A stretch of DNA of 36,325 bases from an uncultured Clostridia bacterium. GTDB lineage: Bacteria > Bacillota > Clostridia > Oscillospirales > Ruminococcaceae. Each line of letters opens with the position of its first letter. Position 1 is the first letter of the stretch. Both the position numbers and the translations under genes were made by a program. The notes beneath the pieces were generated by a model. It worked only from the letters and a program-made list of their open reading frames with translations. It was not told where the DNA came from and did no database searches. The stretch covers positions 1-36,325 of the forward strand of contig CANQUJ010000019.1 of NCBI GenBank assembly GCA_947627005.1, read 5' to 3'. Below, piece after piece: positions 1 to 36,325 of this stretch.

Positions 1-9
1 GGGGGGGGG
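1..9 (+). repeat. Poly-G tract (at least 9 G), cut by the window edge
   Basis: Nine G residues begin the window; the real tract may be longer. It sits in the only open frame upstream of the helicase. Two further G9 runs lie in genes of the same locus (3963-3971, 6665-6673). Elsewhere in the window G runs reach only about five. Confidence 0.8.
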
Positions 10-124
10 TAGATTGCCCCTGAACGCCTCCGAATCGCGGATTTTCGGAACGAAAACCTTTGAGCGCGACGGTTGGGGAGCATATCGACGCGCTTTTTTA
101 AGGGGTGAGCGGAATGGCGATTGA
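2..124 (+). CDS. 3' end of an unknown gene, running through a poly-G tract into the helicase start
   Basis: Of the three forward frames at the left edge only this one stays open: one of the others meets TAG at 10-12, the other meets TGA at 21-23. It codes for about 40 residues (GGGRLPLNASESRIFGTKTF, then a stretch rich in Arg and aromatics) and ends with TGA at 122-124. That stop overlaps the helicase ATG (114) by 11 nt, as expected of a coupled upstream gene. The product is not recognisable from so little. The G run at the edge lies inside this frame, so tract length would decide whether these last 37 or so codons are read. Chance openness of a 120-nt frame cannot be excluded. Confidence 0.4.
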   Translation, partial: GGGRLPLNASESRIFGTKTFERDGWGAYRRAFLRGERNGD

Positions 125-2792
125 GCTTTTTAAACACAACGAAACGGCTTATAAGGCCACCGTTGCTATGCTCGCAGAGACGAAAAAAGCCGCAATTATC
201 CACCCGACTGGAACAGGTAAGAGCTTCATCGGCTTTAAGCTCTGCGAGGAGAATCCGTCAAAAACCGTCTGCTGGCTCTCGCCTTCGGAATATATCTTCA
301 AAACCCAGCTCGAAGCGCTGAAAAAATCCGCCGACTTCACGCCCGCGAACGTTAAATTTTTCACCTATTCAAAACTTATGAACCTTGAAGAGTCCGAGAT
401 TTCGGACATCAAACCGGACTTTATAGTTTTGGACGAGTTCCACCGAGCCGGCGCGGAACAGTGGGGGAGGGGCGTAAAAAAGCTTCTCTCGGCCTACCCC
501 GAAGCGCCTATCTTGGGGCTCTCGGCCACTAATATACGGTATCTGGACAATCAGCGCGACATGGCCGACGAGCTGTTCGAGGGCAATATTGCTTCCGAAA
601 TGACCCTCGGCGAGGCAATTGTTCGCGGAATCCTTAACCCGCCTAAGTATGTACTATCTATATATAGTTACCAAAAAGATCTCGAACGCTATGAAAGGCG
701 TGTCAAAGCGGCCAAGAATAAGGCGGTCAGAGACGCCGCAGAGCGCTATCTTGAGGCTCTCCGCAGGGCTTTGGACAAGGCAGACGGTCTCGACAAAATC
801 TTTGCTAAGCATATGACTGACCCGCACGGGAAGTACATCGTGTTCTGTGCGAACGCCGAGCATATGCGGGCGATGATGGCAGAATCGAAGGCTTGGTTTA
901 GCGAGATTGACCAAGATTATCACAGTTATTCTGTTTACTCCGACGACCCCGAGGCTTCGCAATCTTTCGCAGATTTTAAAGCAGACGACAGCGATCACCT
1001 GCGCCTCTTGTTCTGCATAGACGCGCTTAACGAGGGTATCCACGTCGATGACGTTGCGGGAGTAATCCTGCTTAGACCGACCGTTTCACCTATCATCTAC
1101 AAGCAGCAAATCGGCCGCGCGCTTTCGGCATCTTCAACAAAAAATCCTGTTATTTTTGACATAGTCAACAATATCTCCGGATTATATAGCATTTCGAGTT
1201 TACAGGACGAGATGAACGAAACTGTCAGATACTACCAATATCTCGGCGAGGGCGAATCTATCGTCAACCAAAGATTTGAAATTTTAGACGATCTTAAGGA
1301 TTGCCGGAGGATTTTTGATGAGCTGGAGACCGCGCTTTCGGCGAGTTGGGAGTTTATGTTCGACGAGGCGAAGGCCTATTTTAGGCGGTTTGGCGACCTG
1401 CTTCCCGGCAACGACTACGTCACCGAGGACGGCATGAAGCTCGGGAAATGGCTCGTCACGCAACGGATAAATTACCGCAACGGAACCGGAATTTCGCAGG
1501 CGAGAATAGAAAAGCTGAACTCTATCGGCATGGATTGGCGCACCCTGCACGAGCGCCAGTGGGACGAGGGTTACGAGCTGGCGAGGGCGTATTTTGAGCG
1601 ATTCAAGGACTTGGAACCCGACCGCGAGAGCTTTCCGAAGGTAAGCCTTTGGCTTAGCCGGCAGCGGCAGAAATATCGCGAAAATCAGCTTACGGAAGAC
1701 CAGATCGCGCGGCTTAACGCGATAGATATGACCTGGGAATTTGAGGACGATTGGGACAAGAAGTTTGCCGAAGCGAGCGAATATTATAAAACCCGCGGCA
1801 ATCTCGACGTTCCTGCGGCGTATGTTACCGAAAACGGTACCGCTTTAGGGGCGTGGCTGCGAGGAATGAGAGAGCGGCGCAAGGCGGGAAAGCTTTCGGA
1901 AGAGAGAATTGAAAAGCTTGAAAGCATAGGTATGAGTTGGAGCTCGGCCGGAGAGCGAAGCTGGGAGGCTTGCTATGCCCTTGCGAAGCGCTTTTACGAA
2001 GTCAACGGAAATTTAAATATAGGAGCCGCGTATGTCTTGGACGGCGTGAAGCTTGGAAACTGGATATCTTCGCAGCGAGTCGCCTATAAACAGGGCGGAC
2101 TTAGCGAAGAGCGCGTTAAAAAGCTTGAGCTTATCGGAATGAGCTGGCAGCGGCAGGGCGACAGATGGAACGCGGCCTACGCGAGAGCGAAAGAATATTA
2201 TAAGGTATTCGGCGAGCTGAACCCGCAGGCGGGATATGTCGACGGAACGGGGTTTGCGCTCGGGGCGTGGGTTGCCGCGCAAAGGCGGAAATTCGGCGGC
2301 GGAAAGCTTAGGAAAGATCAAATCGAACGGCTTGACGAGCTTAAAATCATATGGAGCCCGACCGAGGCGGTTTGGCGAAACGGATTCGACCACGCGAGGA
2401 TTTATGTCCGCGAAAAGGGCGATCTAAACGTCCCTGCGGGGTATATCTGCGACGACGGCTACGCGCTCGGCAACTGGGTCGCGGCGCAGAAAAAATCCTA
2501 CTTCGGCGGAAGGCTTTCGGGCGAGAGGATTTCGGCGCTCGAGGGCATTGGAATAAGCTGGAGCCGCAACGCCGACAGATGGGACAAGGGCTACGGTTAT
2601 GCGAAATCATACCGCAGCGGCGGGGGAGATCTGCCGATACCGCAGACTTTCGTCACCGCCGACGGCTACCCGCTCGGCGAATGGGTTAGGTCGCAGGAAA
2701 GGCGATTCAGAAGCGGCAGATTAGAGAGCGAAAAGGTCAAAAAGCTTGCCGAAATCGGAGTTAAATTCAAAGTTGGTGAAAGATTTGAGTGA
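114..2792 (+). CDS. DEAD/DEAH-type SF2 helicase with seven C-terminal helicase-associated (HA) repeats
   Basis: ATG 114 is preferred over GTG 105 because AAGGGGTGA lies 6 nt upstream. The first ~400 residues form an SF2 helicase core: motif I GTGKS at residues 33-37, DEFH at 107-110 (motif II), a LGLSATN motif III and QQIGRALS as motif VI. From about residue 413 to the end run seven tandem modules of about 68 residues. Each has a leading Trp/Phe, 'A..YY...G.L', a 'LG.W...QR..' core and a closing 'L..IGMSW', which is the helicase-associated domain pattern. The gene overlaps the next reading frame by 8 nt. Nucleic-acid remodelling activity is inferred from the family; why it sits in a polysaccharide operon is unknown. 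The DNA repeats could recombine and change repeat number. Confidence 0.88.
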   Translation: MAIELFKHNETAYKATVAMLAETKKAAIIHPTGTGKSFIGFKLCEENPSKTVCWLSPSEYIFKTQLEALKKSADFTPANVKFFTYSKLMNLEESEISDIKPDFIVLDEFHRAGAEQWGRGVKKLLSAYPEAPILGLSATNIRYLDNQRDMADELFEGNIASEMTLGEAIVRGILNPPKYVLSIYSYQKDLERYERRVKAAKNKAVRDAAERYLEALRRALDKADGLDKIFAKHMTDPHGKYIVFCANAEHMRAMMAESKAWFSEIDQDYHSYSVYSDDPEASQSFADFKADDSDHLRLLFCIDALNEGIHVDDVAGVILLRPTVSPIIYKQQIGRALSASSTKNPVIFDIVNNISGLYSISSLQDEMNETVRYYQYLGEGESIVNQRFEILDDLKDCRRIFDELETALSASWEFMFDEAKAYFRRFGDLLPGNDYVTEDGMKLGKWLVTQRINYRNGTGISQARIEKLNSIGMDWRTLHERQWDEGYELARAYFERFKDLEPDRESFPKVSLWLSRQRQKYRENQLTEDQIARLNAIDMTWEFEDDWDKKFAEASEYYKTRGNLDVPAAYVTENGTALGAWLRGMRERRKAGKLSEERIEKLESIGMSWSSAGERSWEACYALAKRFYEVNGNLNIGAAYVLDGVKLGNWISSQRVAYKQGGLSEERVKKLELIGMSWQRQGDRWNAAYARAKEYYKVFGELNPQAGYVDGTGFALGAWVAAQRRKFGGGKLRKDQIERLDELKIIWSPTEAVWRNGFDHARIYVREKGDLNVPAGYICDDGYALGNWVAAQKKSYFGGRLSGERISALEGIGISWSRNADRWDKGYGYAKSYRSGGGDLPIPQTFVTADGYPLGEWVRSQERRFRSGRLESEKVKKLAEIGVKFKVGERFE

Positions 2793-3570
2793 AGAATTGA
2801 ACGGCACGGCGTTGATGGAGAGGGCGGAAGCAGAGTCGACCCCGGGCATAGTTTTGACGAAAACGGGGCAGCAAGCCGAAGTCTACGCGGGGGCGGCGCC
2901 GCAGATTAAAAGTCGCCCGATATACGGCTTTTTCAAGCGCTTGGCGGACTTCACGCTGTCGCTTATAGCGAGCGTTGTGCTGATTATCCCGATGGCGCTG
3001 GTCGCCCTTGCAATCGTCCTTAAAGACCCGGGAAATCCGTTTTACATACAAACCCGAGTCGGAAAAAACGGCAAGGATTTAAAAATACTTAAATTCAGAA
3101 CGATGCGAAAGGGCGCGGACAAGCTTGAAAATATGCTGACCTCCGAGCAATTGGAAGAGTACAAGCGCGAGTACAAGCTTGACGACGACCCGAGGCTGAT
3201 TGGTTACAGGAAGCCGGGCGACGGAAGCAAATGTTTCGGAGCAATTCTAAGAAAGATGAGCATTGACGAATTGCCGCAAATTATCTGGAACATTTGCATT
3301 AAAGGGGATATGTCCTTGGTCGGACCGAGGCCGATCCTCCGAGAAGAATTGGAAAGATACTACACTCCCGAGCAGCAAGAAGCGCTGCTGTCGGTGAAGC
3401 CGGGGCTAACCGGATACTGGCAGGCGTATGCGAGGAACAACGCGAAGTACGACACCGGCGAGCGGTAGGGAATGGAGCTTTACTACATAGAAAACCGCTC
3501 GGCAGCAATGGATATAAAGATTGTTTTTGCGACGGTGAAGGCCGTCGTGGGAAAGAGCGGAGCGAAGTGA
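2785..3570 (+). pseudogene. Undecaprenyl-phosphate sugar-1-phosphate transferase, interrupted by an in-frame TAG
   Basis: Bacterial sugar transferase (WbaP/PglC-like) that would start a lipid-linked glycan. One N-terminal membrane helix (after FFKRLADFTL) is followed by family motifs TRVGKNGKDLKILKFRTMR, MSIDELPQIIWN and MSLVGPRP and a PGLTGYWQ block. TTG 2785 is chosen because GGTGA (2775-2779) sits 5 nt upstream and it overlaps the helicase stop; ATG 2815 is the alternative. The frame stops at TAG 3466-3468 just after YDTGER, but continues in frame with the normal family ending (MELYYIENRSAAMDIKI...) to TGA 3570. Family members usually have Gln at the stop position, so CAG-to-TAG is likely. 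TAG is an ordinary stop elsewhere here (for example 20783, 24452 and 31789), so reassignment is unlikely. The protein may be shortened by about 34 residues or read through. Confidence 0.85.
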
Positions 3571-3572
3571 TT

Positions 3573-4126
3573 ATGGATAGAAATACTTTTATTAAAATCA
3601 GATGTTATCTGATTCTTAATCCGATTAAAAGAACAAAGTATCTCATAAAGAAAAAAGTATTTAATGCTGTCGGGAAGAACTTTTACTTTTGCCCGAGAAA
3701 GATCCCGCAAGATCCGATGCTTATAAGATTTGGCGATAATGTTAAAGTAGCTACGGATGTGTTTTTTGTCACGCATGACATTATTCATGATATGGTTAAC
3801 GATATAGATTCTGATTTTTCAAATAATAAATTGAGCAAAGAATTCGGCTGCATCGAAGTTAAGAATAATGTTTTTATCGGGGCGGGATCGATAATTCTGC
3901 CTAATGTGACGATAGGGCCCGATGTAATAGTTGCCGCAGGCAGCGTAGTAACAAAATCTTTCGGGGGGGGGTAATAATTGGTGGAAACCCTGCGAGGGTA
4001 ATCGGCAAAGTTGACGATTTGATAAATAAGCGAATTACACAAAATCTTGAGCATCCACATTATAACGATAGGAATTCTGAGGCAAAACGTCTTTGGTCAA
4101 AATGGGATAACAAGGAAATTAAATAG
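3573..4126 (+). pseudogene. LbetaH (hexapeptide) acyl/acetyltransferase, out of frame at a G9 tract
   Basis: The left-handed beta-helix acyltransferase pattern is clear: VKVATDVFFVTHD, then VKNNVFIGAGSIILPNVTIG and VIVAAGSVVTKSF. ATG 3573 has GCGGAGCGA upstream and lies 2 nt after the sugar transferase stop. After SVVTKSF the frame enters nine G (3963-3971) and stops at TAA 3972. In the frame beginning at 3971 the expected ending follows at once, VIIGGNPARVIGKVDD, and runs to TAG 4124-4126. Ten or seven G would restore one 184-residue-class protein. The lost part contains the conserved NPAR segment, so the product as written is probably inactive. Likely role: O- or N-acetylation of a glycan or sugar precursor. 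A phase-variable OFF state or a homopolymer sequencing error are both possible. Confidence 0.82.
3963..3971 (+). repeat. Poly-G tract (G9) inside the acetyltransferase gene, OFF frame
   Basis: Nine G follow TTC (Phe). With G9 the next codon is TAA. With G10 or G7 the frame continues into the normal C-terminus. Confidence 0.9.
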
Positions 4127-4231
4127 CCTTTGAGCTTCTGTGTATTGTATTGATGTAATATTGGAGGAGAGATTACGAACAAAGGCGGACTTAGAAATAA
4201 AATTGCTTATGTTTTAAAACATAATAAAGCA

Positions 4232-5392
4232 ATGTTGACGATATATAAAACCTTTATGAGTGCAGTAATCAGAACGATAGGAATATTTGTTAAGCAAGAT
4301 GATTTCCTTGCTCTGTTTGTTTCATACAGCGGAAAAAAGTTTGACGACAGTCCCCGCATACTGTTTGAGGCTATGAAAACCGATGAGCGATTTAAAGATT
4401 TTCATTTTGTATGGGCTTTTGAAGAACCCGCAAAGTTTAACATTGAAAAGGCAGAGACGGTAAGAATTGATTCATTGAAATATTTTATAACGGCTTTAAA
4501 GGCAAAACTATGGATAACAAATGTAAATATAGAACGCGGATTGAATTTCAAAAAGAAAGGAACTGTTTTTTTAAATTCTTGGCATGGAACGGGACCGAAA
4601 AAGAACGGAAATGCAATTAAGTCGAGAAATGACTACGATTTTTCAAATGTGGATATTTTTTGTTGCGATGGAGAATACACAAAAAATCATTTTGTAAAGT
4701 GGTTTAACGCCAAAGAATCGTCTATGCTGTGGTGCGGAAGACCGCGAGAAGACGAGCTGTTTGAATTTACGGACTCGGACACGATCAGAATCAGAAAAAA
4801 GTTGAACATTCCAGACGGTAAGCAGGTCTTGCTGTATATGCCCACTTGGAGAGATTACGAAAACGCAGACGCAGATTATTCTTTATGGAAGAAGAGGCTC
4901 GGAGACAAATATGTTCTTTTATGCAGGACTCATCACTTTGATAAAAGCTTGAAAAGCTTCGAAAGTTCTGATGGGTTTTTCATAGATGTTACCGCCTATT
5001 CCGACGTCAATGAATTGTATTGGGTAGCCGATATATTTATATCGGATTATTCCAGCGCCTTTTTTGACTTTGGCCTTTTAGGAAAACCCATGTTTTGTTT
5101 TGCAAACGATTATGATAAATTTAACTCCGTTACAGGGCTGTTTATAGATTTAAAATCGGAGTTTCCAAACGGCATAACGGAATCGGACGAGGATTTGATT
5201 TCTGCTATCTGCAACATTGATTATGACAGCGAGTGTGAAAAGATTAAGCAATATGTCGCAAGATATGTGTCTCATCCCGTAAACGCAACTAGGCATGTTT
5301 GGATAGAATATATGAATTGCTTCGCCAAAAAGGTGAGCAACGATAAGTGGTGTCATATTGATTTAAGCAAAAAAGACGGTGAAGTCAAATGA
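4232..5392 (+). CDS. CDP-glycerol/ribitol glycerophosphotransferase family protein (TagF/TarL-like)
   Basis: Glyphos_transf family, which transfers polyol phosphates from CDP-activated donors to teichoic-acid-like polymers at the cytoplasmic membrane. Motifs seen: FVSYSGKKFDDSP, NSWHGTGPKK (family WHGTP.K), LLYMPTWRD and DIFISDYSSAFFDF. ATG 4232 has a poor ribosome site. The frame is open further upstream, and a strong GGAGG (4163-4167) lies 7 nt before ACG at 4175. Reading from there gives NKGGLRNKIAYVLKHNKA, a normal-looking N-terminus, so the original start was probably an ATG at 4175 now changed to ACG. The stop overlaps the next ATG (ATGA). The neighbours RpiB-like and IspD/TarI-like suggest a ribitol-phosphate rather than glycerol-phosphate donor (inference). 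Confidence 0.85.
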   Translation: MLTIYKTFMSAVIRTIGIFVKQDDFLALFVSYSGKKFDDSPRILFEAMKTDERFKDFHFVWAFEEPAKFNIEKAETVRIDSLKYFITALKAKLWITNVNIERGLNFKKKGTVFLNSWHGTGPKKNGNAIKSRNDYDFSNVDIFCCDGEYTKNHFVKWFNAKESSMLWCGRPREDELFEFTDSDTIRIRKKLNIPDGKQVLLYMPTWRDYENADADYSLWKKRLGDKYVLLCRTHHFDKSLKSFESSDGFFIDVTAYSDVNELYWVADIFISDYSSAFFDFGLLGKPMFCFANDYDKFNSVTGLFIDLKSEFPNGITESDEDLISAICNIDYDSECEKIKQYVARYVSHPVNATRHVWIEYMNCFAKKVSNDKWCHIDLSKKDGEVK

Positions 5393-5847
5393 AAATTGCA
5401 ATAGGAAACGACAGGCAGGGCCTTCTTTTAAAAAAAGATCTATTGACCTGGCTGCGTGAAAACGGTCATGAAGTGACCGATGTCGGAACAAATGAAGATG
5501 TTCCGTGCGATTACCCTATATTTGCAGAGAGAGTCGCGAATCTTGTTTCAAGCGGCGAGTGTGAGCGGGGCGTCGTTATCTGCGCCACGGGCGTAGGCAT
5601 ATCAATTGCCGCCAATAAGGTCGCCGGCATTCGCTGCGGTTTGGCGTATGACGATGAAGTGACAAGACTTATGAGGCAGCACAACGACGCTAATATTATT
5701 GCTTTCGGCCAAAAGCTTATGTCGACGGAAGACGCAAAAAGACGACTGAAAATCTTTCTTGATACAGATTTTTCCGGGGGATATCATCAAGAAAGAATAA
5801 ACCTTATCTCTCAAATAGAGGAGAAGCAGAGAGGTATGAAGCGGTGA
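5389..5847 (+). CDS. RpiB/LacAB-family sugar-phosphate isomerase
   Basis: 152 residues with the RpiB/LacA-B signature: MKIAIGNDRQG (usually SDHAG), DVG near residue 30, DYP, VVICATGVGISIAANK with the active-site Cys, then RCGLAYDDEVTRLMRQHNDANIIAFG. The Asp-His of the usual DHAG motif reads Asp-Arg here. The start overlaps the upstream stop in ATGA, and the stop overlaps the next GTG start. A typical RpiB interconverts ribose 5-phosphate and ribulose 5-phosphate. Next to a TarI-like fragment and a polyol-phosphate transferase, it may supply ribulose 5-phosphate for CDP-ribitol (inference), or isomerise another sugar phosphate. Confidence 0.85.
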   Translation: MKIAIGNDRQGLLLKKDLLTWLRENGHEVTDVGTNEDVPCDYPIFAERVANLVSSGECERGVVICATGVGISIAANKVAGIRCGLAYDDEVTRLMRQHNDANIIAFGQKLMSTEDAKRRLKIFLDTDFSGGYHQERINLISQIEEKQRGMKR

Positions 5848-6014
5848 AGGTAGGTGTAGTGATTCTTGCCGGAGGAACCGGAAGCAGAATGAAAACTGAT
5901 TTGCCCAAGCAATTTATCGAAGTAGACGGAGTTCCGGTTATTGTAAATACGATAAACAATTTTCAGAAAAACGAGCGCGTCGGCAGCATAACGGTAATTC
6001 CTCTTTTACGGTGA
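5844..6014 (+). pseudogene. N-terminal fragment of an IspD/TarI-type cytidylyltransferase
   Basis: GTG 5844 overlaps the preceding stop (GTGA). The 56 residues begin VKVGVVILAGGTGSRMKTDL and continue PKQFIEVDGVPVIVNTI, the nucleotide-binding start of IspD/TarI/TarI-like cytidylyltransferases, which are normally about 230 residues. The match ends at VGSITVI; four unrelated residues and TGA (6012-6014) follow, exactly where a 9-bp inverted repeat begins. The remaining three quarters of the enzyme, and any TarJ-like reductase, are not in the window. The gene is therefore broken by a deletion or rearrangement. A chimeric assembly is the main alternative. Confidence 0.82.
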
Positions 6015-6025
6015 GTGAATTACCG
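5992..6025. repeat. 9-bp inverted repeat at the point where the cytidylyltransferase gene is truncated
   Basis: CGGTAATTC (5992-6000) and GAATTACCG (6017-6025) are perfect inverted copies around a 16-nt spacer. The spacer carries the stop codon of the fragment and the GTG of the next frame. Confidence 0.7.
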
Positions 6026-6490
6026 CAGGTAAAAAAAGTTGAAAGAGTATGCCTTGAGTCGGACAGTGAAATATGGGAACAATACGTCGAAAAGCTTAAG
6101 ACGGCAAAAAGAATATTGATTACCCCCGGACAAAACAGCAGCGTTTCAGAGAAGCTCAAAAAAAGCATCAGATCGTTTTTTGAAAAATATAATTCCGCAA
6201 TAGCGATTGACTATATGTCTAATATTGATGAGGATTACGCAATCAATATTTTTATGAAGCGAATTTGTAAAACCTGCATGAACGGAGAGCGGATTTATAG
6301 CCCAAAAGTTTTGCTTGGCATCACTTTATTGTTTATAGTTTCCGGGTCAATGTTTTTGTTTACATATAGTTTTAGGATACTTAGGTATTTATTGGTAGGA
6401 TTATGGATTGTTCTTGCATTTATAAAACGAAGCGTTATTCTTGAAAAAATCAAGGCGATCTTAGGCGTAAAAAGAGGCTCTGATAAGTAA
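6011..6490 (+). CDS. Unknown protein with C-terminal membrane segments, possibly the 3' part of a larger gene
   Basis: GTG 6011 is the first start, but the frame is open further upstream into the cytidylyltransferase fragment, so this may be a gene that lost its 5' end at the inverted-repeat junction. The soluble part (SELPQVKKVERVCLESDSEI and a stretch with ILITPGQNSSVSEKLKKSI) has no motif I can assign. Residues ~100-140 contain two hydrophobic segments (LLGITLLFIVSGSMFLFTY and ILRYLLVGLWIVLAFI), followed by a basic tail. Low-GC codon use matches the phosphotransferase upstream. Its only contextual clue is its place in the polysaccharide locus. Confidence 0.5.
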   Translation: MSELPQVKKVERVCLESDSEIWEQYVEKLKTAKRILITPGQNSSVSEKLKKSIRSFFEKYNSAIAIDYMSNIDEDYAINIFMKRICKTCMNGERIYSPKVLLGITLLFIVSGSMFLFTYSFRILRYLLVGLWIVLAFIKRSVILEKIKAILGVKRGSDK

Positions 6491-6602
6491 TATTTTATAG
6501 TGAGAAGGCTATTGTAAAGCTCAATATTGTTTTTCGAACGATAATGAAAAACTACTTAAGGAGAATATTAAAAATATAGACCTGATAGAGGGGGCAGCAT
6601 TA

Positions 6603-7697
6603 TTGAAAATATTAGTTTTAGGCGGAACCGGCGCGATGGGCGTCGATCTGGTAAAAATTTTAGCGGGGGGGGGTACACACCTAATAACGGTTACCAGCCG
6701 CTCCGAGAGAAAATCTGAATTTAATAACGTTCGGTATGTCAAGGGCAACGCTCATGACACTGCGTTTCTGAAAACGCTTTTGGCAGAGCGATATGACGCA
6801 ATTGTGGACTTCATGGTCTACCATACCGAAGAATTCAAATCAAGGCGTGATTTGCTCCTCAATTCCACAAATCAGTATCTTTTCTTAAGCTCAAGCCGTG
6901 TTTATGCCGATTCCAAAACTCCGATCACCGAGGATTCTCCAAGGCTTTTGGACGTCACAACCGACAGAGAATATCTGAAAACCGATGAATATGCTCTCAC
7001 AAAGGCGCGTCAGGAAAACCTGCTCTGTGAATCCGGCAAAACTAACTGGACGATAATTCGTCCGTACATAACATATAGCAATCAGCGCTTGCAGCTTGGC
7101 GTATATGAAAAGGAACTATGGCTCTATCGCGCTTTGCATGACAAGACCACCGTTTTCCCGGAAGCAATCGCAGAAAAATACACGACTATGACTCTCGGGG
7201 CTGATGTTGCCATGGGGATTTCAAAGCTGATCGGCAACGAAAAGGCGATGGGCGAGGCGTTTCACATCGCGACCGATAAGGCAATAAAGTGGGACGATGT
7301 GCTTGCAATCTATAAAAGGGTTTTCAAGGACGTGACGGGAAACGAATTTAAGATTATGTATGTCGACGATCCGAAGCCGATTTATGAAGTCATGGGCAAC
7401 AAACATCAGGTGATTTATGACCGACTTTTAGACCGAATATTTGATAATTCAAAATTTCTACGGGCGGCAGGTGAGTGCAAATTCGAATCGCTGGAAACAG
7501 GGCTTGAGAGATGCTTGAGGGAGTTTCTGGAAAAGCCCGCGTTCAGAGAGGCACCGTTAAAAGCGTTAGCATATATGGACAAAATTATGGGAGAGAGGAC
7601 ATCGTTGTCAAACTTCGGCGGAATAAAGCTTAAGATTAAGTATGCAATCGGCAGATACGCGCCTTATTTCAAGCTAATACAAATGTTGAGGATATGA
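6603..7697 (+). CDS. NAD(P)-dependent epimerase/dehydratase with an in-frame poly-G tract
   Basis: Extended SDR-type Rossmann protein: MKILVLGGTGAMGVDLV at the N-terminus, a FLSSSRVYAD strand with the active-site Ser region, and YALTKARQENLL supplying the YxxxK pair. TTG 6603 lies about 8 nt after GAGGGGG. The frame is open upstream for another ~35 codons without a start (ending NIKNIDLIEGAAL), perhaps the tail of a lost gene. Nine G (6665-6673) code for three Gly in the loop after the first helix (KILAGGGTHLITVTSR), one residue longer than the usual loop. The gene is in frame at G9 and would be thrown out by any change not a multiple of three. Substrate unknown; presumably a nucleotide sugar. 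Confidence 0.85.
   Translation: MKILVLGGTGAMGVDLVKILAGGGTHLITVTSRSERKSEFNNVRYVKGNAHDTAFLKTLLAERYDAIVDFMVYHTEEFKSRRDLLLNSTNQYLFLSSSRVYADSKTPITEDSPRLLDVTTDREYLKTDEYALTKARQENLLCESGKTNWTIIRPYITYSNQRLQLGVYEKELWLYRALHDKTTVFPEAIAEKYTTMTLGADVAMGISKLIGNEKAMGEAFHIATDKAIKWDDVLAIYKRVFKDVTGNEFKIMYVDDPKPIYEVMGNKHQVIYDRLLDRIFDNSKFLRAAGECKFESLETGLERCLREFLEKPAFREAPLKALAYMDKIMGERTSLSNFGGIKLKIKYAIGRYAPYFKLIQMLRI
6665..6673 (+). repeat. Poly-G tract (G9) inside the epimerase gene, ON frame
   Basis: Nine G follow GC and precede TACACAC near codon 22-25 of the epimerase. In the current length the gene is intact. Confidence 0.9.
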
Positions 7698-7722
7698 AAG
7701 CTTTTTTGTAACAACAGGGATT

Positions 7723-8568
7723 CTATAAATATAAATCCTCTAGTGTCGGCTCTACATTCCGCGCAGTTTTGCAAGGTGCCACTTCTGATATAATTCTTAA
7801 ACGCTCTGCTCCTGCACTATGTTTTAGATTTGCCACAACATAGTTTTTTTCTAAGCTATCGACTTCCTGCCGGGTTACGTCACATTCCCATACAAACGAT
7901 TGAATTGGCTGCAAAATTGTTTCCGCTGAACCTTGATGCAACAATTCTCCATTTTTCATAATCAATATTTCTTTTGCAATGTACTCAACATCGGAGACAA
8001 TATGCGTTGATAAAATTACAATACGGTTTTCGGCCAACGTACTAATCAGATTACGAAATCTGACACGTTCCTTTGGGTCAAGTCCTGCTGTTGGCTCGTC
8101 TAAAATTAAGATTTTAGGATTGTTCAAAAGTGCTTGCGCAATCCCCAGCCGTTGTTTCATCCCGCCGGAAAAAGTTTTGATTTTTACATTCTTTTGTTCT
8201 GATAATCCAACTTTTTCCAATAGCTCCAAAGAACGTTTATGAGCTTTTTGGTGCGGAAGTCCTTTAATTGCTGCAATATACATCAAAAATTTATACGCCG
8301 TAAAGTTTGGATAGTACCCAAAATGCTGTGGTAAATATCCTAAAATATTGCGATACTGTTCTCCTAAATCGTGAATGTTTTTTCCATTGAGCATAATAGC
8401 CCCTTTGGTTTCTGTTTGAACATCACATATCATGCGCATAAGAGTGGTTTTTCCTGCACCATTCGCACCTAATAAGCCATACACTCCATTCGTCAAAGTT
8501 GCGTTGAAACACCGTACCGCTTTCTTTTTTCCATACTCTTTAGAAAGATTCTTTATTGTAAGTTCCAT
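7723..8568 (-). CDS. ABC transporter ATP-binding protein
   Basis: 281 residues with GANGAGKTT (Walker A, residues 34-42), a Q-loop in GYLPQHFGYYP, signature FSGGMKQR, Walker B ILILDEP, D-loop GLDP and the switch His in STH. This is the layout of ABC-2 type export ATPases. It is the last gene of a minus-strand trio (sigma factor, membrane protein, ATPase); its start overlaps the membrane protein's end by 16 nt. No further permease follows: the gene ends 25 bp from the epimerase stop, so the operon may be cut off here. Codon use is clearly more AT-rich than the flanking helicase or PepF genes, suggesting acquisition. Substrate unknown. Confidence 0.9.
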   Translation of the reverse strand: MELTIKNLSKEYGKKKAVRCFNATLTNGVYGLLGANGAGKTTLMRMICDVQTETKGAIMLNGKNIHDLGEQYRNILGYLPQHFGYYPNFTAYKFLMYIAAIKGLPHQKAHKRSLELLEKVGLSEQKNVKIKTFSGGMKQRLGIAQALLNNPKILILDEPTAGLDPKERVRFRNLISTLAENRIVILSTHIVSDVEYIAKEILIMKNGELLHQGSAETILQPIQSFVWECDVTRQEVDSLEKNYVVANLKHSAGAERLRIISEVAPCKTARNVEPTLEDLYL

Positions 8569-9323
8569 GCTGATTCTCCTATCATTTTTTCATGCTTCAA
8601 ATAGTTCCGTACCGTTTTCCCTAATAGGGCAAGTGAAAAGAAATAAAAGGCAGCCCAGCCCCATAGCATTGATGTTTCAAAAAGAACATCCTGTTTCAAA
8701 ATAATTGAAAATATGACTGCTATACAAATCATACATACAAATAAATGGTAGGAAATTTGCCCCTTTTCATTTTTCATAATTGTCAAGAGATAGCAGGTAC
8801 AGGAAACATTAAATGGAACCAGACCATACAAAATTACTTCGATTATGGATTGTTGGTAATACAAACTTGTTATTACTAAAACAAATGTTATCAAGAACAA
8901 ATCGGCTAAACCAATGATTAACATACGACAAGCAGTAATCTTCACCAACTGGCAGCGGCTGGATTGTTCTATTTCCCACATATCGTATATGTTACTTTTA
9001 GAAACCTCCCGAACTCCCACTAACACGATTAACGGAATAATGACCACAAGTGCTATCAAAGGATATTGAAAGGAAACATTCCAATGCCCGAAAAGACAAA
9101 CCAGTAGAATAGCTATGGCAAACAATACTATTTGAACAAGCCAAAAAGAGAGAGGAAGATACTGTAATTGACTTAGTAAAACACTCTGCAAAGAATCATT
9201 GTTAAATTCAGCACTGTCCATGTACTTTTTCCCGGCCGAAATCAATTCATTCATTTTGTTTTCGGGTATAGCAGGTGTATCATAAAGCTGTAGCCATTCT
9301 TGAATATCATTATTTTTTTTCAT
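8553..9323 (-). CDS. Polytopic membrane protein of a sigma factor/ABC operon
   Basis: 256 residues: a ~70-residue soluble N-terminus (NDIQEWLQLYDTPAIPENKM) followed by about six hydrophobic segments in two groups of two to four. No catalytic motif seen. ATG 9323 overlaps the sigma factor stop in ATGA. By position it is either the membrane partner of the ATPase or an anti-sigma-type sensor for the sigma factor. The short N-terminal domain before the membrane part fits either. Function not known. Confidence 0.7.
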   Translation of the reverse strand: MKKNNDIQEWLQLYDTPAIPENKMNELISAGKKYMDSAEFNNDSLQSVLLSQLQYLPLSFWLVQIVLFAIAILLVCLFGHWNVSFQYPLIALVVIIPLIVLVGVREVSKSNIYDMWEIEQSSRCQLVKITACRMLIIGLADLFLITFVLVITSLYYQQSIIEVILYGLVPFNVSCTCYLLTIMKNEKGQISYHLFVCMICIAVIFSIILKQDVLFETSMLWGWAAFYFFSLALLGKTVRNYLKHEKMIGESAWNLQ

Positions 9324-9868
9324 ACATTATCGCCTCCTTTGAAATCATTAAGGTATCGCTCTATTTTTTGCAATCCCTGTCTTAGCCTTGATTTTACGGT
9401 GGGAATATTTGACTTTGTGATTTTTGCAATCTCCCGTATTTTCAAGTTGTGGTAAAAGCGCAAAATGATAACTTCTTTCTGATAATCTGGCAATGAAAGG
9501 AGTGCTTTACGGACTTCTGCTGTGTTTTCATTTTCTATCATTCTTTCTAAAGCACTTCTTGTATCATCTGTAATATCCAAAGTGTTTAAGTCTGTGTATA
9601 TGGGCTTCGCCTTTTTGAAATAGTTATTACAGGTATTTGCGGCGATAGTTAGTAAGTAATTTTGAAACTTTCCCAACATACGGACAGCATGAATATTTTC
9701 TAACAATTTCAAAAATACGTCTTGTGTAATATCTGCTGCGGTGTCTGTATCTCCATTTAATCTACGGTAACAAAACTGATAGATTAGTCCGTAATATTTA
9801 CGGACTAATATGTCAAATGCTTCCGTATCGCCCGCTTGGATTTTTTTAATCAGTACAAAATCTTCGAT
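9320..9868 (-). CDS. ECF-type RNA polymerase sigma factor with a non-standard start (ATC)
   Basis: The frame first meets ATG at 9712, but the preceding 52 codons read as sigma region 2: IEDFVLIKKIQAGDTEAFDI, then LVRKYYGLIYQFCYRRL and AADITQDVFLKLL. The C-terminal part has region 4: ALLSLPDYQKEVIILRFYHN and a helix-turn-helix IREIAKITKSNIPTVKSRL. The full length of ~182 residues is normal for ECF factors. In front of ATC (9868-9866) is AAGGCGGTGA at the right spacing, and TGA lies in frame 9 nt upstream, so translation should begin at this ATC or weakly at CTG 9853. A lost ATG (G-to-C) is the simplest view. The two downstream genes overlap and are probably autoregulated with it. Confidence 0.8.
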   Translation of the reverse strand: MEDFVLIKKIQAGDTEAFDILVRKYYGLIYQFCYRRLNGDTDTAADITQDVFLKLLENIHAVRMLGKFQNYLLTIAANTCNNYFKKAKPIYTDLNTLDITDDTRSALERMIENENTAEVRKALLSLPDYQKEVIILRFYHNLKIREIAKITKSNIPTVKSRLRQGLQKIERYLNDFKGGDNV

Positions 9869-10052
9869 GTTGTGTCACCGCCTTCCCTGTATAAAACGTC
9901 TTACACTATATAATAACAACTGATTATGCAAAAGGATTTAAGATTGGAGAAATTTTTTTCAAAACTTCAATTCTTATCGCCAATGCAATAGAATACAAAT
10001 CCAGAATGGCGCTTTTGGGGTACGGAATGGTAGGCTGCTGTCTATCAAATTC

Positions 10053-11804
10053 TTGTGTGTTACTTTATGGCACATGAGCATTATCTCCGGGATTATCTTT
10101 TTGCTTGAATTTAAAGTCGGCGACACCGAGTATCGCAAAACCACTGAGGATCAAGTGATGGACTATGCTTTAGATCTTAAATATTTTCACGAGGTAAGTT
10201 CAGACAAGTACATAGTCCCGATAATAGTTTCTACAGAAGCCGAAAGCGTGCCTAATGATTTATCAGTTATGCACGATAATATTATGTCTGTACTGAAATC
10301 CAATAAGCATAATATCGGATTGAACATAGAAAAATGTCTTAATAATCTGCCGGTCAATTCAATGAAAATGGATGAGTGGATAAACTCGCGCTATGCGCCT
10401 ACGCCGACTATTATTGAAGCGGCTCAGGCCCTTTACAGAAATCATTCTGTAGCCGATATTTCCAGAAACGACGCAGGAGCTGAAAATCTGACTGCTATGA
10501 CAAACGCAATCAATACGATTATTGATGACTGCAAAGAAAACGGGAAGAAAGCAATATGCTTTGTAACAGGCGTTCCCGGCGCGGGCAAGACGCTTGCCGG
10601 ATTAAATATTGCCAACGCAAGACATCAATTTGACACCGATGAACATGCAGTATTTTTGTCGGGAAACGGGCCGCTGGTTGACGTGCTACAAACGGCCTTG
10701 GCAAGAGATAAGGCAAAACGCGAGGGTATAACAATTTCCGACGCTCTAAGAGAAACGAAATCCTTTATACAGATTATCCATAAATTTAGAGACGAGGCGC
10801 TTACGATCGACAGCCCGCCTATTGAGAAGGTGACCATTTTTGATGAGGCTCAAAGGGCGTGGGACGCAGACGCTCTAAGCGATTTTATGAGCAGAAAAAA
10901 GGGCGTAGCAGGCTTTAATCGCTCTGAACCTGATTTTTTGATTAACATAATGGACCGTCACCAAGATTGGGCAGTTATAGTTTGTCTTGTCGGCGGAGGC
11001 CAGGAAATTTATACGGGCGAGGCGGGAATTGAAGATTGGTTTAGAACCTTGAGCAACGGTTACCAAGACTGGCGCATATATCTGTCGGACAAAATGGTTG
11101 ATTATGAATATGTAGGTAATTCGACTATAGATGAATTGTTAGGCGGAAGAAATTATTATGTCGAGCCGGCGCTTCATTTGGGAGTTTCCCTGCGTTCCTT
11201 CAGAAGCGAGCGATTGTCCGATTTTGTTAAGGCTCTGCTTGATAATCAACCCGAGAGCGCGCACGAAATATATCAGGAACTGCATGAGTCTTACCCGATT
11301 GTTTTAACTCGCGATCTTGAAAAAGCGAAACAATGGGTAAAGAGCATGTCCAGAGGAAATGAACGCTATGGTTTATTGGCAAGCTCGGAAGGCAAGCGGC
11401 TTCGCGGAGAAGGTATATGGGTGCCTTCGGATATAAATCATGTCGGCTGGTTTTTAAACGGAAAGGATAATGTTGACTCATCATATTACCTTGAGATCGC
11501 TGCATCAGAATTTAAAGTTCAGGGTTTGGAAATTGACTATGCTCTTTTGGCTTGGGACGCAGATTATCGGTATGAGAACGGTCAATTTAGCTGCTATCGT
11601 TTTAGAGGAGCGAACTGGAACCACATTAACACCGAGTCGAAAAAAAGATATTTAAAAAACACCTATAGAGTGCTTCTGACCCGTGCCAGGCAAGGACTTG
11701 TTATTTTTATTTCCCGCGGCGATCCCAAAGACGCCACCCGCCTTCCGGAAATGTATGACGGAACGTATGAATACTTTATGCGGATGGGGGTAGAGGAAAT
11801 ATGA
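10053..11804 (+). CDS. DUF2075 (Schlafen-group-3-like) P-loop ATPase, missing its N-terminal part
   Basis: 583 residues. FLLEFKVGDTEY near the N-terminus is the restriction-endonuclease-like fold segment of DUF2075 proteins, and the usual ~70 residues before it are absent. Then come a P-loop (GVPGAGKT, residues 173-180), IFDEAQRAWD (Walker B), VGGGQEIYTGEAG, and a C-terminal helicase motif VI region ending YRVLLTRARQGLVIFI. Similarity seems to begin around ATG 10074 (MSIISGIIFLLEF); the upstream 150 bp look unrelated. I read this as a gene whose 5' end was replaced when the sigma/ABC segment arrived. No good ribosome site is seen at either start, so expression is doubtful. Family role is unsettled; some members neighbour defence genes. 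Confidence 0.8.
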   Translation: MCVTLWHMSIISGIIFLLEFKVGDTEYRKTTEDQVMDYALDLKYFHEVSSDKYIVPIIVSTEAESVPNDLSVMHDNIMSVLKSNKHNIGLNIEKCLNNLPVNSMKMDEWINSRYAPTPTIIEAAQALYRNHSVADISRNDAGAENLTAMTNAINTIIDDCKENGKKAICFVTGVPGAGKTLAGLNIANARHQFDTDEHAVFLSGNGPLVDVLQTALARDKAKREGITISDALRETKSFIQIIHKFRDEALTIDSPPIEKVTIFDEAQRAWDADALSDFMSRKKGVAGFNRSEPDFLINIMDRHQDWAVIVCLVGGGQEIYTGEAGIEDWFRTLSNGYQDWRIYLSDKMVDYEYVGNSTIDELLGGRNYYVEPALHLGVSLRSFRSERLSDFVKALLDNQPESAHEIYQELHESYPIVLTRDLEKAKQWVKSMSRGNERYGLLASSEGKRLRGEGIWVPSDINHVGWFLNGKDNVDSSYYLEIAASEFKVQGLEIDYALLAWDADYRYENGQFSCYRFRGANWNHINTESKKRYLKNTYRVLLTRARQGLVIFISRGDPKDATRLPEMYDGTYEYFMRMGVEEI

Positions 11805-12066
11805 GGTGCGGATTTTAGAATGTTGACAGCGCAGTAAAAAAGATCCTGCTGCCGGTAACATTGGCAACAGATCTTGGCGCAGTTCCTTCGGATTTGGCAG
11901 GCCGCTTCAATCTTATTTTTATCAAAGTGCGGAGGACGCTGTATTCAAGGCACTCGTGTTGAATAAGGCACTATATCTCTTTTATTTTACTTATGAATAA
12001 TCAAGTAATCCCCGCAAAATCTGCAATATAACAGATAACGCGGGGATTTTCTTTTGAAAGCTGAGA
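11805..12066. other. Non-coding gap with a possible gene remnant and one terminator
   Basis: No full gene seen. A start-less open frame (about 11830-11999) reads like coding sequence near its end (SYFYQSAEDAVFKALVLNKA) but I cannot assign it. A strong stem-loop lies at 12007-12048. The stretch is best read as accessory debris between the DUF2075 gene and the mobilisation remnants. Confidence 0.35.
12007..12055 (+). terminator. Intrinsic terminator-like hairpin
   Basis: AATCCCCGC (12007-12015) pairs with GCGGGGATT (12040-12048), followed by a T-rich run (12047-12055). The loop holds a second pairing, ATCTG with CAGAT. Probably ends transcription from the DUF2075 side. Confidence 0.6.
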
Positions 12067-12207
12067 TTAAATTGCTTGAGGTTTCTGTGACCGTTTTTTC
12101 TCTTTTCCAAGAATCCTATTCAAATTCCCCTTAACATTTTCCACCTCTTTGAGCCGATTATTAATCCGCTCGCGCTCGGCATACAGCCTATTCTGTTCAG
12201 TCATCAT
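12067..12207 (-). CDS. 46-residue charged ORF, possibly the tail of a lost relaxase
   Basis: ATG 12207 follows AAAGGAAAAA at a fair distance. The peptide is highly charged and helical (MMTEQNRLYAERERINNRLK, then EVENVKGNLNRILGKEKK) and ends in TAA. It lies on the same strand as, and downstream of, a MobC remnant, where a relaxase gene would be expected. It could be the C-terminal end of such a relaxase or a small gene of its own. No domain recognised. Confidence 0.35.
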   Translation of the reverse strand: MMTEQNRLYAERERINNRLKEVENVKGNLNRILGKEKKRSQKPQAI

Positions 12208-12436
12208 TTTTTCCTTTCTGCTTGTAAACATTCAGACCATCCTACTTTTTCTCGCTGTAATACTCCATCAAAGCTTTTCTCGTCTCAACAACAAGTACGC
12301 TGAATGCTTTTCGCGGAAGGTAGGCTTATTTTTTTATGCCGGAAAATTTCACATTGCATTACTGCAAAATCACCTTCTCATAAGTCGGGCGGGGCAGATA
12401 ATTTAAGAAATCGTTCTGTCAAAGGCGCTCTTACAG

Positions 12437-12670
12437 CTATGATTTTAGTAACTGCCACACGTCCTCCATTCTGCTTTTAAGCTCGGCTACATCTTCCGAA
12501 AAAGCTCTGCCGGTTTCGTTTATCCTCTTGCAAATCTGATTGATGTTGACCCCGATTTTGTTGACCTCGACTGCAAGTTTTCTCTGCTCTGAGTAGTCAA
12601 CCTTTATAATATAGCCTTCGACAGCGATTTTCGCCAGCTCAATATCAAAATTTTGAATTATTTTCCTCAA
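12437..12670 (-). pseudogene. MobC-type relaxosome protein, C-terminal remnant
   Basis: 77 residues from TTG, with no ribosome site. The segment KLAVEVNKIGVNINQICKRI followed by NETGR and AELKSRMEDVWQLLK matches the conserved C-terminal half of MobC mobilisation proteins (INKIGVNINQIA..). Two codons upstream of the TTG the frame reads VYLRK, also MobC-like, then a stop. The N-terminal DNA-binding half is missing. Indicates that an integrative mobilisable element or ICE once sat here. It fits the truncated DUF2075 gene and the AT-rich sigma/ABC module to the left. Confidence 0.6.
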
Positions 12671-12826
12671 ATAAACCGCGGATTAGAGGCTATAATATTT
12701 TTGCAGGCGCAAAAGGGCGAAATTCGGCGATAATTTTGCTGCCGCCGAGCCCGCGCCTATCGACTATCGAGCTGCGACAGAATATATAATGAAAATGCAA
12801 GGCATTTTAATAAAGGAGTGTCAAAA

Positions 12827-13015
12827 ATGAAGGGTATTACCAGTGATCAGGGCAGACAGACCCTTGAGCAATTCAAGATGGAAGCTGCCAACGAGGTCGG
12901 AGTAAACCTCAAGAACGGCTACAACGGCGACCTTACCTCTCGCGAGGCCGGTTCCGTCGGCGGACAGATGGTCAAGAAGATGATCGACGCCTACAAGTCG
13001 GGCAACGTTCGCTAA
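12827..13015 (+). CDS. Alpha/beta-type small acid-soluble spore protein (SASP)
   Basis: 62 residues from ATG 12827, which has AAAGGAG 9 nt upstream; GTG 12818 is too close to that site. Family features: LEQFKMEAANEVGVNL, which contains the germination-protease cleavage region, then GYNGDLTSREAGSVGGQMVKKMI. These proteins coat and protect spore DNA and serve as amino-acid store at germination. A terminator follows at 13031-13054. A CATTTTA box at 12803-12809 with AGAATA 18 nt before it resembles a sigma-G promoter, but it would place the start inside the ribosome site, so I do not call it. Confidence 0.93.
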   Translation: MKGITSDQGRQTLEQFKMEAANEVGVNLKNGYNGDLTSREAGSVGGQMVKKMIDAYKSGNVR

Positions 13016-13030
13016 CCGTTTAAGCACGAA

Positions 13031-13054
13031 AAAGCCGAGGGCGACCTCGGCTTT
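13031..13054 (+). terminator. Terminator-like hairpin after the SASP gene
   Basis: AAAGCCGAGG (13031-13040), loop GCGA, CCTCGGCTTT (13045-13054). Perfect 10-bp stem; the T run is short. Confidence 0.65.
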
Positions 13055-13080
13055 ACATATTGCAATCGGCGGGGGAGCGG

Positions 13081-13646
13081 CTACCCATCGATCTTAAGCT
13101 CGTCGACGGCCCTCTCGGCCTCTTTTAAAATCTTCTCGACGTTGGCGCCCCAAATGTCAAGCCCCTCGGCGGAGATAAATTCGGTCTTGCCGACGCCGTA
13201 AAAATCCTTCGCGAGTGACGAAACGTAGTCGAACCCGAAGTTTTTAAAGTTCGGCCCGCCCGCGGTCGTGACGTAGTAGAGCTCTTTCGCGCGGCAAAGC
13301 CCCTTCGGAACGCCCTCGTCGGTGTAGTAAAATGTCACGCCGCAGACCGTTATGTTCTCAAGATAGATCTTCAAAAGCGAGGGGAACATCAGGTCCCAAT
13401 ACGGCGCGGCGATAACTATCCGCTCGGACTCGGCGAACCGCCTCGCCTCGAAAAATTCCGGGGCGGAAAAGTTCTTTTCGGCCGAAAGCTCGTCCCTTCG
13501 CCTAAGCCTTTCGGCGTTAAGCGGCAGCAGCCCGCTCTTTTCAAGGTCGATTTCTTCATATTCGCCAAGCCGACAAAGCAGCCGCTTCGCAAGCCTTAGC
13601 GTCCTCGATTCTTCGCGAACGCAGGCGTTTATAAACAGGTTTTCAT
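13081..13646 (-). pseudogene. FMN-dependent NADH-azoreductase/NAD(P)H dehydrogenase family, frameshifted after codon 3
   Basis: The 102-codon frame from ATG 13389 is only the C-terminal part. Reading upstream in the same frame gives a flavodoxin-like reductase: LFINACVREESRTLRLAKRL, then ERIVIAAPYWDLMFPSLLKI, then VTFYYTDEGVPKGL, KELYYVTTAGG and FGFDYVSSLAKDFYG. The natural start ATG (13646-13644) has AAAAGGAGA upstream, but it reads ATG AAA ACC TGT TTA TAA. One extra C (ACC CTG TTT) would restore MKTLFINACVRE. So a 1-nt loss after codon 3 separates start and body. Either a true frameshift or a base-calling error. The family transfers electrons from NAD(P)H through FMN to quinones or azo dyes. 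Confidence 0.78.
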
Positions 13647-13661
13647 TTCAAAATTCTCCTT

Positions 13662-13727
13662 TTAGAAGTTAGAAGATATAAGACAAATCCGACTTCCGAC
13701 AATCTGATTTCCGACAATTTGATTTCC
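13662..13727. repeat. Short-period intergenic repeats (TTAGAAG heptads and a 15-bp tandem repeat)
   Basis: TTAGAAG, TTAGAAG and ATATAAG follow each other from 13662, then GACTTCC and two near-identical 15-mers: GACAATCTGATTTCC (13698-13712) and GACAATTTGATTTCC (13713-13727). Similar seven-base periodic sequence occurs at 29263-29331 and 31788-31836. Confidence 0.6.
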
Positions 13728-13732
13728 GACCT

Positions 13733-14479
13733 CTAATAGGGGCTCTCAAATTCCCTCTCCGCCTTTGCGACAGCTTCTTCAAGGCTCATTCCGCCGAAAT
13801 ACGGCGCGTTAAGGTATCTGCCCGACTTCTTGTCGTCCGCGAAGACCCCGACGACTATGCCGGGGATAGCGCTTTCGGGCGCGTTTGGGGCGGAGGGGCC
13901 GCCGAGGTCGGTTCTGCACCAGCCCGGGTCGGTAAGGTTTATCATAACGTCGGTTCCGTTGACGGTTGAGCCGAGGTCGATCGTGATTTTGTCGAGCGCG
14001 GCCTTGCTCGCCGAATAGCCCGCCTGCTGCGGCTCAAGCCGTATCCCGCTCGTCGTGTTTAAAATCCTTCCGAAGCCGTTTTCAATCATCTTCGGCAAAA
14101 AGTGATACATGATAATCGCGGGGGCTATCGTGTTGATCTTGAAGCTCTCGGTATAGTCGCTTGCCGGCGTTTTGAAGTAGTCGTTCCGATAGGCTATCTG
14201 CATACCCGCGTTGTTCATTATAAGGTCGACTCTGACCCCGAGCGAGTCGATCTCTTTAAGCATCTTTTCGACCGAATCGAGGTCTGACAATTCCGCCTCT
14301 ACCGCGTAAGCCTTGACCCCGAGGGCCTTGACTTCTTCCAAAACCTTTTCGGTGTGACTTAACTTTCGCGAGTGAAGAATAAGGTTGCAGCCGCGCTCGG
14401 CCATAAATTTCGCGGTAAGATATCCTATCCCGCGGGCGGCGCCGGTTATAAGCGCCCATCTTCCTTCAACGTTTACCAT
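13733..14479 (-). CDS. Short-chain dehydrogenase/reductase
   Basis: 248-residue classical SDR: cofactor motif TGAARGIG at residues 12-19, NNAG at 89-92, catalytic Ser 144, Tyr 155 and Lys 159 in YSASK, then DPGWCRTDLGGPSAP. ATG 14479 has AAGGAGGAAG upstream. It uses NAD(P)H to reduce or oxidise a small carbonyl or alcohol; the substrate cannot be told. It probably shares a transcript with the small membrane protein gene just upstream on the same strand (12-bp gap). Confidence 0.9.
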   Translation of the reverse strand: MVNVEGRWALITGAARGIGYLTAKFMAERGCNLILHSRKLSHTEKVLEEVKALGVKAYAVEAELSDLDSVEKMLKEIDSLGVRVDLIMNNAGMQIAYRNDYFKTPASDYTESFKINTIAPAIIMYHFLPKMIENGFGRILNTTSGIRLEPQQAGYSASKAALDKITIDLGSTVNGTDVMINLTDPGWCRTDLGGPSAPNAPESAIPGIVVGVFADDKKSGRYLNAPYFGGMSLEEAVAKAEREFESPY

Positions 14480-14491
14480 TCGTCTTCCTCC

Positions 14492-14854
14492 TTAATAAAA
14501 TACATAAAATCTGAACATATACGTCATTATAAGCCGCAGGGCCGAGGGCAGAACAAAGCAGGCTATCCCGGTTATCATCGCGGCCGAATAGGGCAGGTTT
14601 TTGCGGTGGATCCCCGCCGCTCTGACTATCATAAATATCCCCGCTCCGCGAAGATAATTGACGAGCTCGGCGATAAATCTGTATACATTCAACCCCGCGT
14701 TTTCGTATCGCATATAAAAGGGCAGCGCGAAATTCATCGCCCTAAGCGAGCCCAATATCGCAAATTGTTCGATCGAAGAAATAATCGCAAGCGCGATCGC
14801 CACCGCGAATGCGAAGAATATGGTCTGTTTTTGGTCGTCTAAGTTCATCTTCAT
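14492..14854 (-). CDS. Small membrane protein, unknown
   Basis: 120 residues from ATG 14854, chosen because AGGAGGTG lies 6 nt upstream; the longer frame (from 14905) would start inside the promoter. Three hydrophobic stretches: FFAFAVAIALAIISSIEQFA, GLNVYRFIAELVNYLRGAGI, and ITGIACFVLPSALRLIMTY. No family recognised. Faces PepF across a divergent promoter region and precedes the SDR gene. Confidence 0.7.
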   Translation of the reverse strand: MKMNLDDQKQTIFFAFAVAIALAIISSIEQFAILGSLRAMNFALPFYMRYENAGLNVYRFIAELVNYLRGAGIFMIVRAAGIHRKNLPYSAAMITGIACFVLPSALRLIMTYMFRFYVFY

Positions 14855-14873
14855 ATAAAACACCTCCTGCATA

Positions 14874-14902
14874 ATTTTAACATTTCGCCGCATATTTGTC
14901 AA
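14874..14902 (-). promoter_or_regulatory. Sigma-A promoter for the small membrane protein and SDR genes
   Basis: On the minus strand TTGACA (14902-14897), 17-nt spacer, TAAAAT (14879-14874). The start of transcription would fall at the ribosome site, giving a very short leader. Confidence 0.55.
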
Positions 14903-14927
14903 CAATAAGCGCGAATCGCAAAAAGGC

Positions 14928-14956
14928 TTTACAAATTCGAGAAAATGTGGTAATAT
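14928..14956 (+). promoter_or_regulatory. Sigma-A promoter for pepF
   Basis: TTTACA (14928-14933), 17-nt spacer, TAATAT (14951-14956), 34 nt before the pepF ATG. Confidence 0.65.
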
Positions 14957-14989
14957 AGACTAAAATTTTTTACCGAAAGGGAGATAATT

Positions 14990-16789
14990 ATGGCAGACAA
15001 CAAAGTACCTTACCGTTCCGAAATATCGGAAGAGAATAAATGGCGCCTCGAAGACGTTTTTCCGTCAGACGAAGCCTGGGAAGAATCCCTTAAAAAGGCC
15101 GAGGAATACATAGAAAGGGGCGCTTCGTACAGGGGCAGGCTCGGCGAAAGCGCGAAGACCCTTCTCGAATTTATGCGCTACGACGACGAGGCCGAAATCG
15201 CGATTTCTGCGCTGTACAGCTATTCCTCCGCCCGCGCCGACGAAGACACCTCTTTGCCGAAGTATCAGGACTTCGAGGCGAAGATCAACAACTTCTTCGT
15301 CCGCTATTCCGCCGCGATGTCCTTCGTCGGACCGGAGCTTATCTCCATCGACGACGAAAGATTCGAGCAGTTTTATAAAGACGAGCCGGAGCTCGAGCTT
15401 TATCGCCTTGCGCTTGAAAGAACCCGCCGCAGAAAAGAGCACACACTTAGCGAAAAGGAAGAGGCTATTCTGGCGCGCGCATCGTCGATTAGAAGGGGAG
15501 CCTCGAACACCTACAACCTCTTCGAGGGAGCGGATATAAAGTTCCCGTCGGTAGAGGATTCAAAGGGCAACCTTCACGAGCTTACCAACAGCAGCTATAT
15601 CCCGATGGTGGAGAGCGGCGACAGAGTTTTAAGAAAGAACGCCTTCGAGGCGCTGTATCACACCTACGAGCAGTTTAAAAACACCCTCGCCTCGCTCTAC
15701 GACGCCGAAGTCAAGGGAAGAATATTCAACGCGCAGTCGAGAAACTATCCCTCTATCCTCGAGGCCGCACTATACGGGAACGAAGTCCCGGCCTCGGTGT
15801 ATAAGAATCTTATCGACACCGTCCACAAGAATATGCGGTATATGCACAAATACGTCGAGATCCGCAAAAAGCATATGGGCGTCGACGAACTTCATATGTA
15901 CGACGTATATCATTCTTTGGTCCCCGACGCCGAAAAGAAGATCTCGTTCGACGAAGCGAAAGAGACTGTTCTTAAAGCCCTCGCCGTTATGGGAGAGGAC
16001 TATACCGATATGCTTAAAGAGGGGTTCGAGAACCGCTGGATAGACGTCTATGAAAACGTCGGAAAGCGCTCCGGCGCGTATTCCTCCGGGATGAGGCCGC
16101 ACCCCTACGTTCTTTTGAACTATAAAGACAGTCTCGACAGTATGTTTACCCTCGTCCACGAGATGGGCCACGCGCTTCATTCCTATCTTTCGCTGAAGAA
16201 TCAGCCGACGGTATACAGCGACTACGTCATCTTTGTGGCAGAGGTCGCGTCGACCTGCAACGAAGCCCTTTTGATGCAGTATCTGCTCTCGAAGACCACC
16301 GACAGAAGCGAGCGCGCGTATCTCATCAACTACTTCTTGGAGCAGTTCCGTACCACCCTTTATCGCCAGACGATGTTCGCCGAGTTTGAGATGCTGACCG
16401 GCGAGATGGCCGAAAGGGGAGAGAGCCTTACCGCCGAAGCGTTAAGCAACCTTTATTATAAGCTCAACAAGGAATACTACGGCGAGGCTGTCATCTCCGA
16501 CCCGGAGATCGCCTTTGAGTGGGAGCGCATACCGCACTTCTATTATAACTACTACGTCTTCCAGTATGCCACCGGCTTCTCTGCCGCGATAGCCCTTTCT
16601 AACAGAATTTTGAAAGAGGGCGCGCCCGCGGTCGCCGACTATAAAAAGTTCCTCTCGAGCGGCTGCTCGACCGACCCGATTTCACTTCTTAAGATCGCCG
16701 GGGTGGATATGAACTCTCCCGAGCCGATAGAAAACGCGCTCAAGCTCTTCGGCGAGCTTTTGGACGAATTCGACTCTCTTTTGAGCTGA
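14990..16789 (+). CDS. pepF: Oligoendopeptidase F (M3 family metallopeptidase)
   Basis: 599 residues, normal family length. The zinc site HEMGH is at residues 390-394 (TLVHEMGHALHSY) and the third ligand region follows in FVAEVASTCNEALLMQYLL. The N-terminal lobe (WRLEDVFPSDEAWEESLKKA and a long helical region) is typical of PepF. AAAGGGAGA precedes ATG 14990. A cytoplasmic enzyme that trims oligopeptides. No lesion seen; single-gene transcription unit with its own promoter, though the esterase gene follows after 35 bp and may be co-transcribed. Confidence 0.96.
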   Translation: MADNKVPYRSEISEENKWRLEDVFPSDEAWEESLKKAEEYIERGASYRGRLGESAKTLLEFMRYDDEAEIAISALYSYSSARADEDTSLPKYQDFEAKINNFFVRYSAAMSFVGPELISIDDERFEQFYKDEPELELYRLALERTRRRKEHTLSEKEEAILARASSIRRGASNTYNLFEGADIKFPSVEDSKGNLHELTNSSYIPMVESGDRVLRKNAFEALYHTYEQFKNTLASLYDAEVKGRIFNAQSRNYPSILEAALYGNEVPASVYKNLIDTVHKNMRYMHKYVEIRKKHMGVDELHMYDVYHSLVPDAEKKISFDEAKETVLKALAVMGEDYTDMLKEGFENRWIDVYENVGKRSGAYSSGMRPHPYVLLNYKDSLDSMFTLVHEMGHALHSYLSLKNQPTVYSDYVIFVAEVASTCNEALLMQYLLSKTTDRSERAYLINYFLEQFRTTLYRQTMFAEFEMLTGEMAERGESLTAEALSNLYYKLNKEYYGEAVISDPEIAFEWERIPHFYYNYYVFQYATGFSAAIALSNRILKEGAPAVADYKKFLSSGCSTDPISLLKIAGVDMNSPEPIENALKLFGELLDEFDSLLS

Positions 16790-16824
16790 AATAGCCTCTA
16801 AAATTTAAAAATCGGAGAATGATT

Positions 16825-17814
16825 ATGGATAAAATCATCAAGCTTGTCGCCTCGGCGATAATGGTTTCCCTCGGAATGAGCGGCTGCATGACCGGCGACT
16901 TTCCGCGAAAGACGGAGTTTCCGGACAATGCGTTTTCCGAGATTCCCTCGGACTATCTTTCGCTTTGCGACGAGCAGGGAACCGTCGTGATCATATCCTA
17001 CGAGACCAAAGACTACGGCGGAAAGGGCGAAAAGTTTGAAAAGCGCGCCCTCGTATATCTGCCCTACGGCTACGACGGCTCGGACGAGTCGAAGAAATAC
17101 GACGTTATGTATTATATGCACGGCGGCGGCGGAACCGAAGACGAGCTCTTCGGCGGGGTTCTTTCTGATAACGAGTCGAAGAGAATAATCGACCACATGA
17201 TCAAAAACGGCGACCTTAAGCCCTGCATAATCTGCACGCCGTCATATAACAACCCCTATAACGGCGACGCTTCGTATTGCTGCAAAAACTTCTGGCAAGA
17301 GCTTGTAAACGACGTTATCCCTGCCGTCGAGAGCGAATATAACACATTTTGCTCAAAGACTACCAAGAGCGGCATAAAGGCTTCAAGGCTTCACCGCGGC
17401 TTCGGCGGTTTCTCTATGGGCGCCGCCTGCACCTGGTGGGTCTTTGAAAACGCGCTCGATTACGTCGGCTACTATCTTCCCGTCGCGGGGGACAGTTGGG
17501 CGCTCGGCCAAGGCGCGGGCGGCTATAATCCCGACGGCGCGGCGGAATATCTCGCCGAGGCGGTAAAGGGCTTCGGCTACGATTGGGAAGACTTTTACAT
17601 CTACTGCGGGGTCGGCACCAACGACAATATGGCCGGCCCGAATATGCAGCCGATGGTCGCCTCGATGCAGAAAGAAGACTTTGAAGACATCTTTAAATGG
17701 GCGGACAACTTCAAGGACGGCAACTGCTATTTCGTCCTAAGAAACGGCGGCTGGCACGACCAAAACACCGTTCGAAGCCTAATCTATAACGGCCTGCCGA
17801 AGTTCTTCGGGTAA
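16825..17814 (+). CDS. Secreted lipoprotein esterase of the esterase-D/feruloyl-esterase type
   Basis: ATG 16825 fits the CGGAG site better than ATG 16819. The N-terminus is a lipoprotein signal peptide with lipobox LGMSGC. The mature part has alpha/beta-hydrolase features of the putative esterase family: DVMYYMHGGGGTEDELFGG (oxyanion side), the nucleophile elbow GFSMGA with Ser 197, and a C-terminal His 311 in NGGWHDQN. Such modules de-esterify plant polysaccharides (feruloyl or acetyl xylan esterases), so a role in fibre breakdown at the cell surface is likely but not shown. No carbohydrate-binding domain is present. Confidence 0.85.
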   Translation: MDKIIKLVASAIMVSLGMSGCMTGDFPRKTEFPDNAFSEIPSDYLSLCDEQGTVVIISYETKDYGGKGEKFEKRALVYLPYGYDGSDESKKYDVMYYMHGGGGTEDELFGGVLSDNESKRIIDHMIKNGDLKPCIICTPSYNNPYNGDASYCCKNFWQELVNDVIPAVESEYNTFCSKTTKSGIKASRLHRGFGGFSMGAACTWWVFENALDYVGYYLPVAGDSWALGQGAGGYNPDGAAEYLAEAVKGFGYDWEDFYIYCGVGTNDNMAGPNMQPMVASMQKEDFEDIFKWADNFKDGNCYFVLRNGGWHDQNTVRSLIYNGLPKFFG

Positions 17815-17853
17815 GAGCTTAGGGGGAGCAGGGTTTTAGCAAATAAGAGGTGC

Positions 17854-18208
17854 GCAACTCCTGTCGGAGCTGCGGATTTCGGGGGAACTCCCGGCGAGGG
17901 TAAGCGACGCCCTTTACTTTGATAAAGCATTTCCTTTTGTCAGCGTCGTTCTGCAAAGGCTTCGCCTTTGCCCGACTTTTGCGGCATTTCCAAAAACAGT
18001 CCACCGGACTGCTTTTGGGCATGCACGCCGGTTTTGTCCAAGAGGACGAGCAGGGCGGGCATATATGCCCGCGAAGTCCGATTGGCTACAAAACCGGCTT
18101 GCATTGCACCCCTTGCGGAGCGCCTTCGTAAATGGATTTCGCGCTCTGCGGAGCGCGACCAAAGGGCGCCGCCCTTTGGAAACCCGCAAGCCTTTTGGAA
18201 AAGGCTTG
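17854..18208. repeat. Cluster of at least seven palindromes (intergenic mosaic element)
   Basis: The ~450-bp gap between the esterase and ROK genes has no convincing gene; long antisense frames here are products of the repeats. Stem-loops: 17854-17873 (one mismatch); 17953-17971 (GCAAAGGC/GCCTTTGC); 17991-18017 (CAGTCC/GGACTG core); long-range 16-bp arms at 18021-18036 and 18089-18104 with one mismatch, enclosing CGGGCATATATGCCCG (18056-18071); 18140-18157 (CGCGCTC/GAGCGCG); 18159-18179 (CCAAAGGGC/GCCCTTTGG); 18187-18208 (CAAGCCTTTT/AAAAGGCTTG). The AAAGGGC-type palindrome recurs at 29458-29476. This is a mosaic of palindromic units like REP/BIME elements. Confidence 0.75.
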
Positions 18209-18266
18209 AGCGAAAACTTTTAGTTAGCCTTTTAATTACAAAACTTTTGTTAAAGGAATTTTGCTT

Positions 18267-19223
18267 ATGAAATACTACATCGGTATCGACCTCGGCGGGA
18301 CGAACATCGCCGCAGGAGTGGTCGACGAACATTTTAATATCATCGCTAAGGCCTCCGTGCCAACAAAAAGGCCCCGCCCTTGCCGCGAGATCTGCGCGGA
18401 TATGGCCGCCGTATCGCTCGAGGCTGTAAAGGCCGCGGGCCTTACAATCGACGACATTGATTCGGTCGGCGTGGGCTCGCCCGGGACCGTAAACAGCGAG
18501 ACCGGGGTCATCGAATATTCCAACAACCTCGATTTTTACAACGAGCCGGTCGCGGATTATATCGCCGAGGTTCTTAAAAAGCCTGTCTACGTTGAAAACG
18601 ACGCCAACGCCGCGGCCTACGGCGAATTTATCGCGGGCTCGGCCAAGGGCGCCCACAACGCCGTCTGCATAACCCTCGGGACCGGAGTCGGCGGGGGAAT
18701 AATCATCGACGACAAGATCTATTCCGGCTTCAACTTTGCCGGGGCCGAGATCGGCCATATGGTCATCGAGGTCGACGGCCCGGAATGTACCTGCGGGCGC
18801 AGGGGCTGCTTCGAGGTCTTCAGCTCGGCCACCGGGCTTATAAGAATGACCAAAGAGGCGATGGATTCCGACCCCGCCTCGAAAATGCACGAGATGATGG
18901 GCGACCACATCTCCGGCCGTCTCGCCTTTAACGCTATGCGCGCGGGTGACGAGTCGGCGAAAAAGGTCGTGGACAAATACATCAAATACCTCGCCGCCGG
19001 CATCGCGAACACCATAAACATCTTCCAGCCCGAGATTCTCTGTATCGGCGGCGGCGTTTGCAACGAGGGCGACGCTCTGATGGTCCCCCTGCGCGAGGCC
19101 GTAAAAGAGCAGGTCTATTCAAAGCGCTCCGAAAAGAACACCGAGATCGTTCGCGCCTCTTTGGGCAACGAGGCCGGAATCATCGGCGCGGCGTTTTTGG
19201 GGCTTCAGCGCCAAAAGGGTTGA
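18267..19223 (+). CDS. ROK-family sugar kinase, probably glucokinase
   Basis: From ATG 18267 (AAAGGA upstream; TTG 18261 less likely) 318 residues. The ATP-binding start YYIGIDLGGTNIAAGVVD, the sugar site VENDANAAAYGE, the phosphate loop LGTGVGGGIIIDDKI, EIGHM, and the ROK zinc motif CTCGRRGCFE are all present. These define a ROK glucokinase-type enzyme that phosphorylates glucose or a related hexose in the cytoplasm. No helix-turn-helix N-terminus, so it is a kinase and not a ROK repressor. ruvX follows 19 bp downstream and is probably co-transcribed. Confidence 0.92.
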   Translation: MKYYIGIDLGGTNIAAGVVDEHFNIIAKASVPTKRPRPCREICADMAAVSLEAVKAAGLTIDDIDSVGVGSPGTVNSETGVIEYSNNLDFYNEPVADYIAEVLKKPVYVENDANAAAYGEFIAGSAKGAHNAVCITLGTGVGGGIIIDDKIYSGFNFAGAEIGHMVIEVDGPECTCGRRGCFEVFSSATGLIRMTKEAMDSDPASKMHEMMGDHISGRLAFNAMRAGDESAKKVVDKYIKYLAAGIANTINIFQPEILCIGGGVCNEGDALMVPLREAVKEQVYSKRSEKNTEIVRASLGNEAGIIGAAFLGLQRQKG

Positions 19224-19242
19224 TTTGCCTTGGAGGAAATTG

Positions 19243-19665
19243 ATGAAGATTTTAGCGGTAGACTACGGCGATTCGCGGACCGGGCTGGCTTATTGCGACA
19301 AATACGAGTCAATAGCCGCGCCCCTCGGGACTATATTTGAAAAGAGCCCCGAAAAATGCTTTCAAAAGATTATCGCCGCCGCGAAAGAGCAGGGCAGCGA
19401 GCTTATCGTGATCGGCCACCCGCTGAATATGGACGGTTCGCTCGGCCCGAGGGCGAGGCTTTGCGAAGAGCTCGCCGAAAGAATCGAGCGCGAGAGCGGC
19501 GTCAAGACCGCGCTTTGGGACGAGCGGGTGACGACGGTTCAGGCGATAGGAATTTTAAACGAGACCAACGTTCGCGGCAAAAAGCGCAAACAGGTCGTGG
19601 ACTCCGTCGCCGCCACCCTTATCCTCGAAAGCTACCTCGATTACAGAAAAAAGCAGTCAAAATAA
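19243..19665 (+). CDS. ruvX: Putative Holliday junction resolvase / pre-16S rRNA nuclease
   Basis: ATG 19243 follows GGAGGAAATTG; TTG 19225 would overlap the upstream gene's tail without a ribosome site. 140 residues with the YqgF fold motifs: ILAVDYGDSRTGLA, VIGHPLNMDGS, WDERVTT and KRKQVVDSVAATLIL, containing the conserved acidic residues of the RNase H-like site. In E. coli the homologue matures the 5' end of 16S rRNA. A terminator sits over the stop codon. The DUF1292 gene nearby is a frequent neighbour of this gene in Firmicutes, but here it converges from the other strand. Confidence 0.93.
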   Translation: MKILAVDYGDSRTGLAYCDKYESIAAPLGTIFEKSPEKCFQKIIAAAKEQGSELIVIGHPLNMDGSLGPRARLCEELAERIERESGVKTALWDERVTTVQAIGILNETNVRGKKRKQVVDSVAATLILESYLDYRKKQSK

Positions 19666-19688
19666 AAGCAGCCGCAAGGCTGCTTTTT
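19664..19688 (+). terminator. Intrinsic terminator after ruvX
   Basis: AAAAGCAGCC, tetraloop GCAA, GGCTGCTTTTT. Ends the ROK kinase-ruvX unit. The 245 bp that follow, up to the DUF1292 gene, hold no gene I can support. Confidence 0.85.
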
Positions 19689-19933
19689 CAATCCTAAGCA
19701 TAAAACAAAAATTCCGCTTTGCCGTTGTTTGCAGACATAAAACCCGCACGAGGCAGGACGGGTAAAATCGCCCCGATTGTTTCGCGCTCCCTTCGTCCGC
19801 AAAAAGCGGGAGGTCTGCAGTCCGCACTCGGAGGACGAATCCCTTTAATTATGTGTTGGATTTATAAAACCGCAAACTGTCGCACAAAGCAGAATGTTTT
19901 TATTTTGCCGATTTTCGGCCGATATATTCGGGC

Positions 19934-20275
19934 TTATGATTCCTCGCCCTCGTAGTCGTCGCCCTCAAAGTCTTCTTCCTCGTCTTCGCCGTCGTAATAA
20001 TTTTCAAGCCGTTCGAGGAATATCCCGCCGATACGCTCGTATTCTTCTTCGTCGTCGATCGAAACAAGCTCTTCTTCGCCGCTCGAGTCGTCAAGCTTAA
20101 GGACGACAAGCTCGGCGTCGCCTTTTATCGAGTCCGCCGGGTCGTCGTATACCGGGACCATCGCGTAGTAGATAACGCCGTTTTCTTCCAGCGTATCCAA
20201 AAGCTCAAAGGTCGATTCTTCGCCGTTTTCGTCGCTTAAGGTGTATATATCCGGGTTGTAGTTGTAGTCGCTCAT
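19934..20275 (-). CDS. DUF1292 family acidic protein (YrzB-like)
   Basis: 113 residues from ATG 20275 (AAAGGAATC upstream); the longer frame to 20335 would begin within the promoter. The segment DIYTLSDENGEESTFELLDT followed by IYYAMVPVY is the DUF1292 core, and the C-terminal third is extremely acidic (DGEDEEEDFEGDDYEGEES). Function of the family is unknown; the usual neighbour is ruvX, as here, though in convergent orientation. Expressed from its own sigma-A promoter, back to back with the promoter of the mini-ORF leader. Confidence 0.88.
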   Translation of the reverse strand: MSDYNYNPDIYTLSDENGEESTFELLDTLEENGVIYYAMVPVYDDPADSIKGDAELVVLKLDDSSGEEELVSIDDEEEYERIGGIFLERLENYYDGEDEEEDFEGDDYEGEES

Positions 20276-20326
20276 ATAAAAGATTCCTTTGCTGATCTTA
20301 GCCGCGGTTATGCCCGCAACATTATC

Positions 20327-20355
20327 AGTATACAATATTCCGCCCCCGAAGTCAA
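20327..20355 (-). promoter_or_regulatory. Sigma-A promoter for the DUF1292 gene
   Basis: Minus strand TTGACT (20355-20350), 17-nt spacer, TATACT (20332-20327). Confidence 0.75.
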
Positions 20356-20413
20356 GAGATATATTGTAAACAAAATGTTAAATAAAATTTTTAAAAAAAT
20401 TTTAAAAAAAGTG

Positions 20414-20442
20414 TTGACAATCACTAAAAAGTGTGTTATATT
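20414..20442 (+). promoter_or_regulatory. Strong sigma-A promoter with UP-like A/T tracts for the mini-ORF leader
   Basis: TTGACA (20414-20419), 17-nt spacer, TATATT (20437-20442). Directly upstream (20380-20408) are phased A and T tracts like an UP element. Transcription should start near 20449. Confidence 0.85.
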
Positions 20443-20513
20443 ATAGACACAGAAAGAGAGAAGAAGAAAAACAAGCCAAGGGGCTTGAACAAAACGCAAA
20501 GGGGTAGATTCCA

Positions 20514-20537
20514 ATGAAGAGGCATCTTAACAAGTAG
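20514..20537 (+). CDS. Mini-ORF 1 (7 residues)
   Basis: ATG behind AAAGGGGTAGATTCCA; peptide MKRHLNK, stop TAG. First of the series in the leader. Confidence 0.4.
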   Translation: MKRHLNK

Positions 20538-20580
20538 TCAACAGCCAAAGGCCATTGATCTAACGAAAGAGTGATGCTTT

Positions 20581-20607
20581 ATGAAACTCGCAAGATCCTG
20601 GATTTGA
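20581..20607 (+). CDS. Mini-ORF 2 (8 residues)
   Basis: ATG behind CGAAAGAGTGATGCTTT; peptide MKLARSWI, stop TGA. Confidence 0.4.
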   Translation: MKLARSWI

Positions 20608-20707
20608 AACCCGAATAAATATGAAAGAGGTGAGTCCGGCATACAACCTATAACCAACCAGATTCATTCGTAAAAGGTAAAAGAATAATCCCACGGAGAT
20701 GATTCCG

Positions 20708-20737
20708 ATGAATGTAAACAAACACAAAATTCTTTAA
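20708..20737 (+). CDS. Mini-ORF 4 (9 residues)
   Basis: ATG behind CACGGAGATGATTCCG; peptide MNVNKHKIL, stop TAA. Confidence 0.4.
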   Translation: MNVNKHKIL

Positions 20738-20761
20738 AAACCTTTGAAAGGTGTGAATCCG

Positions 20762-20785
20762 ATGAACAGGTGCATATCCGCTTAG
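20762..20785 (+). CDS. Mini-ORF 5 (7 residues)
   Basis: ATG behind GAAAGGTGTGAATCCG; peptide MNRCISA, stop TAG. Confidence 0.4.
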   Translation: MNRCISA

Positions 20786-20824
20786 CGGAACAAAACGATA
20801 AAAATAAATTTTAGATATATATTC

Positions 20825-20848
20825 AAGGGGCAGGAAGACTGCCCCTTT
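20825..20848 (+). terminator. Terminator-like hairpin between leader and secreted-protein gene
   Basis: AAGGGGCAG, loop GAAGA, CTGCCCCTT then T. The T run is only three long, so it may act as a partial terminator or attenuator. It ends 22 nt before the ATG of the next gene. Confidence 0.55.
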
Positions 20849-20870
20849 GAAATATTCGGAAAGAGAGCTT

Positions 20871-21230
20871 ATGAAACGGGTAATTTTGATTTTATCCGCG
20901 CTCGCGATAACCGTTGCGGGCGCCTCTGCTTTAGCCTTTAAAGAAGACGACTACATCGTAGCCGAGCCTATGGGAATAAATGTCACCAATCCTTTCAACC
21001 CCGAAGATCCGGATCACGACTGGCACGCCGATGGCTATTATCTTGAATCCGAGGTAGAGGATTGGACCCCCGAGGATTGGGACAACTACTACGCCGAATT
21101 TCCGCAGGCGTTTCCCAGCGACCACGACCCTCGCTATTTCGATCCCGCCGACAATTCCGCACGCGAAGATGACAGCGACTATGAATATACGGGGCCTGCC
21201 TTAGAGGGCTTAAGCATAGATTTCGAGTAG
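20871..21230 (+). CDS. Small secreted acidic protein, unknown
   Basis: 119 residues from ATG 20871, which has GGAAAGAGAG upstream, similar to the SD blocks of the preceding mini-ORFs; the TTG at 20847 lies in the hairpin and is unlikely. Residues 1-22 form a signal peptide (MKRVILILSALAITVAGASA). The mature chain of ~97 residues is about 30% Asp/Glu, rich in Tyr/Trp/Pro, and has no Cys and hardly any Lys. No family recognised. Low complexity and charge suggest cation binding or an extended wall-associated protein (inference). It appears to be the only ordinary gene read from the mini-ORF promoter, and is closed by a strong terminator. Confidence 0.75.
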   Translation: MKRVILILSALAITVAGASALAFKEDDYIVAEPMGINVTNPFNPEDPDHDWHADGYYLESEVEDWTPEDWDNYYAEFPQAFPSDHDPRYFDPADNSAREDDSDYEYTGPALEGLSIDFE

Positions 21231-21264
21231 CTCTCCGAAATCCCCCTAAATTTAAATATATCTT

Positions 21265-21293
21265 CCCCCGAGCCGCGAGCTCGGGCTTTTTTT
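21265..21293 (+). terminator. Intrinsic terminator after the secreted-protein gene
   Basis: CCCGAGC, short loop, GCTCGGG, then C and seven T. Confidence 0.88.
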
Positions 21294-21428
21294 ATGCCCG
21301 AATTTCAAAAAACAGTCATTGCGGTGGAACAAGCCGAATATAGATACTTATAGAAGACTTAAAACAGAGTGCGGAAATCTGAATCTGCGCTCCGGCTTCT
21401 GACACTCTGATATCAAATAGGAGGAACT

Positions 21429-22961
21429 ATGGATTTTAAGCTTACAAGGGAGAATTTCACGGTCCGCAAGACGCTTCTTGACGCCGTGAACGAGCAGGCG
21501 CTCGAGCTGGACTATGTTCTGCCCGACTACTGCCCTGAAATTTTTAAGGTTCTAAGCTGCCGGATATACCCCTCTGCGGCGCGAAGAACCCAAAGCGGAA
21601 GCAAGCTTAGCTACGAGCTTGCGGCGCTGGTTAGGGTCGTATATGTTTCGGAAGATGGCGAGATCTCGGCGGTCGAGCAAACTCTTTCATACGACAAGAC
21701 GATAGAGCTCGGCTATGCCCCGAAATCGCCGGCGATATATATCGACCCTTCGGTCGAATCGAAAAGCTGCCGCGTGGTAAATAAGCGCAGGGTGGATATC
21801 CGCGGGGTGATATCCGTCCGGACCCGGGTTCTTTGCGACGAGCCCCGCCAAGCCGTAAGCGAGGCCAAGGGCGGGGGATTGCAGCTTAGAAAGGCGCTCG
21901 TGACCTACCCCTCGAAGCGGCTGTTCATAACCAAGCGGGTGACGGTCATCGACGAGGTCGAGATCATAAAGACAAAACCGCCGGTCGGTGTCGTTTTAAG
22001 GGCCGACGCAGCGGTAAATTCGGCGGATAAAAAGATACTCTCGGGCAAGCTTTTGACGAAAGGCGAGGTCGGGGTGACGGTGGTGTATATCCCCGAGGGT
22101 GGCGGAGAAATCGAAAAAATAAGCTTCGACCTACCTTTTTCCCAGGTCTCGGATATCGAGGGGCTTGACGAAAGGTTCGAGGTATACGTCGACGCTTCCG
22201 CAGCGACCTGCGCCGTAAGGCCGGTCCCGAAGAGCGACCCGGCGAAGATCGAATGTGAGCTCGGGATCGACCTTAGCTGCCTCGCCCTGCGGTTCGAGAG
22301 CGCCCGCCTTGCCGACGACGTCTTCTCTACCGAATGTGAGGCCGAGGCCGAAAGGGCCGACTGCTCGATAGAGTGCGTCCCGACGGTTATAAACGACTCT
22401 CACCGCGCCAAGGCGACCCTTACATACAGCGAGGGAGAGATCAAAAACGTTCTCTTCGCAAGCGCAGAGCCCTGCGGAGCGGGGGAGATAATCAAAAAGC
22501 CGGACGGCGAAAGCGCCTTCTGCGGAAAGCTCGCCGTAACAGTCTTCGCGAAGAACGAATCGTCAAAGCCGATCTGCCTCGAGTCGGAGGTCTCATACGA
22601 GCACCCGCTCGAAGACCAAGTCTGCGACTGCGGCGGTTCGGATCTTAAGGCGACGGTTTCGGCGGTTACATATAATCTGACGAGCTCTAACGCGATAGAG
22701 GTCGCCGCGGACGTCAAAATAAGGGGGTATGTCTGCGAAGTCGGCGAAAAAAGCTTTATAAGCGAGATACGCCTTGACGAATCAAAGCCGGTTCGCCGGG
22801 ACAGAGACTGCTCGTTAAAGCTTTACTACGCCGAGACGGGCGAACACCCCTGGGAGATTGCGAAGCGTTGCAGGGCAAGCCTCGAGTCGATTCTCGAAGA
22901 AAACGATATAGACGGCGAGGCCGTCGAATCGGGCTGTATGCTTCTGATACCGATTGAATAA
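21429..22961 (+). CDS. sipL: SipL-like spore coat morphogenesis protein (DUF3794/SPOCS and LysM)
   Basis: 510 residues, ATG with AGGAGGAACT upstream. The N-terminal part (RKTLLDAVNEQALELDYVLP) and repeated beta-rich segments with YPSKRLFITKRVTVIDEVEI fit DUF3794 (SPOCS) domains. The C-terminus (LKLYYAETGEHPWEIAKRC to LLIPIE) is a LysM-like module. This is the layout of SipL, the clostridial partner of SpoIVA. It lies 14 bp upstream of spoIVA in the same direction, which supports the assignment and joint expression in the mother cell. No sigma-E promoter could be fixed with confidence in the 21294-21428 gap. Confidence 0.85.
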   Translation: MDFKLTRENFTVRKTLLDAVNEQALELDYVLPDYCPEIFKVLSCRIYPSAARRTQSGSKLSYELAALVRVVYVSEDGEISAVEQTLSYDKTIELGYAPKSPAIYIDPSVESKSCRVVNKRRVDIRGVISVRTRVLCDEPRQAVSEAKGGGLQLRKALVTYPSKRLFITKRVTVIDEVEIIKTKPPVGVVLRADAAVNSADKKILSGKLLTKGEVGVTVVYIPEGGGEIEKISFDLPFSQVSDIEGLDERFEVYVDASAATCAVRPVPKSDPAKIECELGIDLSCLALRFESARLADDVFSTECEAEAERADCSIECVPTVINDSHRAKATLTYSEGEIKNVLFASAEPCGAGEIIKKPDGESAFCGKLAVTVFAKNESSKPICLESEVSYEHPLEDQVCDCGGSDLKATVSAVTYNLTSSNAIEVAADVKIRGYVCEVGEKSFISEIRLDESKPVRRDRDCSLKLYYAETGEHPWEIAKRCRASLESILEENDIDGEAVESGCMLLIPIE

Positions 22962-22975
22962 GCGGGAGGAAAAAT

Positions 22976-24454
22976 ATGACAAACACAAATATCTATAAAA
23001 GCATCTCGGAGAGAACCGGAGGCGATATCTATATCGGCGTGGTCGGGCCGGTCAGAAGCGGAAAATCGACCTTTATAAGAAGATTTATGGAAGAGCTCGT
23101 GATTCCGAACATCGAGGGGCAGTATATGCGCGAACGCGCGGTCGACGAGCTGCCGCAGGCCTCCGCCGGAAAGACCATCATGACCACCGAGCCTAAGTTT
23201 ATCCCCGAAGAGGCGGTAGCGATAACCCTCGACGGCGCAGCGACGGTAAACATAAGAATGATCGACTGCGTGGGGTATATAATCCCCTCGGCGGTGGGGT
23301 ATATCGAAAACGACGCCCCGAGAATGGTGCGCACCCCTTGGTTTGAAGACGAAGTGCCCTTTAATATGGCCGCCGAAATCGGCACGAGAAAGGTCATAAC
23401 CGAGCACTCCACCGTCGGGATAGTGGTCACCACCGACGGCTCGGTATCCGGCCTCGAGCGGGACGAATACGAGGAATGTGAGCAAAGGGTGATATCCGAG
23501 CTTTCGGAGCTCGGCAAGCCGTTCGTCGTTTTGATGAACACCGTCGACGAAACCTCGGAGCAGACCGAGCGGCTTTGCGCCTCTCTCCGCGAAAAATACG
23601 GCGTCGCGGTCCTGCCGGTAAACTGCCTTACTATGACCCGCGACGACATCTCCAAGATAATAACCTCGCTTTTATACGCCTTCCCGGTCAAAGAGATCGG
23701 CGTAAGCATGCCCCGCTGGGTCAATTCGCTCTCAAAGGGCCACTGGCTTAAAGAGGAGATTTTCGGCGGAATCCGCACCTCTGCCGACAAAGTCAGGCGG
23801 CTTAGAGACATCAAGGAGCTTTGCTTAGAGATCGCCGAGTGCGAACACGTTTTAAGCTCCGAAGTCGCCGAGATCGATCTCGGCACCGGGGCCTGCAAGA
23901 TAAAGGTCGAGCTCGACGGCTCGCTGTTCTATAAGGTTTTAAGCGAGGAATCCGGCCTTGAAATTTCGGGCGACGACGAGCTTATGCCGACTATTTTAGA
24001 GCTTGTAAGGTTTAAGCGCAGGTTTGAAAAATTCTCGAGCGCTCTCGAACAGGTCGAAAAAATCGGCTACGGAATAGTTATGCCGGAGGAGGGCGAGCTT
24101 TCGCTCGACGAGCCGGAAATCATTCGCCAGGGCGGAAAATTCGGGGTAAGGCTTAAGGCCAACGCGCCGTCTATCCATCTCATCCGCGCGGATATTTCGG
24201 CCGAGGTAGAGCCGATAGTCGGTTCCGAAAAGCAGAGCGAAGAGCTTATAAGCTATCTTATGAACGACTTCGACCGCGACCCCGAGAAGATCTGGGACAC
24301 CAACATCTTCGGAAAATCCCTCTCCGAGCTCGTCAGCGAGGGGCTTCAGCAAAAGCTCGGCCGACTGCCCGAAGAGGCCCGCGAAAAGCTTCGCGAGGCG
24401 GTCGAGAGGATAATCAACGAGGGCTGCTCGGGGCTCATCTGCTTGCTGATATAG
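22976..24454 (+). CDS. spoIVA: Stage IV sporulation protein A, spore coat ATPase
   Basis: 492 residues, the usual length. N-terminus IYKSISERTGGDIYIGVVGP with Walker A GPVRSGKST (residues 24-32), then LPQASAGKTIMTTEPKFIPE, DCVGY, and a C-terminus rich in helices ending GCSGLICLLI, all typical of SpoIVA. ATG follows GGGAGGAAAAAT. SpoIVA polymerises on the outer forespore membrane using ATP and anchors the coat; SipL binds it. The downstream hairpin is shared with the converging gene. Clear evidence that the organism forms endospores. Confidence 0.97.
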   Translation: MTNTNIYKSISERTGGDIYIGVVGPVRSGKSTFIRRFMEELVIPNIEGQYMRERAVDELPQASAGKTIMTTEPKFIPEEAVAITLDGAATVNIRMIDCVGYIIPSAVGYIENDAPRMVRTPWFEDEVPFNMAAEIGTRKVITEHSTVGIVVTTDGSVSGLERDEYEECEQRVISELSELGKPFVVLMNTVDETSEQTERLCASLREKYGVAVLPVNCLTMTRDDISKIITSLLYAFPVKEIGVSMPRWVNSLSKGHWLKEEIFGGIRTSADKVRRLRDIKELCLEIAECEHVLSSEVAEIDLGTGACKIKVELDGSLFYKVLSEESGLEISGDDELMPTILELVRFKRRFEKFSSALEQVEKIGYGIVMPEEGELSLDEPEIIRQGGKFGVRLKANAPSIHLIRADISAEVEPIVGSEKQSEELISYLMNDFDRDPEKIWDTNIFGKSLSELVSEGLQQKLGRLPEEAREKLREAVERIINEGCSGLICLLI

Positions 24455-24472
24455 CGCAAAAAGGCATAAAAA

Positions 24473-24500
24473 TCCCGCTTCAAACGAAGCGGGAGATTTT
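24473..24500. terminator. Bidirectional terminator between spoIVA and the converging gene
   Basis: TCCCGCTTC (24473-24481), loop AAAC, GAAGCGGGA (24486-24494), with T runs on both sides when read on either strand. Confidence 0.88.
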
Positions 24501-25691
24501 TTAATACACGACTATCGTCTGCTCGTCGTAGCCCATCGAAACAAGCGTCGGTATAAGCGATTCGTCGCAGACGGCGGGGATTATCGTCTTTCCGCAGTCT
24601 TTAAGCTCTTCGGCGACGCTGCGGAAGACCACAGTCGCCTTGTCGCCCTCGCTAAGGCCGGAATATGAGACCTCGGTTCCGTCGCTTCGGGCAATCCTTT
24701 CGCCGACCGCCGCAGAGTCGTATTTAACGTATATCGCGCCGCAGTTTAAGGTCTGCGGGTCTTTAAGTATCTCGGCGCTGCCGGCGATAATATCCCGCGC
24801 GTCGACTTCGACCGCGTATAGCTTTGCAGCGCCGAGCGCGCTTTGAAGAGCGTTCGAGAAGCCTATAAGCCCGTTGTATCTTTCCGCGCTTTTAACCGAA
24901 GCGCCGACGTAGTTGAGGTCGGAATTTCTGAACGGCGGGAATTCGAGCTCGCCCGAGATTATCCCCGCAAAGCCGGCGTCCGAGATCTCTGTGACGAATC
25001 CTGCGACGTATTCTCTCGCGGACTGCGAAAAAGCCGAGATCCAAGGCTTTCCGCCGTTGGCGAGAGAGTCGTCGAGCCATGTGCTCGTCGAATTTTCAAA
25101 GAGATAGCAAACGCTCTTGTCCCAGCTTGCGATGTGGTCGGTAAGCGCCGAAATCCTCGCATAGGGGACGAGCCCCGCAGAAGATATCTTTTCGGCGACT
25201 GCCTTAAGGTCGGCTATCCCGCTCTCGGCGACAGCCGAATAGCTTAGCGCGAGGGGGTTCGCGGTGTTATAAAGAACCCTTCCGCCGTCCGCCAAAAGCT
25301 CTATCGCAAGGCCGTAGAAGCCGTTTTCTGCGGCATATTCTATCCGCTCGTCGATATATCCGTCGTATCCGCCCCCCGCCGGCATCGAAACAAAGAGTAT
25401 CCGCTTAGTCGGCTCCGGCTCGGGCTCGGGCTCGGTCTCGGTCTCGGTCGTTTCGGCGGTAGTGGGCTCGGTCGGCTCGGTCTGCGGCGGCAAAACCGGG
25501 TCGGTCTGTGTCTCGACGTTAGAAGGTTCCCGCCCCTTTGCGAATTCGACGATCGGCTTGCCCACGCTGTATCCCAAAAAAGCGAGCCCCAAAAGCAGAA
25601 GAATTATAAGAATCACGTTCAGCGCGGTCTTCGCGGGGGAACGCTTTTTCTTGAACATCGGCCTGCTTTTTTTGATTTTTCTCTTTTTCAT
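24501..25691 (-). CDS. Membrane-anchored extracellular protein, DUF4015-like putative glycoside hydrolase
   Basis: 396 residues from ATG 25691 (AGGAAGTGG upstream). A basic N-terminus, one membrane helix (ALNVILIILLLLGLAFLGYS), then a Thr/Glu/Pro linker with repeated ET/EP (residues ~75-110, coded by a repetitive stretch at 25417-25510). The C-terminal ~290 residues look like a TIM barrel: repeated strands such as GFYGLAIELL, GLVPYARISAL, GFAGIISGELEF and KTIIPAVCDES. This resembles the DUF4015 putative glycoside hydrolases, but I see no certain catalytic pair. It precedes the Rnf-like genes in position but is the most downstream gene on their strand. Confidence 0.65.
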   Translation of the reverse strand: MKKRKIKKSRPMFKKKRSPAKTALNVILIILLLLGLAFLGYSVGKPIVEFAKGREPSNVETQTDPVLPPQTEPTEPTTAETTETETEPEPEPEPTKRILFVSMPAGGGYDGYIDERIEYAAENGFYGLAIELLADGGRVLYNTANPLALSYSAVAESGIADLKAVAEKISSAGLVPYARISALTDHIASWDKSVCYLFENSTSTWLDDSLANGGKPWISAFSQSAREYVAGFVTEISDAGFAGIISGELEFPPFRNSDLNYVGASVKSAERYNGLIGFSNALQSALGAAKLYAVEVDARDIIAGSAEILKDPQTLNCGAIYVKYDSAAVGERIARSDGTEVSYSGLSEGDKATVVFRSVAEELKDCGKTIIPAVCDESLIPTLVSMGYDEQTIVVY

Positions 25692-25713
25692 ACAGAACCA
25701 CTTCCTTATATAT

Positions 25714-26277
25714 TCACACTTTAAAAGCGTAAATGATCATCGCGATGACCCCGATATACAGTATCGAGGCCGGAAAGCCCCTAAACGAAGCCGGAACGTC
25801 TTCGCTCGAGAGCTTTTTATAGTTTATCGAAAGAAGATACGCCGCGAGCATAAACCCGACCCCGACGCAGGCGGCATAGATAAGCCGCTCGGATAGGGGA
25901 GCGCCGCTTAGGCCGTTGTTGAACAAACAGCCCAGAACCGCGCAGTTAAACGCCGAAAGGTGGACGTATTTTTTCAATGAAGCGAACCTTTTTCGCGCTA
26001 TAAACCACAAAACCAAAAGTGTTACGATATAGACCCCGCCGAGGCACAAAACGTATACCCCCGCGAGGAAAAGCCGCGAAGAATCGGTCTTTAAAAGGCC
26101 CTCGGCGAAATATGCGAGCAGGCTTGAAAGAACCGAAAATTCGGTTATAAACGCCCCGAACGAGAGAAGCCTTTTGGGCGATTTGGCACATTCTATAAGG
26201 GTAGAGGTCCCGATGGCGGTGGTAAATATGACGTTTTCGAGCGTTACCGACGCGAGCGCCGAAAGAAGAATATTCAA
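25714..26277 (-). CDS. RnfA/NqrE-like membrane subunit, one cluster cysteine missing
   Basis: 187 residues from TTG 26277, six predicted membrane segments. Family landmarks: LENVIFTTAIG (RnfA 'NNFVL..FLG'), FNCAVLG (RnfA 'TNCAVLG'), and SEDVPASFRGFPA near the C-terminus. In RnfA/NqrE two Cys help hold a [2Fe-2S] cluster inside the membrane. Here the first is Ser 25 (GTS for GLC) and the second, Cys 112, is kept. Follows RnfE- and RnfD-like genes in the order D-E-A, without C, G or B. RnfA/RsxA proteins belong to ion-pumping ferredoxin:NAD oxidoreductases; whether this one carries electrons is doubtful. Confidence 0.8.
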   Translation of the reverse strand: MNILLSALASVTLENVIFTTAIGTSTLIECAKSPKRLLSFGAFITEFSVLSSLLAYFAEGLLKTDSSRLFLAGVYVLCLGGVYIVTLLVLWFIARKRFASLKKYVHLSAFNCAVLGCLFNNGLSGAPLSERLIYAACVGVGFMLAAYLLSINYKKLSSEDVPASFRGFPASILYIGVIAMIIYAFKV

Positions 26278-26344
26278 AAACGCGCTTATCTTAAAGACCC
26301 CCTTTTTTAGATTATAACAGCTTAGGCGGAAAAATTTCGGCGAA

Positions 26345-26968
26345 TTATGCGGCCTTTTGAGGCGAGCCGAAAATAAGTCCCAATATCCAGCGGAAAAGCG
26401 CGCTTGTTACGGCAAGAAGAATAAACCCGCCGTAGACCGTAGACAGCGCGGGAATCGAAAACGGAAGGATTTTTATCCCGAGGACGGTGCCGCTGCTCAA
26501 AATTCCCCGCAGCCCGCCGAACATAAGCAGCGCGATGTCGTATCCGACGACGTAGAACCCCGCGAGCTTAAGCATATATGGCCGCGAAAGGCGATAGAAC
26601 TTGGTTTCGGTTCTAAGGGTTATCATCGAGTTTGTGACCAAAAGCGGGGCGTATATCCCGACGGCGGCGTACATCTCTCCCAAAACTTCGCCTTTGGTGA
26701 AGAAGAGGTGAACCGGTACATACACCAGCGAGGCCGCGAGGGTATATAATATAATACGAACGGTATAGACGATTTTTCGCGGAACAAAGCTGCAAAGCGC
26801 GACTGTGACGTAGGTCACGACGGTGAAAACCGCGGCGATGACGGCGCTCGAATAAAAGTCGGTGCATGCGGCGACCGCCGGGGCGAGTATCGCGCCGCTT
26901 GCAAAAAGCGGGTTTCGGGTTAAAATCCCTTCGCGCTCGGCGTCGCGGCTGAAGTTTTTCTCATTCAT
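26345..26968 (-). CDS. RnfE/NqrD-like membrane subunit, both cluster cysteines missing
   Basis: 207 residues, ATG 26968, overlapping the RnfD-like stop by 8 nt. Aligning by eye with RsxE, RNPLFASGAILAPAVA corresponds to 'ALVQLLGLCPLLAV', placing Ala 29 at the first cluster Cys. GIYAPLLVTNSMITLRTE corresponds to 'GIFIPLIVTNCIVVGRAE', placing Ser 114 at the second. Membrane topology of six helices and the FGGLRGILSSGTVLG segment ('LGSLREIIGNGTLF') support the family. With no Cys at these sites it cannot bind the cluster in the known way. Function therefore uncertain; see the RnfD- and RnfA-like neighbours. Confidence 0.8.
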   Translation of the reverse strand: MNEKNFSRDAEREGILTRNPLFASGAILAPAVAACTDFYSSAVIAAVFTVVTYVTVALCSFVPRKIVYTVRIILYTLAASLVYVPVHLFFTKGEVLGEMYAAVGIYAPLLVTNSMITLRTETKFYRLSRPYMLKLAGFYVVGYDIALLMFGGLRGILSSGTVLGIKILPFSIPALSTVYGGFILLAVTSALFRWILGLIFGSPQKAA

Positions 26969-28157
26969 TTTCGCCGCTCCCTTCTTTATCGCCGCTCAGC
27001 TCTTCTTCCGGCTTTTCTTCGGACTCTTCGGGCTTCTCTTCCTGCTTTTCTTCCGGCTTTTCAGCGGACGACTTCGCTTCTCTGCGCTTTTTGCCGGCTT
27101 CGACTATCCTGTCGCTGATATATTCGCAGAGCGAATCAAACGCTTTCGCGATGAATTTCGCCGCAGATTTTACGAAAATTTTAATGTTCTTCCAAGCGAA
27201 CCTCGCGAAAATTTTCGTGTACTTCCAAATAAACTTGATAAGCCGCTCGAGGGCGGAGGTCAGCCGGTCGAACTCGTCGCGGAATATGCACAAAAGCGGC
27301 AGCGCGAAAACCGCGCCGTTTTCGATAGAGGTATACCGCCTTATAAGATATGCCGCCGCCGCGAACAGAACGCCGTAGAGTATCTGCGAAAAAATCCTCT
27401 TCGGAACATAGCGCGGGTCGCAGGCCATAAACACGAACACGAACATAAACGACCCCGCCGCAAGAGAATCGAAGACCGCGTGAAGTCCGGCCTCTCCGAA
27501 CGGAAAGAGAACGTTTATAAAGACGTTTGAGGCGAACCCCGCAAAGAACACCGCCGGGCGGATATCCCCGAAGAAATAAAGCGCGAGGGCGCAGATCAAA
27601 ATTATCAGCGCGTTAGAGGTCCCCATCGGGCCGGCAAGCTTTCCCCAGATGATGTCGAGATAGCTTATCGCAGAAGTCGCACCGTTGTCGAGAAAATAAG
27701 TGTAGGAATGAGTCAGCCCTTCGCCGACTATGTTAGACATCGGAACGCTTCCGAACGGAACCGGCTGCGGGTATCTCATGATATAAGACGGAAAACAGAG
27801 GCAGGTGAAGATATAGGCCACGCAGACCGGGCAGAAGATTAGGTTTTTGTTGCCGCCGAAGGCGTGTTTGCAGACCGAAGCCATAAACGCCGCAGAAAAG
27901 GCCACGACGGTATAGGGCGCCGAGGCGGGCATCAAAAGGGCGAGCAAAAGCCCCGACATAAGCGGCGAAAGATCGCCCCAGTCGAATTTCTTTTTCATCG
28001 AGGCGCAGCTCAAGTAGTCGGCTATAACGCTTGAAACCGAGGCGACCGCCGCCACCGCGACCGCCCTTAGGCCGTAGTAGTAGAACGCCATGAAAACTAT
28101 CGTGAACAAAAGAGCGGAGGTCTTTCCGAACCGCAGCTTTTCCGTTTTTTCGTTCAA
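26961..28157 (-). CDS. RnfD/NqrB-like membrane subunit with a charged C-terminal extension
   Basis: Start uncertain: TTG 28157 used here; SD AAGGACGG (28188-28181) is better placed for ATT 28178 or an ACG at 28172, and a TTG at 28235 has no ribosome site. Family signs: DLSPLMSGLLLALLMPASAP, FGGNKNLIFCPVCVA (RnfD 'FGG...NIFNPALVG'), and DNGATSAIS containing the (S)GAT-type flavinylation Thr (Thr 161), then GKLAGPMGTSNALIILI. The last ~110 residues form amphipathic then Lys/Glu-rich sequence (KPEEKQEEKPEESEEKPEEE) not found in ordinary RnfD. Head of a D-E-A operon. The divergent MecA-like gene starts about 55 bp away. Confidence 0.78.
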   Translation of the reverse strand: MNEKTEKLRFGKTSALLFTIVFMAFYYYGLRAVAVAAVASVSSVIADYLSCASMKKKFDWGDLSPLMSGLLLALLMPASAPYTVVAFSAAFMASVCKHAFGGNKNLIFCPVCVAYIFTCLCFPSYIMRYPQPVPFGSVPMSNIVGEGLTHSYTYFLDNGATSAISYLDIIWGKLAGPMGTSNALIILICALALYFFGDIRPAVFFAGFASNVFINVLFPFGEAGLHAVFDSLAAGSFMFVFVFMACDPRYVPKRIFSQILYGVLFAAAAYLIRRYTSIENGAVFALPLLCIFRDEFDRLTSALERLIKFIWKYTKIFARFAWKNIKIFVKSAAKFIAKAFDSLCEYISDRIVEAGKKRREAKSSAEKPEEKQEEKPEESEEKPEEELSGDKEGSGENE

Positions 28158-28212
28158 AACCGTTGAATCCGTATAAATTACCGTCCTTAATTTTTGATTG
28201 AAAAGGGGAAGA

Positions 28213-28560
28213 ATGGTGAGTGAAGCGAAGCGCAAAAGGCTTTCGGCCCGGCCGAAGAAAACGCCGGTGGTCTGTCTTAATAAAGAGAAGTCGTCGGCCC
28301 TTAATCTCGCCTCGCGGCTTAACGCCGAAGGGCTTTCGGGTGGAAGTCTTTATCTTGCGGGAGGGCTCTGCCTCGGCCTAATAGTTGAAACCGCCGAGCT
28401 TAAAAGACTTTTGCCGACGATCTGCGAACACAGCGACGCCGTCTGCCTTGGGAGCGACTACCCCGAAATTTTTTCGGAACATGGGCGGGTCTTGATCCGC
28501 CGAGGGGCGCTTGAAAAGCTATCTTCTAAGCGATTCTACCGCCGAGGGCATATCTTCTGA
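28213..28560 (+). CDS. MecA C-terminal-domain-like adaptor, N-terminal domain absent
   Basis: 115 residues from ATG 28213 (AAGGGGAAG upstream; TTG 28198 less likely). A basic start (SEAKRKRLSARPKK) is followed by SSALNLASRLNAEGLSGGSL, LYLAGGLCLGLIVE and SEHGRVLIRRGALEKLSS. This pattern recalls the C-terminal half of MecA ('..ALAKRL...G...SLYKY.G.YYL..', 'EHGK.I...NALE.L'), the part that binds ClpC. The N-terminal substrate-binding domain is missing, so it could be a free ClpC modulator. Assignment is by eye and moderate. Its 3' end overlaps the converging rpe gene by 42 bp. Confidence 0.5.
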   Translation: MVSEAKRKRLSARPKKTPVVCLNKEKSSALNLASRLNAEGLSGGSLYLAGGLCLGLIVETAELKRLLPTICEHSDAVCLGSDYPEIFSEHGRVLIRRGALEKLSSKRFYRRGHIF

Positions 28561-29166
28561 GCGGAACAGATACGACCCCGAGACCAAAACATTCGCCCCG
28601 GCGGCCCTGACTTTCGGCGCGGTGTTCGCGCCTATCCCGCCGTCGACTTCGATGTCCAACCTAAGCCCGCGCCTTTCGGCCTCCGCCCTTAGCGCAGAAA
28701 TCTTTTCAAGCGTTTCGGGGATGAACCCCTGCCCGCCGAACCCGGGCTCTACCGTCATAATAAGAACCATATCCAGCTTTTCGAGATAGGGGAAAACCGC
28801 CTCGACAGGGGTCTTCGGCTTGATTGAGATCCCGGCGGTTATCCCGAGGGAATGTATTTTGTCTATAACCTCGTTCGGGTCGCAGTCGGCCTCCTCGTGA
28901 AAGGTGATGTGGTCCGCTCCGGCCTCTTTAAAAGGCAAGATAAACTTCATCGGGTCGGTTATCATAAGGTGAACGTCGAACAAAAGGCCGCAGTATTTGC
29001 GAATCGACTTTAAAACCGGAACGCCGTAGCTTAAATTCGGGACGAAATGCCCGTCCATAACGTCGAAGTGTATCATATCGCAGCCCGAACTCTCGGCCCG
29101 CTTAAGCTCGCGCTCAAGGCTGCCGAAGTCTGCGCTCAATATAGAAGCTGAAATTTTAGTCTTCAT
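28519..29166 (-). CDS. rpe: Ribulose-phosphate 3-epimerase
   Basis: 215 residues; ATG 29166 with AAGAGG upstream. Typical motifs: ISASILSADFGSLERELKRA, IHFDVMDGHFVPNLSYG, FDVHLMITDP, HITFHEE, VEPGFGGQGFIPETLEKI and VDGGI. The metal-binding His and Asp residues lie in the HFDVMD and DVHLM segments. Converts ribulose 5-phosphate to xylulose 5-phosphate in the pentose phosphate pathway. Driven by a consensus promoter (29246-29218). Its last 42 bp overlap the converging MecA-like gene, so antisense interference is possible. Confidence 0.96.
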   Translation of the reverse strand: MKTKISASILSADFGSLERELKRAESSGCDMIHFDVMDGHFVPNLSYGVPVLKSIRKYCGLLFDVHLMITDPMKFILPFKEAGADHITFHEEADCDPNEVIDKIHSLGITAGISIKPKTPVEAVFPYLEKLDMVLIMTVEPGFGGQGFIPETLEKISALRAEAERRGLRLDIEVDGGIGANTAPKVRAAGANVLVSGSYLFRSEDMPSAVESLRR

Positions 29167-29217
29167 AAATGCCTCTTGATCGGTAAAAATTATAAAAGTA
29201 CAGAAAAATACAAAATA

Positions 29218-29246
29218 ATTATACTATATTTCCCCAGCGTTGTCAA
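29218..29246 (-). promoter_or_regulatory. Consensus sigma-A promoter of rpe
   Basis: Minus strand TTGACA (29246-29241), exactly 17 nt, TATAAT (29223-29218); 52 nt from the ATG. Confidence 0.88.
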
Positions 29247-29262
29247 TCCAAAAAATAAGTCT

Positions 29263-29331
29263 GAAGACTTCATTTCGCTATCTTCTGCCTTCTGACAATC
29301 CGACCTCTGACTTCTGTATTCTGCCTTCCGG
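29263..29331. repeat. Heptad-periodic intergenic repeat
   Basis: Read on the minus strand, seven-base units follow each other: CGGAAGG, CAGAATA, CAGAAGT, CAGAGGT, CGGATTG and so on. Same style as 13662-13727 and 31788-31836. Confidence 0.5.
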
Positions 29332-29347
29332 GGCGCATCAAATCAAG

Positions 29348-29476
29348 CGCCGCCGAACCGGAATCGGCGCGGCGGCGGTATATAAACGGCTCTTCCGTGC
29401 GGCTCTCCGCCGGCGCCGATATTTTATACTATGCCGCTCCGCCGCCCTTCGCGACTGAAAGGGCGCAGCGCCCTTT
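29348..29476. repeat. GC-rich palindromes upstream of the nested stem-loop element
   Basis: CGCCGCC (29348-29354) pairs with GGCGGCG (29371-29377), and AAAGGGCGC-A-GCGCCCTTT (29458-29476) is a perfect 19-nt palindrome related to that at 18159-18179. No gene supported; antisense ORFs here are Arg-rich and look spurious. Confidence 0.55.
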
Positions 29477-29668
29477 GCCCCTCTTCCGCAAGAAAACAAA
29501 CCCGCATAATCTAACTCAAAGCCGCCAACTTCTGTGTTGGCGGCTCTTGCATTACATACAGTAGTGCGTGCGAGCCGCCGTCTTGAATTTGGCGGCTCTG
29601 CGCGATTATGCGGCGCTTTGCGGTGCCCGCAGTGCACCTTTGTTTTCTTACGTCAGAGGGGCTTTTTC
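29477..29668 (+). ncRNA. Nested multi-stem element, candidate structured RNA or mobile palindromic element
   Basis: Five perfect stems nest without conflict. P0 GCCCCTCT (29477-29484) with AGAGGGGC (29655-29662), directly followed by five T. P1 AAGAAAACAAA (29490-29500) with TTTGTTTTCTT (29639-29649). P2 CCGCATAATC (29502-29511) with GATTATGCGG (29604-29613). Inside P2, hairpin P3 AGCCGCCAAC/GTTGGCGGCT (29520-29545, 6-nt loop) and hairpin P4 GAGCCGCC/GGCGGCTC (29572-29598). P3 and P4 share AGCCGCC, so they can also pair with each other. The layout is a closed multi-branched fold. It ends about 60 bp before the ParE-like gene's -35 box. Strand is set by the T run after P0; no promoter was found. 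An inert palindromic repeat is the alternative. Confidence 0.45.
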
Positions 29669-29729
29669 GCGGCGATTTTTTAATATTCCGCCGCAGATTC
29701 TTTAATCGCCCGGCGGCAAGCGAAACCCC

Positions 29730-29758
29730 TTGATTTTGTTGAAAAGATGTGGTATAAT
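29730..29758 (+). promoter_or_regulatory. Sigma-A promoter of the ParE/ParC-like operon
   Basis: TTGATT (29730-29735), 17 nt, TATAAT (29753-29758), 51 nt before ATG 29809. Confidence 0.8.
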
Positions 29759-29808
29759 ATCTATATATTGCGTTGCGGGGGCTCCCGCCGCTTGAAAGGA
29801 CGAAAGAA

Positions 29809-31791
29809 ATGGCTGTAAAAAAAGAATACGGCAACGAGGCGATACGTTCGCTCAAAGGGGCGGACAGAGTCAGAAAGCGCCCCGCTGTCATCTTCGGGTC
29901 GGACGGGCTCGAGGGCTGCAAACACTCGGTCTTCGAGATCATTTCAAACTCTATCGACGAGGCGAGGCAGGGCTTCGGAAAGAGAATTTCGGTGACCAGA
30001 TATAGCGACTGCTCGGTAGAGGTCGAAGACCAGGGCCGCGGCTGCCCCGTCGACTTTAACAACGCCGAAAACCGCTACAACTGGGAGCTCGTTTATTGCG
30101 AGCTTTACGCCGGCGGAAAATACGACAACGTAGACGGCGGAAACTACGAATATTCCCTCGGGCTGAACGGCCTCGGCGCCTGCGCGACCCAGTACGCCTC
30201 GAAATATATGGACGTAGAGGTTTTTCGCGACGGATATAAATATAACCTCCACTTTGAAAAAGGAGAGAACATAGGCGGCCTTAAAAAAGAAGAGACCAAA
30301 AGCCGCAAGACCGGCACCAAGACCCGCTGGCTCCCGGACCTTGACGTTTTTACCGACATCGTCATCGAAAAAGAATATTTTTGCGACGTTTTAAAAAAGC
30401 AGTCGATAGTCAACCCGGGGATAGAATTTGTCTTGAAATATCAAGGCGACGACGGAAATTTCGAGACCTTTGAATACCGCTACGAAAACGGCATACTTGA
30501 TTACGTCAACGAAATTGTCGGACTCGACTATATAACCGCGCCCCGGCTTTGGACGGCAGAGCGCAAGGGCCGCGACCGCGACGATATGAACGAATATAAA
30601 GTAAAATACAACTTCGCTTTCGCTTTTTCAAAGACTGTCAAGCTTGCGGAATACTTCCACAATTCGAGCTTTTTGGAATACGGCGGCTCCACCGAAAAGG
30701 CGGTAAGGCAGGCGTTCACTTCTTACATCGACGGCTATTTGAAGTCTAACGGAAAATACCTTAAAAACGAGGCGAAGATAATCTACGCCGACATCGAGGA
30801 CTGCCTCGTTATGGTCTCGAGCTCGTTCTCGACCCAGACCTCTTACGAAAACCAGACCAAAAAGGCGATAAACAACCGCTTTATCTACGACGCCGCGGTG
30901 GAATTTTTAAAGCATCAGCTCGAGGTTTATTTCATCGAAAACCCCGACGACGCCGGCAAGATATGCGACAGAGTTCTTATTAACAAGCGCTCGCGCGAGT
31001 CGGCCGAAAAGACGAGAATCACCCAGAAAAAGCTATACGCCGAAAAGCTCGATATGGCGAATATGGTCAAAAAATTCGTCGACTGCCGCTCGAAAGACGT
31101 CGAGCGCCGCGAGCTTTATATAGTCGAGGGCGATTCGGCGCTCGGCTCGGTCAAACTTGCGCGAAACGCCGAATTTCAGGCGGTAATTCCCGTCAGAGGA
31201 AAGATTTTGAACTGCCTTAAAGCGAGCTATAACAAGATCTTCGAGAGCGAGATTATAACCGACCTTATGAAGGTCCTCGGCTGCGGTGTAGAGGTAAAAT
31301 CGTCGAAGAACAAGGACCTTTCGAGCTTTAACATCAACAATTTAAGGTGGTCGAAGATAGTCATCTGCACCGACGCGGACTACGACGGCTTCCAGATAAG
31401 AACCCTGATTTTGACGATGCTCTATACCCTCGCGCCGACTTTGATTGAGCAGGGCTTCGTATACATCGCGGAATCTCCGCTTTACGAGATAAACACCAAA
31501 GACCGCACCTATTTCGCCTATGACGAAACCGAGCGGGCGGACATTTTGAAGCAGATAGGCGGGCAGAAGTATACCATTCAGCGCTCTAAAGGTCTCGGCG
31601 AAAACGAGCCGGATATGATGAGCCTTACGACGATGAACCCCGAGACGCGCCGGCTTATAAAGGTCGGCCCGGACGAAGCCGAACACACCAAGTTTATGTT
31701 CGATATGCTTTTGGGGGACAACCTTTCGGCCCGAAAGGAATTTATCAACAACAACGGCCACGACTATTTGGACATGGCGGATATTAGTTAG
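29809..31791 (+). CDS. Divergent type IIA topoisomerase B subunit (ParE/GyrB-like)
   Basis: 660 residues from ATG 29809 (GAAAGGACGAAAGAA upstream). GHKL ATPase features: FEIISNSIDEA with Glu 43/Asn 47, EDQGRG with Asp 74, and the ATP-lid region, here EYSLGLNGLGACATQYAS where most GyrB/ParE read 'SGGLHGVG'. Toprim features: IVEGDSALG, RGKILN, and TDADYDG (usually DADVDG). C-terminal QRSKGLGENEPDMM is the family's 'YKGLGEM' block. No inserted domain. Forms the ATPase/Toprim half of a strand-passing enzyme with the following gene. Motif drift indicates a third, specialised or lineage-specific pair rather than housekeeping gyrase, but only genome context can show that. Confidence 0.85.
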   Translation: MAVKKEYGNEAIRSLKGADRVRKRPAVIFGSDGLEGCKHSVFEIISNSIDEARQGFGKRISVTRYSDCSVEVEDQGRGCPVDFNNAENRYNWELVYCELYAGGKYDNVDGGNYEYSLGLNGLGACATQYASKYMDVEVFRDGYKYNLHFEKGENIGGLKKEETKSRKTGTKTRWLPDLDVFTDIVIEKEYFCDVLKKQSIVNPGIEFVLKYQGDDGNFETFEYRYENGILDYVNEIVGLDYITAPRLWTAERKGRDRDDMNEYKVKYNFAFAFSKTVKLAEYFHNSSFLEYGGSTEKAVRQAFTSYIDGYLKSNGKYLKNEAKIIYADIEDCLVMVSSSFSTQTSYENQTKKAINNRFIYDAAVEFLKHQLEVYFIENPDDAGKICDRVLINKRSRESAEKTRITQKKLYAEKLDMANMVKKFVDCRSKDVERRELYIVEGDSALGSVKLARNAEFQAVIPVRGKILNCLKASYNKIFESEIITDLMKVLGCGVEVKSSKNKDLSSFNINNLRWSKIVICTDADYDGFQIRTLILTMLYTLAPTLIEQGFVYIAESPLYEINTKDRTYFAYDETERADILKQIGGQKYTIQRSKGLGENEPDMMSLTTMNPETRRLIKVGPDEAEHTKFMFDMLLGDNLSARKEFINNNGHDYLDMADIS

Positions 31792-31836
31792 AAGTTAGAA
31801 GATAGAAGTTAGAAGTTAGAAAATAGAAGATAGAAG
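31788..31836 (+). repeat. Seven tandem heptamers (T/A)TAGAA(G/A), starting in the ParE-like stop codon
   Basis: TTAGAAG, TTAGAAG, ATAGAAG, TTAGAAG, TTAGAAA, ATAGAAG, ATAGAAG lie end to end. The first supplies the TAG stop of the upstream gene. They fill most of the space up to the next ribosome site. Confidence 0.85.
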
Positions 31837-31850
31837 ACGGAGAGAACGAA

Positions 31851-34097
31851 ATGGCTAAAAAATCCAAAGACAAAGAACCCAAGCAGCCGAAGCTTTCGCA
31901 GCGGCAGGCCGACGCCTATATTCAGGGCGCGGGAACGGTAGTCGACGAGCCGATAACCATAACGCTTGAGAAAAACTATATGCCCTACGCGATGTCGGTC
32001 ATCGTTTCAAGGGCGTTCCCCGAGATCGACGGCTTTAAGCCCTCGCACCGCAAGCTTTTATATACGATGTATAAAATGGGGCTGCTGACCGGCCCGAGGA
32101 CCAAGTCGGCGAACATTGTCGGGCAGACGATGAAACTCAACCCCCACGGCGACCAGGCCATCTATGAGACGATGGTAAGGCTTGCGCGGGGAAACGAGGC
32201 GCTTTTGCACCCCTATATAGATTCAAAGGGCAACTTCGGCAAGGCGTATTCGAGCGATATGGCCTACGCCGCCTCGCGTTATACCGAGGCCAAGCTCGAG
32301 CCCATCTGCAACGAGCTTTTTGCGGATATAGACAAAAACACCGTAAATTTCGTCCCGAACTACGACAACACAATGCAAGAGCCGGAGCTTTTGCCGGTCA
32401 CTTTCCCTTCGATTTTGGTGAACTCCAACGTCGGCATAGGCGTTTCGATGGCGAGCGCGGTCTGCCCTTTTAACCTTAAAGAGCTTTGCGAGGCGACCGC
32501 CTCTCTTATCCGCGACCCCGACTTCGACGTTATGCAGACGATGAAAGGCCCCGACTTCCCCGGCGGCGGGTATATGATCTATGACGAAGACAAGCTTAGG
32601 CAGATATTCTCTACCGGCAGGGGAGCGGTCAAGGTCAGGGCGAAGTACAGCTACGACAAGGCCGCCAACTGTATCGAGATAACCGAGATTCCGCCGACAA
32701 CGACCGTCGAGGCGATAATCGAAAAGGTCATAGAGCTTGCTAAGGGCGGACTTAAAGAGATCGCTTATATCCGCGACGAGACCGACCTTGACGGCCTTAA
32801 GATCGCGATAGACCTTAAGCGCGGGGTCGACCCGGACGAGCTTATGAAAAAGCTATATAAGCTCACCCCGCTGCAGGACAGCTTTTCGGCCAACTTCAAT
32901 ATTTTGGTAAACGGCTACCCGAAGGTCCTGGGAGTCACCGACATTTTAAAGGAATGGATAAAATTCCGCGTCGGGTGCGTTAAGCGCCGCGTAAGCTTCG
33001 ACCTCGGCAAGAAAAAAGAGCGCCTCCACCTTTTGGAGGGCCTCGAAAAAATCCTCCTCGATATAGACAAGGCGATAAAAATAGTCCGCGAGACAGAGGA
33101 AGAGGCCGACGTCGTCCCGAACCTTATGATAGGCTTCTCGATCGACGAGATTCAGGCCGAATACGTCGCCGAAATAAAGCTTAGGCATTTAAACCGCGAG
33201 TATATCCTCAACCGCCTGAAAGACGTCGCAGACCTTACCGCCGAGATCGCCGACCTCGAGGGTGTTTTGGGCAGCGACAGAAAGATCAAGCTTATCATCA
33301 TCGACGAGCTAAAAAAAGTCGCCGAAAAATACGGCCAGCCCCGAAAGACCGAGATAATATACGTCGACGACGAGCCGGAGGTAAAGGCCGAGCCCGAGGT
33401 CGCCGACTATCCTTGCAGGCTTATTTTGACCCGCGGCGGCTACTTCAAGAAGATAACCCCGCAGTCCCTAAGAATGTCCGGCGAGCAGAAGGTCAAAGAA
33501 AACGACGTCGTCTCGCAGGAGATAGACCTTTCAAACCGCGCCGAGCTTCTGTTCTTTACCGATAACGCGAAGTGCTATAAGTCAAAGGCCGCCTCGTTCG
33601 CCGACTCTAAGGCGAGCGTTTTGGGCGATTTCATACCCGTCGCGCTTAAGTTTGAAGAGGGCGAGAACGTCGTCGGCATGGCCGCCACTCTCGACTATTC
33701 CGGCTGCCTTTTGTTCGTATATAAAAACGGCAAGGCCGCCAAAGTCCCGCTCGAATCCTATTCCACCGTCACCAACCGAAAGGTTCTTTTAAAGGCTTAT
33801 TCCGACAAGGCCGAGCTCGTCGCGATTTTGGATATAAAAGAGGGGAGCGACGTTATGCTGCGGTCCTCTAACGGCAGGGCGATAGTTTTTAACACCGGAA
33901 TGATCCTTCCTAAGTCGACGAGAGACACGCAGGGGGTTCAGGTCATGACCCTTAAGGCCGGCGCGAGCGTTGAAAGCGCCCACGTTTTGACCGAAGAGCA
34001 GGCCGCGGAATATTCCAAATACCGCACCAAAACCCTTCCGGCGGCGGGCCCGTTCGCAAAAGACGTCCCCGACCTCGACCAGATGTCGCTGATGTAA
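31851..34097 (+). CDS. Divergent type IIA topoisomerase A subunit (ParC/GyrA-like)
   Basis: 748 residues, ATG with CGGAGAG upstream. The breakage-reunion domain has DGFKPSHRKLLYTMYKMGL, KSANIVGQTMKLNPHGDQAI and the catalytic Tyr 144 in AASRYTEAKL. At the quinolone-contact positions it carries Gln 102 (usual Ser, HGDS) and Glu 106. Domain order continues with the coiled-coil tower (KKKERLHLLEGLEKILLDID) and a C-terminal beta-pinwheel with blades such as RLILTRGGYFKKI and LLFVYKNGKAAKVPL. No GyrA-box (QRRGGKG) seen, so decatenation-type (topo IV-like) action is more likely than supercoiling. Operon with the ParE-like gene; separated by the heptamer repeat. Confidence 0.87.
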   Translation: MAKKSKDKEPKQPKLSQRQADAYIQGAGTVVDEPITITLEKNYMPYAMSVIVSRAFPEIDGFKPSHRKLLYTMYKMGLLTGPRTKSANIVGQTMKLNPHGDQAIYETMVRLARGNEALLHPYIDSKGNFGKAYSSDMAYAASRYTEAKLEPICNELFADIDKNTVNFVPNYDNTMQEPELLPVTFPSILVNSNVGIGVSMASAVCPFNLKELCEATASLIRDPDFDVMQTMKGPDFPGGGYMIYDEDKLRQIFSTGRGAVKVRAKYSYDKAANCIEITEIPPTTTVEAIIEKVIELAKGGLKEIAYIRDETDLDGLKIAIDLKRGVDPDELMKKLYKLTPLQDSFSANFNILVNGYPKVLGVTDILKEWIKFRVGCVKRRVSFDLGKKKERLHLLEGLEKILLDIDKAIKIVRETEEEADVVPNLMIGFSIDEIQAEYVAEIKLRHLNREYILNRLKDVADLTAEIADLEGVLGSDRKIKLIIIDELKKVAEKYGQPRKTEIIYVDDEPEVKAEPEVADYPCRLILTRGGYFKKITPQSLRMSGEQKVKENDVVSQEIDLSNRAELLFFTDNAKCYKSKAASFADSKASVLGDFIPVALKFEEGENVVGMAATLDYSGCLLFVYKNGKAAKVPLESYSTVTNRKVLLKAYSDKAELVAILDIKEGSDVMLRSSNGRAIVFNTGMILPKSTRDTQGVQVMTLKAGASVESAHVLTEEQAAEYSKYRTKTLPAAGPFAKDVPDLDQMSLM

Positions 34098-34115
34098 AAA
34101 TCGGAGGTCTCCGCA

Positions 34116-34229
34116 ATGAAAATAATCGTCTCATACCACTTTGCGCTGACCTCTTTTTGCAATTCGGGGTTTTCGTTGAGATGTTTGAACGGTTTGAAGG
34201 CTGAAGGCCGGAAGATATGCCTATTTTGA
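34116..34229 (+). CDS. Possible 37-residue ORF after the ParC-like gene
   Basis: GGAGG (34103-34107) stands 8 nt before ATG 34116. The peptide MKIIVSYHFALTSFCNSGFS continues to TGA 34229 with three Cys in all. No family recognised; it may be a small gene or the head of a lost one. The rest of 34098-34348 holds only a promoter. Confidence 0.3.
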   Translation: MKIIVSYHFALTSFCNSGFSLRCLNGLKAEGRKICLF

Positions 34230-34267
34230 AAATCGCATGAAAAAGCTGTGAAATCCCCAAAATATGT

Positions 34268-34295
34268 TTGCATTTTCGGAAAATGGTGGTATACT
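34268..34295 (+). promoter_or_regulatory. Sigma-A promoter for the RING-finger gene
   Basis: TTGCAT (34268-34273), 16 nt, TATACT (34290-34295). Confidence 0.6.
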
Positions 34296-34348
34296 GTTTA
34301 TTAGCCGCCGTTTTGCCCGCGGCCATCTGATCAAACCGGAGGTTTATT

Positions 34349-35311
34349 ATGTCTAAATATATCGGTCAGTCCTGCGTTTCCTGCGGCTGCGTATTCAAAG
34401 AGGGCGACGAGATCGTCGTCTGCCCCGAATGTGGTTCGCCGTATCACCGCGAATGTTATAAAAACGAGGGCAGATGCGTCAACACGATTTTGCACGAAAC
34501 CGGCGAATCCTGGCAGCCGAGCCCTTTGCCCGGCGTCCGCTTTTCCGCCCCCTCTGTCGCCGACTCCGACGTAGTCTGCGCCAACTGCGGAACCAAAAAC
34601 CGCGCCGGAAGCGCCTTTTGCTCGGAATGTGGCGTGCCGCTCTCCGGCACAAGGCCGCCGTTTGAGCCCGGCCGCCAAGCCCAAACCGGTAACCCGGCCG
34701 GCCGCCCGTTCGGCGTTCCGCCGTTTTTGGGCTTCGGGTCGATCTCGAAAGAGACCGACGTCGACGGCAGCACCGTCGGCGACTATACCGCCTACGTCGG
34801 CGAAAACAAGGCGTATTACTACATCCCCAAGTTTTTAAGATTCGCCAAAAGCGGCTCTAAAATAAGCTTCAACTTCGCGGCGCTGTTCTTCCCGCATCTG
34901 TGGTTCGCATACCGCAAAATGCCGCTCTACGGCGCGATTATCTGGCTTGTCTCGATGATAACCTCTATCCCTTCGGTTATCGTTTTGGCGAAGGGCGAGG
35001 GCGCGGCGTTCGGCTTCGGCTTTGTCGCGATATACTATATCTGCTATATCATCAACAACCTTTTAAGGCTGTTCTGCGCGGTATTTTCAAATTACGTCTA
35101 CTACAAAAAGGCGAAGGCCGACGTTTCGCGGATAAAACAAAGTTCCGCCGACGAGGCCTCGCTTAAAACCTCTTTGGCCTCCGCTGGCGGAGTTTCGGAG
35201 AGAAACGTGTTCATCTTTATCGCGATATCCGTCGTCGTTTCGCTTGTCGCCGCGGCTTTCGTCGCTCCGTCGATCGCCTCGGGGCTGACTTCTTCCGGAA
35301 TGTCTCTTTAA
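34349..35311 (+). CDS. Prokaryotic RING-finger/zinc-ribbon membrane protein (DUF2628-like)
   Basis: 320 residues, ATG after CCGGAGG. Residues 9-36 give a treble-clef zinc site: Cys 9, 12, 25, 28, His 33, Cys 36 (CVSCGCVFKEGDEIVVCPEC then GSPYHREC), the Prok-RING pattern. A second zinc ribbon follows (CANCGTKNRAGSAFCSECG), then a Pro/Gly-rich linker. A C-terminal region with ISFNFAALFFPHLWFAYRKM and several hydrophobic helices looks like DUF2628. One further membrane helix lies near the end (FIFIAISVVVSLVAAAFV). The combination suggests a cytoplasmic zinc head on a membrane base, perhaps for protein-protein contacts. No ubiquitin-pathway genes are nearby and no activity can be claimed. Confidence 0.82.
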   Translation: MSKYIGQSCVSCGCVFKEGDEIVVCPECGSPYHRECYKNEGRCVNTILHETGESWQPSPLPGVRFSAPSVADSDVVCANCGTKNRAGSAFCSECGVPLSGTRPPFEPGRQAQTGNPAGRPFGVPPFLGFGSISKETDVDGSTVGDYTAYVGENKAYYYIPKFLRFAKSGSKISFNFAALFFPHLWFAYRKMPLYGAIIWLVSMITSIPSVIVLAKGEGAAFGFGFVAIYYICYIINNLLRLFCAVFSNYVYYKKAKADVSRIKQSSADEASLKTSLASAGGVSERNVFIFIAISVVVSLVAAAFVAPSIASGLTSSGMSL

Positions 35312-35340
35312 AAAGCTTAAAATAATTTCGCCCGGGGCAC

Positions 35341-35369
35341 TTGACAATTTTCTCTCGTTTTGATATACT
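35341..35369 (+). promoter_or_regulatory. Sigma-A promoter of rpsF-ssb
   Basis: TTGACA (35341-35346), 17 nt, TATACT (35364-35369). A small hairpin GTCCG/CGGAC (35385-35403) lies in the leader; it does not clearly match the known S6:S18 leader motif. Confidence 0.82.
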
Positions 35370-35426
35370 TCTAATGTTATCCTTGTCCGTGACAAACGCG
35401 GACTTAATCCAGAAGGAGGTGCAATT

Positions 35427-35720
35427 ATGGCAAAGATCAGCGGAAGCTACGAATCCATGGTAGTTTTTTCGGTGAAAAACGGCGACGAGGCGGTAGAGCC
35501 TTTGGTAGCCAAGTTCAAGAACCTGATCGAAGCTAACGCCGAGTTGACAAATATTGATGAATGGGGCAAGAGAAAGCTTGCATACGACATCAACTACGAG
35601 TCAGAGGGGTATTACGTTGTATTTAATTTCAACGCCAAGCCCGACTTCCCGGCAGAGCTTACCCGCGTTCTTAACATCACCGACGGCGTTCTTCGTTCCA
35701 TCGTTATTTCCAAGGACTGA
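35427..35720 (+). CDS. rpsF: 30S ribosomal protein S6
   Basis: 97 residues; AGAAGGAGGTG precedes ATG 35427. The fold-typical start SYESMVVFS, the middle IDEWGKRKLAYDINYESEGY and VLNITDGVLRSIV match bacterial S6. It binds 16S rRNA with S18 in the platform of the small subunit. ssb follows after 27 bp, the common Firmicutes order rpsF-ssb-rpsR. Confidence 0.97.
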   Translation: MAKISGSYESMVVFSVKNGDEAVEPLVAKFKNLIEANAELTNIDEWGKRKLAYDINYESEGYYVVFNFNAKPDFPAELTRVLNITDGVLRSIVISKD

Positions 35721-35747
35721 TGCGCTTGATCCGAAAGGGGAATTTCA

Positions 35748-36245
35748 ATGCTTAACAGAGTTATTTTGATGGGAAGGATCACTCAAGATCTCGAGCTTAG
35801 AACCACAGCCGGAGGGCAGAGCGTTCTTACCTTTAACATCGCGGTCGACCGCAACTTCGTCAAACAGGGCGAAGAGCGTCAGGCGGACTTCATTACCTGC
35901 GTCGCTTGGCGCCAGCAGGCGGAGTTTATCAACAGATATTTCTCCAAAGGAAGGCTTATCGCGATCGAAGGCAATCTTCGCTCAAGGACCTATGAAGACA
36001 AAAACGGGACAAAGCACTACGTCACCGAAGTTTTCGTAGACCAAGTTTCGTTTACCGGCGAGCGCGCCCAGCAGAACAGCGACGGCTACGGCTATCAATC
36101 CCGCGAGTCGGCGCAGCCCTCTTATCGCAGCGAAGCCCCCAAGCAGGAACAGCCCGCATACCGCGAGCCGGACAATAAGCCGATCTCGATCGGCGGGCTT
36201 GACGACTTCGAGGAAATACTCTCGGACGACGGAGTACCGTTCTAA
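35748..36245 (+). CDS. ssb: Single-stranded DNA-binding protein
   Basis: 165 residues, ATG after GAAAGGGGA. OB-fold: MLNRVILMGRITQDLELRTT, VLTFNIAVDRNF, ADFITCVAWRQQAEFINRYF and GRLIAIEGNLRSRTYEDKNG. A Gln/Ser/Pro-rich linker leads to the acidic tip ILSDDGVPF, which recruits partner proteins. Replication and repair protein, co-transcribed with rpsF. Confidence 0.97.
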   Translation: MLNRVILMGRITQDLELRTTAGGQSVLTFNIAVDRNFVKQGEERQADFITCVAWRQQAEFINRYFSKGRLIAIEGNLRSRTYEDKNGTKHYVTEVFVDQVSFTGERAQQNSDGYGYQSRESAQPSYRSEAPKQEQPAYREPDNKPISIGGLDDFEEILSDDGVPF

Positions 36246-36325
36246 TCACTGAAAGTCTAATGGTGTGATGTCAATAGTGCGATGATAAGAAATTTTCAAC
36301 AATGGACATCTAAAATCGGGCAAAG
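36246..36325 (+). other. Window end after ssb, no rpsR start seen
   Basis: The last 80 bp are AT-rich, unlike ssb, and do not begin with an S18-like frame. A frame from ATG 36281 (MIRNFQQWTSKIGQ) is open to the end but unassigned. Confidence 0.3.

Follow-up and report, generated by a model that had tools for sequence, protein, structure and literature searches.

The question raised by this locus is what a bacterium gains from a promoter that is followed by a tandem series of SD-linked mini-ORFs. The window, i.e., the whole stretch of DNA that was analysed, is 36,325 nucleotides long and comes from an uncultured Clostridia bacterium of the Ruminococcaceae. An earlier note on this DNA had described a promoter, four SD-linked ATG mini-ORFs, an extra SD block, a hairpin and a secreted-protein gene, and all of these are found where it had placed them. 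It had also seen the series as the leader of the secreted protein, a view that is taken up below.

The promoter on the forward strand, TTGACA (20414-20419), 17 nt and TATATT (20437-20442), is preceded by AT-rich tracts, and a stand-alone array RNA of about 400 nt is predicted from it (20449..20848, forward strand; its start is placed from the -10 box and its end from the hairpin). Four units on this strand combine an SD block with an ATG mini-ORF: unit A (20498..20537; MKRHLNK, 7 codons, 20514-20537; SD -12.8 kcal/mol), unit B (20565..20607; MKLARSWI, 8 codons, 20581-20607; -11.7 kcal/mol), unit D (20692..20737; MNVNKHKIL, 9 codons, 20708-20737; -12.3 kcal/mol) and unit E (20746..20785; MNRCISA, 7 codons, 20762-20785; -12.2 kcal/mol). 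Unit C (20623..20653, forward strand) is an SD block without an ATG, and its GTG frame reads VSPAYNL. A second ATG overlaps unit D and is followed at once by TAA (20712-20717, forward strand); it is absent in several relatives. The series is closed by a terminator-like hairpin, AAGGGGCAG-GAAGA-CTGCCCCTT, with a short T tract (20825..20847, forward strand), and behind it lies the gene of a secreted acidic protein of 119 aa without a Pfam match (20871..21230, forward strand, ATG at 20871). On the reverse strand there is a divergent DUF1292 gene (19934..20275; PF06949, E 8.8e-15), whose start we place at an internal Met within ORF 19934-20335, and a 6S RNA (19707..19898; RF00013, 57.8 bits, above the gathering score) that adjoins the DUF1292 gene and the array. 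Far from the array, the window encodes a helicase-like protein (105-2792, forward strand) with a repeated C-terminal module, as judged by eye from the translation only.

Complementarity between the SD block and the 16S 3' end, GCTGGATCACCTCCTTTCT (found in 2/25 genus genomes searched), is nearly complete and extends past the usual core. With this end as the partner, the pairing energies of the four starts lie between -11.7 and -12.8 kcal/mol. The 369-nt leader contains five starts at -10 kcal/mol or better, counting the fifth that overlaps unit D (20712, ATG-TAA), while 2000 dinucleotide shuffles of the leader have a mean of 0.15 such starts and a maximum of 3; the count of four strong SD-linked ATG mini-ORFs was thus reached by none of them. 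In the rest of the window, any 370-nt stretch holds at most two. When a narrower energy stretch was used, just two starts were counted, which 12 of 1000 shuffles reach; this version of the test is weaker because the stretch excluded the 3' part of the SD block.

The array is widespread in the genus. A sequence-only model of units B to E (model R1) matched 26 genomes, all of these matches were partly read, and G008 was added by a pattern scan, giving 27 of 31 genomes; G008 is counted from the pattern alone and the promoter was not seen there. Neither the model nor the pattern scans found the array in the other four (G007, G012, G013 and G025). The array has two forms: 13 genomes, including that of the window, have the short form of about 400 nt, and the other 13 of the 26 matched by R1 have a longer or intermediate form. 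At the DNA level the leader matches at 72-87% in 12 other genus genomes, two of which (G015 and G028) match it only piecewise, and the conserved matches stop between 20764 and 20858, i.e., near or before the hairpin. The promoter can be aligned in the 13 short-form loci and in the divergent locus L014.

The alignment of relatives, which the earlier note had proposed as a check, shows that the SD-start-stop units are kept, and every unit was recovered from each of the 13 short-form genomes, using patterns that fix part of the sequence and that altered extra copies could escape. The conservation that was expected holds for the units and not for their number, as the A+B block is present in two tandem copies in L011 and in three in L012. 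Unit A has a start and an early stop in all of its 16 copies from 13 genomes; its peptide drifts, and four copies consist of MKR only. Unit E with its early stop is present in 13/13 short-form genomes. Unit C had been taken for a degenerate copy with an ATA start, yet it is no decayed remnant: it is present in 13/13 short-form genomes, in the divergent genus members G006, G014, G023, G024 and G030 the remaining match covers its block, and blocks of its kind recur in other genera. We also rejected unit C as an ORF with an ATA start, because the residues of the ATA frame drift (by eye), whereas the GTG frame retains VSPAY in 12/13 genomes (VIPAY in L011).

Of the 31 stretches matched by a pattern scan of public genome contigs, 28 belong to entries named as Oscillospiraceae, Ruminococcus, Faeciplasma or uncultured Clostridia, with some of the 28 coming from roe deer rectum and many from a 'Lapin' series. 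The remaining three (Bdellovibrionales, Oligoflexia and Vibrio) look like chance. A phage origin was considered and set aside, as one motif pattern gave no match among viral contigs. Within the order, the exact motif was found in 3/295 genomes, all from the genus of the window. Allowing one mismatch gave 45/295 genomes, nine of these among the family's 26, and the reversed control matched 13 genomes; for this reason the one-mismatch matches outside the family may be largely chance or ordinary SDs.

Arrays of this kind were also found in other genera. Because a 6S RNA and a DUF1292 gene flank the array of the window, 6S loci were examined in the order: 25 of 30 genomes had a match, giving 26 loci, and the 15 that seemed to have a promoter were inspected. 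Five of these 15 carry arrays, four in other genera of the family (L099, L107, L115 and L117) and one in another family (L110); the other ten show ordinary genes, other leaders or a sequence that ends too early. The array of the second family has diverged further and shows one clear motif-type unit, and its DNA matches all four genomes of that genus, two only partly. A 6S RNA is located near the array at 7/8 loci scanned, five of them above the gathering score.

An exact scan for AAGGTGAGTCCRATG in 197 genomes of the family gave 27 places in 21 genomes, with control columns that had no match, and 25 of the 27 places open ORFs of at most four codons. The family arrays have similar promoters upstream, and at 16 of the 21 motif loci the array is divergent to a DUF1292 gene. 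In these 16 stretches, a stop follows within four sense codons for 21/22 ATGs behind AAGGTGAGTCCRATG and for 50/196 other ATGs (P=6e-12 if the sites are taken as independent, which the 22 motif sites are not: several are paired from one genus or genome, and the choice of the motif was made after the sites of G066 had been seen). This count excludes five loci without a DUF1292 match. At L127, in the window's own genome, the motif opens a 106-codon ORF, and at L126, L128, L134 and L137 it opens one to three codons. In L128 and L134 (position 1501; G469 and G427), a similar small gene is immediately followed by the SD block and a bare ATG-TAA; located away from any DUF1292 match, these sites are perhaps part of a mobile element. 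At L137 (G504), a promoter-like site from about 1427 is followed by SD-ATG-TTC-TGA, perhaps a relocated or second array.

The minimal ORFs found in the family include MY, MK, MV, MN, ME, MT, MI and even a bare ATG-stop (in G395 and G035), and the second codon can be Y, K, N, E, V, I, R or T. Most motif units of other genera have 0-3 codons after the start, compared with 3-13 in the genus of the window. In these other genera SD, ATG and stop are kept while the coding part nearly vanishes, which fits the earlier proposal that selection acts on initiation sites. The SD block, the start and the early stop are what the units have in common and the second codon is varied, which argues for ribosome engagement rather than for a fixed peptide or tRNA.

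DUF1292 matches were present in 43/46 genomes, and among the best-scoring 30 loci a promoter with SD starts was seen at 18, or at 14 in a strict count that drops L190, L191, L194 and L204, with a single SD-linked unit each. At the other 12 of these 30 the array was not seen; the gene that directly follows at several of them is one that we take, by its sequence, to be peptidyl-prolyl-isomerase-like. Given these 12 loci and the four genus genomes in which it was not found, the array is dispensable. SD blocks without an ATG occur in other genera at 10/30 loci (one doubtful, two from one genome), and the counterpart of unit C there is GTGAGTCCACC, with a VSPPxSLA-like frame. GTG frames reading VSPP, IPP or RPP were seen in the ATG-less blocks of L124, L131, L133, L140, L141, L142, L201 and L205, where the diproline could slow ribosomes.

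The explanation that we prefer, with somewhat less than even confidence, is that the array belongs to an undescribed RNA family in which serial start-stop sites engage ribosomes, as a decoy or a sensor. It is built on the conservation, the place beside DUF1292, the start-stop architecture and the genus-level conservation of the peptides of B and D. The consensus promoter would drive an RNA of roughly 0.4-1 kb, apparently ending in an intrinsic terminator, with serial initiation sites. At each site, a start codon follows an SD block that nearly complements the 16S 3' end, and a stop closes the frame a few codons on. If the RNA is transcribed, ribosomes may load at these sites and initiate, only to terminate and depart almost immediately. 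The occupancy of the RNA would then be proportional to free 30S subunits, and the RNA could serve either to divert initiating ribosomes as a decoy or to sense them. The initiating ribosomes would probably also protect and stabilise the array RNA. One observation against this reading is that the SD strength in the array is no higher than that of some ordinary genes of the window, two of which have comparable or stronger SDs (-12.0 and -16.3 kcal/mol). The dispensability of the array also speaks against it.

A further difficulty lies in the peptides themselves. In unit B, MKLARSWI is invariant in 16/16 copies from 13 genomes, and 8/8 substitutions are synonymous (expected 2.8, P=0.00005); in unit D, tested with the omission of L010 (a 9-nt in-frame insertion), 8/13 are synonymous (expected 3.3, P=0.0016). 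Each alternative base was counted once and no tree was used; both units also remain significant after a fivefold correction for the five units tested. Among the short-form genomes, no synonymous excess was found in units A, C and E (P 0.37, 0.25 and 0.18, respectively), with the four MKR-only rows omitted for A and the first five codons used for C. By eye, the B units of divergent genus members have a core like ARS or ARN, with exchanges of AGA/CGN for Arg and TCN/AGY for Ser. A +1 frame that overlaps unit B (MLYETRKILDLKPE, 20574-20618, forward strand) is open in several genomes; it was rejected as a coding frame, as 0/7 of its substitutions are synonymous, compared with 8/8 in the MKLARSWI frame. 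As far as this test sees, selection would act on the peptide at B and D and on the other units only as a start with an early stop. The earlier view that the peptides are not what is selected therefore fails for B and D, which are conserved through synonymous change.

Such peptide-level selection is not needed by a pure decoy, and it is what would be expected if the array were a polycistronic mRNA whose micropeptides (MKLARSWI, MNVNKHKIL and the first ORF of the family arrays) are functional, with SD blocks that merely ensure their translation. The synonymous-only change in B, the synonymous excess in D and the Arg and Ser exchanges of the divergent B units all favour this. So do two features of the wider family: the first listed ORF has 13-29 codons at 23/30 tabulated array loci (two from one genome), often starting roughly M[YD]x[ED]E, and VSPPxSLA-like frames are present at several loci. 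However, codon-level purifying selection was found at B and D alone, and the later motif units of other genera mostly have one to three varied residues, or none, after the start. We consider the micropeptide explanation rather unlikely. In the preferred reading, two mini-ORFs in the genus of the window would additionally have gained a peptide-level role, perhaps via the nascent chain.

The array could instead be a cis-acting leader in which its occupancy by ribosomes controls read-through of the weak hairpin into a small secreted-protein gene. Hairpins of differing sequence are found at the same place in other genomes, and the distance from the hairpin to the start of a signal-peptide-like ORF is 13-23 nt in L001, L002, L003, L007 and L012 and somewhat larger in L011, so that such a gene lies close behind it at 6/13 short-form loci. 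The attenuation suggested by the earlier note is possible at these six, and control of read-through may exist there additionally. However, apart from a truncated one in L005, the remaining short-form loci have no close signal-peptide-like gene (in L004, L006, L008 and L013 the automatic choice of hairpin fell later than the place behind unit E). Homologues of the window's secreted protein were found in 5/60 genomes searched, its own included; strong ones only in G003 and G010 (2/30 genus relatives) and weak ones in G007 and in G050 of another family, in a search that fast-evolving relatives could escape. The array is retained where this gene is absent or different, so that a role as leader of the secreted protein is secondary.

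A conserved alternative fold, as might serve such a leader, was not convincingly seen either. RNAalifold on 11 sequences gave no convincing global fold (covariation term -0.23 kcal/mol), and some of the predicted pairing is an artefact, as it involves promoter bases. A possible long-range helix around unit D on the forward strand (5' arms within 20661..20677; 20661-20667/20753-20759 and 20673-20677/20741-20745) would cover part of the SD block of unit E. In 12 sequences 93% of its cells are paired, and both sides have changed in 6 cells, where the shuffles average 2.4 (3/500 shuffles); the double-change pairs (127/500 shuffles) and the pair types (413/500) are not unusual. This helix, which may couple D to E, is suggestive only. 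Taken as the main function, control in cis appears improbable.

Another type of decoy is known from the sponge RNAs CsrB and CsrC, in which a short binding motif is repeated many times along one RNA. By analogy with CsrB and its target CsrA, the array might titrate a small RNA, or a regulator that binds RNA, through its purine block. Several copies of one short purine-rich motif are indeed present, and G032 and G035, two genomes of other genera that bear the array, have CsrA. In contrast, CsrA (PF02599) was found in 0/31 genus genomes, which makes a CsrA sponge unlikely in the genus, and it was not found in the array bearers G031, G034 and G058. In the array, unlike in CsrB/CsrC, the motif is coupled to start and early stop codons, which a protein site would not need, and we consider a regulator decoy very improbable. 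That the array is an ordinary stabilised transcript or a decayed gene without function of its own is hardly credible: the sequence drifts rapidly between genera and is missing from several genomes, but the promoter, the SD-start-stop units and the neighbour are conserved across genera and there is codon-level selection.

The array as a ribosome-engaging RNA can also be compared with described systems. Minigenes located in leaders are known from the bar genes of phage lambda. With this type and that of axe-txe, 21/22 family motif ATGs share the order SD, AUG, few codons and stop; the ORFs of the window are longer, 7-9 codons. In the axe-txe two-codon minigene, an SD and an AUG are followed by one or two sense codons before the stop, at which ribosomes terminate immediately, and mRNA-bound ribosomes are proposed to protect the mRNA (PMC8708949). 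The axe-txe minigenes are located in a single gene's leader and are cis-acting, whereas the array is a conserved multi-unit element without a constant downstream gene, and its second codons are varied, even down to ATG-stop. The STAB-SD of Bacillus thuringiensis cry3A is SD-like, can pair with the 16S 3' end and is thought to bind 30S and stabilise the RNA (PMC4113751). It is presented there as a single non-translating site, while most array units have a start and a stop: 4/5 window units are ATG-ORF-stop, and B and D evolve as coding. Only unit C, the SD block without an ATG, resembles it. These two systems are the nearest, and for both the described action is in cis, on a single transcript.

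In Salmonella mgtCBR, a long leader contains two short ORFs and alternative hairpins (PMC3641672). The array differs from what is described there, having no constant regulated gene, since the gene downstream varies or is missing, and no convincing alternative fold found here. Short intergenic ORFs of five genomes are reported in general terms in PMC6429828. Searching the leader and its relatives against Rfam 15 gave nothing above the gathering score except 6S RNA, and a literature search, with subscription journals mostly outside its coverage, gave no described counterpart of the array. The feature is real and conserved, it is wider than the earlier note had found, and it is unlike the systems that we can name.

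A bolder form of the ribosome-engaging reading is that tandem start-stop arrays are a new bacterial RNA class, encoded near 6S RNA, that captures initiating ribosomes in trans. We think this possible rather than likely. 6S RNA binds RNA polymerase, and a trans-acting array RNA, if real, would be its translational counterpart in a large clostridial family. If this is true, these bacteria would possess a dedicated, conserved RNA whose product is ribosome engagement, and not a protein or a base-pairing target, and start-stop initiation, ribosome titration and the way in which minimal ORFs evolve could all be studied in the arrays as a natural system. The results also suggest that codon-level selection can act on ORFs of eight or nine codons, which are usually too short for annotation to pick up.
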